Assembly (NCBI RefSeq): GCF_001999325.1
Contig: NZ_MVAR01000015.1
Coordinates: forward strand, 1 to 64,000
From: Thioalkalivibrio versutus
Lineage (GTDB): Bacteria > Pseudomonadota > Gammaproteobacteria > Ectothiorhodospirales > Ectothiorhodospiraceae
Direction: 5' to 3'
Length of the DNA stretch: 64,000 bases
In this document: piece after piece, positions 1-64,000 of the stretch
Layout: every line of letters starts with the position of its first letter
Position numbering within the stretch: position 1 is the first letter of the stretch
Position numbers and translations under genes: made by a program
Notes under the pieces: model-generated
The model's database searches: none
The model's input: only the letters and a program-made list of their open reading frames with translations
What the model was told of the DNA's origin: nothing

Positions 1-204
1 GTACCTCGCGGTGCGCTGGCGAGTCAGCGCGTGGCAGGCGGCTGGACGCAGCCACCGTAAACACCGGATGGCGAACCGTGGCCAGCCACAACCAGGCAGG
101 CGGCGGACCGAAGCCATCCTAAACACCAGTGGATGAACCAGGCCCGGCCCCAGGCGGTGAACGGCGCGCAGTAATCGCCGGGATTGCAACGCGAAAGCCG
201 CGGG

Positions 205-1113
205 CTAGTCCAGGCGCAGGGAGTAGTCGATGGCGTGGAGGTGCTTGGTCAGCGCGCCGACCGAGATGTAGTCCACGCCGGTGGCGGCGATGGCCGCAAG
301 GGTATCCGGTGTGACCCCGCCGGAGGCCTCGGAGATCGCGCGGCCGCGAATGCGCTGCACGGCCGTGGCCAGATCTGCCATCGACAGCTCGTCGAGCATG
401 ATCACGTCGGCCCCGGCGGCCAGGGCCTGATCGACCTCGTCGAGGTTCTCCGTCTCGACCTCTACCCAGCGCCCGGCGCCCAGGGTACGGGCTCGTTCCA
501 CCGCGGCCGCGATGGAGCCGCAGGCGGCGATGTGGTTTTCCTTGATCAGCACGGCATCCCACAGGGCGAGGCGATGGTTGTGGCCCCCGCCGCAGCGCAC
601 GGCGTACTTCTGCCCGTGGCGCAGGCCCGGGAGGGTCTTGCGGGTATCGAGGATGCGGCTGTCCGTGCCCTTCAGGCGGGCGACCCAGCGGGCGGTCTCG
701 GTGGCCGTTCCGGAGAGGGTCTGGAGCAGGTTGAGGGCCGCGCGTTCGGCCGCCAGAACGGCCCGTGCGGGGCCTTCCAGGGTAGCGATCACGCGCGGTG
801 CGTCGTCCACTTCCACGTGGGTGCCTTCGGCCACCTGCCAGTCGATCCGGGTCTCCGGCGCGAGGCTGGCGAACACGCGGTCGAACCAGGGCTGGCCACA
901 AACGATCGCGCTCTCCTTCAATAGCAGCGTGGCGCGCGCCACCCGTTCAGCCGGGACCAGGGCGGCGGTCAGGTCGCCGTCGACACCATCGGGGCCCAGG
1001 TCCTCCGCGAGGGCGCCTTCGACCTCGCGCACCAGCATGGCCGCGTCCGGACGTGCGGGGCCCTGTGCGAACGGGTCGGATGGACCGCCCGCAAAGCTGT
1101 GCTCATCCCTCAT
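205..1113 (-). CDS. nadC: Nicotinate-nucleotide pyrophosphorylase (carboxylating), quinolinate phosphoribosyltransferase
   Basis: This cytosolic enzyme joins quinolinate to PRPP, releasing CO2 and pyrophosphate to give nicotinate mononucleotide in de novo NAD synthesis. The 302-residue length suits the family, slightly lengthened at the N terminus. The central block DTRKTLPGLRHGQKYAV followed by GGGHNHR and LIKENHI is the characteristic substrate-binding region. The C-terminal part carries the barrel strands with ASGGV and the ISVGALTK motif. The ATG at 1113 overlaps the end of the upstream symporter gene by 11 bp, so the two are probably translationally coupled. No nadA or nadB is adjacent. 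The 204 bases downstream hold no recognisable gene. Confidence 0.96.
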   Translation of the reverse strand: MRDEHSFAGGPSDPFAQGPARPDAAMLVREVEGALAEDLGPDGVDGDLTAALVPAERVARATLLLKESAIVCGQPWFDRVFASLAPETRIDWQVAEGTHVEVDDAPRVIATLEGPARAVLAAERAALNLLQTLSGTATETARWVARLKGTDSRILDTRKTLPGLRHGQKYAVRCGGGHNHRLALWDAVLIKENHIAACGSIAAAVERARTLGAGRWVEVETENLDEVDQALAAGADVIMLDELSMADLATAVQRIRGRAISEASGGVTPDTLAAIAATGVDYISVGALTKHLHAIDYSLRLD

Positions 1114-2494
1114 GGCGATCCGGCATCGGGCGATGCGCCACGTAGTCGTCGCGCAGCTTCTTGACCAGGCCGGCCAGCAGGATCAGCGCGATCAGGTTGG
1201 GTGCGGCCATCAGGATGTTGGCGATGTCGGAGAAGTTCCAGACCACGCCCAGCGGGATGGTCGCGCCGATCACGATGAGGATGACGAACACGACGCGGTA
1301 GGGCATCACCGCGCGTTCGCCGAACAGGAAGTAGGCCGAGCGGTCGCCGTAGTAGGACCAGGCGATCATGGTGGAGAAGGCGAACAGCATCAGGCTGATG
1401 CCGACTACCATGGCGCCGAACGGACCCAGCGTGGAGCTGAAGGCGGTGGCGGTCAGCGAGGCACCGACCACGTCGTCGGCGCGGTCGATATAGGCCCCGG
1501 TGACGACAATGGCCAGGCCGGTCAGGGTGCAGACCACGATGGTGTCGATGAACGGCTCGAGCATGGCCACCGAGCCCTCGCGCGGCGGGTCGCCGTTCTT
1601 GGCCGCGGCGTGCGCCATGGCCGAGGAGCCCAGGCCCGCCTCGTTGGAGAACATGCCGCGCGCGACGCCGTACTGAATGGCGAGGCCGATGGCACCGCCG
1701 CCGGCGGCCCAGGGGTTGAGCGCGAGATTCAGGATGGTCCCGATCGCGGCCGGGACGGCCTCGATGTTGGCGGCGATCACCACGAAGGCGCCCAGCATGT
1801 AGATCACGGCCATGAACGGGACGATGGTCGAGGCGATCATGGCGATGCGCTTCACACCGCCGATGATCACCAGCGCCACCAGCACGGCCATGGTCAGGCC
1901 GATCATCAGGGCCATCCAGCCCATGATGTCGTCGTCGGCGCGCAGATCCGGCACGATGAAGGTCAGGCCGTCGACCACCGAGTTGGCCTGCACCATGTTG
2001 CCGATGCCGAACGAGGCGATCAGGGTGAAGACGGCGAACAGGATCGCCAGCTTCTTCATCTTGAGGCCGTGGAGCAGGGTGAACATTGGCCCGCCGGCGA
2101 TGCTGCCGTCCGGGGCGATCTCGCGGTAGCGAACGGCCAGGGTGGTCTCGGCGAACTTGGTGGCCATGCCGAAGAAGGCCGTCACCCACATCCAGAACAG
2201 CGCCCCGGGGCCACCCAGCGCGATGGCCGTGGCCACACCGGCGATGTTCCCGGTACCGATGGTGCCGGACAACGCGGTCGACAGCGCCTGGAATGGCGAG
2301 ATCTGCCCGGTGCCGCCGCCGCGTCCATCTGACCCGCGCAGGGCGCGCCAGCCCTCGCGGAATGCGACGACCTGGACCAGCCCCAGGCGAATGGTGAGGT
2401 AGAGCCCGGTGCCCAGCAGCAGGATCAGGGTGAGCGGGTTGCCCCAAAGCAGGCCGGCGGTGTCGCCGAGGAACTGGTCGATGGTGTCGAGCAT
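1103..2494 (-). CDS. Sodium:alanine/glycine symporter, AgcS (AlsT) family
   Basis: An inner-membrane protein of 463 residues predicted to import alanine or glycine with sodium. The sequence shows many hydrophobic segments and family motifs such as GTGNIAGVATAIALGGPGA and the later FSNEAGLGSSAMAHAA. The frame is open further upstream, but the ATG at 2494 is preferred. It is preceded by AGAAGGA at good spacing, and the protein then begins MLDTIDQFLG as in relatives. It overlaps nadC by 11 bp. The exact substrate cannot be read from the sequence. A glycine role would suit the nearby riboswitch-controlled glycine cleavage operon, but no riboswitch is seen ahead of this gene. Confidence 0.9.
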   Translation of the reverse strand: MLDTIDQFLGDTAGLLWGNPLTLILLLGTGLYLTIRLGLVQVVAFREGWRALRGSDGRGGGTGQISPFQALSTALSGTIGTGNIAGVATAIALGGPGALFWMWVTAFFGMATKFAETTLAVRYREIAPDGSIAGGPMFTLLHGLKMKKLAILFAVFTLIASFGIGNMVQANSVVDGLTFIVPDLRADDDIMGWMALMIGLTMAVLVALVIIGGVKRIAMIASTIVPFMAVIYMLGAFVVIAANIEAVPAAIGTILNLALNPWAAGGGAIGLAIQYGVARGMFSNEAGLGSSAMAHAAAKNGDPPREGSVAMLEPFIDTIVVCTLTGLAIVVTGAYIDRADDVVGASLTATAFSSTLGPFGAMVVGISLMLFAFSTMIAWSYYGDRSAYFLFGERAVMPYRVVFVILIVIGATIPLGVVWNFSDIANILMAAPNLIALILLAGLVKKLRDDYVAHRPMPDRHEG

Positions 2495-2652
2495 CGGTGG
2501 GTCCTTCTGGTCCGGAGCGGCTTTGGCTGAAAACTCTACCGCGCACAACGAGTGTTGACGATAGCTTTTGTCGAACCCGGCCATTGGGCGCGTCTGTGGA
2601 ACGCCGCGATGGACCCTGTTTCAATGGCGGCTTCGACTCTCAAGGACGACGC

Positions 2653-3573
2653 ATGACCGAACCCTCTCCCGCCGTTTCCGAGCCGGATCACGGCAAACCG
2701 GTACCCCGGATCTTCCTCGTCGGATCGCTGATCGCACTGGCGGTCTTCATCTGGCTGGTTAGCCTGCTGTGGCCGATGCTGGAAGAGCGCATTGCCGATC
2801 TGAACACGCTGCAGATCGGCTTGCTGGCGAGTTTCGTCGCCGGTCTGATGACCGCGGTGGGGGCGATCCCGATCTTCTTCCTGCGCCGCATCAGCCAGTC
2901 GGTCGAGGATGCAATGATGGGTTTCGGCGCCGGGGTGATGCTGTCGGCCACGGCCTTCGAGCTGGTGCTGCCCTCGGTGGAGCAGGCGGAAGCGCAGTAC
3001 GGCGGCGTGGGCATGGCCATTGTCGTGCTCGCGGTGGGGATCGGGCTGGGTGGCGGTGCATTGCTGGCGCTGCACAAGTTGGTGCCGCACGAGCATTTCT
3101 TCATCGGGCCGCAAAGCGGGGCCGACCCGCAGAAGATTCGCCGCGTCTGGTTGTTCATCTTTGCAATCGCACTGCACAACCTGCCGGAAGGCCTGGCAGT
3201 GGGGGTCGGCTTCGGCGGCGATGACGTGAGCGACGGGATCGCGCTGGCCATCGGGATCGGGCTGCAGAATATGCCCGAGGGGCTGGTGGTCGCCATCGCC
3301 CTGCTGTCGCTGGGCTACAGCAAGTGGGCGGCATTCGGGGTGACCTTGCTGACCGGGCTGGTGCAGCCGCTCGGCGGCCTGATCGGGGCCGGTGCGATCA
3401 CGCTGATGGGGTTTCTGCTGCCCTGGGGACTGGCGTTCGCGGCCGGAGCGATGCTGTTCGTGATCAGTCACGAGATCATCCCCGAGTCGCACCGCAAGGG
3501 CCACGAGGCCCAGGCCACGGTGGGGGTCCTGGTCGGCTTCGTCGTCCTCCTCGCGATCGACATGGCGTTGTAG
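2653..3573 (+). CDS. ZIP-family divalent metal transporter
   Basis: A 306-residue inner-membrane protein with about eight hydrophobic segments. Two metal-site helices are visible: IALHNLPEGLAVGVG and GIGLQNMPEGLVVAIA. The first has the usual HNxPEG ligands. In the second the expected leading histidine is glutamine. ZIP proteins move zinc, iron or similar metals into the cytosol. Unlike many eukaryotic ZIPs, there is no long histidine loop. The ATG at 2653 follows AAGGACGACGC, a good ribosome site; the frame is open further upstream but lacks such a site. The gene is divergent from the AgcS gene, so both probably use promoters in 2495-2652. The nearest match in name is ZupT, but that assignment is not certain. 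Confidence 0.88.
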   Translation: MTEPSPAVSEPDHGKPVPRIFLVGSLIALAVFIWLVSLLWPMLEERIADLNTLQIGLLASFVAGLMTAVGAIPIFFLRRISQSVEDAMMGFGAGVMLSATAFELVLPSVEQAEAQYGGVGMAIVVLAVGIGLGGGALLALHKLVPHEHFFIGPQSGADPQKIRRVWLFIFAIALHNLPEGLAVGVGFGGDDVSDGIALAIGIGLQNMPEGLVVAIALLSLGYSKWAAFGVTLLTGLVQPLGGLIGAGAITLMGFLLPWGLAFAAGAMLFVISHEIIPESHRKGHEAQATVGVLVGFVVLLAIDMAL

Positions 3574-3603
3574 GGCACCGCGCACAATGGTCGCCACTGG
3601 CAC

Positions 3604-3637
3604 CGTCATTGCGAGGAGCGCAGCGACGAAGCAATGA
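3604..3637. repeat. Dispersed intergenic repeat, family B (single copy)
   Basis: The stretch beginning GTCATTGCGAGGAGCGCAGC and ending CGACGAAGCAAT is an imperfect inverted repeat of a kind scattered in many proteobacterial genomes. Related copies occur at 58318-58537 in this window. It lies downstream of the ZIP gene and upstream of the gcv promoter. Apart from this repeat, nothing else is recognised between 3574 and about 3700. Confidence 0.7.
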
Positions 3638-3704
3638 TGGGGCTTTCTGGATGTGTGAGGGGGCAGGCCGGGGCGTCGGAATAGTGGCGCGGCCCGTCCG
3701 GGCT

Positions 3705-3733
3705 TTCGCAGCGAGGGTATTTTGGTCTACAAT
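3705..3733 (+). promoter_or_regulatory. Probable sigma-70 promoter of the gcv operon
   Basis: A -35 box TTCGCA (3705-3710, 4 of 6 consensus bases) and a -10 box TACAAT (3728-3733, 5 of 6) are separated by 17 bp. Transcription would begin near 3740, about 30 bases before the first glycine aptamer. The call rests on sequence only. Confidence 0.6.
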
Positions 3734-3770
3734 TACTTTCGTCTGTGGGCGCCCGACAATGCCCGCACAC

Positions 3771-3973
3771 CGTTCTGGAAGAGATCTGCGATCGCCAGTC
3801 GATTGGCAGACGCCGAAGGCGCAACATCCGCCCGGAATCGCTCAGGCTACAGGACCGGAACGGTGCAGGAGACACACTCTGGAGAGCGGCCGGAAACGGC
3901 CCACCGAAGGGGGCGGTCACGCAGTCCGACAACGGGCTGACGCGACGCAAACTCTCAGGTTTCAGGACAGAGG
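3771..3973 (+). promoter_or_regulatory. Tandem glycine riboswitch (two aptamers)
   Basis: Two consecutive glycine aptamers are visible. Aptamer 1 (about 3771-3861) has the 5' strand TTCTGGAAGAG, the core ACGCCGAAGGCGCAA (3810-3824) and the 3' strand GCTCAGGCTACAGGACCG. After a linker of roughly 15 bases, aptamer 2 (about 3876-3973) has CTCTGGAGAG, the core CACCGAAGGGGGC (from 3902) and the 3' strand ACTCTCAGGTTTCAGGACAG ending at 3970. These are hallmark bases of the gcvT RNA element. Tandem aptamers upstream of gcvT normally bind glycine and turn on expression. The last P1 strand (AGAG, 3969-3972) touches the first base of the terminator stem, which is consistent with a transcriptional ON switch. 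That direction is inferred. Confidence 0.95.
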
Positions 3974-4013
3974 GGCGGCTGGCAGATTCATTCTGCCGGC
4001 CGCCCCTTTTTTT
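3972..4013 (+). terminator. Intrinsic terminator, expression platform of the glycine riboswitch
   Basis: A 15-bp stem (3972-3986 with 3992-4006, one G-U pair, five-base loop) is followed by seven T residues (4007-4013). It lies immediately after aptamer 2 and 87 bases before gcvT, so it should stop transcription when glycine is scarce. Confidence 0.93.
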
Positions 4014-4100
4014 ATGCCCGGAGCGCGGCGGCCGGGCCTCGCGGTTCCACCGGCGGATGCCGGCGAGCCGACCACGACACGCAAGCAAGGCGAGAACTAG

Positions 4101-5204
4101 ATGACGACGTTGAAGACAACTCCGCTCCATGCCGCGCATCAGCGCGCGGGGGCCAAGCTGGTCGATTTCGCCGGTTGGGAGATGCCGCTGCATTACGGCT
4201 CCCAGATGGAGGAGCACAAGCGGGTGCGCGAATCCGCCGGCATGTTCGATGTCTCGCACATGCAGGTCGTGGATATCCACGGCCCGCAGGCCCAGGCCTT
4301 CCTGCGCTATCTGCTAGCCAACGACGTGGCCAAGCTGAAGACCGAGGGTCGCGCGCTGTACAGCTGCATGCTGAACGAGGCCGGCGGCGTGATCGACGAC
4401 CTGATCATCTACTGGACCGGTGGCGATACCTACCGCGCGGTGGTCAATGCCGCGACGGCCGAGGGCGACATCGCTCACATGCAGGCGGTCGCGAAGGACT
4501 TCGACGTGAACGTGGAGCCGCGCCCGGAGTTCGCCCTGATTGCGATTCAGGGCCCGCAGGCGGTAGAGAAGACCCTGCCGCTGTTGCCGGCCGATCTGCG
4601 CAATGCGGGGGATCTCAAGCCGTTTTCCGCGGTCTGGAATGACAAGTGGTTTGTCGCCCGCACGGGCTACACCGGCGAAGACGGCTTCGAGGTGATGCTG
4701 CCGGCTGATGAGGCCGACGATCTCTGGGAAAAGCTGAAGGATGCCGGCGTGCACCCCATCGGCCTCGGCGCGCGCGACACCCTGCGCCTGGAGGCCGGCA
4801 TGAATCTCTACGGCACGGACATGGACGACCAGACCAATCCGCTGACCGCCAACCTGGGCTGGACCATCGCGCTGAAGGATGCCGAGCGCGACTTCATCGG
4901 CCGCGCGCCGATCGAGCAGTCGAAGGCCGAGGGCGTGAAGGAACGCATGGTGGGGCTGGTGCTGGATGGTCGCGGGGTGCTGCGTGGCGGCACCCGCATC
5001 GAAACCGAGGCCGGCGACGGCGTGGTCACCTCCGGCAGTTTCGCGCCCAGTCTGGGCGTGTCGGTCGCGTTCGCGCGTATCCCGGCCGGGGTCGAGGCCG
5101 AGCAGCTGCACGCGGACATCCGCGGCCGCAAGCTGCCGGTGCGCGTGGTCAAGCCGGTGTTCGTCCGCAACGGCGAGCCGCAGATCGATCTGCCGAAAAA
5201 CTGA
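4101..5204 (+). CDS. gcvT: Glycine cleavage system T protein (aminomethyltransferase)
   Basis: GcvT takes the aminomethyl group from lipoylated H protein, releases ammonia and forms 5,10-methylene-tetrahydrofolate. The 367-residue length is normal. Family features include the start TTPLHAAHQRAGAKLVDFAGWEMP, seen here as conserved blocks around residues 6-30, then GMFDVSHM, TGYTGEDGFEV and LGARDTLRLEAGMNLYG. The ATG at 4101 is preceded by AAGGCGAG. It is the first gene behind the glycine riboswitch and is followed 75 bp later by gcvH. The protein is cytosolic. Confidence 0.97.
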   Translation: MTTLKTTPLHAAHQRAGAKLVDFAGWEMPLHYGSQMEEHKRVRESAGMFDVSHMQVVDIHGPQAQAFLRYLLANDVAKLKTEGRALYSCMLNEAGGVIDDLIIYWTGGDTYRAVVNAATAEGDIAHMQAVAKDFDVNVEPRPEFALIAIQGPQAVEKTLPLLPADLRNAGDLKPFSAVWNDKWFVARTGYTGEDGFEVMLPADEADDLWEKLKDAGVHPIGLGARDTLRLEAGMNLYGTDMDDQTNPLTANLGWTIALKDAERDFIGRAPIEQSKAEGVKERMVGLVLDGRGVLRGGTRIETEAGDGVVTSGSFAPSLGVSVAFARIPAGVEAEQLHADIRGRKLPVRVVKPVFVRNGEPQIDLPKN

Positions 5205-5279
5205 AGCGAGGATTGCCTCATCCCGCGTGCACCGGACTACACTGCGCAGGCGGGATCTAACAAGCAAAAGGAAGATGTC

Positions 5280-5672
5280 ATGAGCGAAGCACCGAAGGAC
5301 CTGAAGTACACCAAAAGCCACGAGTGGGTGCGCAGCGAGGCCGACGGCAGCGTGACCGTGGGTATCACCGATCACGCGCAGGAACTGCTGGGCGATCTGG
5401 TGTTTGTCGAGGCCCCGGAAGCGGGCAGCACCATCGAGGCCGGCACGGCCTGCGCCACGGTGGAATCGGTCAAGGCCGCCTCGGATATCTATGCGCCGAT
5501 CTCCGGCGAGGTGACCGCGGTCAACGAGGACCTGGCCGACAGCCCCGAGAAGGTCAACGAGTCGCCCTTCGAGGATGGCTGGCTGTTCAAGGTGGAGCCG
5601 TCCGATGCCGGCCAGCTGGATGCGCTGATGGACGCGGATGCCTATGCCGCGCACGTCGAGGCGGAATCCTGA
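5280..5672 (+). CDS. gcvH: Glycine cleavage system H protein (lipoyl carrier)
   Basis: A 130-residue carrier that shuttles the methylamine intermediate between the P, T and L proteins on a lipoyl arm. The lipoylation site is Lys65 in [13 protein letters not shown]. The preceding [17 protein letters not shown] and the later [11 protein letters not shown] are standard for the family. The ATG at 5280 follows AAAAGGAAG. A possible extra -10 box TACACT (5238-5243) lies in the 75-bp gap, but no convincing -35 was found. The gene sits in the riboswitch-controlled gcv operon. Confidence 0.97.
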
Positions 5673-5756
5673 GCGTAGCCGCGTATCACCGGTCCCGGCC
5701 GCGTCCGGCCGGGACCCAACCGAACTTCGCCGCAATCGGCGAAAGCGAGACCTGAC

Positions 5757-7109
5757 ATGCCGTTTATCCCGCATACCGAAGAAGACATCCGTGCCATGCT
5801 CGACAGCATTGGCGCCGAATCCGTCGAGGACCTGTTCGACGAGATTCCCGCCGACCTGCGTGCGCCGCCACTCACGGGGATCCCCGAGGGCGAGAGCGAG
5901 ATGGGCATCACCCGCCTGATGCAGGAGCGGGCTGCGAAGGACGGCATGCCATCGAATTTCATCGGGGCCGGTGCCTACGAGCACCACATCCCGGCCGCCG
6001 TGTGGCAGATCGCTACCCGCGGCGAGTTCTACAGCGCCTACACGCCGTACCAGGCGGAGGCCAGCCAGGGCACGCTGCAGCTGATCTACGAATACCAGAC
6101 GATGATCAGCCGCCTGACCGGGATGGAGGTCTCCAACGCCTCCCTGTATGACGGCGCCTCCGCCCTGGCCGAGGCCGTGCTGATGGCGGTGCGCGTGAAT
6201 CGCCGTTCCAAGGCCAAGCGCGTGCTGCTGCCGGGGGCGCTGCACCCGGACTATCGCAAGGTGGTGAAGACGCTGATCGGCAACCAGGGCATCGAACTGG
6301 TCGAACTGCCGTTCGACGAAACCACCGGCCAGACCCCGGTGGAGGCGCTGGCGCCGTATGCGGACGACGACGTCACCGCCATGGTGATCAGCCAGCCCAA
6401 CTTCTTCGGCATCCTGGAAGACGTGGATGCCCTGACCGGGTGGGCCGAAGAACGCGGCATCCCGGTTATCGCCGTGGTGAACCCGGTCTCGCTGGCGCTG
6501 CTAAAGCCGCCGGGCGAGTGGGGCGCCAATGGCGTGGACATCGTGGTCGGCGAGGGCCAGCCGCTGGGTGCGCCGCTGTCGTCCGGCGGGCCGTACTACG
6601 GCTTCATGACCACGCTGAAAAAGCATATCCGGCAGATGCCGGGGCGCATAGTCGGCCGTGCCGAGGACGCCGACGGCAAGCCTGGTTTCGTGCTGACCCT
6701 GCAGGCGCGCGAGCAGCATATCCGCCGCTCCAAGGCGACCTCGAACATCTGCACCAACCAGGGCCTGGTGGTGACGGCGTCGACGATCCATATGTCGCTG
6801 CTGGGTGACGAGGGCCTGACCCGCGTGGCCGAGGCCTGCTACGCCAACACCCATGCGCTGGTGGAAAAACTGGCCGCCAAGGGCATCAAGCCGCGCTTTA
6901 CCGGCGAGTACTTCCACGAAGTCGCGCTGGACTTCGGCGGCGATGCCGCGACCCGCGTGCAGACCATGGCCGATGCCGGCGTGCTGGCGGGCCTCGAGCT
7001 GAGCCGGGACTATCCGCAGCTGGATGGCTGCGTGCTCGCCTGCGCCACCGAGACCAAGACCGAATCCGACCTGGAGCAGTACGTGACCACTTGGGAGCAG
7101 GCCGCCTGA
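5757..7109 (+). CDS. gcvPA: Glycine decarboxylase P protein, subunit 1 (N-terminal half)
   Basis: This 450-residue protein corresponds to the N-terminal half of the PLP-dependent glycine decarboxylase. Two-subunit P proteins (GcvPA plus GcvPB) replace the single large GcvP of E. coli in many bacteria. Recognisable blocks are [15 protein letters not shown] at the start, [29 protein letters not shown] and [15 protein letters not shown]. Near the C terminus SNICTNQGL matches the family. It has no PLP lysine of its own; that is on GcvPB, with which it must pair. A thiol peroxidase gene separates it from gcvPB. Confidence 0.97.
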
Positions 7110-7172
7110 GGCGGTTCGGCTTCCCACGGTCAACGACACCAAGCGCCATACACATCAAGCCGGGAGGCAACC

Positions 7173-7700
7173 ATGGCCGAAATCAAGCTGCAAGGTAATC
7201 CGATCAACACCAACGGCGATCTGCCGCACGTGGGCTCGCCGGCCCCGGACTTCAAGCTGACCAACAAGGATCTGCAGGATGTCTCACTGGCCGACTTCGG
7301 CGACAAGCGCAAGCTGATCTCCATCGTGCCCAGCCTGGATACCCCGGTCTGCGCCGACTCCACCAAGAAGTTCAACGAGATGGTCGCCAGCCGTCCGGAT
7401 CTCGAGATCCTGATCGTCTCCGCCGACCTGCCGTTCGCGATGAGCCGCTTCTGCGCCGCCGAGAACTTGGAACGCGTGACCGTGCTGTCGATGATGCGCG
7501 ATCGCAACTTCGCCCAGGACTACGGCGTGCTGATCCAGGACGGCCCGCTGGCCGGGATCACCGCGCGCGGTGTGGTCGTGCTGGATACCGACAACCTGGT
7601 GATGCACGCCCAGCTGGTCTCCGAGATCGGCGACGAGCCGGACTACGACGCCGCGTTCGCGGCCCTGGATGATCGGGCCAACCTGAGCCCGACCCAGTAA
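7173..7700 (+). CDS. tpx: Thiol peroxidase, atypical 2-Cys peroxiredoxin
   Basis: A 175-residue peroxiredoxin that reduces hydroperoxides using thioredoxin. The peroxidatic cysteine is Cys60 in [15 protein letters not shown] and the resolving cysteine is Cys94 in [10 protein letters not shown], the spacing expected for E. coli-type Tpx. The length is also normal for the family. The start ATG at 7173 follows GGGAGG. The gene lies between gcvPA (63-bp gap) and gcvPB (81-bp gap) in the same direction with no visible terminator, so it is probably co-transcribed with the glycine cleavage genes. That placement is unusual and is reported as a finding. No signal peptide is seen. Confidence 0.97.
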
Positions 7701-7781
7701 TCGGCCGGAGTCCCTCCGTGCCGCCGGTGGCCGGGCCTGTGCCCGGTCGCCGTCACCCGAATACGCAAGCGAGAAACCGCT

Positions 7782-9290
7782 ATGAGCACCACTGAAGCCA
7801 ATCTGATCTTCGAACGTTCCCGCGCCGGCCGCTCGGCCGTGGCCCAGGCGCCGCGCGACCACGCCGCGACCCGCATCCCGGCGAACCTGCAGCGCAAGTC
7901 CGCGCCGGGTCTGCCGGCGGCCTCGGAACTGGACGTGGTGCGGCACTACACGCGGTTGTCGCAGAAGAACTTCTCCATCGACACCGAGTTCTACCCGCTA
8001 GGCTCGTGCACGATGAAGTACAACCCGCGCGCCTGTAACAGCCTCGCGATGCTGCCCGGGTTCCTGAACCGGCATCCGCTTGCTCCGGCCAGCCACAGCC
8101 AGGGCTTCCTGCAGACGATGTTCGAATTGCAGGAGATGCTGAAGGAAGTGACCGGCATGAAGGCCGTGTCGCTGGCGCCGATGGCGGGTGCCCAGGGCGA
8201 GTACACCGGTGTGGCCATGATCCGCGCCTACCACGATTCCCGCGGCGATACCGAGCGCCGCGAGATCATCGTGCCGGATGCCGCCCACGGCACCAACCCG
8301 GCGACCGCGATCATGTGCGGCTACGAGGTGCGCGAGATCCCCACCGACGATACCGGTGACGTGGATATCGAGGCCCTGAAGGCGGCCGTGGGTCCGCACA
8401 CCGCCGGGATCATGCTGACCAATCCGTCCACCGTGGGCGTGTTCGAACGGCGCATCAAGCAGATTGCCGGCATCGTGCACGAGGCCGGCGGCCTGCTGTA
8501 CTACGACGGTGCCAACCTGAACGCGATCCTCGGCAAGGTGCGCCCGGGCGACATGGGCTTCGATGTGATCCACATGAACCTGCACAAGACCTTCTCCACG
8601 CCGCATGGTGGCGGTGGACCGGGTTCCGGTGCCGTGGGCGTGGCCGAACGGCTGCTGCCGTTCATGCCGATCCCGCACGTGATCGAAGCCGAGCAGGGCG
8701 GCTACCGCTTTGCCGAGGAAACCGATCGTCCGCAGAGCATTGGGCGCCTGTCCGCCTTTGCCGGGAACGCCGGTGTGCTCCTGCGGGCCTATATCTACAT
8801 GCGCATGCTGGGCCGCGAGGGCATGGTGCGGGTCTCCGAATTCTCGACCCTGAATGCCAACTACCTGGCGCGCGAACTGGCCGCGGCCGGGTTCGACCTG
8901 GCCTATCCCAAGCGCCGTGCCACGCACGAGTTCATCGTGACCATGAAGAAGCAGGCCAAGGAACGTGGACTGACTGCGGGCGATGTGGCCAAGCGCCTGC
9001 TCGACCACGGCTACCATGCGCCGACCACTTACTTCCCGCTGCTGGTGCCGGAGTGCCTGCTGGTAGAGCCGACCGAGACCGAGTCGAAAGAGACTCTGGA
9101 CGGCTTCGTCGAGGCGATGGCCTGCATCTTGGCCGAGTCGGAGAACGACATGGACACGATCAAGGGCGCGCCACACACGCTACCGAACCGGCGCTTCAAC
9201 GAAGTGGCCGCCGCCAAGGCGCTGGATGTCGTGTTCCAGCCCGCCGAGGACGGGGATGCCAGCGCGCCGCGCACCGGTACGCACGGCTGA
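7782..9290 (+). CDS. gcvPB: Glycine decarboxylase P protein, subunit 2 (PLP-binding half)
   Basis: This 502-residue subunit carries the PLP site of the split glycine decarboxylase. The PLP lysine is Lys269 in [18 protein letters not shown], followed by the glycine-rich loop. Other family blocks are [20 protein letters not shown] near the N terminus, [11 protein letters not shown], and [10 protein letters not shown]. With GcvPA it decarboxylates glycine and passes aminomethyl to GcvH. It is the last gene of the gcv operon and is followed by a hairpin terminator at 9333-9367. The lipoamide dehydrogenase (L protein) gene is not in the window. Confidence 0.97.
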
Positions 9291-9332
9291 CGGGATTCCC
9301 GGGGACCCGCCCCGGGCTTCCTGGTTCGTCCT

Positions 9333-9367
9333 GTAACGCCCCCGCTTGTCGGGGGCGTTACCGTTTT
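9333..9367 (+). terminator. Intrinsic terminator after gcvPB
   Basis: A perfect 11-bp stem (9333-9343 with 9351-9361) with a seven-base loop is followed by CGTTTT. The T run is short but the stem is strong and the position is right at the operon end. Confidence 0.85.
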
Positions 9368-9537
9368 GCAGGGCAGTAAACGCCTTATTGTGGGGTCAAG
9401 CGGAAACCGGACTGGTTATCTGGTAGGTTTCTGGACTCAGTCTACCAATCCACCGCCAGGTCCGAGGGCAGAAGGCACGCCGGGCGTGTCTTTGACGAAG
9501 TCTCTGCAAAGAGAGACGCAGACGGACAAGGAACCCA
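9368..9537 (+). other. Leader region before the diguanylate cyclase genes
   Basis: This gap holds no open gene. It contains a small hairpin, GTCTCT (9500-9505) with AGAGAC (9512-9517), close to the ribosome site AAGGAACCC of the next gene. No clean sigma-70 promoter with 16-18 bp spacing was found, and no c-di-GMP riboswitch consensus was recognised. Confidence 0.4.
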
Positions 9538-11910
9538 ATGAGCGAGATTTGTGCCATCCACGGCTATGCGGCGCTGTTCGAGCATGCGCCGGTGGGGCTG
9601 GCCGAGATGGATACCGAGGGGCGCATCCTGCGCGCCAATCCCCGCCTGGGCGCCTTGCTGGCCTGTGATCCGGCGGATCTGGCGGACGCGATCCTGCAAG
9701 ACTACGTGTGCCCGGACGACCGCGAGCGTTGCGCGGCGCGGCGTCACGTCCTGCTGAACGGGGATTGCAGCACCAGCAGCTTCGAGGCGCGTCTGCTGGA
9801 TGCCACCGATCAGGCGCACTGGGTGGAGTTGGCGGTTAGCCGGATCCCGGCCACCGAGGACTGCCCCGAGGCCCTGCTCGTGGCGGTCGCCGATATTGGC
9901 GTGCGCAAGGAGACGGAGCAGCGTACCGAGACCCTGCTGCGCGCCAGTCCGGCCGTGATCTACACCATGGACCCCTCGGACTTCGGCACCATGACCTGGC
10001 TCAGCCCCAACGTGCAGGCCGTCACTGGCTGGGCGCCAGAGCAGGTTACCGGCCAGCCTGACTGGTTGCAGGCCCACCTGGCTCGCGAGGATTACCAGCG
10101 TTGCGCCGGCCAGGTGAAGCGCTGGCTGGCCGATGGCGCGCGCGGATTCTGTCGCCTGAGCTATCGCCAGCGCATGCCCAGCGGGCACTGGCAATGGCTG
10201 GAGGATCAGGTGACGGCGATCCGCGACGGTCAGGGCGCGGTCGTCGAACTGGTGGGTGCCTTCCAGGACGTGGGGGCGCGGGAGGAGACCGAGCGCCATC
10301 TGGAAAAGATTGCGCACAACCTGCCCGGGGTGATCTACCAGTACCGCCAGTACCCGGATGGCCGGGCGTCGTTCCCGTATGCCAGTGAGGGCATGGCCGA
10401 TGTGTACGGCGTGACGCCCGAGGCCGTAATGCTCGATGCCCGCCGCGTTTTCGACGTGATCCACCCGGATGATGTCGAGCGGGTCGCCGCCAGTATCGAG
10501 GCCTCCATGCGCTGCCTGGAATCGTGGCGTCAGCGCTATCGCGTGCGCCACCCCGAGCGCGGCGAGATCTGGGTGGAAGGGCATGCCAGTCCCGAGGCAC
10601 TGGAGGATGGCAGTGTGCTCTGGTTCGGGGTGATCCTGGACATCACCGAACGGGTGCAGGCCGAAGAGGTCCTGCATCTGCGCGAGCGCGAGCTGGCCGA
10701 GGCCCAGCGCATCGCGCATATCGGCAACTGGGTGTCGGACTTTGTCCGCAACGAGGTTCGCTGGTCGGACGAGGTCTTCCGGATTTTCGGGATGTCCCGC
10801 GGTGAATGGGGCGGGACGCACGAGGCCTTTATGCATGCGGTGCATCCGGGCGATCGCGAACGGGTCCAGGCCGAGGTGGATGCCTCGCTGGGTGGGGACG
10901 GGGCGCTTGATATCGTGCACCGGGTTCTGCGCCCGGACGGCGACGAGCGCGTGGTGCACGAACGCGGTTATGTAGAGTTCGATGCCGCTGGACGCGTCCA
11001 GCGGATGATCGGCACGGTCCAGGACATCACCGAACGCCATCATCTGGAGCAGGAGCAGCGTCTGCTGGCGGCGACCTTCGACAGCAGTCAGGCGATCTTC
11101 ATCACCGATGTCGAGGGTACGATCCAGCGCGTCAACGCGACCTTTGCCGAACTCACGGGATTCACCGAGGAAGACGCGGTGGGCCAGAATCCGCGCATCA
11201 TGAATTCGGGCCGACAGGACCGCGGCTTTTATGACGAGATGTTCCAGTCCGTGCGTGAAAACGGCCACTGGTCCGGCGAGGTGTGGAACCGGCGCAAGGA
11301 TGGCCGGATCTTCCCCCTGCACGAGATCGTGACTGCGATCCGGGATGCCAGCGGTGTGATCGAGTACTACATCGCCATGTTCCACGACATCTCGCGGCAG
11401 AAGGAGCTGGAGGCTGCGCTGGAATATCAGGCCTTCTACGACACGCTGACCGATGCCGCCAATCGGGGCCATTTCGAGGCATTGCTGGAGCAGGAGGCCC
11501 GGCGGGCGGAGCGCTATGCAGACCCCTGTTCGCTGGTGATGCTGGACCTGGACCACTTCAAGCGGATCAACGACACCCATGGCCACGACATCGGCGACGA
11601 GGTCCTGCGCCGGGTGGTGGCGACGGCCGGCGAACGCCTGCGCCAGTCCGATGTGCTGGGCCGTTGGGGCGGCGAGGAATTCATGGTCATGCTGCCCAGT
11701 ACCCGGGCCGAAGATGCCTGCCGCCTGGCCGAGGATCTGCGCCGGCAGGTGGCCGCGCTGGATCTGCCCCGGGTCGGGCAGGTGACCATCAGTCTGGGGG
11801 TGGCGGAGTGTCGTCGTGGCGAGGCGATCAAGGACTGGATCAAGCGTGCGGACGATGCGATGTACCGGGCCAAGCACTCGGGGCGCAATCGGGTCGTATG
11901 GCAGGATTGA
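9538..11910 (+). CDS. Multi-PAS diguanylate cyclase (five PAS domains plus GGDEF)
   Basis: A 790-residue cytosolic sensor enzyme predicted to make cyclic di-GMP from two GTP. No signal peptide or membrane segment is visible. PAS domains lie at about residues 8-122, 130-253, 260-378, 388-501 and 505-625, several ending in the typical DITER-type linker. The GGDEF domain spans about 630-790 with GGEEF at 711-715. An inhibitory-site RxxD motif (RQSD) lies exactly five residues before it, so product inhibition is expected. There is no EAL domain. The signals sensed cannot be told. It is followed after 31 bp by a larger relative with closely similar PAS modules, probably in one operon. Confidence 0.93.
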   Translation: MSEICAIHGYAALFEHAPVGLAEMDTEGRILRANPRLGALLACDPADLADAILQDYVCPDDRERCAARRHVLLNGDCSTSSFEARLLDATDQAHWVELAVSRIPATEDCPEALLVAVADIGVRKETEQRTETLLRASPAVIYTMDPSDFGTMTWLSPNVQAVTGWAPEQVTGQPDWLQAHLAREDYQRCAGQVKRWLADGARGFCRLSYRQRMPSGHWQWLEDQVTAIRDGQGAVVELVGAFQDVGAREETERHLEKIAHNLPGVIYQYRQYPDGRASFPYASEGMADVYGVTPEAVMLDARRVFDVIHPDDVERVAASIEASMRCLESWRQRYRVRHPERGEIWVEGHASPEALEDGSVLWFGVILDITERVQAEEVLHLRERELAEAQRIAHIGNWVSDFVRNEVRWSDEVFRIFGMSRGEWGGTHEAFMHAVHPGDRERVQAEVDASLGGDGALDIVHRVLRPDGDERVVHERGYVEFDAAGRVQRMIGTVQDITERHHLEQEQRLLAATFDSSQAIFITDVEGTIQRVNATFAELTGFTEEDAVGQNPRIMNSGRQDRGFYDEMFQSVRENGHWSGEVWNRRKDGRIFPLHEIVTAIRDASGVIEYYIAMFHDISRQKELEAALEYQAFYDTLTDAANRGHFEALLEQEARRAERYADPCSLVMLDLDHFKRINDTHGHDIGDEVLRRVVATAGERLRQSDVLGRWGGEEFMVMLPSTRAEDACRLAEDLRRQVAALDLPRVGQVTISLGVAECRRGEAIKDWIKRADDAMYRAKHSGRNRVVWQD

Positions 11911-11941
11911 CGGCCACGGCCAAACTCCTGGGGGAGACTTG

Positions 11942-14900
11942 ATGGATCCTGCGGAGCATGCAGGCACGGGCTTGTTCCACCGGGCCGCCGTGGGGCTGGT
12001 GTTTCTGGAGGCCAGTGGCCGCATTCATGCGGCCAATGCGCGCCTGGCGGAATGGCTGGGCTGCGCGGCGGATGACTTCGATGGTGTGCGGCTGGCCGAG
12101 TGTGTGCCGCAGGGGCAGCACAAGGCGTTGATGGACGCCCTCGCGCGCTCCGGCTCGGCCGAAGTGACCCTGGAGCTTTCGCTCAGGGCGCCGCACGTCG
12201 AGGACGCGAGGGCGGTTGCCTGCACGCTTGCGCTGACGCCCGACCCGGACGGGCGGCTCGCCACCGTGCAGCGCCGGGTGCAGGGCGATTCCGCCGGCCA
12301 GGTCTACGAACAGACCTTTACCGCCAATACCGCCCCGAAGCTGCTGATCGACCCGGAGGACGGGCGGATCGTGGACGCCAATCCGGCCGCGGCGGCGTTC
12401 TACGGCTATTCGGCCGAGGCGCTGAAGGCCATGCACATCCAGGACATCAACACGCTCTCGGCGGACGAGGTGCGTACCGAGATGGAGCGGGCGGCCCGCG
12501 AGGAACGTCGCTTCTTCCGTTTTCGCCACCGCATTTGCGGGGGCGAGATTCGTGATGTCGAGGTGTACTCCGGCCCGGTGGTGCTGGACGGGAACCGGTA
12601 CCTCTACTCGATCATCCATGACGTGTCGGAGGCCCGCCGCTACGAACACGAGCTGGAGTTCTACGGGGTGGCCTTCGGTCGCCTCCCGGTGGGGGTCTAC
12701 CGCAACACCCCGGGGCTGGAGGGCCGCTTTGTCCGTCTCAATCCGGCCATGGTGGAGCTGTTCGAGGCCGCCACCGAGATCGAGCTGCGCTCGACGCCGG
12801 TCCGCGAGCTCTACCGCGATCCGCTCGAGCGCGAGGCGTTCAGTCGCGATCTCGAGGCCTATGGGCGGGTCGTCGGTCGCGAAGTGGATCTGAGGACACT
12901 GCGGGGACGGCCCTTCCGTGCCCGGATCACCGCCTACCGGACCGAGGATGCGGATGGCCGGTTCGTGTTCGACGGGGTGATCGAGGATGTCACCGAGCTG
13001 CGGGCGGCCGAGGCCTTCCAGACGCGCTTGCTGGGCAGCCTGGCCGAAGGCGTTTTTGGCCTGGATCGCTATGGCCGCTATACCTTCCTGAACCCGACGG
13101 CCTGCCGTCTGCTCGGGTTCGAGAGCGAAGGCGATGCCCTCGGGCAGGACGCGCATTCGACCAACCATCACACACTGGTGGACGGGACGCCCTATCCGCC
13201 CGAGGCCTGTCCGATCTACCGCGTCCTCGAGACCGGCAAACCGCTGGAGGCCTGGGACGATCACTTCGCGCGTGCCGACGGGACCCTGTTTCCGGTGAGT
13301 GTCTTTACCGCACCCACGTTCGACGTATCCGGGCGGGTCGACGGCGCCGTGGTCTCGTTCCAGGACCAGACCGCCCGGCATGAGCGCGAGGCGCGTCTGA
13401 CCAAGGCGACCAGCCACCTGCCCGGGGCGATCTACCAATACCGCCTGTATCCGGACGGACGCCACGCCTTCCCGTTCGTCAGCGAAGGCGTCCAGCGGGT
13501 GTACGGGTTGTCCCCTGACCAGGTCCAGGAGGATGCCGATGCGGCCTTCGCCCGGGTGAACCCCGAGGATCTTCCGCGGATCCAGGTCAGCATCCAGGAG
13601 TCGGCGCGCTCGCTGGGGCCCTGGCAGGTGCGTTTCCGCGTCCGCCATCCGTTACGCGGGACGGTCTGGGTCGAGGGCCGCGCGACGCCGCAAGTCCTGC
13701 GAACGGACGGCAGCATCGTCTGGCACGGGGTGATGATCGACATTACCGAGCAAGTGGCGATGGAGGGGGCCCTGCGCGAGCGTGGCGAGGAACTGGCCGC
13801 GGCGCAGCGCATCGCGCACGTGGGGAGCTGGGTCTGGACGATCCAGGAGGATCGCACGCGCTGGTCGGACGAGGTCTATCGTATCTTCGGCCTGCGGCGG
13901 GAGGATTGGGAGGCGAACTATGCGGGCTTCTTGCAGGCCGTGCACCCGGACGACCGGGACCGCGTGGCCGCCACGGTGGAGTCGGCGCTGGAGACCGGGG
14001 AGTACGACATTCATTTCCGGGTCCTGCGGCCCGATGGCCGTGAGCGCGTGGTCCACACGCGCGGCGCGGTCGAGCGCGATGCCGGCGGCAAGCCCCGACG
14101 CCTGATCGGGACGGTGCAGGACGTGACCGACCGCCGCGCGCTGGAGGAGAACCTGCGCCGGCTGGTCGGCATCCTGGAGTTCACCCCCGATGTGGTCGGC
14201 ATGCACGGGCCGGACGGGAACATGCTGTTCCTGAATGCGGGCGGGCGTGCATTGTTCGGTCTGCCACCGGCCTCCGGAGAGCCGTGGGACCCCGAAACCG
14301 GCTGGAATACCCGAAGCCTGCCGACGGAGGTGGATTCCCTGGAGACCACGGTCCGGCGGTTCCATCCGCCCTGGGCCGCGGACCATATCCTGCAGGAGGC
14401 GGTCCCGGTGGCGATGCGCGAGGGCATCTGGCAGGGCGAGACTGTCGTGCTGGATGGCGAAGGCCACGAAGTGCCGGTGTCCCAGGTCATCATGGTTCGC
14501 CACGATGGCCAGGGGCAGGTGCGGCAAATCTCGACCATCCTGCGTGATCTCTCGCAACGCAAGGCCGTGGAAGAGGCCCTGCGCGAGAGCGAGGCGCGTT
14601 TCCGCCAGCTGGCCGGGTCCGTGAACGAGGTCTTCTGGCTGCAGGACGAGCATTCGATTTTGTACGTCAATCCGGCCTACGAACGGGTCTGGGGGTACAG
14701 CCGCGAGCACCTGTACCGCGACCGGACCGAGATGCTGGAGGCCGTGCATCCGGAGGACCGTGCCCGGGTGGAGGCGGTGTTTCTTTCCGGGGCTTTCGGG
14801 GACGGAACGGCCGACGAGACCTTTCGAATTCTGCGCCCGGACGGGGAGCAGCGCTGGGTTCGGGTCCGCCGTTACCCGATTGCGGACACAGAGGGTCGGG

Positions 14901-15484
14901 TGACCCGGGTGGCCGGAACGGCGGTCGACATCACCGCGCTGAAGGCCACCCAGCAAGAGCTGGAACGCAACCAGGCGGAACTCGAGCGTCAGGCCTTCTA
15001 TGACCGACTGACCGGTGTTGCGAATCGGCGCTATTTCGAAAGCCTGCTGGATCGCGAAGTCGAGCGCGCCGAACGCTACGGACAGGGGTTCTCGCTGGTG
15101 ATGTTCGACCTCGATCACTTCAAGAAGGTCAACGACACCTATGGTCATGCCGCCGGGGATGTGGTGTTGCAGGAGGTGACCCGCGTGGCGGGCGAACGCC
15201 TGCGTGGCGCGGATGTGCTCGGGCGCTGGGGGGGCGAGGAGTTCATGGTCCTGCTTCCGGGCGACCCGGCGGAGGCCGGCGCACGGGTGGCGGAGTTGAT
15301 CCGGGCGCGGGTGGCCGGGCATGCCTTCCCGGGCGTAGGCAGGGTCACGGTCAGCCTCGGGGTGGCGGCGTTTCACCCCGGCGAGCCCCGCGGAGAGCTG
15401 CTGCGGCGGGTCGACGAGGCGCTCTACCGCGCCAAGCGCGAGGGCCGCAACCGGGTGGCCGTGGCGCCGCCGCCCGCCGCATGA
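11942..15484 (+). CDS. Multi-PAS diguanylate cyclase (eight PAS domains plus GGDEF)
   Basis: A 1180-residue cytosolic protein. Starting at the ATG at 11942 (preceded by GGGGGAG) it shows about eight PAS modules: roughly 8-115, 120-230, 235-355, 358-475, 480-600, 610-720, 725-850 and 880-1000. A GGDEF domain then runs to the end. GGEEF is at 1097-1101 and is preceded by RGAD, the inhibitory-site motif, at the correct five-residue spacing. The fifth and sixth PAS modules (LPGAIYQYRLYPDGRHAFPF and AQRIAHVGSWVW) are near copies of the third and fourth in the preceding gene. No EAL domain, signal peptide or membrane helix is seen. The frame is open further upstream, but that would overlap the previous gene. 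Confidence 0.92.
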   Translation: MDPAEHAGTGLFHRAAVGLVFLEASGRIHAANARLAEWLGCAADDFDGVRLAECVPQGQHKALMDALARSGSAEVTLELSLRAPHVEDARAVACTLALTPDPDGRLATVQRRVQGDSAGQVYEQTFTANTAPKLLIDPEDGRIVDANPAAAAFYGYSAEALKAMHIQDINTLSADEVRTEMERAAREERRFFRFRHRICGGEIRDVEVYSGPVVLDGNRYLYSIIHDVSEARRYEHELEFYGVAFGRLPVGVYRNTPGLEGRFVRLNPAMVELFEAATEIELRSTPVRELYRDPLEREAFSRDLEAYGRVVGREVDLRTLRGRPFRARITAYRTEDADGRFVFDGVIEDVTELRAAEAFQTRLLGSLAEGVFGLDRYGRYTFLNPTACRLLGFESEGDALGQDAHSTNHHTLVDGTPYPPEACPIYRVLETGKPLEAWDDHFARADGTLFPVSVFTAPTFDVSGRVDGAVVSFQDQTARHEREARLTKATSHLPGAIYQYRLYPDGRHAFPFVSEGVQRVYGLSPDQVQEDADAAFARVNPEDLPRIQVSIQESARSLGPWQVRFRVRHPLRGTVWVEGRATPQVLRTDGSIVWHGVMIDITEQVAMEGALRERGEELAAAQRIAHVGSWVWTIQEDRTRWSDEVYRIFGLRREDWEANYAGFLQAVHPDDRDRVAATVESALETGEYDIHFRVLRPDGRERVVHTRGAVERDAGGKPRRLIGTVQDVTDRRALEENLRRLVGILEFTPDVVGMHGPDGNMLFLNAGGRALFGLPPASGEPWDPETGWNTRSLPTEVDSLETTVRRFHPPWAADHILQEAVPVAMREGIWQGETVVLDGEGHEVPVSQVIMVRHDGQGQVRQISTILRDLSQRKAVEEALRESEARFRQLAGSVNEVFWLQDEHSILYVNPAYERVWGYSREHLYRDRTEMLEAVHPEDRARVEAVFLSGAFGDGTADETFRILRPDGEQRWVRVRRYPIADTEGRVTRVAGTAVDITALKATQQELERNQAELERQAFYDRLTGVANRRYFESLLDREVERAERYGQGFSLVMFDLDHFKKVNDTYGHAAGDVVLQEVTRVAGERLRGADVLGRWGGEEFMVLLPGDPAEAGARVAELIRARVAGHAFPGVGRVTVSLGVAAFHPGEPRGELLRRVDEALYRAKREGRNRVAVAPPPAA

Positions 15485-15508
15485 CGGGGCGCACCGAGGG
15501 GAATCCGG

Positions 15509-15868
15509 GTGGCGCATAGTGGCCGACGCGGTCTGGGCCGGGTGCTGCATGCCTTCGGGTATTCCTGGCGCGGGCTGCGCGAGGCGTATCAGCACGAGTC
15601 GGCGTTTCGTCAGGAGCTGGCGTTGCTCGCGGTATTGCTGCCGCTGGCGATCTGGTTGGGCGAGAGCGGGGTGGAGCGGGCTCTGCTGGCCGGCAGTGCC
15701 TTGTTGATCCTGGTGGTGGAACTGCTGAACTCGGCGGTGGAGGCGGCAATCGACCGGTTTGGCGACGAACGCCATCCGCTGTCGGCGCGCGCCAAGGACA
15801 TGGCCTCGGCCGCGGTGCTGGTCAGCTTCCTCCTGGCGGCGCTGGTGTGGGGGCTGATCCTGCTCTGA
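15509..15868 (+). CDS. dgkA: Diacylglycerol kinase (integral membrane, DgkA type)
   Basis: A 119-residue inner-membrane kinase that phosphorylates diacylglycerol to phosphatidic acid, recycling lipid left by periplasmic glucan or lipid modification. It shows the signature VVELLNSAVEAAIDR and three hydrophobic segments, with HESAFRQEL before the first; size and motif match E. coli DgkA. The start is a GTG at 15509 with GAGGGGA upstream. It follows the second cyclase by 24 bp and probably shares its transcript. It is convergent with znuA across a repeat-filled gap. Confidence 0.95.
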   Translation: MAHSGRRGLGRVLHAFGYSWRGLREAYQHESAFRQELALLAVLLPLAIWLGESGVERALLAGSALLILVVELLNSAVEAAIDRFGDERHPLSARAKDMASAAVLVSFLLAALVWGLILL

Positions 15869-15897
15869 CCGCGGTGGGCATCCGGGCCTTTTCCCTT

Positions 15898-16003
15898 CGG
15901 TTACCCCGGCCGAAGCGAAGCGCAGAGCCGGGATATCCGGCTTCGGGGGCTGTCCCGGCGTGGGAGATCCCGGATAACCGCTACGCGGTTTCCGGGGTGA
16001 CGG
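15898..16003. repeat. Dispersed repeat, family A (copy 1)
   Basis: A composite element. One part resembles CCCCGGCCGAAGCGAAGCGC with a pairing CCGGGATA end. The second is an inverted repeat reading GATCCCGGATAACCGCTACG followed by CGGTTTCCGGGG (15966-15997). Copies occur at 19100-19186 and, inverted, at 27608-27712. It fills the gap between the convergent dgkA and znuA genes and could form hairpins in either transcript. Confidence 0.8.
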
Positions 16004-16057
16004 CACAGGAAGGTGGGGCGGCGATGCGCGGCGTCCGGAGGTGGGGCCGCGTGTCCG

Positions 16058-17185
16058 TCAGGAGCCGTTATGTGCCATGCAGTCGGTGAAGCCGTCCGCC
16101 ATACCCTGCATCAGCAGGAACCAGGCATCGGGGCCAGGCTCCAGCTCCGCGCCGATTGGATCGAGCATGCCGAGCCGGGTGCCGGTACCCTCGGCCACGG
16201 TTTCCGCCAGCGCCGGGCGAAACTGCGGTTCGGTGAACAGGCAGGCGACATCGCCCTGTGCCAGACGGCCGCGTAGTTCGGACAGCCGGCGGGCCCCGGG
16301 CATGCGCGAGGGATCGACGCTGATGGAGCCGGCCGCGTTCAGGCCATAGTGCTGCTCGAAGTACTGGTAGGCGTCGTGAAACACCATGAAGCGCTGGTCG
16401 CGTACCGGCGCCAGTTGCTCGGCGATCCTGGCGTCCATCTCGTCGATGCGCTGGAGCAGGCCGTCCCGGTTGTCCCGGATCGTTGCGGCCTGTTCCGGAT
16501 CGAGTTCCGCGAGGCGCTCCGCAAGCTGTTCGACGATGGCCCGTGCGACGCCCGGCGACAGCCACAGGTGGCTGTCGTAATCGCCATGTGCATGCCCGTG
16601 CCCGTCGTCATGCGCGGCGTGTCCATGATTATCCGAGCCGTGAGCATCGTGGTCGTGCGCGTCATGGTCGTGTGCGTGGTCCGCGTGTCCGTTGTGATCG
16701 TCGTGGGCATGATGGTCATGTCCATGATCGCCGTGATCGCCGTGATCGCCGTGATCGTCATGCCCATGGCCGCCATCGTCGCCGTGGTCATGATGGCCTT
16801 CCCATACGCCCCCGGTGCGGCCCTCCAGAAGATCGAGCTCGAGGTCGTGCATCAGGCTGATGACCGTCGCGCGGTCGGCGATCCCGTGCAGCGAGCGCTC
16901 CAGAAAGCCCTCGAGCTCCGGACCGACCCAGACCACCAGGTCGGCCTGCTGCAGGCGCCGTGCCTCGGAGGGACGCATGGAATAGCCGTGGGGCGATGCG
17001 CTGGCCGGCACCAGCAGTTCCACCTCGTGGGTGTCGCCGGCCAGCGCGGCAACCAGGCTGTGAATCGGTAGAATCGATGCGACGATGCGCGGGCTGTCGG
17101 CCTGCGCGGGCATGGCCACCGTCACCAGAAACGCCAGGGCCAGGAGCAGGGCGAGGAAGGTCGGGCGGCGGGCAGCAGAGCGCAT
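16058..17185 (-). CDS. znuA: Zinc ABC transporter, periplasmic zinc-binding protein
   Basis: A 375-residue exported zinc-binding protein. The ATG at 17185 has GGAG upstream. It gives a signal peptide with hydrophobic residues 10-25 and probable cleavage after AMPAQA. Zinc ligands lie in SPHGYSMRPSEARRL (His66), in SHLWLSP (His206) and in the FHDAYQYFE region. Between them is an exceptionally long acidic, histidine-rich loop at about residues 131-200, typical of ZnuA but large here. It feeds zinc to ZnuB/ZnuC, encoded divergently. A Zur-like palindrome lies at 17209-17231 between the two units, so zinc repression of both is likely. Confidence 0.95.
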   Translation of the reverse strand: MRSAARRPTFLALLLALAFLVTVAMPAQADSPRIVASILPIHSLVAALAGDTHEVELLVPASASPHGYSMRPSEARRLQQADLVVWVGPELEGFLERSLHGIADRATVISLMHDLELDLLEGRTGGVWEGHHDHGDDGGHGHDDHGDHGDHGDHGHDHHAHDDHNGHADHAHDHDAHDHDAHGSDNHGHAAHDDGHGHAHGDYDSHLWLSPGVARAIVEQLAERLAELDPEQAATIRDNRDGLLQRIDEMDARIAEQLAPVRDQRFMVFHDAYQYFEQHYGLNAAGSISVDPSRMPGARRLSELRGRLAQGDVACLFTEPQFRPALAETVAEGTGTRLGMLDPIGAELEPGPDAWFLLMQGMADGFTDCMAHNGS

Positions 17186-17208
17186 GGGCGGATTCTCCAT
17201 CGGATTCA

Positions 17209-17231
17209 ATAACGTTATAGTATACCAATAT
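17209..17231. promoter_or_regulatory. Probable Zur operator between znuA and znuCB
   Basis: The core GTTATAGTATACC (17214-17226) is an imperfect palindrome centred on 17220 and differs by one base from the gammaproteobacterial Zur core GTTATANTATAAC. It is the only operator-like site between the divergent zinc-uptake genes and overlaps the znuC start codon. TATAGT (17216-17221) could also serve as a -10 box for znuC. Confidence 0.75.
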
Positions 17232-18063
17232 GAATCGCGAAACCCCTTCCCCGCACGCGCAACCGGCGACGGACGCCTCGCCGTTGCTGGCCGCCCGCGA
17301 CGTCTCGCTGGAACGCGGCGGGCGGGTGATCCTGGATCATGTCTCGGTCCAGGTGCGGCCGGCCGAGGTGACCGTGGTGATCGGCCCCAACGGGGCGGGC
17401 AAGACCTCGCTGTTGCGAGTGCTGCTGGGACTGTGGAAGCCGGGACAGGGCCGGGTACAACGCCGGCGCGGGCTGCGCATCGGCTACATGCCCCAGCGCC
17501 TGCAGATCGAGCCGGTGCTGCCATTGTCGGTGCGGCGTTTCCTGACGCTGCGCCAGCGGGCCCCGGAGGCCGTCCTGCGCGAAGGCCTGGAGCGGGTCGG
17601 CGTGCCGCATCTGCTGCACAAGCCGGTGCAGTCGCTCTCCGGCGGCGAGATGCAGCGGGTGCTGCTGGCGCGCGCCCTACTCAATCGGCCGAACCTTCTG
17701 GTGCTGGACGAGCCCGCCCAGGGGGTGGATATCGTCGGCCAGGGCGAGGTGTTCAAGCTGATCGATGACATCCGCCACGAGACCGGCTGCGGGGTGCTGA
17801 TGGTGTCGCACGACCTGCACCTGGTGATGGCCGGGGCCGATGCGGTGATCTGCCTGAACCAGCATGTGTGCTGCACCGGCCGGCCGGAGGAGGTATCGCG
17901 GCATCCCGAGTACCAGCGCCTGTTCCCGGAGACGGACATGCAGGGGATCGGCGTCTACCGGCACGATCACGACCACGTGCACGATGTCGCCGGGGATGTA
18001 CACGAACATCACGCCGGCTGCGGCCATGCCCACCGGCCCGGTCCCGGGGGCGACTCCCGATGA
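17230..18063 (+). CDS. znuC: Zinc ABC transporter, ATP-binding protein
   Basis: A 277-residue cytosolic ATPase. Walker A is GPNGAGKT (52-59), the signature is SLSGGEMQRVLLARAL and Walker B is NLLVLDEPAQGVD. The H-loop is SHDLHLVM. The C terminus has a histidine-rich tail (HDHDHVHDV then HEHHAGCGHAH), probably zinc-binding. The ATG at 17230 sits inside the Zur-like palindrome and has no Shine-Dalgarno sequence, so translation may be leaderless if the -10-like TATAGT is used. A later start would cut into the first domain. It overlaps znuB by four bases (ATGA). Confidence 0.94.
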   Translation: MNRETPSPHAQPATDASPLLAARDVSLERGGRVILDHVSVQVRPAEVTVVIGPNGAGKTSLLRVLLGLWKPGQGRVQRRRGLRIGYMPQRLQIEPVLPLSVRRFLTLRQRAPEAVLREGLERVGVPHLLHKPVQSLSGGEMQRVLLARALLNRPNLLVLDEPAQGVDIVGQGEVFKLIDDIRHETGCGVLMVSHDLHLVMAGADAVICLNQHVCCTGRPEEVSRHPEYQRLFPETDMQGIGVYRHDHDHVHDVAGDVHEHHAGCGHAHRPGPGGDSR

Positions 18064-18881
18064 TGGATGGCCTGCTCGACGATTTCCTGATTCGTGCGCT
18101 GCTGGCGGGGCTGATGGTGGCCGCCGTCGCGGGTCCGCTGGGGGCCTTCGTGGTCTGGCGCCGCATGGCCTATTTCGGCGATACCGTGTCGCATTCGGCG
18201 CTGCTGGGCGTCGCCCTCGGGGTACTCCTGGGGCTGAACCTGAACCTGATGGTCACGATCGTGTGCGTGGCCATCGCCATCCTGCTGGTACTGCTGCAGC
18301 GGCGGCAGGAACTGGCCTCGGACACCCTGCTCGGGATTCTCGCGCACAGTTCGCTGTCGCTGGGGATCGTCGCCGTTACCTTTATCGAGGGGTTGCGGGT
18401 GGATCTGATGGCCTACCTGTTCGGTGACATCCTCGCGGTGGGCACCAACGACTTGATGTCCATCGCGATCGGCGGTGGCGTGGCGTTGCTGCTGCTGATC
18501 CTGCTGTGGCGCCCGCTGCTGGCGCTGACCGTGCACGAGGAGCTCGCCCAGGTGGAGGGTGTGCCGGTGCTGCTGGTGCGGCTGGGCCTGATGCTGCTGA
18601 TCGCACTGGTGATCGCGGCGGCGATGCAGGTGGTCGGCGTGCTGCTGATCACGGCGCTGATGATCATCCCGGCGGCCAGTGCCCGGCGCTTTGCGGCCAC
18701 CCCCGAGCAGATGGCGATCCTCGCCGGCATCATCGGCATGCTGGCCGTGGGGGCCGGGCTGTGGGGCTCCTTCCAGTACGACACCCCGACCGGCCCGACC
18801 ATCGTGGTCGCCGCGATGCTGGGCTTCATCCTGGTCCACCTGCTGCCCGGCCGCCTGATACCCCACTTTGGCGGGCGCTGA
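18060..18881 (+). CDS. znuB: Zinc ABC transporter, permease protein
   Basis: A 273-residue inner-membrane permease of the ABC-3 family with seven to nine hydrophobic segments. It shows the conserved WRRMAYFGDTVSHSALLGVA near the N terminus, and later VGVLLITALMIIPAASARR. It pairs with ZnuC and receives zinc from ZnuA. The start ATG at 18060 overlaps the znuC stop (ATGA); a second ATG directly follows and is equally possible. It is convergent with folA across a 421-bp gap containing two repeats. Confidence 0.95.
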   Translation: MMDGLLDDFLIRALLAGLMVAAVAGPLGAFVVWRRMAYFGDTVSHSALLGVALGVLLGLNLNLMVTIVCVAIAILLVLLQRRQELASDTLLGILAHSSLSLGIVAVTFIEGLRVDLMAYLFGDILAVGTNDLMSIAIGGGVALLLLILLWRPLLALTVHEELAQVEGVPVLLVRLGLMLLIALVIAAAMQVVGVLLITALMIIPAASARRFAATPEQMAILAGIIGMLAVGAGLWGSFQYDTPTGPTIVVAAMLGFILVHLLPGRLIPHFGGR

Positions 18882-18894
18882 CAACACCTTTCTT

Positions 18895-18923
18895 CACCAC
18901 GAAGCGCACGAAGGCACGAAGAA
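18895..18923. repeat. Dispersed repeat, family C (copy 1)
   Basis: CACCACGAAGCGCACGAAGG followed by CACGAAGAA is a short repeat of CACGAAG units. Similar sequence bounds the element at 40456-40667. The rest of the gap to 19099 shows no gene or clear signal. Confidence 0.6.
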
Positions 18924-19099
18924 CGGGCTAAGGATCCGGGCGATTGTGCACCCTAGGGGGCACAGAGAAAGATTGTTCCTGATTAGCCACGAGGGTCAGC
19001 CAGTCAGGGGGATCGTCCAGGGGCGCAAATAGCCCGCCGCAGGTCGCTTTAATCCGGGCCTTTCTGGAATGTCCCCGTCCCCGGCCCCGGCCCCTGTAC

Positions 19100-19186
19100 T
19101 GTCATCCCGGCCGCAGCGAAGCGAAGGGCCGGGAACCCCGGCCGCCGTGATCCCGGATAACCGCTACGTGGTTTCCGGGATCACGA
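19100..19186. repeat. Dispersed repeat, family A (copy 2)
   Basis: The first part reads GTCATCCCGGCCGCAGCGAA and ends in GGGCCGGGA. The second (19147-19184) is a near-perfect inverted repeat with arms GTGATCCCGGA and TCCGGGATCAC. It lies between the convergent znuB and folA genes, as the other family A copies lie between convergent pairs. The stretch 19187-19302 holds no recognised feature. Confidence 0.8.
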
Positions 19187-19302
19187 AGCAGGAGGGGCGT
19201 GGAGCCCTGGGGCGTGTACCACTGCGTTCCAGGGCCACCTTCGGCCGCCGGGTGCTGTACATACCCGGGCCCGCACGGTCCCTGGACGGCGCCGGGTCGC
19301 GT

Positions 19303-19797
19303 TCAGCGGCGGCGTTCGAGGCGTTCGAAGGTGAAGGGGCAGGCGTGGCGTTCGTCGGCTTCGTGGTGCTCGGACCAGACGACGTCCCAGTCCGCGGGGT
19401 CGAGGGCGGGGAAGAAGGTGTCGCCGGCATGGCACTCGTGCACCCGGGTCAGGTGCAGCACGTCGGCGCGCGGCAGGGTCTCCGCGAACAGCCCGGCGCC
19501 GCCGATCACGAAGGCGGGGCCGGCCTCGATGGTGGCCAGCGCCGCATCCAGATCGCGATAGACCTCGATACCCTCCGCTTGCCAGTCCGCCTGGCGCGTC
19601 AGCACCAGGTTGCGGCGTTTCGGCAGCGGGCGCCCGATGGATTCGAAGGTGCGCCTCCCCATGATCATCGGGTGACCGGCAGTCATTCGCTTGAAGTGCT
19701 GCAGGTCCTTCGGCAGGTGCCAGGGCAGGTCGTTGTCGCGCCCGATCACGTGATCCGGATCGAGCGCGACCATCAGATGAATCTCGGGCTGGGGCAT
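19303..19797 (-). CDS. folA: Dihydrofolate reductase
   Basis: A 164-residue enzyme that reduces dihydrofolate to tetrahydrofolate with NADPH. It shows VALDPDHVIGRDNDLPWHLP at the N terminus, then HPMIMGRRTFESIG and FVIGGAGLFAETLP. All are conserved cofactor or folate contacts. The ATG at 19797 is chosen because GGAG lies eight bases upstream and the protein then begins MPQPEIHLMVA. It is the last gene of an lgt-thyA-folA unit, with only 17 bp after thyA. Thymidylate synthase makes dihydrofolate, so the pair is functionally linked. Confidence 0.96.
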   Translation of the reverse strand: MPQPEIHLMVALDPDHVIGRDNDLPWHLPKDLQHFKRMTAGHPMIMGRRTFESIGRPLPKRRNLVLTRQADWQAEGIEVYRDLDAALATIEAGPAFVIGGAGLFAETLPRADVLHLTRVHECHAGDTFFPALDPADWDVVWSEHHEADERHACPFTFERLERRR

Positions 19798-19814
19798 GGG
19801 GACTCCGGTAACGC

Positions 19815-20633
19815 TCAGATCGCGATGGGGGCCTTGATCGGGGGGTGCGACTGGTAGTCGCGCACCTCGATGTCGTCGAAGGTGAAGGCGAACAGGTCGG
19901 TGACGTCCGGGTTCAGGTGCAGGGTTGGTAGCGGCAGCGGTTCGCGCCCGAGCAGTTCTTCGACCTGCTCCTGGTGGTTGCGGTAGAGGTGGGCGTCGCC
20001 GAAGGTATGGACGAACTCGCCGGGCTTCAGGCCCACCACCTGCGCGAGCATGTGGGTCAGCAGGGCGTAGCTGGCGATGTTGAACGGCACGCCGAGGAAG
20101 ACATCCGCGCTGCGCTGGTAGAGCTGGCAGGACAGGCGATCGTCGGCCACGTAGAACTGGAACAGGGTGTGGCAGGGCGCCAGGGCCATGCGTCCGGCCT
20201 CCGCGTTCGCCTGCGGCGAGATGGATTCGTCCGGCAGGTCGGCCACGTTCCAGGCGCTGATGATGTGGCGCCGGGAGTGGGGGCGGTTCCTCAGGTTGTC
20301 GATCAGTTCGGCAAGCTGGTCGTGGCCGGCCCAGTTGCGCCACTGCGCGCCGTAGACGGGGCCCAGGTCGCCGGCCTCGGTGGCCCACTCGTCCCAGATG
20401 CGGACCTTGTGCTCGCGCAGGTAGCCGACATTGGTATCGCCGGCGATGAACCACAGCAGTTCGTGGATTACCGAGCGCAGATGGGTGCGTTTGGTGGTGA
20501 CCAGCGGGAAGCCGTCGGCCAGGTCGAAGCGCATCTGGTAGCCGAAGACCGAGCGCGTGCCGGTACCGGTGCGGTCCGGACGGTCCGTGCCGTGGTCGCG
20601 GATGTGCCGCACCAGGTCCAGGTATTGCTGCAT
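19815..20633 (-). CDS. thyA: Thymidylate synthase
   Basis: A 272-residue enzyme that methylates dUMP to dTMP using methylene-tetrahydrofolate. The catalytic nucleophile is Cys154 in [38 protein letters not shown] and [18 protein letters not shown] are typical. Its length is close to the E. coli enzyme. The start codon lies one base after the lgt stop, so translation is coupled. It is followed by folA. Confidence 0.98.
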
Positions 20634-20634
20634 C

Positions 20635-21450
20635 TCAGGCGGTCTCCGGGGCCGGGCGGGGTGCGGGCAGGGGGTTGCGCCGCGACCAGACGATCAGGGC
20701 AACGCCGAACAGGATCACCGGCAGGGTCAGGACCTGTCCCATGGTGAGCCAGTCGAAGGCGAGGTAGCCGAGATGGGCGTCGGGCACGCGCACGAACTCG
20801 ACCGCGAAACGGAAGCTGCCGTAAAGCGTCAGGAACAGCCCGGAGATCAGTCCGGTACGCCGCGGCTGGCGCGAGACGACCCACAACACCACGAACAGCA
20901 CGAGCCCTTCGAGAAAGGCCTGGTACAGCTGCGACGGATGACGGGGGATGTAGTCCGCGGCCGGGAAGACCATGGCCCAGGGCAGGTCGGTGGGTTTGCC
21001 CCACAGCTCGCCGTTGATCCAGTTGCCGATGCGCCCGGCGCCCAGGCCGATCGGGATCAGGGGGGCGATGAAGTCGGTCAGACGGAAGAACGGCTGGCCG
21101 ATCTTGCGGGCGTATAGCCAGCAGGTGACCAGCACGCCGGCCAGCCCGCCGTGGAAGGCCATGCCGCCCTCCCAGATGCGGAACAGGCTCAGCGGGTCGG
21201 CCAGCGTGGTGTCGAGGTTGTAGAACAGTGCATAGCCGAGCCGCCCGCCGACGACGACCCCGAGTACGCCCCAGAACAGCAGGTCACCGACCTGCCAGGG
21301 GTGCAGGGGGTCCCAGTTGCGGCTGCGGGTGCGCCATACGCCCAACGCCCAGAAGGCGACGAAGCCGACCAGGTATGTCAGGCCGTACCAGTACAGGGTC
21401 AGTGGGCCGATGGACAGGGCGACGGGGTCGATAAACGGGTGTGTGGGCAT
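20635..21450 (-). CDS. lgt: Phosphatidylglycerol:prolipoprotein diacylglyceryl transferase
   Basis: A 271-residue inner-membrane enzyme that attaches diacylglycerol to the lipobox cysteine of prolipoproteins. The sequence shows [39 protein letters not shown] and the signature [18 protein letters not shown] codon ten residues upstream (21480) is also possible. The chosen start at 21450 gives the usual [16 protein letters not shown] beginning. It is the first gene of lgt-thyA-folA and is divergent from the DUF255 gene. Confidence 0.97.
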
Positions 21451-21551
21451 GGGCGCTTGCGGATGAAAAACCGGCTGCACATGCTACTCGCCCGGGCCCC
21501 GGCATGCACCTGTATGCCGCTAGCCCGATCCACCTGCAAGGAGGCCGCGCG

Positions 21552-23585
<2,034 letters not shown>

Positions 23586-23626
23586 ATCGCCCGGACTCGC
23601 ACCTACGGTAGAATGAGAGCCCGTGT

Positions 23627-23652
23627 GCAGGAGCCTGCAAGCAGGCTCCTGC
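23627..23652. repeat. Perfect 12-bp inverted repeat
   Basis: Arms 23627-23638 and 23641-23652 (GCAGGAGCCTGC and GCAGGCTCCTGC) are separated by two bases. No T run follows, so it is more like a REP-type hairpin than an intrinsic terminator. It lies 39 bases upstream of the rhodanese start codon and downstream of a TAGAAT -10-like box (23609-23614), so it may be in the leader of that gene. Confidence 0.75.
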
Positions 23653-23690
23653 GGGGGGTAGTCCGATTCATTGCAAAAGGGAATGTTCGA

Positions 23691-24104
23691 ATGAGCGAGA
23701 AGAAGCTGATGGATTTCGTCGCCGAGGCGCGGAAGAACGTGAAGGAGATCGCCCCGGCGGATCTTGCCGAGAAGATGGAGAACGGCGAGGACTGGCTGGT
23801 GGTGGATGTGCGCGAGCCCTACGAGTTCGAAAAGATGCACGCGCCGAACTCCATCCTCGTCCCGCGCGGCCTGCTGGAAGGTGCGGCCGATCCCAACACC
23901 CCGCACCGCATCGACGCGCTGGTGAACGCCCGCGAGAAGCCGGTGGCCGTGATGTGCGCAACCGGCGGCCGTGCCGCGATGTCCGTGCAGCGACTGCAGG
24001 ACATGGGCTTTACCAACGTGGTGAACATCGCCGGCGGTATCAAGAGCTGGGAAGGCGAGGACCTGCCGGTGGAATCCGGCGCCTACACGGGCCCGCTGCC
24101 GTAG
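23691..24104 (+). CDS. Rhodanese-domain sulfurtransferase
   Basis: A 137-residue cytosolic single-domain rhodanese. It shows LVVDVREPYEFEKMHAPNSI and an active-site loop MCATGGRAAMS with catalytic Cys89. The loop is six residues long, as in sulfur transferases rather than Cdc25-type phosphatases. The C terminus has the usual GFTNVVNIAGGIKSWE. The start at 23691 is chosen because AAAAGGGAA precedes it. Such proteins move sulfane sulfur and are plentiful in sulfur-oxidising bacteria. The specific partner here is unknown. Confidence 0.92.
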   Translation: MSEKKLMDFVAEARKNVKEIAPADLAEKMENGEDWLVVDVREPYEFEKMHAPNSILVPRGLLEGAADPNTPHRIDALVNAREKPVAVMCATGGRAAMSVQRLQDMGFTNVVNIAGGIKSWEGEDLPVESGAYTGPLP

Positions 24105-24187
24105 CAGAGGCTGGCCGGGCGGGGGCAGGGGCCTCCGCCCCGAACGGTGCCGTATTCGGGCACGGTTCCGGCGGCGGGTTCATCCGA

Positions 24188-24216
24188 CCGTCATCGTTCC
24201 TACACGGGGCGGTCAA
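24188..24216 (+). promoter_or_regulatory. Possible degenerate PhoB-type site before olsB
   Basis: Three heptamers, CCGTCAT (24188), CCTACAC (24199) and CGGTCAA (24210), recur every 11 bp. They match the Pho-box unit CTGTCAT at 6, 4 and 5 of 7 positions. A weak -10-like TAGTCT starts ten bases after the last one. The periodicity is right but the matches are poor, so this is only a candidate. Confidence 0.3.
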
Positions 24217-24261
24217 CCACGCGGCGTAGTCTCCGGGACAGTTCAACCGGAGGTCGCCACC

Positions 24262-25077
24262 ATGAGCGAACCGCAGCTGTCCCCAGCTACACCGATCGCG
24301 GCGAACGAAACCGCCTACCGCGTCCACCTCGCGTCCAGCCCGTCGGAGCTCGAGGCGGCCCAGCGCCTGCGCCACGAGGTCTTCGCCGGCGAGATGGGGG
24401 CTGCGCTTCCGGATGCTGGATCCGGTCTGGACCGGGATCCCCTGGACCCCTTCTGTCATCACCTGCTGGTGCGCGAACGGCACTCCGGTACGGTGGTTGC
24501 CTGCACACGCATCCTCACCGAGGAGAGCGCCAGCACGGCCGGTGGCTTCTACTCGCTGTCCGAATTCGAACTGGGCCCGTTGATGAATCTCCCGGGGAAG
24601 ACCCTGGAGATCGGCCGCACCTGCGTGCGCGCGGATCATCGTCAGGGGGCCGCGATCAACGCGCTGTGGACCGGCCTGGCGCGGTTCATGAACGCCCATC
24701 GTTACGACTACCTGATGGGCTGTGCGAGCCTACCATTGAGCGAGCAGACGCCGGCCCAGCTGGCCTGGCTACGCCTGTTCCATCGAGCCCCGTCACGTCT
24801 GCGGGTGACGCCGCGCCGGCCGCTGCCCAATTCCCTGACCATCTGCCATGGCACACCCAGCCGTACCGGGCTGCCGCCGTTGCTGAAAGCCTACCTTCGC
24901 CTGGGTGCCCGGGTCTGCGGCGAGGCCTGTTTCGATCCCGATTTCAATGTGGCCGACGTGCTTGTCCTGCTGGATGTGCGCGCCATGCCGGACCGTTACC
25001 ATCGGCACTTCATGGGCGCTATGACGCCCGCAAGCCGAGGAACGGAGCATGACCGGAACACTGCGGGCACTGGGTAG
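24262..25077 (+). CDS. olsB: Ornithine lipid synthesis N-acyltransferase (OlsB-like, GNAT fold)
   Basis: A 271-residue acyltransferase. OlsB makes lyso-ornithine lipid by adding a 3-hydroxyacyl chain from ACP to ornithine. Family features are SELEAAQRLRHEVFAGEMG near the N terminus, then DPFCHHLLVR, ARTRIL-like CTRILTEE, and SEFEL with EIGRTCVRADHR. The C-terminal DPDFNVADVLVLLDV also fits. The ATG at 24262 follows CCGGAGGTCGCC. The 3' end overlaps the olsA-like gene by 29 bp. The call rests on this pairing as well as sequence; an exosortase-linked acetyltransferase of the same fold is the alternative. Confidence 0.85.
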   Translation: MSEPQLSPATPIAANETAYRVHLASSPSELEAAQRLRHEVFAGEMGAALPDAGSGLDRDPLDPFCHHLLVRERHSGTVVACTRILTEESASTAGGFYSLSEFELGPLMNLPGKTLEIGRTCVRADHRQGAAINALWTGLARFMNAHRYDYLMGCASLPLSEQTPAQLAWLRLFHRAPSRLRVTPRRPLPNSLTICHGTPSRTGLPPLLKAYLRLGARVCGEACFDPDFNVADVLVLLDVRAMPDRYHRHFMGAMTPASRGTEHDRNTAGTG

Positions 25078-25822
25078 GCTGATGCGCATCGTGCTGCACA
25101 TGCTGGCGGGGGTCTGGCTGACCTGGCGGATGGTCCGCCGGGGGGCCGACTTCGCGGAACGCAGCCGCATCCGCCGCGCCTGGTACGACCGCGCGCTGTG
25201 GATCGTGGGGGTGCGGCTCCGGATCCATGGCGAGGAACCCCGGCGTACGTCACTGGTGGTGGCCAACCATGTCTCCTGGCTGGATATCCCGCTAATCGGC
25301 GCCGCGATGGACACCTGTTTCCTCTCCAAGGCGGAGATCGCACGTTGGCCGATCATCGGCTGGCTCGGCCGTCAGCATGACACCCGCTTCATCGAACGCG
25401 GGGCCAATCAGGCGTCGGCCCACTTCGAGGCGATGCGGGCCGGGCTCGACGAGGGCCTGCAGTTCGTGGTGTTCCCGGAAGGCACGACCAGCCGTGGCGA
25501 GTTCGTGCGCCGGTTCCACCCGCGACTGTTTGCGGCCGTGGCCGGCACCCAGCACCCGGTACAGCCGGTGGCGCTGGCCTACGAAGGCATGCCGAACGGC
25601 CCGGTGCCGGTGTCCTACGCGGAAGACGATCGCCTGATCTCGAATGTCTGGAAGCTGTTGTGTCGGCGCGAGACGCACGTGGAGCTGCATCTTCTGGCAC
25701 CGCTGGAATCCGCCAACCAGGATCGGCGCAGTCTGGCCGACGGCGCCCGCAGCGCCATTGTCGATGTGCTCGGCCTGCCGGTCGATCCGCCTTCGGGGCG
25801 CGCAAGCGCCCGCGCCTCGTAG
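25049..25822 (+). CDS. olsA: Lyso-ornithine lipid O-acyltransferase (PlsC family, OlsA-like)
   Basis: A 257-residue membrane-associated acyltransferase with one N-terminal hydrophobic segment. The catalytic motif is NHVSWLD with His74 and Asp79. The second motif is FPEGTTSRG, and LSKAEIARWPIIGWLG lies between, as in PlsC relatives. Together with the overlapping olsB-like gene it should complete ornithine lipid. By sequence alone a 1-acylglycerol-3-phosphate acyltransferase is possible, but the 29-bp overlap with olsB makes OlsA the better reading. Confidence 0.85.
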   Translation: MTGTLRALGRLMRIVLHMLAGVWLTWRMVRRGADFAERSRIRRAWYDRALWIVGVRLRIHGEEPRRTSLVVANHVSWLDIPLIGAAMDTCFLSKAEIARWPIIGWLGRQHDTRFIERGANQASAHFEAMRAGLDEGLQFVVFPEGTTSRGEFVRRFHPRLFAAVAGTQHPVQPVALAYEGMPNGPVPVSYAEDDRLISNVWKLLCRRETHVELHLLAPLESANQDRRSLADGARSAIVDVLGLPVDPPSGRASARAS

Positions 25823-25846
25823 CGGCGGGCGGGGAGGGGGTTCACC

Positions 25847-27079
25847 ATGTCGTCGCCGCTACACACGGAATCCCGCCGCCCCTCCCGCCCATGTCTGAAC
25901 CTGGCCCTGGTGACCGAGACCTGGCCACCGGAGGTCAATGGTGTGGCCCATACCCTCGCGCGCCTGGTTGAGGGGATGCGCAGCCGCGGCCATCGCGTGC
26001 AGGTGCTGCGTCCGTGCCAGCCGGGCGAATCGAAGGCCGTCGTCGTGGACCCGCTGGAGACGGACGGTTTAATGGAGGAGCGGCCATTGCCGGGGTTGCC
26101 GCTTCCGGGCTACAGCGGTTTGCGCATGGGATTGCCGGCTCGCCGGCGCTTGACGGCGCTGTGGACCGAACACCGGCCTGACGCCGTATATGTCGCGACC
26201 GAAGGGCCGCTTGGCCACTCGGCCCTGCGCGCGGCACGGTGCCTCGGGATCCCCGTCGCATCGGGGTTTCACACCCATTTCGATGGCTATGCCCGCTACT
26301 ACGGCGTGGGCTGGCTGACACCTCTGGTGCGGGCCGTCCTGCGCCGTTTCCACAATCGCTGCGACGTAACCCTGGCCCCCACGCAGGCACTGGCCACAAG
26401 CCTTGCAGGCCATGGCTTCGAGCGCGTGCGGGTGATGGCGCGCGGCGTGGATACCCGGCACTTCACGCCGGCACGGCGATCCTCGCGCCTGCGTCGGCAA
26501 TGGGGGCCCGGGCCGGTGGTCCTGTACGTCGGCCGACTGGCGCCAGAGAAGAATCTGGGGCTGGTGGTGGAAGCCTTCCGAACATTGCAGGAGCGCCTGC
26601 CCGACGCCCGCCTGGTGCTGGTGGGGGACGGACCCTCCCGTGTCGCGCTTGAGCGGGCACACCCGGACCTGATCTTTACCGGGCAGCAGGTGGGGCAGGC
26701 CCTGGCCCAGCACTACGCCAGCGCCGACCTGTTCCTGTTCCCATCCACCTCCGAGACCTTCGGCAACGTGGTGATCGAGGCCATGGCCAGCGGGATCCCG
26801 GTGCTGGCCTTCGATACTGCGGCGGCTCACGAGCACGTGATCAGCGGCGTGAGCGGCGCCCGGGTGCGCTTTACCGGCGATGTGACGGCGGATGCCGCAG
26901 CCTTTGTCACGGCGGCTGCGGAACTCGCACAGACCCCGGAGGGGTGGAGCGAGATGGGGCGCCACGCCCGGGCGTGCGCCCGTGGGCTTGACTGGGTCGA
27001 GGTGGTCGCCGAGTTCGAAACGGTTTGTCTGGAACTGCTAGGAGAGGCGCGCGATGCGAGTCCTGCACTGGATGGATGA
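25847..27079 (+). CDS. GT4-family glycosyltransferase (possible glycolipid synthase)
   Basis: A 410-residue cytosolic or membrane-associated GT-B enzyme. The N-terminal domain begins NLALVTETWPPEVNGVAHTL, the acceptor-side motif of this group. The C-terminal domain shows VLYVGRLAPEKNLGLVVEAF, LVGDGPSR and FLFPSTSETFGNVVIEAMA with the EX7E donor-sugar motif. Relatives transfer mannose, glucose or sulfoquinovose to lipids. The sugar and acceptor are unknown here. It starts 24 bp after olsA with GGAGG upstream and overlaps the PAP2 gene by 26 bp, which suggests lipid glycosylation. Confidence 0.85.
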   Translation: MSSPLHTESRRPSRPCLNLALVTETWPPEVNGVAHTLARLVEGMRSRGHRVQVLRPCQPGESKAVVVDPLETDGLMEERPLPGLPLPGYSGLRMGLPARRRLTALWTEHRPDAVYVATEGPLGHSALRAARCLGIPVASGFHTHFDGYARYYGVGWLTPLVRAVLRRFHNRCDVTLAPTQALATSLAGHGFERVRVMARGVDTRHFTPARRSSRLRRQWGPGPVVLYVGRLAPEKNLGLVVEAFRTLQERLPDARLVLVGDGPSRVALERAHPDLIFTGQQVGQALAQHYASADLFLFPSTSETFGNVVIEAMASGIPVLAFDTAAAHEHVISGVSGARVRFTGDVTADAAAFVTAAAELAQTPEGWSEMGRHARACARGLDWVEVVAEFETVCLELLGEARDASPALDG

Positions 27080-27584
27080 GTTCGAGCTGGCGGTCTGCCA
27101 GCGGTTCAATCACTACAATCGCCGTCGCGCCGTCAGCGGGTTCTTCGGCTGGATCAGCCGCCTGGGCGATGGGGCCATCTGGTATGCGCTGATGCTTGCC
27201 CTGCCACTGATCCATGGGCCGCAGGCGGCCTGGGTCAGTCTGCAGATGGCGGTAGTGGGGCTGGCCTCGCTGCCGCTCTACAAGTGGCTGAAGCGGCGCA
27301 CCAGCCGGCGTCGTCCCTGCCATCGTGGTCGTCCGTTCGCGCGCACCGTGGATCCGCTGGACGAGTTCAGTTTCCCCTCCGGCCATACGATGCACGCGGT
27401 GGGGTTTACGGTGATCCTGGTGGCCTGGTTCCCGGTGTGGGCGTGGCTGGTCGTGCCGTTCGCGGTGCTGGTGGCCGCCTCGCGGCTGGTGCTGGCCCTG
27501 CACTACCCGAGCGATGTCGCCATGGGCGCCTTGATCGGCGCAACGGTGGCTGCGACCGTTCTTGGACTGGTCAGCCTGCTCTGA
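27054..27584 (+). CDS. PAP2-family membrane phosphatase
   Basis: A 176-residue inner-membrane protein with several hydrophobic helices. All three PAP2 motifs are present: KRRTSRRRP, FPSGHTMHAVG and ASRLVLALHYPSDVAMG. These phosphatases act on phosphatidic acid, undecaprenyl pyrophosphate or related lipids. Next to a glycosyltransferase and ornithine-lipid genes, phosphatidate dephosphorylation to supply diacylglycerol is attractive but not shown. Its start overlaps the glycosyltransferase end by 26 bp. Confidence 0.9.
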   Translation: MRVLHWMDEFELAVCQRFNHYNRRRAVSGFFGWISRLGDGAIWYALMLALPLIHGPQAAWVSLQMAVVGLASLPLYKWLKRRTSRRRPCHRGRPFARTVDPLDEFSFPSGHTMHAVGFTVILVAWFPVWAWLVVPFAVLVAASRLVLALHYPSDVAMGALIGATVAATVLGLVSLL

Positions 27585-27607
27585 CAGCGAACCTGCGTCA
27601 CCCACTT

Positions 27608-27712
27608 TGTAATCCCGGAAACCGCGCAGCGGTTATCCGGGATCTGGTTGAACGGCCCGGGGCGTTCCCGGAGATCCCGGCTCTCCGCTTCGTTGCGGCC
27701 GGGATGACGGGG
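27608..27712. repeat. Dispersed repeat, family A (copy 3, inverted)
   Basis: The hairpin part (27611-27643) reads AATCCCGGAAACCGCGCAGC followed by GGTTATCCGGGAT. The second part (27672-27708) has GATCCCGGCTCTCCGCTTCG and GCGGCCGGGATGAC. The order is reversed relative to copies 1 and 2. It lies between the convergent PAP2 gene and the small unknown gene at 27898. Confidence 0.8.
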
Positions 27713-27745
27713 AGAGGTTTGCTCCGGCCGGGGGGCGGTGACAGC

Positions 27746-27832
27746 TTCGCTCCGGCCGGGATGACGAGGAGGGCTTCGCTCCGGCCGGGATGACGAGGAG
27801 GGCTTCACTCCGGCCGGGATGGCGGGGCGTTC
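27746..27832. repeat. Three tandem 29-bp direct repeats
   Basis: The unit TTCGCTCCGGCCGGGATGAC plus GAGGAGGGC starts at 27746, 27775 and 27804, with few changes in the third copy. A partial related stretch precedes it near 27718. The unit contains the GCCGGGATGAC end of family A, so it likely arose by local duplication. There are no spacers, so it is not a CRISPR. The remainder of 27585-27897 is otherwise empty. Confidence 0.85.
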
Positions 27833-27897
27833 AGGCCTTTCCGGGGTGATGGCCCACGGAATGCCCCGCCGGCTGTGTCCGGAGGCAGGGCGCGGCG

Positions 27898-28227
27898 TCA
27901 GCCGCGCAGGGCGAGCGCTTCCTCGTTGTAGGCGGCGTCGATGGTGACGATGGTCTTTTCCACCAGGCGGAAGCCCTCGACCGGGGCGTCGTCGCCCATG
28001 TACTTCAGGCGGGTCGGGCCGATGGACTTGACCGCCTCGGCCCGTTCCATGGTGGCGTCCGGGCTGTCGGAACCGGCGCCGTCCATCAGGGCGACCAGGA
28101 CCTCGGCCGCGATGGGGTTGCGGTGGTCTCCGCTGCGCGCCTTTTCCAGTGACGCGGCGGGGTCGCCGTCCAGGAACACGCCGTCCATGTGTTCGTCCAG
28201 ATACTGCAGCAGTTGACTTAGCGTCAT
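27898..28227 (-). CDS. Small protein of unknown function
   Basis: A 109-residue soluble protein beginning MTLSQLLQYLDEHMDGVFLD and ending EEALALRG. It is acidic and mainly helical in character, with no signal peptide, membrane helix, cysteine motif or recognised domain. GGGAGA lies eight bases before the ATG. It is 70 bp downstream of the serine-glyoxylate aminotransferase gene on the same strand and probably ends that transcript. A role linked to glyoxylate metabolism is only positional inference. Confidence 0.75.
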   Translation of the reverse strand: MTLSQLLQYLDEHMDGVFLDGDPAASLEKARSGDHRNPIAAEVLVALMDGAGSDSPDATMERAEAVKSIGPTRLKYMGDDAPVEGFRLVEKTIVTIDAAYNEEALALRG

Positions 28228-28297
28228 GGTGTAGGTCTCCCGTTGGGTCTCGAAGCGCCGTCATCGCTCGCAGGCGATGACGGCGGCCGGTAATGGT

Positions 28298-29482
28298 TCA
28301 GCCTTGCTGCGCGTAGGTGGCGCGGGCGGCGGACAGCGCACGGCCAGGGGTGACCGCGCCCATGTCGGCCAGCACGGCCTCCAGCGCAGACAGGCACAGC
28401 AGCACGTTCTTCTCGTTGGCGCCATGGCCCATCAGGCCGATGCGCCAGACCTTGCCCGCGTACGGGCCGAGTCCCGCGCCGATCTCCAGGCCGTAGCGGT
28501 TCAGTAGTTCGCCACGTACCGCGGCCTCGTCGACGCCTTCCGGCACGTGAATGGTGTTCAGCTGCGGCAGGCGATGCTCGGCGTCCACCAGGAAGCTCAG
28601 GCCCATGGCCTCGAGTCCGGCGCGCAGGGCAGCGTGATGACGATCGTGGCGCGACCAACTGTTCTCCAGGCCTTCCTCGGCGAGGATCACCAGCGATTCG
28701 TGCAGGGCGTACAGGGCGTTGATCGGCGCGGTGTGGTGGTAGGCACGCTTGCCGCCGCCGCCCCAGTAGCCCATGACCAGGTTGAGGTCGAGAAACCAGC
28801 TCTGCACCTTGTGGCTGCGTGCCTGGATGCATTCCACCGCGCGTTCGCTGAAGCTGACCGGCGACAGCCCCGGGGTGCAGGACAGGCACTTCTGCGAGCC
28901 GGAGTAGATCGCGTCCACGCCCCAGTCGTCCACGTACAGCGGGCTGCCGGCGAGGCCGGTGACCGAGTCGACGATGCTCAGGCAGTCATGCTCGCGGGCC
29001 AGGCGGCACAGCGTCTCGACATCCGAGCGCGCCCCGGTCGAGGTCTCGGCGTGCACGAAGGCCAGGATTTTCGCGTCCGGGTTGCCCTTCAGCGCGTCCT
29101 CGACCTTCTCGGGGGAGACCGGGGCGCCCCAGTCGTCCTCGATCACCACGGCGGTACCGCCGCAGCGCTCGACGTTCTCCTTCATCCGGGTGCCGAACAC
29201 GCCGTTGATACAGACGATGACCTTGTCACCCGGTTCGACCAGGTTCACGAAGCAGGTCTCCATGCCGGCGGAACCGGGGGCGGAGACCGGCAGGGTCAGG
29301 GCGTTGTTGGTCTGGAAGGCGTACTGCAGCAGGCCCTTCATCTCCTCCATCATGCCGACAAACACCGGGTCCAGATGGCCGATGATCGGGCGGCTCATCG
29401 CGGCGAGCACGCGCGGATTCACGTCGGAGGGGCCGGGGCCCATCAGGGTGCGCTGCGGGGGGAGAAAGGATTTTGCCTGCAT
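28298..29482 (-). CDS. Serine-glyoxylate (alanine-glyoxylate) aminotransferase, class V PLP enzyme
   Basis: A 394-residue cytosolic enzyme that would convert glyoxylate to glycine using serine or alanine as amino donor. Family features are LMGPGPSDVNPRVLAAMSRP near the start, SAPGSAGMETCFVN, HAETSTGA and the PLP lysine Lys198 in SGSQKCLSCTPGLSP. The frame is open 24 codons further upstream. The ATG at 29482 gives the normal N terminus, although its ribosome site is weak. It follows glcF by 64 bp, so glycolate-derived glyoxylate is the natural substrate. Serine versus alanine preference cannot be told for certain. Confidence 0.92.
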   Translation of the reverse strand: MQAKSFLPPQRTLMGPGPSDVNPRVLAAMSRPIIGHLDPVFVGMMEEMKGLLQYAFQTNNALTLPVSAPGSAGMETCFVNLVEPGDKVIVCINGVFGTRMKENVERCGGTAVVIEDDWGAPVSPEKVEDALKGNPDAKILAFVHAETSTGARSDVETLCRLAREHDCLSIVDSVTGLAGSPLYVDDWGVDAIYSGSQKCLSCTPGLSPVSFSERAVECIQARSHKVQSWFLDLNLVMGYWGGGGKRAYHHTAPINALYALHESLVILAEEGLENSWSRHDRHHAALRAGLEAMGLSFLVDAEHRLPQLNTIHVPEGVDEAAVRGELLNRYGLEIGAGLGPYAGKVWRIGLMGHGANEKNVLLCLSALEAVLADMGAVTPGRALSAARATYAQQG

Positions 29483-29546
29483 GGATGCGTCTACCGGATT
29501 GGAAAAGGGGGAATCTAGAGTGCTGTCGGGGCTTGGGCAAGCGCCC

Positions 29547-30812
29547 CTACGCACCGGCGGGAGTTGCGCCGCAGTGGCGTTCGAGCAGTGTGAGCCAGTG
29601 CTCGACCGGCGTATCGGTCCCGTACTGCAGGTGCGTCTGGCAGCCGATGTTGGCGGTCACGATGCGCGCGGGGCCGCTGGCCTCGAGGTTGTCCAGCTTG
29701 CGCTGGCGCAGACGGCCCGCCATCGCCGGCTGGAGAATGGAATAGGTTCCGGCCGAGCCGCAGCACAGATGCGGCTCGGCGACCGGCACCAGGTGGAAGC
29801 CGGCGGCCTGCAGTAGCGGTTCCACGCGGCCGGCCAGGCCCTGGCCATGTTGCAGGGTGCAGGGGGCATGCCAGGCGACGGGCGGGTGATCTGCCGGCGC
29901 CCGGATGCCGAGGCTGCGGATGGTCTGGATATCGAACAGCTCGACCGGGTCGCGGACCTGCGCCGTGAAGCGGGCGGCGCGTGCGGCATACGTCGGGTCG
30001 TCGGCCAGGATGTGCGCGTAGTCGCGCAGCATCACGCCGCAGCCGCTGGCGGTGCTGACGACGGCGTCCACCCCGTCCGCAAGGATCGACTCCCAGGCGT
30101 CGAGGTTGGCCCGGACCCGCTCGCGGGTGCGCTCCGCGAACGCCAGGTGGTGTTCCACCGCGCCGCAGCAGCGGGCCTCGCCGGCCTCGACCACCTCGAT
30201 GCCAAGGCGCCCGAGCAGGCCCCGGAGTGCGGCGTTGATGCGGGCGTCGATCGCATCGTGCACGCAGCCGCCGAGCAGCAGCACGCGCCCGTGGGGAAAG
30301 CCCGCCGGAGTCGCCGCGCCAATGTTGGTTGCACCGGCCCGGGCACCGTGGCGTGCGGGCACGCGGCGCTTCAGGGTGGCGGGCAGCAGTGGGCGGGCCA
30401 GGCGGCCCAGCCCCAGGGCTAGACGGAACGGCCAGCGCGCCGGCAGCGCGCGGACCAGCAGGGTGCGCAGCAGCCGGTCGCGCCAGCCGCGCGGGAGGTC
30501 TTCCTCGATCACCTCCCGGCCAAAGGCGACCAGGTGGTTGTAATCGACCCCGGAGGGGCAGGTGGTCATGCAGTTGAGACAGGTCAGGCAGCGGTCCAGG
30601 TGGGTGCGGGTGGTGGTATTGGCCTCGCCGCTCTCCAGGACCTGCTTGATCTGGTAGATGCGTCCGCGCGGGCCGTCCAGCTCGTCACCCTGTTCCTGAT
30701 AGGTGGGGCAAGTCGCGTTGCAGAAGCCACAGTGCACGCAGGCACGCAGGGCGTCTTCGGCGATGCGCGCCGCCGGATCATTCTCGAAGCGCGGGTGCAG
30801 GCGAGTTTCCAT
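29547..30812 (-). CDS. glcF: Glycolate oxidase iron-sulfur subunit
   Basis: A 421-residue subunit carrying electrons from glycolate oxidase to quinone. Two 4Fe-4S motifs lie near the N terminus: Cys25-Cys28-Cys31-Cys35 (CVHCGFCNATCP) and Cys75-Cys78-Cys81-Cys85 (CLTCLNCMTTCP). Two cysteine-rich CCG-type motifs follow (ARCCGAVEHH and HLCCGSAGTYS). The size equals that of known GlcF. It starts four bases after the glcE stop and is followed by the aminotransferase. It is membrane-associated through its partners. Confidence 0.96.
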   Translation of the reverse strand: METRLHPRFENDPAARIAEDALRACVHCGFCNATCPTYQEQGDELDGPRGRIYQIKQVLESGEANTTTRTHLDRCLTCLNCMTTCPSGVDYNHLVAFGREVIEEDLPRGWRDRLLRTLLVRALPARWPFRLALGLGRLARPLLPATLKRRVPARHGARAGATNIGAATPAGFPHGRVLLLGGCVHDAIDARINAALRGLLGRLGIEVVEAGEARCCGAVEHHLAFAERTRERVRANLDAWESILADGVDAVVSTASGCGVMLRDYAHILADDPTYAARAARFTAQVRDPVELFDIQTIRSLGIRAPADHPPVAWHAPCTLQHGQGLAGRVEPLLQAAGFHLVPVAEPHLCCGSAGTYSILQPAMAGRLRQRKLDNLEASGPARIVTANIGCQTHLQYGTDTPVEHWLTLLERHCGATPAGA

Positions 30813-30816
30813 GGCC

Positions 30817-31926
30817 TCAGCTCGCCGGCACGGTGCGTGGATGAGGGGTGATCAGCGGGGCGAAGAACACGCCGTCAGGGTCCAGGGCGGCGCGGACCTC
30901 GCCCTCCAGGCGCGCATGGGCCGGTGCGCGGGGGTGCAGCCAGGCCGCCCCGGCCGGATCGCCGGACCACAGGCGGGCGTGTCCGCCCGCTTGCTCGGTG
31001 GCAGCGCGCACTGCGTCCGGGGTGGCCGTGGAGCGCAGCCAGCGCTCGCCGCCGCCCCAGTTGAGCAGCCATTCGCCGGGCAGATCCAGCGGCGGGGTGG
31101 CGGGCGGCAGGCTCAGACGCCACAGGCGCTCGTCGCGGGCCATGGGTCGGGTGAGGAAGGGCAGGTGCCGATCGCGCAGTTGCGCCCAGAAGGCCGGGCC
31201 GTCGATATCCGGTGCTGCGCCCAGGCGTTCGGCGGCCTCCTGCACGGCCTCCTGGCCACCGCCCAGGCGGATGTGGCCGATACCGTCAGCCCAGGCCAGG
31301 CCCGAGAACGGCAGGGCGGTACGGCCCCAGTCGCGCGCCTGCTCGATGAAGGCCGCGGCGGAGCTCTCCTGGCGCAGCCAGGCCTGGTAGGCGGGGGCGG
31401 GCAGCAGCTTGAAGCTGACCTCCAGCAGCAGGCCCAGGCTGCCGAGGCTGCCGGCCATCAGCCGCGAGACGTCGAAGCCGGCGACGTTCTTCATCACTTC
31501 GCCGCCGAAGCGCAGGATCTCGCCGCGACCGTTGACGATGCGGGTGCCAAGCACGGCGTCGCGCAGGCTGGCGGTCCAGGGGCGGCGTGCGCCGGACAGG
31601 CCCAGGGCCACCATGCCGCCCACGGTGCTGGACGGCGTGGGCATGGCCGGTTCGAAGGGCAGCATCATGTCCACTTCTTCCAGCGCGGCCTGCAGTTCCA
31701 TCACCGGCGTGCCGGCGCGCACGGTCACCACCAGCTCGCTGGGTGCGAGGTTGACGATGCCGTGATGGCCGCTGGCCTCCAGTGGCTGGACATCCGGTTC
31801 GAAGCCCGTGGGGAAGGCACGCGCGCGCTGACTGCCGCCGCCGGCGATCGCCAGGCGGTGCCCGGCGGCGACGGCCGTTCGGATGCGCTCGGCCAGCCCG
31901 GCGGACTGGTCGGTTCCAGTATCCAT
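30817..31926 (-). CDS. glcE: Glycolate oxidase FAD-binding subunit
   Basis: A 369-residue FAD-binding-4 protein. The FAD-contact regions LAIAGGGSQ and MPTPSSTVGGMVALGLSGAR are present, followed by GRGEILRFGGEVMKNVAGFD. This is shorter than the catalytic GlcD subunit and lacks its C-terminal part, matching GlcE. It lies 23 bp after the DUF302 gene and four bases before glcF. No glcD is found in the window, so the catalytic subunit must be encoded elsewhere or be substituted. Confidence 0.93.
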   Translation of the reverse strand: MDTGTDQSAGLAERIRTAVAAGHRLAIAGGGSQRARAFPTGFEPDVQPLEASGHHGIVNLAPSELVVTVRAGTPVMELQAALEEVDMMLPFEPAMPTPSSTVGGMVALGLSGARRPWTASLRDAVLGTRIVNGRGEILRFGGEVMKNVAGFDVSRLMAGSLGSLGLLLEVSFKLLPAPAYQAWLRQESSAAAFIEQARDWGRTALPFSGLAWADGIGHIRLGGGQEAVQEAAERLGAAPDIDGPAFWAQLRDRHLPFLTRPMARDERLWRLSLPPATPPLDLPGEWLLNWGGGERWLRSTATPDAVRAATEQAGGHARLWSGDPAGAAWLHPRAPAHARLEGEVRAALDPDGVFFAPLITPHPRTVPAS

Positions 31927-31949
31927 AGGTGTGCTCGCGAAGCTGGGGA

Positions 31950-32354
31950 CTAGCCAGTCTCGAGGGTCAGGCGCACGCGCTCCAGACGATGGCGTACCTC
32001 GCCGGCCAGGTCTTCGACACCGGGTTTGTCGACCAGACCCATGACCGCGACCGGGTCCATGAAGCCGACCGTGCAGGTGCCGTTCTCGTTGTCCTGCACC
32101 AGCACGTTGCAGGGCAGCAGAAGGCCGATGTTGGGGTCGGCTTCGACGGCCTGGCGTGCAAGGTTCGGGTTGCAGGCGCCGAGGATGCGGTAGGGGCGAT
32201 GCTCCAGATCCAGTTTCTTCTTGAAGGCCGCAGCGACGTCGATATCGCTGAGGATGCCGAAGCCCTCCTCGCCGAGGGCGGCCGTGGTCTGCGCGATCAC
32301 GTCCTCGATGCCGCCCTTCACGATGACATTGAAGCCGTAGTTGGGTTGTTCCAT
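31950..32354 (-). CDS. DUF302-domain protein
   Basis: A 134-residue soluble protein with the DUF302 pattern: an N-terminal YGFNVIVKGGIEDVIAQTTA, then KLDLEHRPYRILGACNP, and the block IGLLLPCNVLVQDN. DUF302 proteins are common in sulfur and methane oxidisers but have no agreed function. Cysteines in ACNP and LPCN could be functional. It sits between the TRAP permease (28-bp gap) and glcE (23-bp gap) on the same strand, so it is likely co-transcribed with them. Confidence 0.88.
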   Translation of the reverse strand: MEQPNYGFNVIVKGGIEDVIAQTTAALGEEGFGILSDIDVAAAFKKKLDLEHRPYRILGACNPNLARQAVEADPNIGLLLPCNVLVQDNENGTCTVGFMDPVAVMGLVDKPGVEDLAGEVRHRLERVRLTLETG

Positions 32355-32382
32355 TGCGGTGTACTCCGATTGCGGTTCGTGG

Positions 32383-35172
32383 TTACGCCGAAAGGGCGGG
32401 GGTGTCGGCGGAAGGGCCGCGCCCCGGCGGTTCCGCGCGTCGGCGCTGATTCCAGACTACCAGCAGTCCCAGCGCCAGGGCCGGAAGGTAGAACCAGTAT
32501 GGGCTGGGGCGCTCGGTCGGCACCAGTACGCCGGTGATGGTCCAGCCACCCTCCAACCCTACGCGGCCGGCCGGGCTGCCGAAAGCGACCGTCTGGATCT
32601 GTGCCTTCTGGTCGTCCGGGTCGAAGCGCACGTCCAGCCCGGCGTCGGCCAGACGCTCGCGCGGGGCCAGATCGGGGTCGCCCAGGGGGAACATCACCGT
32701 GCGGGTGATCTCGCGGCCCTCCAGGTCGATGCCGGTGGCCTCCAGGCGCAGCGAGTCGCGGTCCGGGATGGTCTCGACGACCTCGAGCAGGGTCTCCGCC
32801 GGCTGGTGCTGATAGGGAGCCGCGATGCGGTCCATCAGCACGGTCGGGACCAGCAGCACGAAGGCGACTGCCATCAACGCGGCGGACTCCCAGTAGCGGC
32901 TGCGGGTCAGGAACCAGCCCTGGGTGGCCGCGGTAAAGGCGAGGATGCCGGCCAGCGAGCCGAGGAAGACCAGCGCCAGCTGGAACACGTTGTCCACCCC
33001 GATCAACAGCAACTGGCTGTTGAAGATGAAGAAGAACGGCAACGCGATGGTGCGCAGGCTGTAGGCGAAGGCCTGGATCCCGGTGCGAATCGGGTCGGCC
33101 TTCGCGATCGCCGCGCCGGCAAAAGAGGCCAGGCCCACCGGTGGCGTCACGTCGGCCATGATGCCGAAATAGAACACGAACAGGTGGGCCGCGATCAGCG
33201 GGATCAGGATGTCGTGCTGGGCCCCCAGATCGACGATGATCGGGGCCATCAGGGTCGCCACAATGATGTAGTTCGCGGTGGTCGGCAGGCCCAGGCCAAG
33301 GACCAGGCTGATCACCGCGGTCAGTACCAGCACCAGCAGCAGGTTGCCGCCGGACAGGGTATCCACCAGGTCGGTCAGCACCAGGCCGACGCCGGTCATC
33401 GCCACCGTGCCGACGATGATCCCGGCCGCGGCGGTGGCCAGGCCGATACCGATCATGTTGCGCGCGCCGGTCTCGAAGCCCTGGAACAGTTCCCAGACCC
33501 CAACCCACGCGGCTTGCAGGAGACGCCCCTGGCGCCGGAACAGGGCCACCAGCGGGCGCTGGGTCAGCACGATGAAGATCATGAACGCCACCGCCCAGAA
33601 CGCCGCCAGCCCCGGCGACAGGCGTTCGACCACCAGCGCCCAGACCAGCACCACCAGCGGCAGCAGGTAGTGCAGCCCGCTCAGGACCGTGGGGGCGACC
33701 CGCGGCAGCGGGCGCTCGGTATCCAGGGCCTCGGGGTCCGGCTCGCGCGCGACGATCCAGACCAGTACCAGGTAGGTGGCGAACAACAGGCCGGCGATGA
33801 TCCAGGCCGCGGCGTCGCCGGCGACGATCTTGATCCAGCCCAGTCCCCAGTACACCGCACCCGCCAGGATGATCAGGCTGGCCACGGTCAAGGCGAAGCT
33901 GATCAGGCGCCCGCGCCAGGTCGTCACGGTGGCGCGCTGGAGGCCCTCCATGCCGTTCTTGCAGGCCTCCAGGTGGACGATGTAGATCAGTGCGATATAG
34001 GCGATCAGCGCCGGCAGGATCGCGTGCTTGAGCACCTCGACATAAGGGATGCCGACGTACTCGACCATCAGGAACGCGGCGGCGCCCATCACCGGCGGCA
34101 TCAGCTGGCCATTCACCGAACTGGCGACCTCTACCGCGCCGGCCTTGTGCGGGGCAAAGCCGACCCGCTTCATCAGCGGTACGGTGAAGGTGCCGGTGGT
34201 GACCACGTTGGCGATCGACGAGCCGGAGACCACGCCGGTCATCCCGGAGGCCAGCACCGCCGCCTTGGCCGGGCCGCCGCGCAGGTGCCCGAGCAGGGCG
34301 AAGGCGACGCGGATGAAGTAGTCGCCGGCCCCGGCGCGCTCCAGCAATGCACCGAACAGTACGAACAGGAAGACGAAGCTGGTGGAGACGCCCAGCGCGA
34401 TGCCGAATACACCCTCGTTGGACAGCCACTGCTGGGCCATCGCGCGCGGGTAACTGGCGCCGCGATGGGCGATCAGGTCCGGCATCAGCGGCCCGGCAAA
34501 GGTATAGAACAGGAAGATCGCGGCGATGATGGTCAGCGCCGGGCCGAGCACCCGGCGGGTGGCCTCCAGCAGCAGGATCAGCCCGATCCCGGCCATGATC
34601 AGGTCCACCTCGGTGGGGGCGCCGGGGCGTGTCGCCAGCGCCTCGTGGAACAGGTACAGATACAGGGCGCTGAAGGCCGCGACCACGGCGAACACCCAGT
34701 CGCCAAGGGGCACGCGATGCACGGGGTCGTTTCCGCGCAGGAGTGGCCAGGCGACCACCACCAGGGCGATGCCGAGCGCCAGGTAGACCTCGCCCAGGCG
34801 TTCCAGGCCGAGCAACTGCCACAGCCCCAGCGCGATCAGGGCCAGCCCGCCCAGGGCATAGAGGATGCCGATGGCGTGTTGCCAGCCTTTGCCGCGGGCG
34901 GTGGCGCGGACCGCCGGGAACAGCAGGTAGCCGAGGAAGATGGCGAACGCCAGGTGGATCGAGCGGGCCTCGGTCTCGGAGACCACGAAGACGTCCACCC
35001 AGTCGGCGATCGGCGATGCGATCCAGATCTGGAACAGCGACCAGGCCACGGCCGTGAGCCAGATCAGGCTGCGGGTGGCGCGGCCGGGATGGCGTCCGCC
35101 GGTTTCCAGCTCCCCGATGGAGGCGTCATCGGGGGCGGAAGTCTCCGGGCTTTGCGTTCGGCTATCAGTCAT
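32383..35172 (-). CDS. TRAP transporter fused permease (TAXI type, 4TM and 12TM domains)
   Basis: A 929-residue inner-membrane protein fusing the small (DctQ-like) and large (DctM-like) TRAP permease units, as usual for TAXI-TRAP systems. Large-subunit motifs include GMTGVVSGSSIANVVTTGTF and the LGLGLPTTANYIIVATLMAP region. After the last helices is a soluble segment (about 800-890) containing a PDZ-like stretch QTVAFGSPAGRVGLEGG, before a final helix. The start overlaps the solute-binding protein gene by 8 bp. The substrate is unknown. Position next to glcEF makes a glycolate-related organic acid worth testing. Confidence 0.93.
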   Translation of the reverse strand: MTDSRTQSPETSAPDDASIGELETGGRHPGRATRSLIWLTAVAWSLFQIWIASPIADWVDVFVVSETEARSIHLAFAIFLGYLLFPAVRATARGKGWQHAIGILYALGGLALIALGLWQLLGLERLGEVYLALGIALVVVAWPLLRGNDPVHRVPLGDWVFAVVAAFSALYLYLFHEALATRPGAPTEVDLIMAGIGLILLLEATRRVLGPALTIIAAIFLFYTFAGPLMPDLIAHRGASYPRAMAQQWLSNEGVFGIALGVSTSFVFLFVLFGALLERAGAGDYFIRVAFALLGHLRGGPAKAAVLASGMTGVVSGSSIANVVTTGTFTVPLMKRVGFAPHKAGAVEVASSVNGQLMPPVMGAAAFLMVEYVGIPYVEVLKHAILPALIAYIALIYIVHLEACKNGMEGLQRATVTTWRGRLISFALTVASLIILAGAVYWGLGWIKIVAGDAAAWIIAGLLFATYLVLVWIVAREPDPEALDTERPLPRVAPTVLSGLHYLLPLVVLVWALVVERLSPGLAAFWAVAFMIFIVLTQRPLVALFRRQGRLLQAAWVGVWELFQGFETGARNMIGIGLATAAAGIIVGTVAMTGVGLVLTDLVDTLSGGNLLLVLVLTAVISLVLGLGLPTTANYIIVATLMAPIIVDLGAQHDILIPLIAAHLFVFYFGIMADVTPPVGLASFAGAAIAKADPIRTGIQAFAYSLRTIALPFFFIFNSQLLLIGVDNVFQLALVFLGSLAGILAFTAATQGWFLTRSRYWESAALMAVAFVLLVPTVLMDRIAAPYQHQPAETLLEVVETIPDRDSLRLEATGIDLEGREITRTVMFPLGDPDLAPRERLADAGLDVRFDPDDQKAQIQTVAFGSPAGRVGLEGGWTITGVLVPTERPSPYWFYLPALALGLLVVWNQRRRAEPPGRGPSADTPALSA

Positions 35173-36172
35173 CGATCAGCCCCGCTTCACGGAAGTAGCG
35201 TCGGGCACCGGGGTGGAGGGGTGCGGACAGGCCCTCGTCCACCATGCCCTCGCGTTCGAGGCCACTGAAGGCCGGGTGCAGGCCGCGGAAGGTCTCGAAG
35301 TTCTCGAACACCGCGCGGGTCAGCTCGTAGGCGGCGTTGTTCGAGGTGCGGTTGGAGGTGACCAGGGTGGCGCCCACGCCGTAGGTGTGGATGTCCTGGT
35401 CCTGCCCCGGGTAGGTGTCCGCGGGGATCACGGCCGTCAGGTAATACGGGGTCGAGCGGATTAGTGCGTCGATGGCCGGGCCCTCCAGCGAGATCAGTCG
35501 GGCATCGCAGGTGGCGATGGGCTCCTGGATCGCCGCGGAGGGATGTCCCACCGAGAACACGAAGGCATCAATGCGGTTGTCGCACAGGGCCTGGGCCTGT
35601 TCGCGCGAGGGCAGTTCGCTGACCCGGCGGAAGGTGTTGTGGTCCCAGCCCAGCGTGTCCATCAGCTGTTCCATCAGGGTGCGCTGGCCGGAGCCGGGAT
35701 TGCCGATGTTCACCCGCTTGCCCGGCAGGTCGTCCAGGCCCGCGATGTCCGCGTCCGGGCGCACCACCAGGGTCAGCGGCTCGGGGTGCAGGCTGAACAT
35801 CGCGCGCAGGTGGTCGGCGGGCCCGAAGGCCTCGAAGCGGCCGCTGCCATGATAGGCGTGGTACTGAAGATCCGACTGGGCCACGCCGAAGTCCATGTCG
35901 CCGGAACGCACCATGTTCAGGTTGAATACCGAACCGCCCGTACTCTCCGCGGTACAGCGCATCCCGTGGCTGTCGCGGCGGGTGTTGAACAGCCGGCACA
36001 GGTGCTGGCCGGCCGGGTAGTACACGCCGGTGACGCCGCCGGTGCCGATGTTGATGAAGCGTTGTTCCGCCTGGGCCAGGGGTGCGAGCAGCAACAGGCC
36101 GAGGGCAAGCAGCCCAACGGTCAGGTGCCGGGTGCGGCGTCTCGCGGTGCGGTGGTCGGGTCGTCCTCGCAT
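35165..36172 (-). CDS. TAXI-family TRAP transporter solute-binding protein
   Basis: A 335-residue periplasmic binding protein. The ATG at 36172 has CCGGAG upstream and gives an N-terminal signal peptide: an arginine-rich start, a hydrophobic stretch and probable cleavage after LAQA. The mature region begins with FINIGTGGVTGVYYPAGQHL, the TAXI hallmark, then STGGSVFNLNMV and GKRVNIGNPGSGQRTLME. It is the first gene of the minus-strand unit leading to glcEF and is divergent from the transglutaminase gene, with promoters expected in 36173-36319. Confidence 0.95.
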   Translation of the reverse strand: MRGRPDHRTARRRTRHLTVGLLALGLLLLAPLAQAEQRFINIGTGGVTGVYYPAGQHLCRLFNTRRDSHGMRCTAESTGGSVFNLNMVRSGDMDFGVAQSDLQYHAYHGSGRFEAFGPADHLRAMFSLHPEPLTLVVRPDADIAGLDDLPGKRVNIGNPGSGQRTLMEQLMDTLGWDHNTFRRVSELPSREQAQALCDNRIDAFVFSVGHPSAAIQEPIATCDARLISLEGPAIDALIRSTPYYLTAVIPADTYPGQDQDIHTYGVGATLVTSNRTSNNAAYELTRAVFENFETFRGLHPAFSGLEREGMVDEGLSAPLHPGARRYFREAGLIDD

Positions 36173-36319
36173 ACGGGCTCCGGGGAACAGGCGATTTCGG
36201 AAGTGTAGGGAATCGCGTGCCAATGTACACGGTCGCAGCCGGCTGCCAGGGCCGCCTGCATGTAGCCCCGCCGTCGGGCAGGGCGTAGTGTAGGAGGTTC
36301 ACCCCAAGAGGCCCCGTTC

Positions 36320-37114
36320 ATGTGGCTCGAGACCCGTTGTGACTTCGAGTTCGAGATCGTCGAACCCACGCCGTTTGTGCTGATGCTGCGACCGCGCAGT
36401 GGCCCGCTGCAATGGGTCGCGCGCGAGGAATATCGCCTGGTGCCGACGGCGCCGGTGTCCGAGTTCGTCGACATCTACGGCAACCTCTGCCAGCGCCTGA
36501 TCGCGCCGCCAGGGACGTTCTTCATCCATACCGCGGCGGAGGTGCAGACGGCCGAGGCCCTCGACCGGGCCCCGGGCGCACCGTTTGTCGAGGTGCAGTC
36601 CCTGCCGGATGCCGTACTGAGTTATCTCCTGCCGAGCCGATTTTGCGAATCGGATCGCTTCAACCTGATGGCGACCGAAATTACTGCCGGCCAGTGGCTG
36701 GGTTACGACCAGGTGGCGGCCATCGAGCAGTGGCTGCGCGAGCGCATCGAATATCTCCCGGGGACCAGCGATATCCCGATCTCGGCCGCGGAGGTGAATC
36801 AGCGCGGGAGCGGGGTGTGTCGCGACCTGGCGCATCTCGGGATTGCACTGTGCCGCAGTCTCAGTATCCCGGCGCGCATGGTGGTCGGGTACCTGCACGG
36901 CCTGCAGCCGATGGACATGCATGCCTGGTTCGAGGCCTTCGTCGGGGGGCGCTGGTACACCTTTGATGCGACCCAGGCCGAGTTGCGGGGTGGCTACGTG
37001 GTCGTGGGCTATGGCCGTGATGCGGCCGATGTGGCGGTCTACAACCAGTTCGGCCTGCCGGTATACCCGACCCGCCACGACGTCGACGTCCGTCGAATCG
37101 AAGGGCCGAACTAA
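36320..37114 (+). CDS. Transglutaminase-like cysteine protease-fold protein
   Basis: A 264-residue protein with the transglutaminase-like catalytic triad: Cys167 in [19 protein letters not shown], His201 in DMHAWFEAF and Asp216 in YTFDAT. The N-terminal half carries the beta-rich region common in bacterial members. No signal peptide is seen, so it is probably cytosolic. Function is not established; members may be proteases or amidases. It stands alone, divergent from the TRAP genes. Confidence 0.9.
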
Positions 37115-37284
37115 GGCGTTGGAGCAAGCGCACGCGGCCCGTTTTCCGGATGAGCGGAAGGGGTTTGTGCCACTGGTCTTCCCGGGGTGTGGCCGGGCAT
37201 CAAAGTGCCTGATCGGATTTGTGAAACACCGGTCTTGGAAGGGGGCTCGGTGGTCCGCAGCGGCCGTGTCGGGAGACGTCCGGC

Positions 37285-37313
37285 CTGAAAAGAAGGGCCG
37301 GATGGCGTATGAT
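37285..37313 (+). promoter_or_regulatory. Probable sigma-70 promoter of glyA
   Basis: CTGAAA (37285-37290, 4 of 6) and TATGAT (37308-37313, 5 of 6) are spaced by 17 bp. Transcription would start near 37320 and give a leader of about 75 bases. The rest of 37115-37284 shows no other feature. Confidence 0.55.
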
Positions 37314-37394
37314 TGGCGGCCTTTTTGCGGCAGCGCCCCAAGTAGCTGGCGCGCCGAAATCCGCTGAATCCAACGCTTTGAACGGGAGACCCGA

Positions 37395-38654
37395 ATGTTT
37401 TCGATCGACATGAGTATCCACGGCTACGACGACGACCTCTGGAATGCCATCCGCGACGAGTCGCAGCGTCAGGAAGAGCACATCGAGCTGATCGCGTCGG
37501 AAAACTACACCAGCCCGCGCGTGATGGAAGCGCAGGGTTCGGTGCTGACCAACAAGTACGCCGAGGGCTACCCGGGCAAGCGCTACTATGGCGGTTGCGA
37601 GCACGTCGACGTGGTTGAGCAGCTGGCCATCGATCGCCTGAAGCAGCTCTACGGCGCCGACTACGCCAACGTGCAGCCGCATTCCGGCTCCCAGGCCAAC
37701 GCCGCGGTGTACATGGCCCTGCTGCAGCCGCATGACACCGTCCTGGGCATGAGCCTGGACGCCGGCGGCCACCTGACCCACGGTGCCAAGCCGAACTTCT
37801 CCGGCAAGATCTACAACGCGGTGCAGTACGGCATCACCGACGAGGGCCTGATCGACTACGACGAGGTCCAGCGCCTGGCCACCGAGCACCAGCCGAAGAT
37901 GATCGTCGCCGGCTTTTCCGCCTATTCGCGCGTGGTCGACTGGAAGCGCTTCCGCGAGATCGCGGATAGCGTCGGTGCCTACCTGATGGTCGACATGGCC
38001 CACGTCTCCGGCTTGATCGCCGCCGGCGAGTACCCCAACCCGATCGACCACGCCCATGTGGTCACCTCCACCACGCACAAGTCCCTGCGCGGGCCGCGTG
38101 GCGGCTTCATCATCTCCAAGGGGCAGCCGGAACTGAACAAGAAGTTCCAGTCGCTGATCTTCCCGGGCACCCAGGGTGGTCCGCTGATGCACGTGATCGC
38201 CGGCAAGGCGGTGGCGTTCAAGGAGGCCCTGGAGCCGGAATTCAAGACCTACCAGAAGCAGGTGATCGCCAACGCCCGCGCGATGGCCGAGGTGCTGGTG
38301 GAGCGTGGCTTCGATATCGTCTCCGGCGGTACCGACAACCACCTGTTCCTGCTGAGCCTGGTCGCCAAGGGCATGACCGGCAAGGCCGCGGATGCCGCGC
38401 TGGGCCGTGCCAACATCACGGTCAACAAGAACGCCGTGCCGAACGATCCGCAGTCCCCGTTCGTGACCTCCGGCATTCGCATCGGCACCGCTGCGCTGAC
38501 CACTCGCGGCTTCACCGAGTCCGAGTCCCGCGAGCTGGCCGGCTGGATCGCCGACGTGCTGGATGATCACGAGAACGAGCAGGTGATCGACGCGACCCGC
38601 GAGAAGGTCCTCGAGATCTGCCGTCGCTTCCCGGTGTACGGTCACGGCGAATAA
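37395..38654 (+). CDS. glyA: Serine hydroxymethyltransferase
   Basis: A 419-residue cytosolic PLP enzyme that interconverts serine and glycine with tetrahydrofolate. The PLP lysine is Lys229 in [16 protein letters not shown], the same position as in E. coli. [20 protein letters not shown] and [15 protein letters not shown] are diagnostic. The ATG at 37395 follows GGGAG. It starts a run of genes going on to nrdR and the riboflavin operon. With the glycine cleavage system it would turn two glycines into serine during C2 recycling. Confidence 0.98.
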
Positions 38655-38687
38655 CCACCGCCAGTTGGCCGGCTGACGGGGCCCGGG

Positions 38688-39269
38688 ATGCGCTGTCCGT
38701 CCTGTCATGATCAGGACACCCGCGTGGTGGATTCGCGGGTGGCCGGCCCGGAGCAGGAACAGATCCGGCGCCGGCGGCAGTGCCGTGCCTGTGGTGCGCG
38801 CTTTACCACCTTCGAGCGGGCGGAGTTCAGCCTGCCGCGGGTGGTCAAGCGTTCCGGTGAACGGGTCGCCTTCGACGAGGAAAAGCTGCGCAGCGGTCTG
38901 CGCCGAGCACTGCACAAGCGCCCGGTGAAGACCGATGATGTCGAGCGCGTGATCGACGACATCAAGCGCCAGCTTTCGGCCGTCACGGCCCCCGAGGTGA
39001 AGTCCGACCGCATCGGCGAAATGGTGCTGGCGGCCTTGCACGGGCTGGACCATGTGGCCTATATCCGTTTTGCCTCTATCTATCTCAGCTTCGCCAGTGT
39101 GCAGTCCTTCCGTGAGGCGATCGAACGGCTGGAGGATGACCTCAGCCCGGAGATGCGCCGTTCGCAGATGCGCCTGATCGACGAGGAGGCGACCGGAAAC
39201 GCCCCGGAATCCGCGGCGGACGGGCGGGCTACCCCGGCGACGGACAGCGGCTCGCAGGAGGGGATGTAA
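38688..39269 (+). CDS. nrdR: Transcriptional repressor NrdR (ribonucleotide reductase regulator)
   Basis: A zinc-ribbon plus ATP-cone repressor. The zinc ribbon has MRCPSCHDQDTRVVDSR and RRRQCRACGARFTTFER. The ATP-cone is about residues 50-140, with PRVVKRSGERVAFDEEKL. At 193 residues it is longer than usual; residues after about 155 form a low-complexity acidic tail ending SGSQEGM. It starts 33 bp after glyA and its TAA stop overlaps the ribD ATG. Its normal targets are ribonucleotide reductase genes, none of which are here. Confidence 0.95.
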   Translation: MRCPSCHDQDTRVVDSRVAGPEQEQIRRRRQCRACGARFTTFERAEFSLPRVVKRSGERVAFDEEKLRSGLRRALHKRPVKTDDVERVIDDIKRQLSAVTAPEVKSDRIGEMVLAALHGLDHVAYIRFASIYLSFASVQSFREAIERLEDDLSPEMRRSQMRLIDEEATGNAPESAADGRATPATDSGSQEGM

Positions 39270-40444
39270 TGGAAGCGCCGACGACCGAGCAGGTCATTGC
39301 CGACCGCCGGCACATGGCGCGCGCCCTGAAACTGGCGGACTACGGCCGCTTCACCGCGGATCCGAATCCGCGGGTGGGCTGCGTCATCGTGCGCGACGGC
39401 CGGGAGGTAGGCGCGGGCCTGCACTGGAAGGCCGGCGAGGTGCATGCCGAGGTGAACGCGCTGCAAGCGGCCGGTGAGGCCGTGCAAGGCGCGACCGCCT
39501 ACGTGACCCTGGAGCCCTGCAGTCATCAGGGCCGCACCCCGCCGTGTACCGATGCGCTGATCCGGGCGGGCGTCGCGCGGGTCGTGATCGCGATGCTGGA
39601 TCCGAACCCACAGGTATGCGGGGGCGGGATCGATGCCTTGCAGGCGGCCGGTATCCGGGTCGACAGCGGCGTGCTGGAGGCCGAGGCACGGGCGCTGAAC
39701 CCCGGCTTCGTGCAGCGCATGGAGCAGGGGCGCCCCTGGGTGCGGGTCAAGCTGGCTGCGAGCCTGGACGGGCGGACGGCCATGGCCTCCGGCGAGTCGC
39801 AGTGGATTACCGGCGAGGCGGCGCGGCGCGACGTGCAACTGTGGCGGGCGCGGGCCGGGGCGATCGTCACCGGCAGTGGCACCGTGGTCGGCGATGACCC
39901 GCGCCTGAATGTGCGCATGAAGCCGTTTGATCTGGCTGCCCATGCCGGCTTCCCGGATCACCCGCGTTATCACGATCTGCCGACCCGGCAGCCACTGCGC
40001 GTCATCCTCGATGCGCGCCTGCGCACGCCCCCGGGCTCGCAGATCCTGCGTGACGGGCCGGTCTGGATCCTCACCAGTCCCGATGTGGTGGGCTCGCCTG
40101 CGGCGGATGCCCTGCGCGGCAAGGGTGCCGAGGTGCGGGCCGTGCCGCTGGCGGAGGAATCTGCCGAGGGCGGGCTTGATCTGGGTGCGGTGCTTACGGA
40201 GCTGGGACGGGCAGAGGTCAACGAGCTCCACGTGGAATCCGGACCCGGCCTGGCCGGTGCGCTCGCCCGCGGTGGCTGGGTCGACGAGTGGCTGATCTAC
40301 CAGGCGCCGTTGCTGATGGGCTCCAGCGCCCGTCCCCTGGTGGAGTGGCCACTGGCCCGCATGGCCGAACGCGCCGAACTCGAAGTCATCGACACCCGCT
40401 GGGTCGGCGATACCCTGCGTCTGCTTGCCCGTCCGCGTTCGTAA
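39269..40444 (+). CDS. ribD: Bifunctional riboflavin biosynthesis deaminase/reductase
   Basis: A 391-residue two-domain enzyme for two riboflavin steps. The N-terminal deaminase (about 10-150) has the zinc motifs HAEVNAL and PCSHQGRTPPC. The C-terminal reductase (about 165-390) starts RPWVRVKLAASLDGRTAMAS, with the NADPH region QWITGEAARRD and later LHVESGPGLAGALA. The start codon overlaps the nrdR stop by one base. RibD is separated from ribE by a 361-bp gap with a repeat-bounded element. Confidence 0.97.
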   Translation: MEAPTTEQVIADRRHMARALKLADYGRFTADPNPRVGCVIVRDGREVGAGLHWKAGEVHAEVNALQAAGEAVQGATAYVTLEPCSHQGRTPPCTDALIRAGVARVVIAMLDPNPQVCGGGIDALQAAGIRVDSGVLEAEARALNPGFVQRMEQGRPWVRVKLAASLDGRTAMASGESQWITGEAARRDVQLWRARAGAIVTGSGTVVGDDPRLNVRMKPFDLAAHAGFPDHPRYHDLPTRQPLRVILDARLRTPPGSQILRDGPVWILTSPDVVGSPAADALRGKGAEVRAVPLAEESAEGGLDLGAVLTELGRAEVNELHVESGPGLAGALARGGWVDEWLIYQAPLLMGSSARPLVEWPLARMAERAELEVIDTRWVGDTLRLLARPRS

Positions 40445-40455
40445 GGGCTTGTTTG

Positions 40456-40667
40456 CATCACGAAGCGCACGACGACAGGAAGAGCGGGCAGGGCAAGTAG
40501 CAAGAGCGATCGATAGGAAGACGGGGAGGATGATGGAGCTCGAGGCGCGGCAATCCAACGCCTCGGCTCTGGATAAACCATAGGGCCCCCTGTTCGGCTT
40601 CGTTCTAAGCGCCTTTCGATCTGCAATCGCCATTGACCTGCTTCGTGGCTTCGTGGGCTTCGTGATG
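40456..40667. repeat. Short element with inverted ends, family C
   Basis: A 212-bp stretch bounded by CATCACGAAGCGCACGA (40456-40472) and its inverted near-copy (40651-40667, 16 of 17 bases). The sequence within has no gene. Family C units also occur at 18895-18923. It occupies much of the ribD-ribE gap. No FMN riboswitch consensus is seen in 40445-40805. Confidence 0.6.
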
Positions 40668-40805
40668 GCCCTTGAAGGACTTGCGAGGACCGGCGTTGCC
40701 ACTATAAACGCCCGGGTCGTGGTGCGAATTCATTAGCGTTTCCCTATGATGGGGCGCCTGTGGCCCGGCATTGTGCTCCGGACCCGACCGAACGAGTGGA
40801 CATCC

Positions 40806-41489
40806 ATGTTTACCGGAATCATCGAGACCCTTGGCAGCCTGGAGCGCCTCACCCCCAGCGGGGGCGATGTGCGCTTGCACGTCAATGCGACCGGGATGGA
40901 CCTGTCGGATACCCGCCTGGGGGATTCCATCGCGGTCAACGGCGTCTGCCTGACGGTGACCGATCTGCCGGGTAATGGCTTTGCCGCCGATGTCTCGCGG
41001 GAGTCGCTGGATGTCACCACGCTGGGCCATCTCGGTCCGGGGGATCGGGTGAATCTCGAACGCGCGCTGGCGCTGGGTGATCGCCTGGGCGGGCACATGG
41101 TGTCCGGGCATGTCGACGGTGTAGGCGAAGTCGTGGCGATGGAGCCCGATGCGCGTTCCACCCGCGTGCGTTTTCGCGCGCCGGCCCCGCTGGCCCGCTA
41201 CATCGCGGCCAAGGGCTCGATCACCATCGACGGTACCAGTCTGACGGTGAACCGGGTGGACGGCGCCGAGTTCGAGGTGAACATCATCCCGCATACCTGG
41301 TCGCTGACCCGGTTCGCCGTGTACGCGGTGGGCACACCGGTCAACCTGGAGGTGGACCTGATCGCCCGCTATCTGGAACGCCTGATGCTGGGCGATCGAG
41401 CGGCCGAGCCGGGTACCCAGGCGGGCGATCTGTCCGAGGCCTGGCTGGCCGAGCAGGGCTTTCCCAATCACTCCGGTTCGCGCGACTAA
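40806..41489 (+). CDS. ribE: Riboflavin synthase alpha chain
   Basis: A 227-residue enzyme that dismutates two lumazines into riboflavin and a pyrimidine. It has two similar lumazine-binding repeats, the first beginning MFTGIIETLGSL, with NGVCLTVT and GHMVSGHVDGVGEV. The second has SITIDGTSLTVNRV and NIIPHTW. The frame is open upstream, but the ATG at 40806 gives the invariant MFTGIIE start. It lies 24 bp before ribBA. The tail after residue 200 is slightly long. Confidence 0.97.
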   Translation: MFTGIIETLGSLERLTPSGGDVRLHVNATGMDLSDTRLGDSIAVNGVCLTVTDLPGNGFAADVSRESLDVTTLGHLGPGDRVNLERALALGDRLGGHMVSGHVDGVGEVVAMEPDARSTRVRFRAPAPLARYIAAKGSITIDGTSLTVNRVDGAEFEVNIIPHTWSLTRFAVYAVGTPVNLEVDLIARYLERLMLGDRAAEPGTQAGDLSEAWLAEQGFPNHSGSRD

Positions 41490-41513
41490 CTGCGCGGCCG
41501 AAAGCAGGAATCT

Positions 41514-42620
41514 ATGGAATTTTCCAATACCGAAACCATCCTGGAAGAGCTTCAGGCCGGACGCATGGTGGTCATCGTCGATGACGAGGATCGCGAGAAC
41601 GAAGGCGATCTGCTGATGCTCGCCTCGCACGCGCGCCCGGAAGACATCAACTTCATGGCCAAGTACGGCCGGGGGCTGATCTGCCTGACGCTGACCCGCG
41701 AGCGCTGCAAGCAGCTGGCGCTGCCGTTGATGGTGACCGACACCAACGACGTGCACGGCACCAACTTCACGCTGTCGATCGAGGCGGCCGAGGGCGTGAC
41801 CACCGGCATCTCCGCCTACGATCGCGCGCACACCATCCGCACCGCCGTGGCGCCCAATGCGACGCCCGAGGACATCGTCCAGCCGGGCCACGTGTTCCCG
41901 CTGATGGCGCAGCCGGGCGGGGTGATCGTGCGGGCCGGGCATACCGAGGCCGGCTGTGATCTCGCGCGCCTGGCCGGGGCCGAGCCGGCCGCGGTGATCG
42001 TCGAGATCCTGAACGAGGACGGCAGCATGGCGCGGCGTTCGGATCTCGAACGCTTCTGCGCCGAGCATGACCTGAAGATGGGCACCATCGAGGATCTGAT
42101 CCGCTACCGCATCGAGAACGAGAAGACGGTCCGGCGGGTGTCCGAGCGTCCGTTCCCGACCGAGCATGGCGAGTTTCGCCTGCTGGCGTTCGAGGACGAA
42201 GTGGACCACGAACTGCATTTTGCCCTGGTGCGTGGCGAGCCAAAGCCGGACCAGGACACCCTGGTGCGCGTGCATCTGGAGAGCACGCTGTGCGATACCC
42301 TCGGTTATGCCGGTCCGGATCGTGGCTGGCCGCTGGATGATGCCCTGCGCCGGATCGACGAGGCGGGCGCGGGTGTGGTGGTAGTGCTGCGCAAGCACGA
42401 GAGTGGCAACGCCCTGGCCCAGCGGCTGGAGAATATCGGTCAGCCCGCGCCGGAGGAACGCAGCGGGCGCGAGAACTCCGCCGAATGGCGCATGTACGGG
42501 ATCGGCGCACAGATTCTCGCCGACTGCGGCGTCGGGCGCATGAAGCTGATGTCCGCGCCGAAGCGCTTCCACGGCCTCGGGGGTTTCGGCCTGGAGGTGG
42601 TGGACTACGTCCACGAGTAG
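41514..42620 (+). CDS. ribBA: 3,4-dihydroxy-2-butanone 4-phosphate synthase with degenerate GTP cyclohydrolase II domain
   Basis: A 368-residue protein. Residues 1-205 are an intact RibB domain with [27 protein letters not shown] and [15 protein letters not shown]. This part makes the four-carbon riboflavin precursor. Residues 210-368 align in length with GTP cyclohydrolase II, but the usual zinc and catalytic block with its CxxGDxFxSxRCDC cysteines is replaced by [11 protein letters not shown]. The second activity is therefore unlikely and a separate RibA is expected elsewhere. AGGAA precedes the ATG, and ribH follows after 77 bp. Confidence 0.93.
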
Positions 42621-42697
42621 ACCGACGGCGGTGCTACACTAGCGCCATTCGAAAACGGGGCCCGCGGGTCCTTCATCAGCCCAACCGGAAGTTCATC

Positions 42698-43177
42698 ATG
42701 TCCGAGATCAAGACCCTGGAAGGCGTATTCACCGACGCCGCCGACCACCGCTATGGCCTGCTGCTGGCGCGCTTCAACAGCCTGATCGTCGAACGCCTGC
42801 TGGAAGGGGCCGTGGATACCCTGAAGCGTCACGGGGTGCAGGAGACGAACCTGACCATCGCCCGTGTGCCGGGTGCCTATGAACTGCCGCTGGCGGCGCA
42901 GGCCATGGCGCGTTCCGGGCAGTACGACGGCGTGATCGCCCTGGGTTGCGTGATCCGTGGTTCGACGCCGCATTTCGATTACGTCGCGGGCGAGGCGGCC
43001 AAGGGTCTGGCGCAGGTGCAGATGGCGGAGGACCTGCCGATCAGCTTCGGCGTGCTGACCACCGACTCCATCGAGCAGGCGATCGAGCGCGCCGGCACCA
43101 AGGCCGGCAACAAGGGCGCCGATGCCGCCATGGGCGCGATCGAGATGGTCAGCCTGATGCGCCAGCTGCGCGGCTGA
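42698..43177 (+). CDS. ribH: 6,7-dimethyl-8-ribityllumazine synthase
   Basis: A 159-residue subunit that condenses the RibB product with the ribitylamino-uracil to form lumazine. Motifs are [46 protein letters not shown] and [18 protein letters not shown]. The ATG at 42698 gives the normal N terminus. It is in the ribD-ribE-ribBA-ribH order and is followed by nusB, a common arrangement. A TACACT -10-like box (42635) without a good -35 precedes it. Confidence 0.98.
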
Positions 43178-43225
43178 TCCCGCACTGCCTACCCAGTGTT
43201 ATCCGTCCACCCGAACAGGCTTGTC

Positions 43226-43762
43226 GTGACTGAACCCTCTGATCCCCGCCCCGAAGGTAGTGCCCCGCGCAAGGATGCCGATGCCGGCAAGTCCGCTCGG
43301 GCCCGGCGCCCGCGCAGCACGCCCGAGCAGCGGGCGCGGCATGCGCGTTCCTTCGCGCGCCGGCGCGCGATGCAGGCGCTTTATTCCTGGCAGATCACGG
43401 GCGCCCACCCGAAGGACATCCTGGCCGAGTTCCGCGACGATGAGGAACACGCCAAGGCGGATGCCGAGTACTTCCGTGAACTCCTGATCGGCGTGACCGG
43501 CGACCGCGAGGCCCTGGATGCCCGCATGGAGCCGTACCTCGGCCGCCCGCTGGATCAGCTCGATCCGGTGGAGCACGCCCTGCTGTGGTTGGGCCAATGG
43601 GAGTTGGTCGAACGCATGGAGGTGCCCTACCGGGTGGTGATCAACGAGGCCGTCGATCTGGCCAAGCGCTATGGCGCCGAGCAGTCGCATCGCTACATCA
43701 ACGGCGTGCTGGACCGGCTCTCCGCCGACCTGCGCGGCCCCGAGCGCTCCACCCCGCGCTGA
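43226..43762 (+). CDS. nusB: Transcription antitermination factor NusB
   Basis: NusB joins NusE (S10) on boxA RNA to support rRNA antitermination. The core shows RRRAMQALYSWQITG near residue 45, AEYFRELLIGV, LDPVEHALLWLGQWEL and VVINEAVDLAKRYG. Size is 178 residues from the GTG at 43226. Another GTG at 43196 would add ten residues; the later one has a better ribosome-site match. An unusual basic N-terminal extension of about 35 residues (rich in Arg, Pro and Ala) precedes the core. thiL follows after 25 bp. Confidence 0.94.
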   Translation: MTEPSDPRPEGSAPRKDADAGKSARARRPRSTPEQRARHARSFARRRAMQALYSWQITGAHPKDILAEFRDDEEHAKADAEYFRELLIGVTGDREALDARMEPYLGRPLDQLDPVEHALLWLGQWELVERMEVPYRVVINEAVDLAKRYGAEQSHRYINGVLDRLSADLRGPERSTPR

Positions 43763-43787
43763 CCCCGGGCGGGTCAGCACCACGGCC

Positions 43788-44774
43788 ATGGCCGGCCCCG
43801 ATTCCGAATTCGATCTGATCCAGCGCTATTTCGGCACGCCGAGCGCGGGCGCGGTTGCCGATGGCGTGCGTCTGGGCATCGGAGACGATGCCGCCCTGCT
43901 GGCCGTGCGTAGCGGCCACGAATTGGTCGTCACCGTTGATACCCTGGTCGAGGGCACCCACTTCTTTCCTGATCACCCGCCGGCAAGCGCCGGCCACAAG
44001 GCCCTGGCCTCCAATCTCAGTGACCTGGCCGCGATGGGGGCCGAGCCGTTGGGCGCGGTGCTGTCGCTGACCCTGCCGCGTGTGGATCATGACTGGCTGG
44101 CGGGCTTCAGCCACGGCTTTCTGGCGCTGGCCGAGGAGGTCGGGATCCCGCTGGTGGGCGGGGATACCAACCGGGGTCCGCTGGCGATCAGCGTGACGGT
44201 CCTGGGCGAGGTGCCCGCCGGCCAGGCGCTGCGCCGCGAAGGTGCCCGGCCTGGCGATCGCCTGGTGGTTTCCGGTGCGCTGGGCGGAGCGGCCTGCGGT
44301 TTGGCCCACGAGACGCAGCGGCGTGCAGAGGGGAGTCCCGTAGACGCCTCGAGCCCCGCCTGCGCCCGGCTGTTCTGGCCCGCGGCGCGCCTGAGTCTGG
44401 GCCGTGGTCTGCGCAACCGCGCACGGGCCGCCATCGATATCTCCGACGGCCTGCTGGCGGACCTGGGCCATCTGTGTGCCGCCTCGGGTTGCGGTGCGCG
44501 AGTCGACTGGCCCAGCGTCCCGCGCGACCCGCTGCTGGCGGAGGTGTCCGAGCAGCAGGCTCGCTCCTGCGCACTGGGCGGTGGCGAGGACTACGAGCTG
44601 CTGTTCGCCCTCCCGCCGGGGGAGTCGCTGGACCTGCTCGCGTTCAGCGTGGACGTCCCGCTGACTGTGATCGGCGAGTGCACCGAGGGTGCGGAGGTGG
44701 TGGTGGAGGACGCAAACGGGCAACGGCTGGACGTGGCGCGGGCGGGCCACGATCATTTCGCGAACACAGAATAA
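43788..44774 (+). CDS. thiL: Thiamine-monophosphate kinase
   Basis: A 328-residue enzyme that phosphorylates thiamine monophosphate to the active diphosphate. Magnesium and substrate motifs are GIGDDAALLAV, VTVDTLVEGTHFF, GGDTNRGPL, DISDGLLADL and GGGEDYELLFALP. The frame is open upstream, but the ATG at 43788 yields the standard beginning SEFDLIQRYF. It sits between nusB and pgpA, a conserved gammaproteobacterial order. Confidence 0.96.
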   Translation: MAGPDSEFDLIQRYFGTPSAGAVADGVRLGIGDDAALLAVRSGHELVVTVDTLVEGTHFFPDHPPASAGHKALASNLSDLAAMGAEPLGAVLSLTLPRVDHDWLAGFSHGFLALAEEVGIPLVGGDTNRGPLAISVTVLGEVPAGQALRREGARPGDRLVVSGALGGAACGLAHETQRRAEGSPVDASSPACARLFWPAARLSLGRGLRNRARAAIDISDGLLADLGHLCAASGCGARVDWPSVPRDPLLAEVSEQQARSCALGGGEDYELLFALPPGESLDLLAFSVDVPLTVIGECTEGAEVVVEDANGQRLDVARAGHDHFANTE

Positions 44775-44794
44775 AGAATAGGGACAGGGGAGCC

Positions 44795-45316
44795 ATGTCG
44801 GAGCAGAAGATCCGTAATCCGAAGATGCCATCGGTGAAGACCGTGTTCGGCGATCCCATTCACCTGTTGGCGTTCGGCTTCGGCAGTGGCCTGTCGCGCT
44901 GGGCACCGGGTACCACCGGCTCGCTGGGTGCACTGGTGCTGTACTTCGCGATCATGAATTTCCCGGAGTGGGCCTACCTTGCGATCACCGTGGTCGTGGT
45001 GATGGCCGGCTTCCACATCTGTGGCGAAAGTGCGCGCAAGCTGGGCGTGCACGATCATCCCGGCATCGTCTGGGACGAATGGGCCGGCATGCTCATCACG
45101 CTGGCGTTTGCCCCGGCGGGGCTGATGTGGGTGGTCGTCGGCTTCCTGCTGTTCCGGGTGTTCGACATCCTCAAGCCCTGGCCGGCGAACTACTTCGACG
45201 AAAAGTGGCACGACGGCCACGGGATCATGATGGACGACGTCGTGGCGGGCCTGTACGCCGGCTTCGCGCTGGTGATCCTGGGTGGGCTGTTCCAACAGCT
45301 GGTGGTCGAGGCTTAA
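44795..45316 (+). CDS. pgpA: Phosphatidylglycerophosphatase A
   Basis: A 173-residue inner-membrane phosphatase that makes phosphatidylglycerol. It shows FGFGSGLSRWAPGTTGSL, then VWDEWAGMLITL, FRVFDILKPWPANYFD and the C-terminal GIMMDDVVAGLYAGF. Four or so hydrophobic segments are visible. GGGGAG precedes the ATG at 44795. It ends the glyA-to-pgpA run. Confidence 0.97.
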   Translation: MSEQKIRNPKMPSVKTVFGDPIHLLAFGFGSGLSRWAPGTTGSLGALVLYFAIMNFPEWAYLAITVVVVMAGFHICGESARKLGVHDHPGIVWDEWAGMLITLAFAPAGLMWVVVGFLLFRVFDILKPWPANYFDEKWHDGHGIMMDDVVAGLYAGFALVILGGLFQQLVVEA

Positions 45317-45433
45317 GGAGCGCTGAAACGTGTTTCCCTGGACGCGATGGACTTGGCAGAGTCACATGCTGCCGGGAACCATGGGTACGCGCGGACGCCT
45401 CAGGGGCGGGCAATGACGCAAGGAGTGAGTGGC

Positions 45434-45763
45434 ATGAAGTCCCTCTTTCGTTCCCTGACGCAGGTTGCGGTCATGGGCGCCATTCTGGCGTTCGGTGGCG
45501 CGCAGGCTCAGCCGTCGGGCGGACCGCCGCCCGGGTCTCCGGGCGCCAGTGGCGACACGCCCGCGGCGGGCAATGGGCCGCCCGGGCATGGTGGGACCCC
45601 GCCGGGGCAGCGCCGCGGCGACTCGCGTCCCGATCAGCGCCTGGATCTCCCGCGGGCGCCCGGTTCATCCTCGGCGCCGACTCCGGACGATCCGCCGCTG
45701 CCGGACCCGTCCGACCCTCCGAAACCGCCGACGCCACCGGCACCGAACCTGCCAGGGCTTTGA
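45434..45763 (+). CDS. Small exported Pro/Gly-rich protein, unknown function
   Basis: A 109-residue protein. A good ribosome site (AAGGAG) lies eight bases before the ATG at 45434; an in-frame ATG at 45413 is less likely. The N terminus is a signal peptide, MKSLFRSLTQVAVMGAILAF, with cleavage probably after AQA. The mature part is disordered, rich in proline, glycine and aspartate, includes PPGQRRGD, and ends PAPNLPGL. Together with the protein at 49201 it shows the same layout and similar C-terminal DP-rich and NLP segments. No cysteine is present. Its role is unknown. It is convergent with codB with only 7 bp between. Confidence 0.75.
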   Translation: MKSLFRSLTQVAVMGAILAFGGAQAQPSGGPPPGSPGASGDTPAAGNGPPGHGGTPPGQRRGDSRPDQRLDLPRAPGSSSAPTPDDPPLPDPSDPPKPPTPPAPNLPGL

Positions 45764-45770
45764 TCAGTCT

Positions 45771-47039
45771 TCAATCCGCACTTCCCTGGCGCGGGCGCCA
45801 CGCGGCGGGTGAGGCGGGAGCCATCAGGACGGCATAGGCAGCCGTTGCCACGATGACGCCCAGCAGAGGAGGTACCACGGGTGCGTAGTACGCCGCGGCG
45901 GATCCCGCCGCGTACGCCAGCAGGCCGGGCCAGTGGAACCCGGGCAGGCGGGCCGAGCCCAGGCGGGGGTATTGCCCGCGATGGCGCAGCCAGAAGTCGG
46001 CGACGATCACGCCACCGAGCGGCGGGATGAAGGTCCCCAGCAGGATCAGGAACGGCACCAGATAGTCATGCATCCCGGCGACCGCGAGGGCCGTCCCGAT
46101 CGCGGCCCCGAGCACGGTGACCAGCCGCCGGCGCTGGGTGCGCAGCAGATTGCAGCCGGCCACGCCGAAGTTGTAGATGGTGTTGTCCTGGGTGCTCCAG
46201 ATGTTCAGCAGGAGCATCAGTACCGTGATCGTCACGAAGCCCTGCGCCAGCATGACGTGGACGATGTCGGCCTCGTGGTAGATCAGGGCGCCGAGCGCGC
46301 CGGTCAGCACCATTAATCCGTTCCCGAGCACGAAGGCCGCCAGGGTCGCGATGACCGCAATGCGCGGGGTGCGGGCGAAGCGGGTCCAGTTGGTGGCGAG
46401 GGTTGCACCGCCAACAAAGGTGCCGATCACGATGGTGAGGGCGGCGTGGAAATCCATCTCGGTGCGCGGGTCCTGACCAAGCAGGCCGCCGGGGCCGCCG
46501 GCGTCGCCGATCCCGATGAACAGCGTGAACAGGATGAACAGGAGCATGACCGGTACCGCGACGCGGGAAAGCCAGTCGAGACCGCGATAGCCGATCATCG
46601 CGGTGATGCAGAAGGCGAACCCGAATAGCACCATCAGCCCGACTTCCATTGGTTCCGGCAGTGCGGTGGTCTCGACCAGGATGATCGCGACGGTGGCCGT
46701 GCCCCAGGCGTACCAGCCGATCTGGGTGAACGCGAGGATGACGTCGGAGAGTTTGCTGCCCCATTCCCCGAAGCAGAAACGCCCCATCAGGACCGTGTGC
46801 AGTCCGCTCTTGCAGCCGATGTAGGCGAGCGTGGCCGCGTAGGTCCCCAGTAGCAGGTTGCCCAGTGCGATCACCAGCATCAGCTCGCCGAAGCTGAACG
46901 CCAGGCCCAGCGACCCGCCGGCCCACAGGGTCGAGGTAAAGAAGGTGAACCCGAACAGCACCACGGCCATGGACCAGAAGCCCTTGCGGGCATGGTCCGG
47001 TACTTCGCTTAGGGGGTGGTCGTTGTGATTCACGCGCAC
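45771..47039 (-). CDS. codB: NCS1-family cytosine/purine permease (CodB-like)
   Basis: A 422-residue inner-membrane symporter with about twelve hydrophobic segments. It aligns along its length with E. coli CodB. Shared blocks include ARKG near the start, LWAGGSLGLAFSFGELMLVI, IGNLLLG-like LGNLLLGTYAA, and ADIVHVMLAQGF followed by NIWSTQDNTIYNFGVAG. IPPLGGVIVADFWLRHR is near the end. The start appears to be a GTG at 47039, with another at 47033. No cytosine deaminase gene is nearby, so a different nucleobase is possible. It lies 39 bp after the quinone reductase-like gene on the same strand. Confidence 0.87.
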   Translation of the reverse strand: MRVNHNDHPLSEVPDHARKGFWSMAVVLFGFTFFTSTLWAGGSLGLAFSFGELMLVIALGNLLLGTYAATLAYIGCKSGLHTVLMGRFCFGEWGSKLSDVILAFTQIGWYAWGTATVAIILVETTALPEPMEVGLMVLFGFAFCITAMIGYRGLDWLSRVAVPVMLLFILFTLFIGIGDAGGPGGLLGQDPRTEMDFHAALTIVIGTFVGGATLATNWTRFARTPRIAVIATLAAFVLGNGLMVLTGALGALIYHEADIVHVMLAQGFVTITVLMLLLNIWSTQDNTIYNFGVAGCNLLRTQRRRLVTVLGAAIGTALAVAGMHDYLVPFLILLGTFIPPLGGVIVADFWLRHRGQYPRLGSARLPGFHWPGLLAYAAGSAAAYYAPVVPPLLGVIVATAAYAVLMAPASPAAWRPRQGSAD

Positions 47040-47078
47040 GGCCGGTCGGAAGACCGCACGAGTGTACCGGCCACAGGG

Positions 47079-47657
47079 TTACCGTGCCGCGTGTCCGAGC
47101 TCGCGCATCTTCTTCAGCCAGCGTTCGCGGGCGGCGGCATCACCGCCGTTCTGCCCGATCAGGGTGTGGCGGATCGGGCCGAAGCCGCAGAAGCGGAAGA
47201 TGTTGCGTTCCAGGCTCTTCAGGCTGTGGGCGCCATAGAACCAGCGGTAGGCCAGCGCCGGCATGCCCATGGTGACCACGATGCGTACCGAGCGGCCCTT
47301 GAGGCGCGTGTGGCGCACGCGGTTCATGTCGCCATCGCCGACGAATGCCGGGCGCAGGGTCTGTTCCAGGAAGCCCTTGACCAGGGCCGGCATATCGCCC
47401 AGCCAGAGGGGATAGATCAGGACGATGTGGTGGGCGACCTCGATCAGTTCCTGCGCCTCGAGGATCGCGGGCGGAACGGTCTCGTCGACAAACTCGGCCT
47501 GGTTCTTCAGCAGTGGAAAGTCACGGTGGGCAATCGTCAGGGTGTCCACCGCGACGCCGGCTTTCTCGGCCCCTTCGCGGTAGGCATCGGCCAGCGCGTG
47601 GTCGAGGTGGCCTTCGGCCGGGTCGGGGTGTCCCTGAAGGATAAGGATCCGCGTCAT
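47079..47657 (-). CDS. Flavodoxin-fold NAD(P)H:quinone oxidoreductase-like protein
   Basis: A 192-residue flavoprotein of the NAD(P)H dehydrogenase (quinone)/KefF-MdaB fold. MTRILILQGHPDPAEGHLDHALA is the FMN phosphate-binding start. HHIVLIYPLWLGDMPALVKGF follows, and then GMPALAYRWFYGAH. It probably reduces quinones by two electrons, guarding against redox cycling. AGGA precedes the ATG. It is divergent from sbtA and just upstream of codB. Confidence 0.88.
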   Translation of the reverse strand: MTRILILQGHPDPAEGHLDHALADAYREGAEKAGVAVDTLTIAHRDFPLLKNQAEFVDETVPPAILEAQELIEVAHHIVLIYPLWLGDMPALVKGFLEQTLRPAFVGDGDMNRVRHTRLKGRSVRIVVTMGMPALAYRWFYGAHSLKSLERNIFRFCGFGPIRHTLIGQNGGDAAARERWLKKMRELGHAAR

Positions 47658-47806
47658 GCAGCTGTCCTCGTGCCGGGAAGACTTCTCTTCAAGCCTAGAT
47701 TAGATGACGGGGCTTGTTGCGACGCAATGGTTTTCTGCCGGGCGGGTCTCGCCTACGATTAGGGTGCGAGTTGCAGCGCATTGCGGCTTCAGCACACGGA
47801 GGCGAG

Positions 47807-48754
47807 ATGGCATTCGATCCGGTTGTACTGTTCTTCCTGCTGGGCGCCATTGCGGGCCTCGCCAAGTCGGATCTGAAGATCCCGATGGCGATCTACGAGG
47901 CGCTTTCGATCTATCTGTTGCTGGCGATTGGCCTGATGGGCGGGGTCAAGCTGGCCGAGAGCGAGCTGTTGCCCTTGCTGCTGCCGGGGTTGGCGGTGCT
48001 GGCGGTAGGTTCGTTGATCCCGCTGATCGCGTTCCCGGTTCTGCGCTGGGTGGGGCGCATGCCGCGGGCGGACTCGGCCTCGATCGCGGCGCACTATGGC
48101 TCGGTCTCGGTGGTGACCTTCTCGGTCGCCGTGGCCCTGCTGGCTTCGCGCGGGATCGATTACGAAGGTCACATGGTGGTCTTCCTGGTGCTGCTGGAGA
48201 TGCCGGCCCTGATCATCGGCATCCTGCTGGCGCGCATGGGCAGCAAGGGCCCGACGCGCTGGGGCAAGACCATGCACGAAGTGTTTTTCGGCAAGAGTAT
48301 CTTCCTGCTGGCCGGCGGCCTGGTGATCGGTTTCATCGCGGGTCCCGTGCACATCGAGCCGCTGGAGCCGATGTTCTTCGACCTGTTCAAGGGCGTGCTT
48401 GCGCTGTTCCTGCTGGAGATGGGGCTGGTCGCCTCCAGTCGCATCGCCGACGTGCGCCAGTACGGCTTCTTCCTGGTGACCTTCGCGATCGTGATGCCGA
48501 TCGTCTCGGCCGTGCTGGGTACGCTGCTGGGGTATGCGCTGGGCATGTCGATGGGCGGTACGCTGTTGCTGGCGACCCTCTATGCGAGTGCCTCCTACAT
48601 CGCCGCACCGGCGGCCATGCGTATCGCGGTGCCCCAGGCCAATCCGGCGCTTTCGATTGGCGCCTCGCTTGGGGTCACGTTCCCGTTCAATATCTTCCTG
48701 GGTGTACCGCTCTATTTCTGGATGGCCCAGACCCTTTATTCGCTGGGAGGCTAG
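47807..48754 (+). CDS. sbtA: Sodium-dependent bicarbonate transporter SbtA family
   Basis: A 315-residue inner-membrane protein with about ten hydrophobic segments. It matches the SbtA (DUF897) family: FLLGAIAGLAKSDLKIPMAIYE at the start, IGLMGGVKLAES, AHYGSVSVVTFSVAVALL, and SASYIAAPAAMRIAVPQANP near the end. SbtA takes up bicarbonate with sodium and raises inorganic carbon for Rubisco. The ATG at 47807 follows GGAGGCGAG. The PII-like sbtB gene begins four bases after its stop, as in known sbtAB pairs. Confidence 0.92.
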   Translation: MAFDPVVLFFLLGAIAGLAKSDLKIPMAIYEALSIYLLLAIGLMGGVKLAESELLPLLLPGLAVLAVGSLIPLIAFPVLRWVGRMPRADSASIAAHYGSVSVVTFSVAVALLASRGIDYEGHMVVFLVLLEMPALIIGILLARMGSKGPTRWGKTMHEVFFGKSIFLLAGGLVIGFIAGPVHIEPLEPMFFDLFKGVLALFLLEMGLVASSRIADVRQYGFFLVTFAIVMPIVSAVLGTLLGYALGMSMGGTLLLATLYASASYIAAPAAMRIAVPQANPALSIGASLGVTFPFNIFLGVPLYFWMAQTLYSLGG

Positions 48755-48758
48755 CGCG

Positions 48759-49049
48759 ATGGAATCCGATGACATGCATCTGCTGACGGTGGTGGCTGAG
48801 GCGATCCTGGAGGAGATGCTGATCGACGAGGTGCGCGGCATGGGTGCGGCCGGCTACACGGTGACTGACGCGCGCGGCTGGGGCCGGCATGGCAAGCGCC
48901 GGGGCAACTGGCGCCAGGGTGGCAATATCAAGGTCGAGGTGGTGGCTTCGGCCGAGTTGTGCGATCGCATCGCAGCCCGGTTCAAGGAACAGTACGAGGC
49001 GGACTATGGTTTGTTGATGTTCACCGTCCCGGTGGCGTTGAAGAATTAG
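48759..49049 (+). CDS. sbtB: PII-like regulatory protein SbtB
   Basis: A 96-residue PII-fold protein encoded directly after sbtA. In cyanobacteria SbtB forms a trimer that binds adenine nucleotides (cAMP, AMP and others) and controls SbtA. The T-loop region is basic, GWGRHGKRRGNWRQGGNIKV, followed by VEVVAS. The C-terminal cysteine-bearing loop of some cyanobacterial SbtB proteins is absent; this one ends VPVALKN. The ATG at 48759 is preceded by GGGAGGC. Confidence 0.9.
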   Translation: MESDDMHLLTVVAEAILEEMLIDEVRGMGAAGYTVTDARGWGRHGKRRGNWRQGGNIKVEVVASAELCDRIAARFKEQYEADYGLLMFTVPVALKN

Positions 49050-49200
49050 GGACGCACCGGGTCCGGGGAATCGAGTTTCCATGGAGTGAAGTGTTTCGCG
49101 GAATTTCCGGGAACTCGACTGTCACCCTTGGGGGGCGCGGGGTCTGGCTGCTATCAAGGGAGCCTGAATGAACGGCGTTACAGCCCGCAGGAGGCTCCCA

Positions 49201-49764
49201 ATGACGAGATTTCGTAGCACGGCCCTGGCCATCGCGCTGGGTTCACTGTTTGCCGCCAGTTCGGCATACGCGCAGGCCCCGCAACATGGGGACCCACAGG
49301 GCGGAATGGGCCAGGGTATGCCGCCCGCCGAACAGGGTGCCCCGCCGGCCGGTGGTCAGCAGGTCCCGGGCCAGGGCGGCATGCCGCGCGGCCAGGGTCA
49401 GGAGCGTGGGCAGGGCATGCCTCAGGGGCAGCCGCCGGAGCAGCCCGGCCAGCGCAGGCAGGGGCAACAAGCTCCCGGGCAGATGGAGCGCGGTGGCCAG
49501 CCGGCACCGGGGCAAAGCGGAGCGCCGACTCCGCCCCAGGGGCAGGGCCAGCCGCCTGAGGGACAGGGTCAACCTCAAGGGCAGGGGCAGCCCCAGGATG
49601 CGCCCCCGCTGGGACAGCAGCGCCAGCCCCGGGGCGAGGATGCACCGCCGCTGGGCGAGGGAACACCGACGCGACCGGGTACCGGAACCCAGCCAGCCGA
49701 TCCGGCAGACCCCGCCCAGCCAGCTGCCCCCTCGGCAACGGATAACCTTCCGCCCCTCGATTGA
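49201..49764 (+). CDS. Exported Pro/Gln/Gly-rich low-complexity protein, unknown function
   Basis: A 187-residue protein. From the ATG at 49201 (AGGAGG upstream) the signal peptide is MTRFRSTALAIALGSLFAAS with cleavage after AYA. An in-frame ATG at 49168, also with a ribosome site, would add eleven residues. The mature region consists of irregular GQ/PQ/QGQ repeats such as GQPPEGQGQPQGQGQPQD. Two PPLGE/PPLGQ-like motifs follow, and it ends DNLPPLD. No cysteine is seen. Disordered, extracytoplasmic and of unknown function, it resembles the protein at 45434. Confidence 0.75.
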   Translation: MTRFRSTALAIALGSLFAASSAYAQAPQHGDPQGGMGQGMPPAEQGAPPAGGQQVPGQGGMPRGQGQERGQGMPQGQPPEQPGQRRQGQQAPGQMERGGQPAPGQSGAPTPPQGQGQPPEGQGQPQGQGQPQDAPPLGQQRQPRGEDAPPLGEGTPTRPGTGTQPADPADPAQPAAPSATDNLPPLD

Positions 49765-49809
49765 TCCGACTCTCGCGGCCGCTGCTGGCCTGCCGCGCGG
49801 GCGGGCTGG

Positions 49810-50364
49810 TCAGGTCCGGGCGAGGATGCGGTAGGGCCCGGGATGGCCGTCTTTTCCCGACTCGACCAGCGCAATCGTGTCCGCCAGCCAGCGCAGGGGC
49901 GGTTCGATGCGTTCGGTGTCGGGCGGCGCGGCGTGGCGTCGCAGGGACACGTGGGGTCGGAAGGGACGCGGCGGACCGAGATCGATACCGCAGTCGTTGC
50001 ACAGGGCATGTGCCTGCTCGGCGAGGTCGGCCAGTGCGGCGGGCGGCTCGGCAGGAGCGGCCCAGGTGATGCGCGGCCCGGTGAAGTGACCCAGATGGTC
50101 CAGCGTCAGGTCGATCGGCGCGCAGGCGAGTTCCGTGATGCGCCCGGCCAGACAGTCGGCCTGTCCGACCGGGATCGTTCCGGCGAAGGCCAGCGTCAGG
50201 TGCAGGTGATCGCGCGGGACCGGTCGGCCGGGGCCGTCGAGTGCCTGGCCGAGGCGGGCTAGTGTGGCGCGTGTGGGGTCGTCGGGCCACAGGGCCAGAA
50301 AGACCCGCCGGGCTGCGGGGGATGCGGCCACCGATTCAGCCGCGCGGGCGGGGGAGATTCTCAC
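49810..50364 (-). CDS. thpR: RNA 2',3'-cyclic phosphodiesterase (2'-5' RNA ligase family)
   Basis: A 184-residue member of the two-histidine phosphoesterase superfamily. The catalytic motifs are HLTL at residues 55-58 and HVSL starting at residue 138. VFLALWPDDPTRATLARLGQ is the conserved N-terminal core. The proposed start is a GTG at 50364, overlapping cbrB by 29 bp; a GTG at 50331 avoids the overlap and is possible. It follows cbrB in the position where pseudomonads have pcnB. Confidence 0.88.
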   Translation of the reverse strand: MRISPARAAESVAASPAARRVFLALWPDDPTRATLARLGQALDGPGRPVPRDHLHLTLAFAGTIPVGQADCLAGRITELACAPIDLTLDHLGHFTGPRITWAAPAEPPAALADLAEQAHALCNDCGIDLGPPRPFRPHVSLRRHAAPPDTERIEPPLRWLADTIALVESGKDGHPGPYRILART

Positions 50365-51691
50365 GCTGACGGCGTTCCCACAGGGTCTTGCGGCTGATGC
50401 CGAGGGCCCGGGCCAGCTCGGTCTCGGTCATGCTGCCCTGGTTTTCCTGCACGAAGTGCCGGAAATACTCGTTCAGGCTCGAGCCCTTGCCCTTGCGGGT
50501 CGGAAACGCGGGGTTGGGGATCTCGTCGTCCCGGGCCGGAGTGCCCGTCGAGAGTCCCATGTGGTCCGCTTCGATGCAGCCATCCGGGCTCAGTACCCAC
50601 CCGCGTTCCAGGGCGTTCGCCAGCTCGCGCACGTTGCCGGGCCAATCTTGCGACTCCAGGGCTTGCCGTGCCGCGTGTGACAGTTGTGGCACTGGCCCCG
50701 AACCGGCCAGTGCCTCGAGGAAATGCCGTGCCAGGGGGATGATGTCCTCGCGCCGTTCGCGCAGGGGCGGGATGGACAATTCCAGGACCCGCAGGCGGTA
50801 GTAGAGGTCGGCACGAAAGGCCTGTTCCGCGATCATGGCCTCGAGGTCGCGGTGGGTGGCCGCTAGCAGGCGCACATCCACCTTCAGGTTCTCGTTGGAC
50901 CCGACCGGGCGGAGCTCGCCATCCTGCAGGACCCGTAGCAGGCGGGCCTGGGCCGCAGGCGCCAGTTCGCCGATCTCGTCCAGGAACAGCGTGCCGCCGT
51001 GGGCGCTCTGGATCAGGCCGGTGCGCGCCTTGACCGCACCGGTGTAGGCACCCTGGGCGTGACCGAACAGCTCGGCCTCGACCAGACCCTCGGGGATGGT
51101 GGCGCAGTTGACCGCGACGAACGGGCCGCTGGCGCGCGGGCTCAGTTCGTGCAGGGCGCGCGCGGCCAGCTCCTTGCCGGTACCGGACTCGCCGCGCAGC
51201 AATACCGTGGAGTGGGTCATGGCCACACGCCGGATCTGATCACGCAATTGCTGCATGGCCTGGCTCTCGCCGATGAGGCCCAGTCCGGGGCGCGGAGCGG
51301 AATCGGTTCCCTCGTCGTCGGGTTCGTCGGTGTTGGGGCGGTCGCGCTCGCGCAGGGCGGCGCGCAGGGTCAGCAGCAGGGCGTCGTGGTCGAAAGGCTT
51401 GGCGATGTAGTCGGCGGCGCCTTCCTTCATCGCGTTGACCGCGGAGGGCACCGACGCATAGCTGGTCATGATGACCGTGGGCGTGTGGGCGAATTCCGGC
51501 AGCAGCTCGATCCCTTCGCCATCCGGCAGGCGCAGATCCACCAGTTGCAGATCGTAGGGATCGGCGGCTGCCAGCGCCCGCGCCTCGGCCAGGTTTTCGG
51601 CCACGCCGACCTCGAAGCCGTGGTGCTCCAGGAATCGGCGCACGGCGCGGCGGATCGGGGCTTCGTCGTCAACCAGGAGGATGCGGGTCAT
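50336..51691 (-). CDS. cbrB: Sigma-54-dependent response regulator, CbrB-like (NtrC family)
   Basis: A 451-residue transcription activator. The receiver domain (1-120) has Asp8, Asp9, the phosphoacceptor Asp52 and Lys in YIAKPFDHD. The AAA+ domain has Walker A GESGTGKE, GAYTGAVKARTGLIQSAHGG (sigma-54 contact with tyrosine in place of the usual phenylalanine) and WPGNVRELANALERG. A Fis-type helix-turn-helix ends the protein at ELARALGISRKTLWERR. It pairs with cbrA, from which it is now separated by a MITE-like insertion. Confidence 0.93.
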   Translation of the reverse strand: MTRILLVDDEAPIRRAVRRFLEHHGFEVGVAENLAEARALAAADPYDLQLVDLRLPDGEGIELLPEFAHTPTVIMTSYASVPSAVNAMKEGAADYIAKPFDHDALLLTLRAALRERDRPNTDEPDDEGTDSAPRPGLGLIGESQAMQQLRDQIRRVAMTHSTVLLRGESGTGKELAARALHELSPRASGPFVAVNCATIPEGLVEAELFGHAQGAYTGAVKARTGLIQSAHGGTLFLDEIGELAPAAQARLLRVLQDGELRPVGSNENLKVDVRLLAATHRDLEAMIAEQAFRADLYYRLRVLELSIPPLRERREDIIPLARHFLEALAGSGPVPQLSHAARQALESQDWPGNVRELANALERGWVLSPDGCIEADHMGLSTGTPARDDEIPNPAFPTRKGKGSSLNEYFRHFVQENQGSMTETELARALGISRKTLWERRQRENLPRPRG

Positions 51692-51706
51692 GAGTCTTGG
51701 CGGCTA

Positions 51707-52003
51707 GGGAAACACTGATCAATGAACGCGTTCGCGCTCGAGTCGCTTTTGCGTGCGAACAAGGCGCGATGACTGCCGTGCAGTCATTCTGCACAAGGGA
51801 GCCGCAACGCTGTGCGCGCGCCCGTTTTTGATAACAACGGGCGGCCGAGCCTCTGCTTTCAATAACTTGCGGGGTTGGCACCCAAGGTTCCCCGATCCTG
51901 CGTTGCGCCGCTTACAGGTAGAACCACTACCTGTTGCACGACGCGCCTTGTCTCGGAAAACCTGGGGTACCAACGCGAACGTGTTCATTGATCAGTGTTT
52001 CCC
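51707..52003. mobile_element. MITE-like insertion, 297 bp, 30-bp terminal inverted repeats, TA duplication
   Basis: Terminal inverted repeats of 30 bp begin GGGAAACACTGATCAATGAA and differ at one position between the ends (29 of 30). TA flanks both sides (51705-51706 and 52004-52005), as expected for target duplication by IS630/Tc1-mariner-type transposases. No transposase gene lies inside; internal sequence includes a small inverted repeat ATGACTGC/GCAGTCAT near 51769-51788. The right end provides the present stop codon of cbrA. The parent element could not be named. Confidence 0.9.
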
Positions 52004-54913
52004 TAGTGTCAGCAGGAATCGGGCACCGCCCTCGGGGCGGTTGGCGGCCATCAGGGTACCACCGTGGTCGCGCACGATGCTGTAGGCCACCGGCAGGCCC
52101 AGGCCGGTGCCTTGGCCCGCCGGCTTGGTGGTGAAGAACGGCTCGAACAGGCGTTCCAGGCTGGATTCGTCGATTCCGGGGCCGGCGTCGTCGATGGTGA
52201 TCTGGACATGCCGTCCGTGGAGCCGGGCCGCGATGGCGACGGTGGCGTTTTCGGGCGAGGCCTGCTCGGCGTTGGTCAGCAGGTTGATGAACACCTGCAA
52301 CAGCGTGGCATGCGAGCCGCGGACGTGCAGCCCCGCGAGGCCCGAAGTCGTGAATTGCAGGTCGTTGCGCCCGGCCAGGCGCATCAGGCGGATGGCCTCG
52401 GCCACGAGCTCGTCCAGTGCGATGGTCTCGAAATGTCCGGCCGATGGGCCTTCGTCGGCGTGGGCAAAGGTGATCAGCGACTGCACGATGGCGTTGATGC
52501 GTCGCGTCTGAGCGAGGATGTCGTCGGCGATGCCGTGGATCTCCTGCGGATCGTCCTCGAGGGGCAGGGTCTGCGCCAGCGAGGCGATACCGGTCAGGGG
52601 ATTGCCGATCTCGTGCGCGACCCCGGCGGCAAAGCGGCCGATGGAGGCCAGGCGATCGCCGTGGGCGATCTCGGACTCGAGCTGGGCGCGTTCGGTCACG
52701 TCCTCGATCAGGACCACGCGGCCTTCCACCTGACCCTGGGCATCCTGCAGTTCGGAGCGGTGCAGGTTCAGGCGGCGGTTGCCGTTGGGCAGATCCACGT
52801 TCAGCTTGTACCACTGGCGGTCCGGGCTCTCCAGGAAGGCGGTCAGCAGGCCGCTCCAGGGGCTGTCGAGCTGGCGGATGTTCTGGCCCACGGCGTCTTC
52901 CGTGGCGACCTGCGTGAGCTGCGCCAGGGCCTGGTTCCAGCCGGTGATCTCGCCGGTATTGGTGAGGCTGGCTACCCCCAGCGGGAGCTCGTGCAGGATC
53001 TGGCGATGAAAGCGGCGCAGGGCGTCCAGCTCGGCCGCCAGGCCGGACAGCGGCAAGGGGCGGGTCTCCAGCTGTTCCTCGATCCGCCGCAGGCTTTCGC
53101 TCAGGGTGTGGCGTCCGGCGGCATCCAGGCGCAGGTGCTGGTCGACGATCATGCGAGCCAGTACCGGCCCCAGCAGGCCGGAGAGATTGCGCTCGATCCG
53201 TTCGCGGAGGTGGCGCAGATCGCCGCGTGAACGCGTATGGCGGGGCAGGCCGAGATCATCCAGGGCGCGCTGGACCTCGTGGCGCGCCGTGCCCGGGCCC
53301 AGGGTGGCCGCAAGTGCGGTCTCCATTTCGGTGACGTCGCCCGCCAGTGGCAGGCCCGCGCCGGTGGCGGTGGATTCGTTAGGGCAGCAGGCCCGGCCGG
53401 CCTCGGCCTCCTCGGGGTTCGGCCGGGTCAGCAGCGAGCCGACGACGAACAGGACCGCGTTGACGCCCAGGCTCAGCATCAGCGCGAAGGTCCACGGGTC
53501 CAGCATCTCCGCGCGCAAGAGGCGTTGCGGGTCGGGCAGGGCCGTCGCGATCCCGGCATCCGACAGCAAGGGCATGACGAGGGTGAACGCCCAGCCGGCA
53601 ATCCCGGCCCCCAGGCCCAAGAGAAATCCGACCCGGGTCGCCTGTTTCCACAGCATCAGGCCGATCAGGCCCGGCAGAAGTTGCGCCACCGCGGCAAACG
53701 AGATCAGACCCAGCTGCGCGAGGCCCTCGACGACCTGCAGCAGGCCGTAGAAGGCATAGCCGAGCCCGATGATGAACACGATCCAGATGCGCCGCCCCCA
53801 AAGCAGGCGGGTGTAGAGGTTGGCGCTGCGCTCCTCCTCGTGCAGTCGGGTCAGTGGCGAGAGGTAGTTGGTGCCCATATGGGCGAGCGCCAGGGTGGTC
53901 ACGATCATCATCGCACTGGCAGCGGACAACCCACCGATGAAGACCAGCAGGGCGAGGCTGGGCGACTCCAGCAGCCCGGCGATGCCGATGGCGTAATAGT
54001 TGGGCGAGATGCCCAGCCCGGCCGCCTCCCCGGCCCAGTAGAGTACCGGCATCGGCAGGTTCAGCAGCAGCAGGAATGCGGGGAACGCCCAGGCCGCGGT
54101 GTTCAGTGCCTGCGGGTTGATGTTCTCGGTGAACAGCATGTGGAACTGGCGTGGCAGCAGGAAGGCGGCCGCGAAGGCCAGGATCATCATCGCGAACCAG
54201 CCGCCCTGGCGCACCGGCTCGTACAGCGCATCGACCGCCTCGGGATGGGCGGCCAGCCAGTCGTTCAGCCCGCCGAGGCCGCCGAACACGGCGTACAGCG
54301 CCACGGCGGCAATCACGAGGATGGCGAGCAGCTTGACGATGGACTCGAAGGCGATGGCCAGCACCAGACCGGCGTGCTTTTCGCGCGGGGCGATGTGGCG
54401 GGCGCCGAACAGGATCGCGAACAGCGCGATGGTGCCGCTGAAGGTCAGGGCGAGCAGATGCGGCGGGGTCTCCGCGGTCAGCACGGCGGCGGACTCGGCC
54501 ACGGCCTTGATCTGTAGCGCGATGTACGGGAGTACCCCGGCGAGCATGAACAGGGCGACCACGGGCCCAGTGAAGCGGCTGCGGTAGCGAAAGGCGAACA
54601 GGTCGGCCAGCGAGGTCAGCTGCTGTTCGCGGGTCAGGCGCAGGAGGGGACGCAGCAGCCAGGGGGTGGCGGCGAAGGCCAGGGTCACGCCGAGGTAGAT
54701 GGTCAGGTACAGGTACCCCTGGTCGGCGAGGAAACCAAGGTTGCCGTAGAAGGTCCAGGACGTTGCGTACACCCCCAGCGACAGGCTGAACACCCAGCCA
54801 TTGGCCGCCAGTCGGCCTACTCGGGGGACGCGGTCGGCCAGGAACGCAATGCCGAATAGCAGGGCGAGGTAGGCCACCCCGACCGCGTAGATCAGACCCA
54901 GGCTAAGGGTCAC
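51992..54913 (-). CDS. cbrA: Sensor histidine kinase with sodium/solute-symporter-like N terminus, CbrA-like
   Basis: A 973-residue inner-membrane kinase. Residues 1 to about 500 are a sodium:solute symporter-like domain with about thirteen hydrophobic segments. A linker and PAS domain (about 630-750) follow, then a HisKA domain with His767 in [12 protein letters not shown] and an ATPase domain with DDAGPGID and [11 protein letters not shown]. The start is a GTG at 54913, overlapping cbrX by 11 bp. The final codons LGKH and the stop lie in a transposon end; see findings. In Pseudomonas, CbrAB controls carbon-source use and histidine use. Confidence 0.92.
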
Positions 54914-55076
54914 GGCGCCCGCTCCGGCTCAGTGCCGCGATGGCCACGACGAACAGCGCCCAGGCCGTGAAGGGCCACCACCAGGCAGGACTCAGGTAGG
55001 CAACCCAGAGGACCAGCGGGCTCAGAAACAGCAATGCGCCCAGCAGGGCGATCAGGATGGCGCGAGGGGCGTCCAT
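54903..55076 (-). CDS. Small membrane protein, CbrX-like
   Basis: A 57-residue protein not otherwise obvious because of its size. It begins MDAPRAILIALLGALLFLSP, has two hydrophobic helices separated by LSPAWWWPF and ends SRSGRRDP. The ATG at 55076 is preceded by GAGAGG. Its last 11 bases overlap the GTG start of cbrA, so translation is coupled. Pseudomonads carry a short gene, cbrX, at this exact place upstream of cbrA. The match is by position and character, not by an alignment I could run. Confidence 0.8.
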   Translation of the reverse strand: MDAPRAILIALLGALLFLSPLVLWVAYLSPAWWWPFTAWALFVVAIAALSRSGRRDP

Positions 55077-55168
55077 CGTCAGCCTCTCGCAAGCACCTTG
55101 CGGTGCGCGGGCGAGCGATCCTGCGGGGCCGTCCGGGTTGGCGCGCGGGTGGAGAGCATGCGGCGAGT

Positions 55169-56116
55169 CTACACCGCGCGCGCGGCCCCGGGCAGTGCCG
55201 CCGGCAATGGCAGGTGGTCGCCGAGGGTGTGTCCCTGCAGGCGCTCCAGGGCTTCGGCCAGCTGGGCCTCCGGTGCGTCGGGTGCCTGGGCGTCGCCCGG
55301 GGCCAGGCCGATCACCGTCAGGGTGTCGGCCAGCTGCCGCCGGGCGGTATCCGCGTGGATGCCCTCGGCTCCGGTGGCCTTGGCCAGCTTGTCGCCGCCG
55401 GGCGCGACAAGGATCGGGTGGTGGGCATAGGCCGGTGGGGTGGCGCCCAGCGCCTCGTAGAGCTGCATCTGGCGCGGGGTGGAGCCGAGCAGGTCGATCC
55501 CGCGCACCACGCGGGTTACGCCCAGGTCCAGGTCGTCCACCACGGTGGCGAGCTGGTAGGCGACGATGCCATCCGCCCGGCGGATCACGAAGTCGCTTCC
55601 GAGTGCCTCCAGATCGAAGGCGACCGCACCCAGAAAGCGATCCGCGATCGTCCAGTAGCGGGTGGTCGCGCGGGCACGCACGGCCCGTGGCTCGCGTTCG
55701 GGCGGCAGGCCGTGGCGACAGGTCCCTGGATAGATCGGCCCTTCCCAGCCCGGCCGGCCGCGCGCGGCCAGGTCCTTGCGGGTACAGCCGCAGGGGAAAG
55801 CCAGGTTCGACGCCAACAGGGTGTCCAGGGCGCGCTGATAGGCGGGACCGCGTTGGCTTTGCCAGGTGACGGGGCCATCCCAGACTAGGGCGAAGGCCTC
55901 GAGGGCATGGAAAATGGCATCGGCCGCCCCCGGGCGAACCCGGGGGGCGTCGATATCGTCGATTCGCAGATGCCAGCGGCCGTCGGTACTCCGGGCATCG
56001 AGCCAGGAGATGACGGCGGCCAGCAGGGAGCCCGCGTGCAGCGGGCCGGAAGGGGTAGGGGCAAACCGGCCGACATAGCGGTCGGCCCGGGTAATCCGTT
56101 CGGGCGTGACCGTCAC
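55169..56116 (-). CDS. gluQ: Glutamyl-queuosine tRNA(Asp) synthetase
   Basis: A 315-residue truncated glutamyl-tRNA synthetase relative. It adds glutamate to queuosine in tRNA(Asp) rather than charging a tRNA end. GRFAPTPSGPLHAGSLLAAV is the class I signature. A zinc-ligand set CGCTRKDL with YPGTC and KLAKATGAEG in place of KMSKS are present. It lacks the anticodon-binding domain. The start is a GTG at 56116, 13 bp after dksA, the usual dksA-gluQ pairing. Confidence 0.94.
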   Translation of the reverse strand: MTVTPERITRADRYVGRFAPTPSGPLHAGSLLAAVISWLDARSTDGRWHLRIDDIDAPRVRPGAADAIFHALEAFALVWDGPVTWQSQRGPAYQRALDTLLASNLAFPCGCTRKDLAARGRPGWEGPIYPGTCRHGLPPEREPRAVRARATTRYWTIADRFLGAVAFDLEALGSDFVIRRADGIVAYQLATVVDDLDLGVTRVVRGIDLLGSTPRQMQLYEALGATPPAYAHHPILVAPGGDKLAKATGAEGIHADTARRQLADTLTVIGLAPGDAQAPDAPEAQLAEALERLQGHTLGDHLPLPAALPGAARAV

Positions 56117-56129
56117 GGCCCGGCCGGGA

Positions 56130-56582
56130 TCAGGCGCGCTGCTTTTCCTTGATCTCGTCGAGCTGCTTGCAGTCGATGCACATGGTGGCCGTCGGGCGGG
56201 CCTCCAGGCGGCGAATGCCGATCTCCACGCCGCAGGTCTCGCAGTAGCCGTAATCGTGGGTGTCGATCTTGCGCAGCGCCTCGTTGATCTTCTTCGACAG
56301 CTTGCGTTCGCGGTCGCGGGAGCGCAGTTCCAGGCCGAACTCCTCTTCCTGGGTGGCGCGGTCGGCCGGATCGGCAAAGTTGGACGCGTCCTGGCGCATG
56401 TGCCCCACGGTGCGATCGACTTCCTCGGCCAGCTCCTGGCGCCATGCCCGCAGCAGGCTGCGGAAATGCTCGAGCTGATCCGGATTCATGTAATCTTCGT
56501 CCGGCTTCGGCTCGTAGGGCGCAATGCCCCCGGCGACCATGTGCTGGGTGGAGGGCTTGTCGGTCTTTTCGTCAGCAGCCAT
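56130..56582 (-). CDS. dksA: RNA polymerase-binding transcription factor DksA
   Basis: A 150-residue factor that works with ppGpp in the secondary channel of RNA polymerase. The coiled-coil tip has Asp71 and Asp74 in DPADRATQEEE, exactly as in E. coli. The zinc finger is Cys114, Cys117, Cys135 and Cys138 (YCETCG and MCIDCKQ). The ATG at 56582 follows GGAGAAAG. gluQ and then the cbr genes follow, an order conserved in pseudomonads. Confidence 0.98.
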   Translation of the reverse strand: MAADEKTDKPSTQHMVAGGIAPYEPKPDEDYMNPDQLEHFRSLLRAWRQELAEEVDRTVGHMRQDASNFADPADRATQEEEFGLELRSRDRERKLSKKINEALRKIDTHDYGYCETCGVEIGIRRLEARPTATMCIDCKQLDEIKEKQRA

Positions 56583-56750
56583 GCGGGCTTTCTCCGGCTG
56601 GAAAAATGAGGCGCACTTAGTACCAGAGTCGGGCGGGCCGGGCAAGTCCCGTGCCATGACTGTTGGTGCCTGGTCTCGGTCGGATGCCGGGAATGTGCGG
56701 GCTCACGGCCGGTTTTTCAGCGAGATACGGGAAAAGGCGGAAATAACGGG

Positions 56751-57521
56751 ATGACGGAATTGCAGGCGCTGATTTTCGATGTGGACGGCACATTGGCGGA
56801 CACTGAACGCGACGGTCATCGCGTCGCCTTCAACAAGGCGTTCGCGGACGCGGGCCTGGACTGGGACTGGAGCATCGCGCGCTACGGCGAGTTGCTGCGC
56901 GTGACCGGCGGCAAGGAGCGCATCCGCCAGTACCTGTCCGAGGACCATCCCGCGGTCCTGAACGAGCCGGGGATCGATGCACGCATCCGCGAGCTGCATG
57001 CGGCCAAGACCCGCCACTACGTGGCCCTGCTGGAGACCGGCGCGATCCCGCTGCGGCCGGGGGTGCGGCGGCTGCTGGACGAGGCGGAGGCCGAGGGTCT
57101 GCGCCTGGCGATTGCGACCACTACTACCCCCGAGAACGTCACGGCCCTGCTGGAGGCCACGCTCGGAAGCGAGGGGCCGTACCGCTTCGAGGTGATCTCC
57201 GCTGGCGACATCGTGCCGGCCAAGAAGCCGGCTCCGGATATCTTTACCCACGCACTGGAGGCGATGAACCTGCCGGCGGAGGCCTGCCTGGCCCTGGAGG
57301 ACTCCGACAACGGTGTGCGTTCCGCGCGCGGGGCGGGGCTGGAGGTCGTGGTCACGACGAACGACTACACCCGCGAGCAGGCGTTTGATGGCGCCTTGGC
57401 CGTGCTGGACGGGTTCGGTGAGGCGGATCAGCCCGCGACGGTCCTGGCCGGTCCGGCACTGGAAGGCTCGGTGGTGGATATCGCGACCCTGCGCGCCTGG
57501 GTCTCCGGGGCGAAGGGATAG
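56751..57521 (+). CDS. HAD-superfamily phosphatase, CbbY-like
   Basis: A 256-residue cytosolic phosphatase. The catalytic motif is FDVDGTLADTE with Asp10 and Asp12. A helical cap follows, then IATTTTPENV, KKPAPDIFTHAL and ALEDSDNGVRSARGAG. CbbY removes xylulose-1,5-bisphosphate, a Rubisco inhibitor; other family members have different sugar phosphates as substrates. The similarity to CbbY is good along the whole length, but the substrate is not proved. It is divergent from dksA. A weak ribosome site precedes the ATG. Confidence 0.85.
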   Translation: MTELQALIFDVDGTLADTERDGHRVAFNKAFADAGLDWDWSIARYGELLRVTGGKERIRQYLSEDHPAVLNEPGIDARIRELHAAKTRHYVALLETGAIPLRPGVRRLLDEAEAEGLRLAIATTTTPENVTALLEATLGSEGPYRFEVISAGDIVPAKKPAPDIFTHALEAMNLPAEACLALEDSDNGVRSARGAGLEVVVTTNDYTREQAFDGALAVLDGFGEADQPATVLAGPALEGSVVDIATLRAWVSGAKG

Positions 57522-57534
57522 CCGGCGCGCCGGC

Positions 57535-58242
57535 TCAATCGTTTTCGCGCGGCGGCAGGCGCGGGTCCTCGATCTCGGTCCCGTCGAGCATCTGGGTATC
57601 CAGCAGGAAGCCGACGGCGGCGTCGCTGACCCCGTTGATCACGAACTGCACGGCCAGGACCGCGAGAATCAGACCGAACACCTTGGTCAGGATGTCCTTG
57701 CCGGTATCCCCGAGGAATTTCACCAGATAGCGCGAATGGACCATCGCGTAGTAGCACGCGACCATGCAGGCCAGCACCGCCAGGAACACGAGGACCAGGT
57801 GATAGATGGTGGGGGCCTCGCTGGTCAGGATCATGACCGTCGCAATCGCCCCGGGCCCGCTCATGAACGGGATGGCCAGCGGGATGACCGAGATGTCCTC
57901 GGTCACCTGCCCCTTGTCGGCCTTCACCTCCTCGGCGGTCTCGCGCTCGCTGGCCGCCTTCTGCCGGATCATGCCGATCGCGATGCCGAACAGGATGATG
58001 CCGCCGGCGATGCGGAACGCCGCCAACGTGATCCCGAACAGCTGGAAGATCACCCCGCCCAGCAGTGCAAAGGCGAACAGCAGGGCCGTGGCGACCTTGA
58101 CCGAGCGCAGGGCGGTGGAGCGGCGCTTCTCCTCGGAGGCGCGCGGCAGCATTGCGGTGAAGATGAACGCGGTCGTCAGTGGATTCACGATGACGAACAC
58201 CGCGAGGAAAGTGACGATCAGGTATTCGAGCAATACGAGCAT
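57535..58242 (-). CDS. MarC-family integral membrane protein
   Basis: A 235-residue inner-membrane protein with six hydrophobic helices. It begins MLVLLEYLIVTFLAVFVIVN and shows VIPLAIPFMSGPGAIATVM, the family hallmark. MarC was once thought to affect multiple antibiotic resistance, but its function is unknown. The soluble loop KAASERETAEEVKADK is between helices. It is convergent with the HAD gene. Confidence 0.92.
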   Translation of the reverse strand: MLVLLEYLIVTFLAVFVIVNPLTTAFIFTAMLPRASEEKRRSTALRSVKVATALLFAFALLGGVIFQLFGITLAAFRIAGGIILFGIAIGMIRQKAASERETAEEVKADKGQVTEDISVIPLAIPFMSGPGAIATVMILTSEAPTIYHLVLVFLAVLACMVACYYAMVHSRYLVKFLGDTGKDILTKVFGLILAVLAVQFVINGVSDAAVGFLLDTQMLDGTEIEDPRLPPREND

Positions 58243-58317
58243 GGCTCTAGCTTAGGCAGAATGGGGTGTCGTTGCGAGGTCCTCCGTGGGGGTGCCACTG
58301 AGATCGTTCCGCACACC

Positions 58318-58537
58318 GTCATTGCCAGGGCCCGTGGCGATCGTTCGCCAAGTCCCCGAGTCCTATGGGCCTTCCGGACGGATTGCCGCGTCGCTTCGTT
58401 CCTCGCAATGACCCATACGACTACCCGTCATTGCGAGGCCCCGGAGGGGCCGTGGCAATCTCTGGAATGCCGCACGCCGTCGGAATCCGGTAGTTTCAGA
58501 TGGGGACCGCAACGTCGCTACGCTCCTCGCGATGACG
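58318..58537. repeat. Two copies of dispersed repeat family B
   Basis: Copy 1 (58318-58412) runs from GTCATTGCCAGGGCCCGTGG to CTTCGTTCCTCGCAATGAC. Copy 2 (58427-58537) runs from GTCATTGCGAGGCCCCGGAG to CGCTCCTCGCGATGAC. Each is an imperfect inverted repeat. Partial versions flank them at 58268 and 58568. With its surroundings it fills 58243-58600 between marC and cysM. Confidence 0.75.
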
Positions 58538-58631
58538 GTGCACTGAAAAACACTGGTCCCTGCGGAGGCTCGCGATGACGGGGCGAGCGTGCATGGGCAT
58601 GGATCGGGTCCGATCGTTATACTCTGCGCGC

Positions 58632-59543
58632 ATGAAGAAACGCCTGCACCCGGAATCCTTCCCGACCCTCGAGCACTTCGTCGGCAATACGCCGTTGGTG
58701 CGCCTGCAGCGCATGGCGGCGGATCTGCCGTCCACCGTGCTGGTCAAGCTCGAGGGCAACAACCCCGCCGGTTCGGTCAAGGACCGGCCCGCGCTGAACA
58801 TGATCCAGGCAGCCGAGCGCCGCGGCGACATCCAGCCCGGCGATACCCTGATCGAGGCGACCAGCGGCAACACCGGCATCGCGCTGGCGATGGTCGCGGC
58901 GATGAAGGGCTATCGCATGATCCTGGTGATGCCGGACAACATGTCGGCCGAGCGCCGCGCCTCGATGAAGGCATTTGGGGCCGAGCTGGTACTGGTCTCG
59001 CGCGAGGAGAGCATGGAGGGCGCGCGTGACCTGGCGGATCGCTTAGAGGCCGAGGGCAAGGGCCGGGTGCTGAACCAGTTCGGCAACCCCGACAATCCGG
59101 ATGCGCACTACATCGGCACCGGGCCGGAGATCTGGCGCGATACCGAGGGCACGGTGACCCACTTCGTCTCCGCGATGGGGACCACCGGCACCATCATGGG
59201 CGTGTCGCGCTATCTCAAGGAGCGCGATCCGGAGGTGCAGATCGTCGGCGTGCAGCCGGCCGAGGGGGCATCTATCCCCGGCATCCGGCGCTGGCCGGAG
59301 GCCTATCTGCCGACCATCTTCGAGGCCTCGCGGGTGGACCAGACCGTGGATGTGACCCAGGAGGAGGCGGAGGAGACCATGCACCGATTGGCCGTCGAGG
59401 AGGGCATCTTCGCCGGGGTCTCTTCCGGTGGTTCGGTGGCCGCGGCGTTGAGACTGGCGGCGCAGACCGACGGTGGGACCTTCGTCGCGATCATCTGTGA
59501 CCGCGGTGATCGCTACATCTCCACCGGCGTGTTCCCCGCATGA
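58632..59543 (+). CDS. cysM: Cysteine synthase B
   Basis: A 303-residue PLP enzyme making cysteine from O-acetylserine and sulfide or thiosulfate. The PLP lysine is Lys50 in NNPAGSVKDRPALNM, then IEATSGNTGIALAMVAAMKG and FVSAMGTTGTIMGVSRYLK. The pattern is CysM rather than CysK. The ATG at 58632 has no ribosome site, but a -10-like TATACT (58618-58623) stands nine bases upstream, so a leaderless transcript is possible. It overlaps the exonuclease gene by ATGA. Confidence 0.95.
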   Translation: MKKRLHPESFPTLEHFVGNTPLVRLQRMAADLPSTVLVKLEGNNPAGSVKDRPALNMIQAAERRGDIQPGDTLIEATSGNTGIALAMVAAMKGYRMILVMPDNMSAERRASMKAFGAELVLVSREESMEGARDLADRLEAEGKGRVLNQFGNPDNPDAHYIGTGPEIWRDTEGTVTHFVSAMGTTGTIMGVSRYLKERDPEVQIVGVQPAEGASIPGIRRWPEAYLPTIFEASRVDQTVDVTQEEAEETMHRLAVEEGIFAGVSSGGSVAAALRLAAQTDGGTFVAIICDRGDRYISTGVFPA

Positions 59544-60346
59544 GTGCCCCGGTCCTGATTTTCGATCTCGAGACGGTCCCGGACATCGAGGGCGCCCGCC
59601 GTCTGCACGACTTCGAGGGGCTGAGCGATCACGAGGTGGCCGAGGCGCTGTTCGCGCTGCGTCGCGCCCAGACCGGCTCCGAGTTCCTCAAGCATCCGCT
59701 GCATCGTATCGTGTCGATCGGCGTGCTCTATCAGGGCGGCGATGCGCTGAAGCTCTCTGCCTTCGGGCGCGAGGGCGAGGACGGTCAGGCGTCGTCCGAG
59801 GCCGAACTGCTGCGGCAGTTCTTCGATGTGATCGACAAGCGCACGCCACAGCTCGTTAGCTGGAACGGCGGCGGCTTCGACCTCCCGGTGCTGCATTACC
59901 GCGCGCTGGTCAACGGCGTGCAGGCCCCGCGCTACTGGGAGCAGGGCAACGACGACCGCGAGTTTCGCTACAACAACTACCTGTCGCGCTTCCACTGGCG
60001 CCACGTGGACCTGATGGACGTGCTGGCGGGCTTCCAGGGCCGCGCGGTCACCAGCCTCGACATGATGGCCAGCCTGCTCGGCTTCCCCGGCAAGCTGGGC
60101 ATGGATGGCTCGAAGGTCTGGCCGGCCTGGCGCGACGGGCGTCAGGCCGAGATCCACGACTATGTCGAGCACGATGTGCTGAACACCTACCTGGTCTGGC
60201 TGCGCTTCGAATACATGCGCGGCAACCTGACCGACGCCGCCCTGGCCAGCCGGCAACAGCAACTGGCCGAGTACCTGGAGGGCAGTGGTGCGGCGCACCA
60301 CCGTGAGTTCCTCGACGCCTGGCAGCCTGCCGGGACCGACACCTGA
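59540..60346 (+). CDS. 3'-5' exonuclease, DNA polymerase B-like (DEDD family)
   Basis: A 268-residue predicted nuclease. The first acidic motif is LIFDLETVPD, the second has VSWNGGGFDLPVLHYRA, and the third is HDYVEHDVLNTYLVW. These match the polymerase B-type proofreading exonuclease fold as a stand-alone protein. The length is normal for this group. It overlaps cysM (ATGA) and rlmD (one base). Confidence 0.9.
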   Translation: MSAPVLIFDLETVPDIEGARRLHDFEGLSDHEVAEALFALRRAQTGSEFLKHPLHRIVSIGVLYQGGDALKLSAFGREGEDGQASSEAELLRQFFDVIDKRTPQLVSWNGGGFDLPVLHYRALVNGVQAPRYWEQGNDDREFRYNNYLSRFHWRHVDLMDVLAGFQGRAVTSLDMMASLLGFPGKLGMDGSKVWPAWRDGRQAEIHDYVEHDVLNTYLVWLRFEYMRGNLTDAALASRQQQLAEYLEGSGAAHHREFLDAWQPAGTDT

Positions 60347-61674
60347 TGGCACGCATCGACAAGACCCCGTTCGAGGCCCGGATCGAGGAGGTCACCCTGG
60401 ACGGCCAGGGCGTGATCCGTCGCGAGGGCAAGGCCTGCTTCATCCACGGCGTGCTGAAGGGCGAGCGCGTGATGGCGGTGCAGACCGGGCGCAAGCGCCG
60501 TTTTGACACGGCCGAGGTGGTCGACGTACTGGAACCGGCCTCGGGCCGGGTCGAGCCGCCCTGCGAGTTCTTCGGCCTGTGCGGGGGCTGCAAGCTGCAG
60601 CACGCCTCGGTCGAGACCCAGCGTGAAATCAAGGAACAGGCCCTGTTCGACGCGCTGGAACGCATCGGCCACGTGACGCCGGAGGCGCGCTTCGAGCCGC
60701 TGACCGCCGACACCCTGGGTTATCGCCGCACTGCGCGGCTGGGCGCCAAGCACGTGCCGAAGAAGGGCGGGGTGCTGGTCGGCTTTCGCGAGCGCGGCAG
60801 CCCGTATCTCGCCCAGATGACCCACTGCGAGGTGCTGCACCCGGCAGTGGGTGGGCGTATCCAGGCGCTGCGCGAATTGATGGACGGGCTGGAGGCGCGC
60901 GACCGCCTGCCGCAGATCGAGGTCGCGGTGGATGACGACGAGCGCGTGGCGTTGATCTTCCGCAACCTCGATCCGCTGTCGGAGGCGGATACCCAGCGCC
61001 TGTCCGACTGGGCCGAGGCCGAGGGCATCCAGGTGTATCTGCAGCCGGGCGGGGCGGACACGGTGGAGCCGCTGGCCGGGCCGATCGAGCCGCTGATCTA
61101 CCGCCATCCGGACTCCGGCGTGTCGGTGCCCTTCATGCCGACCGATTTCATCCAGGTGCACGCACAGATCAACCGCAAGATGGTGCCGCAGGCCCTGGAG
61201 GCGCTGGACCTGCAACCGGGACAGCGCGTGCTGGACCTGTTCTGCGGGCTGGGCAACTTTACCCTGCCGCTGGCGCGGACGGTGACCGAGGGTGAAGTGG
61301 TCGGTGTCGAGGTGGACGACGCGATGCTTGCGCGGGCGCGCACGAATGCCCGCGACCAGGGTATCGCCAATACCCGCTACGAGCGCGCCGACCTGGACGA
61401 TGTGGAGGCGCTGAAGAACGCCGCCTGGCTGGGGGAGGACTTCGACCGGGTGCTACTGGATCCGCCGCGCACCGGCGCGGCTGCGGTGATCGAGGCGCTC
61501 GCGCCTCAGCGGATCGAACGCCTGGTCTATGTGTCCTGCAACCCGGCCACGCTCGCCCGTGACGCCGAGCGCCTGGTGCATCATCATGGCTATCGTCTGG
61601 AGCGGGCGGGGATCATGGACATGTTCCCGCACACTGCGCACGTGGAATCCATGGCCGTGTTCCGGCGCGCCTGA
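60346..61674 (+). CDS. rlmD: 23S rRNA (uracil-1939-C5)-methyltransferase
   Basis: A 442-residue RNA methyltransferase. An N-terminal TRAM domain (about 1-65) is followed by an iron-sulfur cluster motif with Cys73, Cys79 and Cys82 (CEFFGLCGGCKLQH). The methyltransferase domain has VLDLFCGLGNFTLPLAR, LLDPPRTGA and the catalytic cysteine in VYVSCNPATLARD. It adds a methyl group to U1939 of 23S rRNA. The ATG shares one base with the previous stop. Confidence 0.96.
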   Translation: MARIDKTPFEARIEEVTLDGQGVIRREGKACFIHGVLKGERVMAVQTGRKRRFDTAEVVDVLEPASGRVEPPCEFFGLCGGCKLQHASVETQREIKEQALFDALERIGHVTPEARFEPLTADTLGYRRTARLGAKHVPKKGGVLVGFRERGSPYLAQMTHCEVLHPAVGGRIQALRELMDGLEARDRLPQIEVAVDDDERVALIFRNLDPLSEADTQRLSDWAEAEGIQVYLQPGGADTVEPLAGPIEPLIYRHPDSGVSVPFMPTDFIQVHAQINRKMVPQALEALDLQPGQRVLDLFCGLGNFTLPLARTVTEGEVVGVEVDDAMLARARTNARDQGIANTRYERADLDDVEALKNAAWLGEDFDRVLLDPPRTGAAAVIEALAPQRIERLVYVSCNPATLARDAERLVHHHGYRLERAGIMDMFPHTAHVESMAVFRRA

Positions 61675-61701
61675 CGCGCTTCGATACTTTAGGGGAATTG
61701 C

Positions 61702-62340
61702 ATGCTGGAGATCGTACAAGCGGGTGGGTGGCTGATGCTGCCGATCCTGCTGTGTTCCGTACTGGCCGTGGCCATCGTGCTGGAGCGGCTGTGGACGCTG
61801 CGCCGCTCGCGGGTCGTGCCGCCGCGCCTGCTGACCTCGGTGTGGGAGCAGATGCGTACGCAGGGGCTCAAGCTGGACGATATCCAGCGTCTGCGTGCGG
61901 GTTCCCCGCTGGGGGCGATCCTGGCCGCGGGTCTCGCGACCCATGACCGCGCCCGCCAGATCACCCAGGAGAGCATCGAAGAGGCCGGACGTCGCGTGGC
62001 CCACGATCTCGAGCGCTACATGAACACGCTGGGCACGATCTCGATGATTACCCCGTTGCTGGGCCTGCTGGGCACCGTGGTCGGGATGATCGAGGTGTTC
62101 ACCGTGATCACCGAGATCGGCGTCGGCAGCCCGCGCGATCTGGCCGGTGGCATCTCGCAGGCCCTGATTACCACCGCGACCGGGATCGGCGTGGCCATCC
62201 CGGCGCTGGCCTTTCATCGCTACTTCCGTGGCCACATTGACGAACTGGTGCTGGAGATGGAACAGGAGGCCACCAAGCTGGTCGAGGTGATCCATGGCGA
62301 GCGCGAGGCCGGTGCGGTCGAGGGTGGGGCCAAGGCGTGA
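61702..62340 (+). CDS. exbB: ExbB/TolQ/MotA-family proton channel protein
   Basis: A 212-residue inner-membrane protein with three hydrophobic segments. The MotA/ExbB region has ERYMNTLGTISMITPLLGLLGT-type sequence, seen as LGTISMITPLLGLLGTVVGM, then GGISQALITTATGIGVAIPA. It pairs with the ExbD gene, which overlaps by four bases. ExbB/ExbD energise TonB-dependent outer membrane uptake, though this pair lies next to msbA and could serve another purpose. Confidence 0.9.
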   Translation: MLEIVQAGGWLMLPILLCSVLAVAIVLERLWTLRRSRVVPPRLLTSVWEQMRTQGLKLDDIQRLRAGSPLGAILAAGLATHDRARQITQESIEEAGRRVAHDLERYMNTLGTISMITPLLGLLGTVVGMIEVFTVITEIGVGSPRDLAGGISQALITTATGIGVAIPALAFHRYFRGHIDELVLEMEQEATKLVEVIHGEREAGAVEGGAKA

Positions 62341-62765
62341 ACTTCCGTACGCCAAGCCGGCAGGAAGAGCCCGGCGTCAATCTGACGCCGTTGATCGATG
62401 TGGTGTTCCTGCTGCTGATCTTCTTCATGGTCTCCACCACCTTCGATCAGCACGCGGACATCGAGCTGACCCTGCCCTCGGCCGACCGCGAGGCCGAGGC
62501 CGTGGAGCGCGCGTGGATCGACATCATCGTGGACGCTAACGGGAACTACTTCATCAACGGCCAGGAACTGATCAACCGCCGCGCGGAGACCCTGGAGCGT
62601 GTGCTCTCAGAGGCCCGCGAGGGCCGCGAGGACGACCCGGTGCTGATCCGCGCGGACGCCAATGCCACCCACCAGTCGGTGGTGCGCGCGCTGGATGTCG
62701 TCGGCCGCCTGGGTATCACCTCGGTCTCCATCGCCACCTTGGGTGATGCCGCCGATGACGACTGA
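62337..62765 (+). CDS. exbD: ExbD/TolR-family protein
   Basis: A 142-residue protein with one N-terminal transmembrane helix, NLTPLIDVVFLLLIFFMVST, with the essential aspartate in PLIDV. A periplasmic domain follows. The start is a GTG at 62337 overlapping exbB (GTGA). Its end overlaps msbA by 11 bp, so exbB, exbD and msbA are translationally linked. Confidence 0.92.
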   Translation: MNFRTPSRQEEPGVNLTPLIDVVFLLLIFFMVSTTFDQHADIELTLPSADREAEAVERAWIDIIVDANGNYFINGQELINRRAETLERVLSEAREGREDDPVLIRADANATHQSVVRALDVVGRLGITSVSIATLGDAADDD

Positions 62766-64000
62766 CGACCAGCACCCACAGCACCTCGACTCCGGCTGGG
62801 CGGTTTATCGCCGCCTGCTTGGCTACGCCTTTGTCTACTGGCCGCTGCTGGCGATTGCGACGGTGGCGATGCTCGGCATGGCGGCGACCGAAGCGGGCTT
62901 TGCCGCGCTGATGAAGCCGCTGATGGACGAGTCGTTCGCCGAGGGTGATTCACACCCGCTGATTCCGTGGATTCCGGTGGTGCTGATCGGCTTGTTTCTG
63001 ATCCGGGGCGTGGCCGAGTTCGGTTCGGTCTACGCGATGCGCTACGTCGGGCGGCAAGTCGTCAAGCGCCTGCGCGAGGAGCTGTTCGAGCGTCTGTTGC
63101 ACATGCCGGTGCAGCGCTTTCAGGAGCAGAGCAGCGGCGAGCTGATTTCACGCGTGACCTACAACGTGGAGCAGGTGGCGACGGCCGCCACGGACGGGTT
63201 CAGTACGCTGGTGCGGGACACCCTGACGATTATCGCGCTGCTGGCATGGATGTTTTGGCTGACCCCGAGCCTGACCCTCACGATCCTGGTTATTGCGCCG
63301 GTGATGGCCATTCTGGTGCGGGTGGTGACCAAGCACTTCCGGCGTATTTCGCATCGCCTGCAGTTCAACATGGGCGATGTGACGCACGTGACGCAGGAGG
63401 TGATCGAGGGCCACCGGGTGGTGCGCATCTTCGGTGGCGAGACCTACGAGCGCGAGCGCTTCGAGGACATCAATGAGCGCAATCGCCGCCTGCACATGCG
63501 TATGGAGGGTATCAAGGCCGCTTATACCCCGACCATCCAGTTCCTGGTGGCGGCAGTACTGGCTTTCGTGATCTGGGTGGCGACCTCCGATTTCGGCGAT
63601 GACACCGTCACTGCCGGCACCTTCGTGTCATTTCTGACCGCCATGCTGTTGTTGCTGAGCCCGATTCGCCGGCTTTCGATGATCAACGCGACCCTGCAGC
63701 GCGGGATCGCGGCCGGGCAGAACATCTTCGCCGTGCTGGACGAGACGCCGGAACGTGACACGGGGCACGTACCGCTGGATCGTGCCGAGGGGCACCTGGT
63801 ATTCGACGATGTGGCTTTTCGCTACGGTCCGGAAGGCCCGGACGTGTTGAAGGCGGTCTCCTTCGAGGTGAAGCCGGGCGAGAACGTCGCGCTTGTCGGC
63901 CGCTCGGGCAGTGGCAAGACCACCTTGGTCAACCTGCTGCCACGTTTCTATCACCCGACCGAGGGCCGCATTGTGCTGGATGGTCACGACCTCGAGACGA
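62755..64000 (+). CDS. msbA: Lipid A export ATP-binding/permease protein MsbA (3' end missing)
   Basis: Partial: 415 complete codons are present and the frame runs off the window end. The protein begins MTTDDQHPQHLDSGWAVYRR, with six membrane helices to about residue 320. The signature LQFNMGDVTHVTQEVIEGHR is typical of MsbA coupling regions. The nucleotide-binding domain starts near 345 and Walker A is GRSGSGKT. It flips lipid A-core across the inner membrane. The ATG at 62755 overlaps exbD by 11 bp. Confidence 0.94.
   Translation, partial: MTTDDQHPQHLDSGWAVYRRLLGYAFVYWPLLAIATVAMLGMAATEAGFAALMKPLMDESFAEGDSHPLIPWIPVVLIGLFLIRGVAEFGSVYAMRYVGRQVVKRLREELFERLLHMPVQRFQEQSSGELISRVTYNVEQVATAATDGFSTLVRDTLTIIALLAWMFWLTPSLTLTILVIAPVMAILVRVVTKHFRRISHRLQFNMGDVTHVTQEVIEGHRVVRIFGGETYERERFEDINERNRRLHMRMEGIKAAYTPTIQFLVAAVLAFVIWVATSDFGDDTVTAGTFVSFLTAMLLLLSPIRRLSMINATLQRGIAAGQNIFAVLDETPERDTGHVPLDRAEGHLVFDDVAFRYGPEGPDVLKAVSFEVKPGENVALVGRSGSGKTTLVNLLPRFYHPTEGRIVLDGHDLET

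Follow-up and report, generated by a model that had tools for sequence, protein, structure and literature searches.

An IS5-type MITE between a cbrA-like kinase gene and a cbrB-like regulator gene in Thioalkalivibrio, and its probable effect on their coupling

A MITE of 295 bp separates a cbrA-like histidine kinase gene from a cbrB-like response regulator gene in Thioalkalivibrio versutus. The most probable explanation, to which as a whole we assign a probability of about 0.9, is that insertion of this IS5-type element replaced the tail of cbrA together with its overlap with cbrB, lowering the coupling of the two genes. The DNA analysed was a stretch of 64,000 nucleotides (the window), in which the kinase gene (51992–54913, minus strand; 973 aa, with PAS, HisKA and HATPase_c domains) ends in LTLGKH. 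The regulator gene (50336–51691, minus strand; NtrC family, 451 aa) is intact and lacks a Shine-Dalgarno sequence. Because the HATPase domain extends to residue 970 of the 973, the insertion affected only the variable tail of the kinase.

The pair resembles CbrAB of Pseudomonas in that a sensor kinase is followed by an NtrC-type regulator. Here the two genes adjoin dksA and a gluQ-like gene, as cbrAB does in Pseudomonas. The CbrAB-type domains found were the kinase, PAS and NtrC-type regulator domains. CbrA of Pseudomonas also has an SLC5 domain, and reviews describe CbrAB as unique to the Pseudomonadaceae (PMC6591292, PMC8871633). In contrast, no Pfam family, SLC5 included, was matched in residues 1–471 of the Thioalkalivibrio kinase, its N-terminal half (window 53500–54913, minus strand). 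For these reasons the name cbrAB is used as a working label.

The element proper, assigned on its inverted ends, its copies and their flanks, occupies 51708–52002 and, like its target duplications, is given without strand. The duplications, read from the sequence, are CTAG at 51704–51707 on the cbrB side and at 52003–52006 on the cbrA side. The 29-bp terminal inverted repeats lie at 51708–51736 (cbrB side, plus strand) and 51974–52002 (cbrA side, minus strand), and the latter bears the new cbrA stop, a TGA at 51992–51994 (minus strand). With the duplications included, the 33-nt arms 51704–51736 and 51974–52006 are 97% complementary. An earlier, sequence-only reading had correctly recognised a MITE-like inverted-repeat element here, the LTLGKH ending with its stop inside the element, and the cbrB start at 51691. 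Its dimensions of 297 bp with 30-bp ends were slightly too large, and the TA duplication that it proposed is a 4-bp CTAG here and TTAA or CCAG at other copies. The length, the repeats, the CTAG duplication, the presence of related copies (more than 20 in the window genome) and the absence of a transposase are together those of a MITE.

Within the element, a subterminal module, AAGGCGCG..GCAACGC, was identified by sequence in forward orientation at 51761–51810 (plus strand) and inverted at 51900–51949 (minus strand). The same arrangement, AAGGCGCG and GCAACGC separated by about 35 nt that include a small hairpin, recurs as inverted pairs in many copies of the MITE. It occurs once in a 266-bp element of Thioalkalivibrio sp. 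ALMg11 whose ends differ and, against a reversed control, is in strong excess in Thioalkalivibrio and in mild excess in four genomes of other genera (G031, G034, G036 and G057). An 89-codon ORF (51719–51988, minus strand) spans the element, and its product matched no Pfam or NCBIfam family. The spacer RNA is predicted to fold as a single long hairpin (-170.6 kcal/mol, z -12). A search against Rfam gave no match, and the promoter and terminator scan of the element and spacer gave none of either.

Of 28 Thioalkalivibrio genomes with a readable cbrA-cbrB junction, two carry the insertion (the window genome and that of its closest relative examined, ALMg11, G002) and 26 are empty. At every empty junction the cbrA stop and the cbrB start overlap, by 4 bp (ATGA) in 25 genomes and by 1 bp in the other, which bears out the earlier proposal that the insertion removed a stop-start overlap. 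Beyond LTL or its equivalent, the empty-site CbrA tails are 4 to 10 residues long (e.g., PRQDS, PHDDS, PRHKPDGDHA, PLGRKA), PRQDS being the tail in near relatives. In the carriers, then, five residues were exchanged for three (GKH), and the 4-bp overlap for a 300-nt spacer. The sequence-only reading had the three new residues right, but it counted eleven lost where five, PRQDS-like, were lost. It had derived an ancestral tail AAKTHDPHPPG, with a stop at 51669–51671 and a 23-bp overlap, by excising the element. The arithmetic is correct, and relatives do have empty sites, but none of the 26 has that tail or that overlap. When the element and one CTAG are removed in silico, the window junction falls one base short of the closest empty sites, and the resulting frameshift accounts for the 23-bp figure. 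The simplest account of the aligned junctions is that the ancestor had ATGA and that one base was lost at or after insertion, once the reading frame was no longer a constraint there; the ancestral letters are only partly reconstructed.

The insertion lies at the identical base, with identical flanks, in both carriers. Since the two genomes were independently assembled, it is not an assembly artefact, and it is best explained as dating to their common ancestor. In ALMg11 the cbrA stop and cbrB start are 553 nt apart, and the junction MITE is itself interrupted by the 266-bp element mentioned above (L086 2620–2885; G002:C2:247722–247987), which has 32-bp perfect inverted ends. A search of 30 congeners for further copies of this nested element gave partial matches only and no full copy. 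The window copy of the MITE is 98.3% identical to an ALMg11 copy elsewhere and 90.4% identical to the ALMg11 copy at the same junction; near-identical MITEs therefore moved or were exchanged after the two strains parted. The window genome and strain AKL19 also each have a copy at the end of what appears to be the same gene, with an identical RSALRKH tail (L003 and L197), which suggests another insertion common to two species.

In a sample of 58 genomes, MITE copies were present in 16 of 30 congeners and in none of 28 non-congeners. Exact matches to one form of the MITE end were sought in 85,000 species genomes, and among the matches listed there was solely Thioalkalivibrio. Among 106 distinct copies, agreement between the two flanks peaked at exactly the four adjoining positions (0.77, 0.80, 0.64 and 0.88) and was 0.10–0.42 farther out. 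The 4-bp duplication was perfect in 47 of these copies: 32 CTAG, 10 TTAA, and one each of CTAA, CCAG, CTTG, TTGA and CCGG. The IS5 group, whose type is E. coli IS5, makes a 4-bp YTAR duplication, most commonly CTAG (PMC5493358, PMC10359306). The MITE resembles it, in that 43 of the 47 perfect duplications are CTAG, TTAA or CTAA; the CCAG duplication of one copy has no TA inside.

The PF01609 transposases of congeners were inspected for MITE ends. Matching elements, about 1.2 kb long, occur in G029 (three identical copies), G012, G010 and G022; they have GGAAACRCTGATYAATG or close variants at both ends and carry a PF01609/NF033581 transposase. The protein belongs to the IS5 family (it scores 319 bits with NF033581, whose cut-off is 140), and complete flank pairs of these elements are CTAG, GTAG or TTAA duplications. 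Because this IS has the same ends and target, the parent of the MITE is IS5-type rather than IS630-type. The sequence-only reading had expected related ends in the genome, which were found, and an IS630-type transposase with matching ends; the matching ends are on the IS5-family IS of congeners. As in the IS5 group, the partner IS encodes an IS5-family DDE transposase; it has about 17 bp of terminal sequence in common with the MITE, whereas the MITE itself encodes no transposase and has an interior unrelated to that of the partner. One MITE copy in G029 adjoins a full IS5-family element in head-to-tail orientation, a single CTAG being common to both (L125 998–2519). An IS701-family transposase was rejected as partner, PF13546 having been found in just one congener, itself without a MITE copy. 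Neither the window genome, with only one distant protein (32% identical), nor ALMg11 yielded a matching IS5-family transposase; so either the MITE family is stranded in these genomes or the parent is missing from the draft.

Gene ends were counted for the 93 copies with enough flank, the genes being called by a simple codon-score script. A called gene stop lies at or within the MITE in 38 of them. In 25 the native stop belongs to the target, whose YTAR motif includes a TAA or TAG, and in eight the gene stops at the TGA lying 11 bp inside the repeat, with tails in ...GKH or ...RKH, as at cbrA. At unoccupied tolerated sites (intergenic or at a stop), stop codons account for 83 of 290 YTAR and 39 of 96 CTAG sites. 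The 25 of 93 does not exceed what the target motif predicts, and the idea of a special enrichment at stop codons was therefore dropped; target choice and the purging of disruptive insertions explain the share.

The events at cbrAB are best explained as follows. A transposase like that of other Thioalkalivibrio moved the non-autonomous MITE, presumably in trans, to a CTAG-like target some 15 nt short of the cbrA 3' end. Read in the cbrA frame, the inverted repeat (CTA GGG AAA CAC TGA) ends the kinase at ...LTL-GKH, just beyond the ATPase domain. The ATGA overlap became the 300-nt spacer with its long predicted hairpin, and the cbrB start codon was kept. Since the overlap is lost and there is no Shine-Dalgarno, ribosomes ending cbrA could no longer restart directly at cbrB; CbrB would probably be made less efficiently per transcript, yet still be made. 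From the lost overlap and the lack of a Shine-Dalgarno, stop-start coupling has very likely been lost in the carriers. A Shine-Dalgarno at cbrB is absent from both carriers and from the nearest non-carriers, and for that reason cbrB in the latter probably relies on ribosomes finishing cbrA. The dN/dS values of cbrA (0.033) and cbrB (0.100) between the two carriers do not exceed those of pairs with at least one non-carrier (0.05–0.08 and 0.11–0.16, respectively). Both genes remain under purifying selection after the insertion; the system is therefore still in use, with any loss of coupling tolerated or compensated.

The unchanged selection would also fit a fully silent insertion, with cbrB transcribed and translated independently from its own promoter and a leaderless or Shine-Dalgarno-less start. 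The RNA folds, in which the cbrB start codon is predicted to be mostly unpaired in both carriers, are compatible with this, as is the variation of the cbrA tail in length and sequence among congeners, which makes its replacement probably neutral. However, the overlap is kept at all 26 empty sites (25 with ATGA), most of them without a Shine-Dalgarno, suggesting that it matters, and neither the element nor the spacer has a sigma-70-like promoter. Silence is thus a serious possibility, though one that we lean against. The insertion of a TA-duplicating IS630-type MITE into an ancestral 23-bp overlap, with eleven residues lost, has in its favour the reading frame that plain excision yields, but it is barely credible given the 4-bp duplications, including CCAG, the IS5-family partner, and the lack of such an overlap or tail at any empty site. 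The earlier reading was right in outline, but it erred on the target duplication, on the family of the parent, on the size of the overlap and on how many residues were lost.

The element might instead have kept the coupling, either by relaying ribosomes through its 89-codon ORF, which begins 3 nt past the cbrA stop and ends 27 nt ahead of cbrB, or by a hairpin joining the stop to the start, the predicted stem closing near both codons and leaving the start mostly unpaired. Taken together these routes are unlikely: the second insertion in ALMg11 terminates the relay ORF 259 nt before cbrB, and such a hairpin would be formed by any MITE of this kind. With its downstream part lost in ALMg11, the relay was rejected, and the ORF is probably fortuitous. 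That a hairpin in the cbrAB transcript keeps the cbrA stop beside the cbrB start, so that restart persists over the 300-nt insertion, is a very improbable reading of the predicted fold; if true, the transposon's own symmetry would preserve translational coupling. The replacement of the cbrA tail and overlap by an IS5-type MITE, with lowered coupling, remains the preferred explanation.

MITEs within operons and protein ends supplied by MITEs are already known. The Chunjie MITE of Geobacter uraniireducens, in the account of Chen et al. (2008) given in PMC10969869, inserted in an operon without destroying it, as here; it is of another family and genus, and in the present case the kinase tail and the stop-start overlap were replaced as well. 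Copies of QMITE1 and QMITE2 in Coxiella burnetii provide the last codons of adjoining genes, as the Thioalkalivibrio MITE does for its neighbour, but QMITE2 makes 7–9-bp duplications (PMC5896051), in contrast to 4 bp here, and the sequences are unrelated. The event is well supported and ordinary, of a known kind. It introduces a large family of IS5-type MITEs in Thioalkalivibrio, with a stop codon in its target and a further stop in its ends, so that many copies are harmless at gene ends. It also offers a natural comparison of a conserved stop-start overlap before and after its loss: two strains lack it and at least 26 congeners keep it, with both genes under selection. The importance of coupling for the kinase-to-regulator ratio thereby becomes directly testable.
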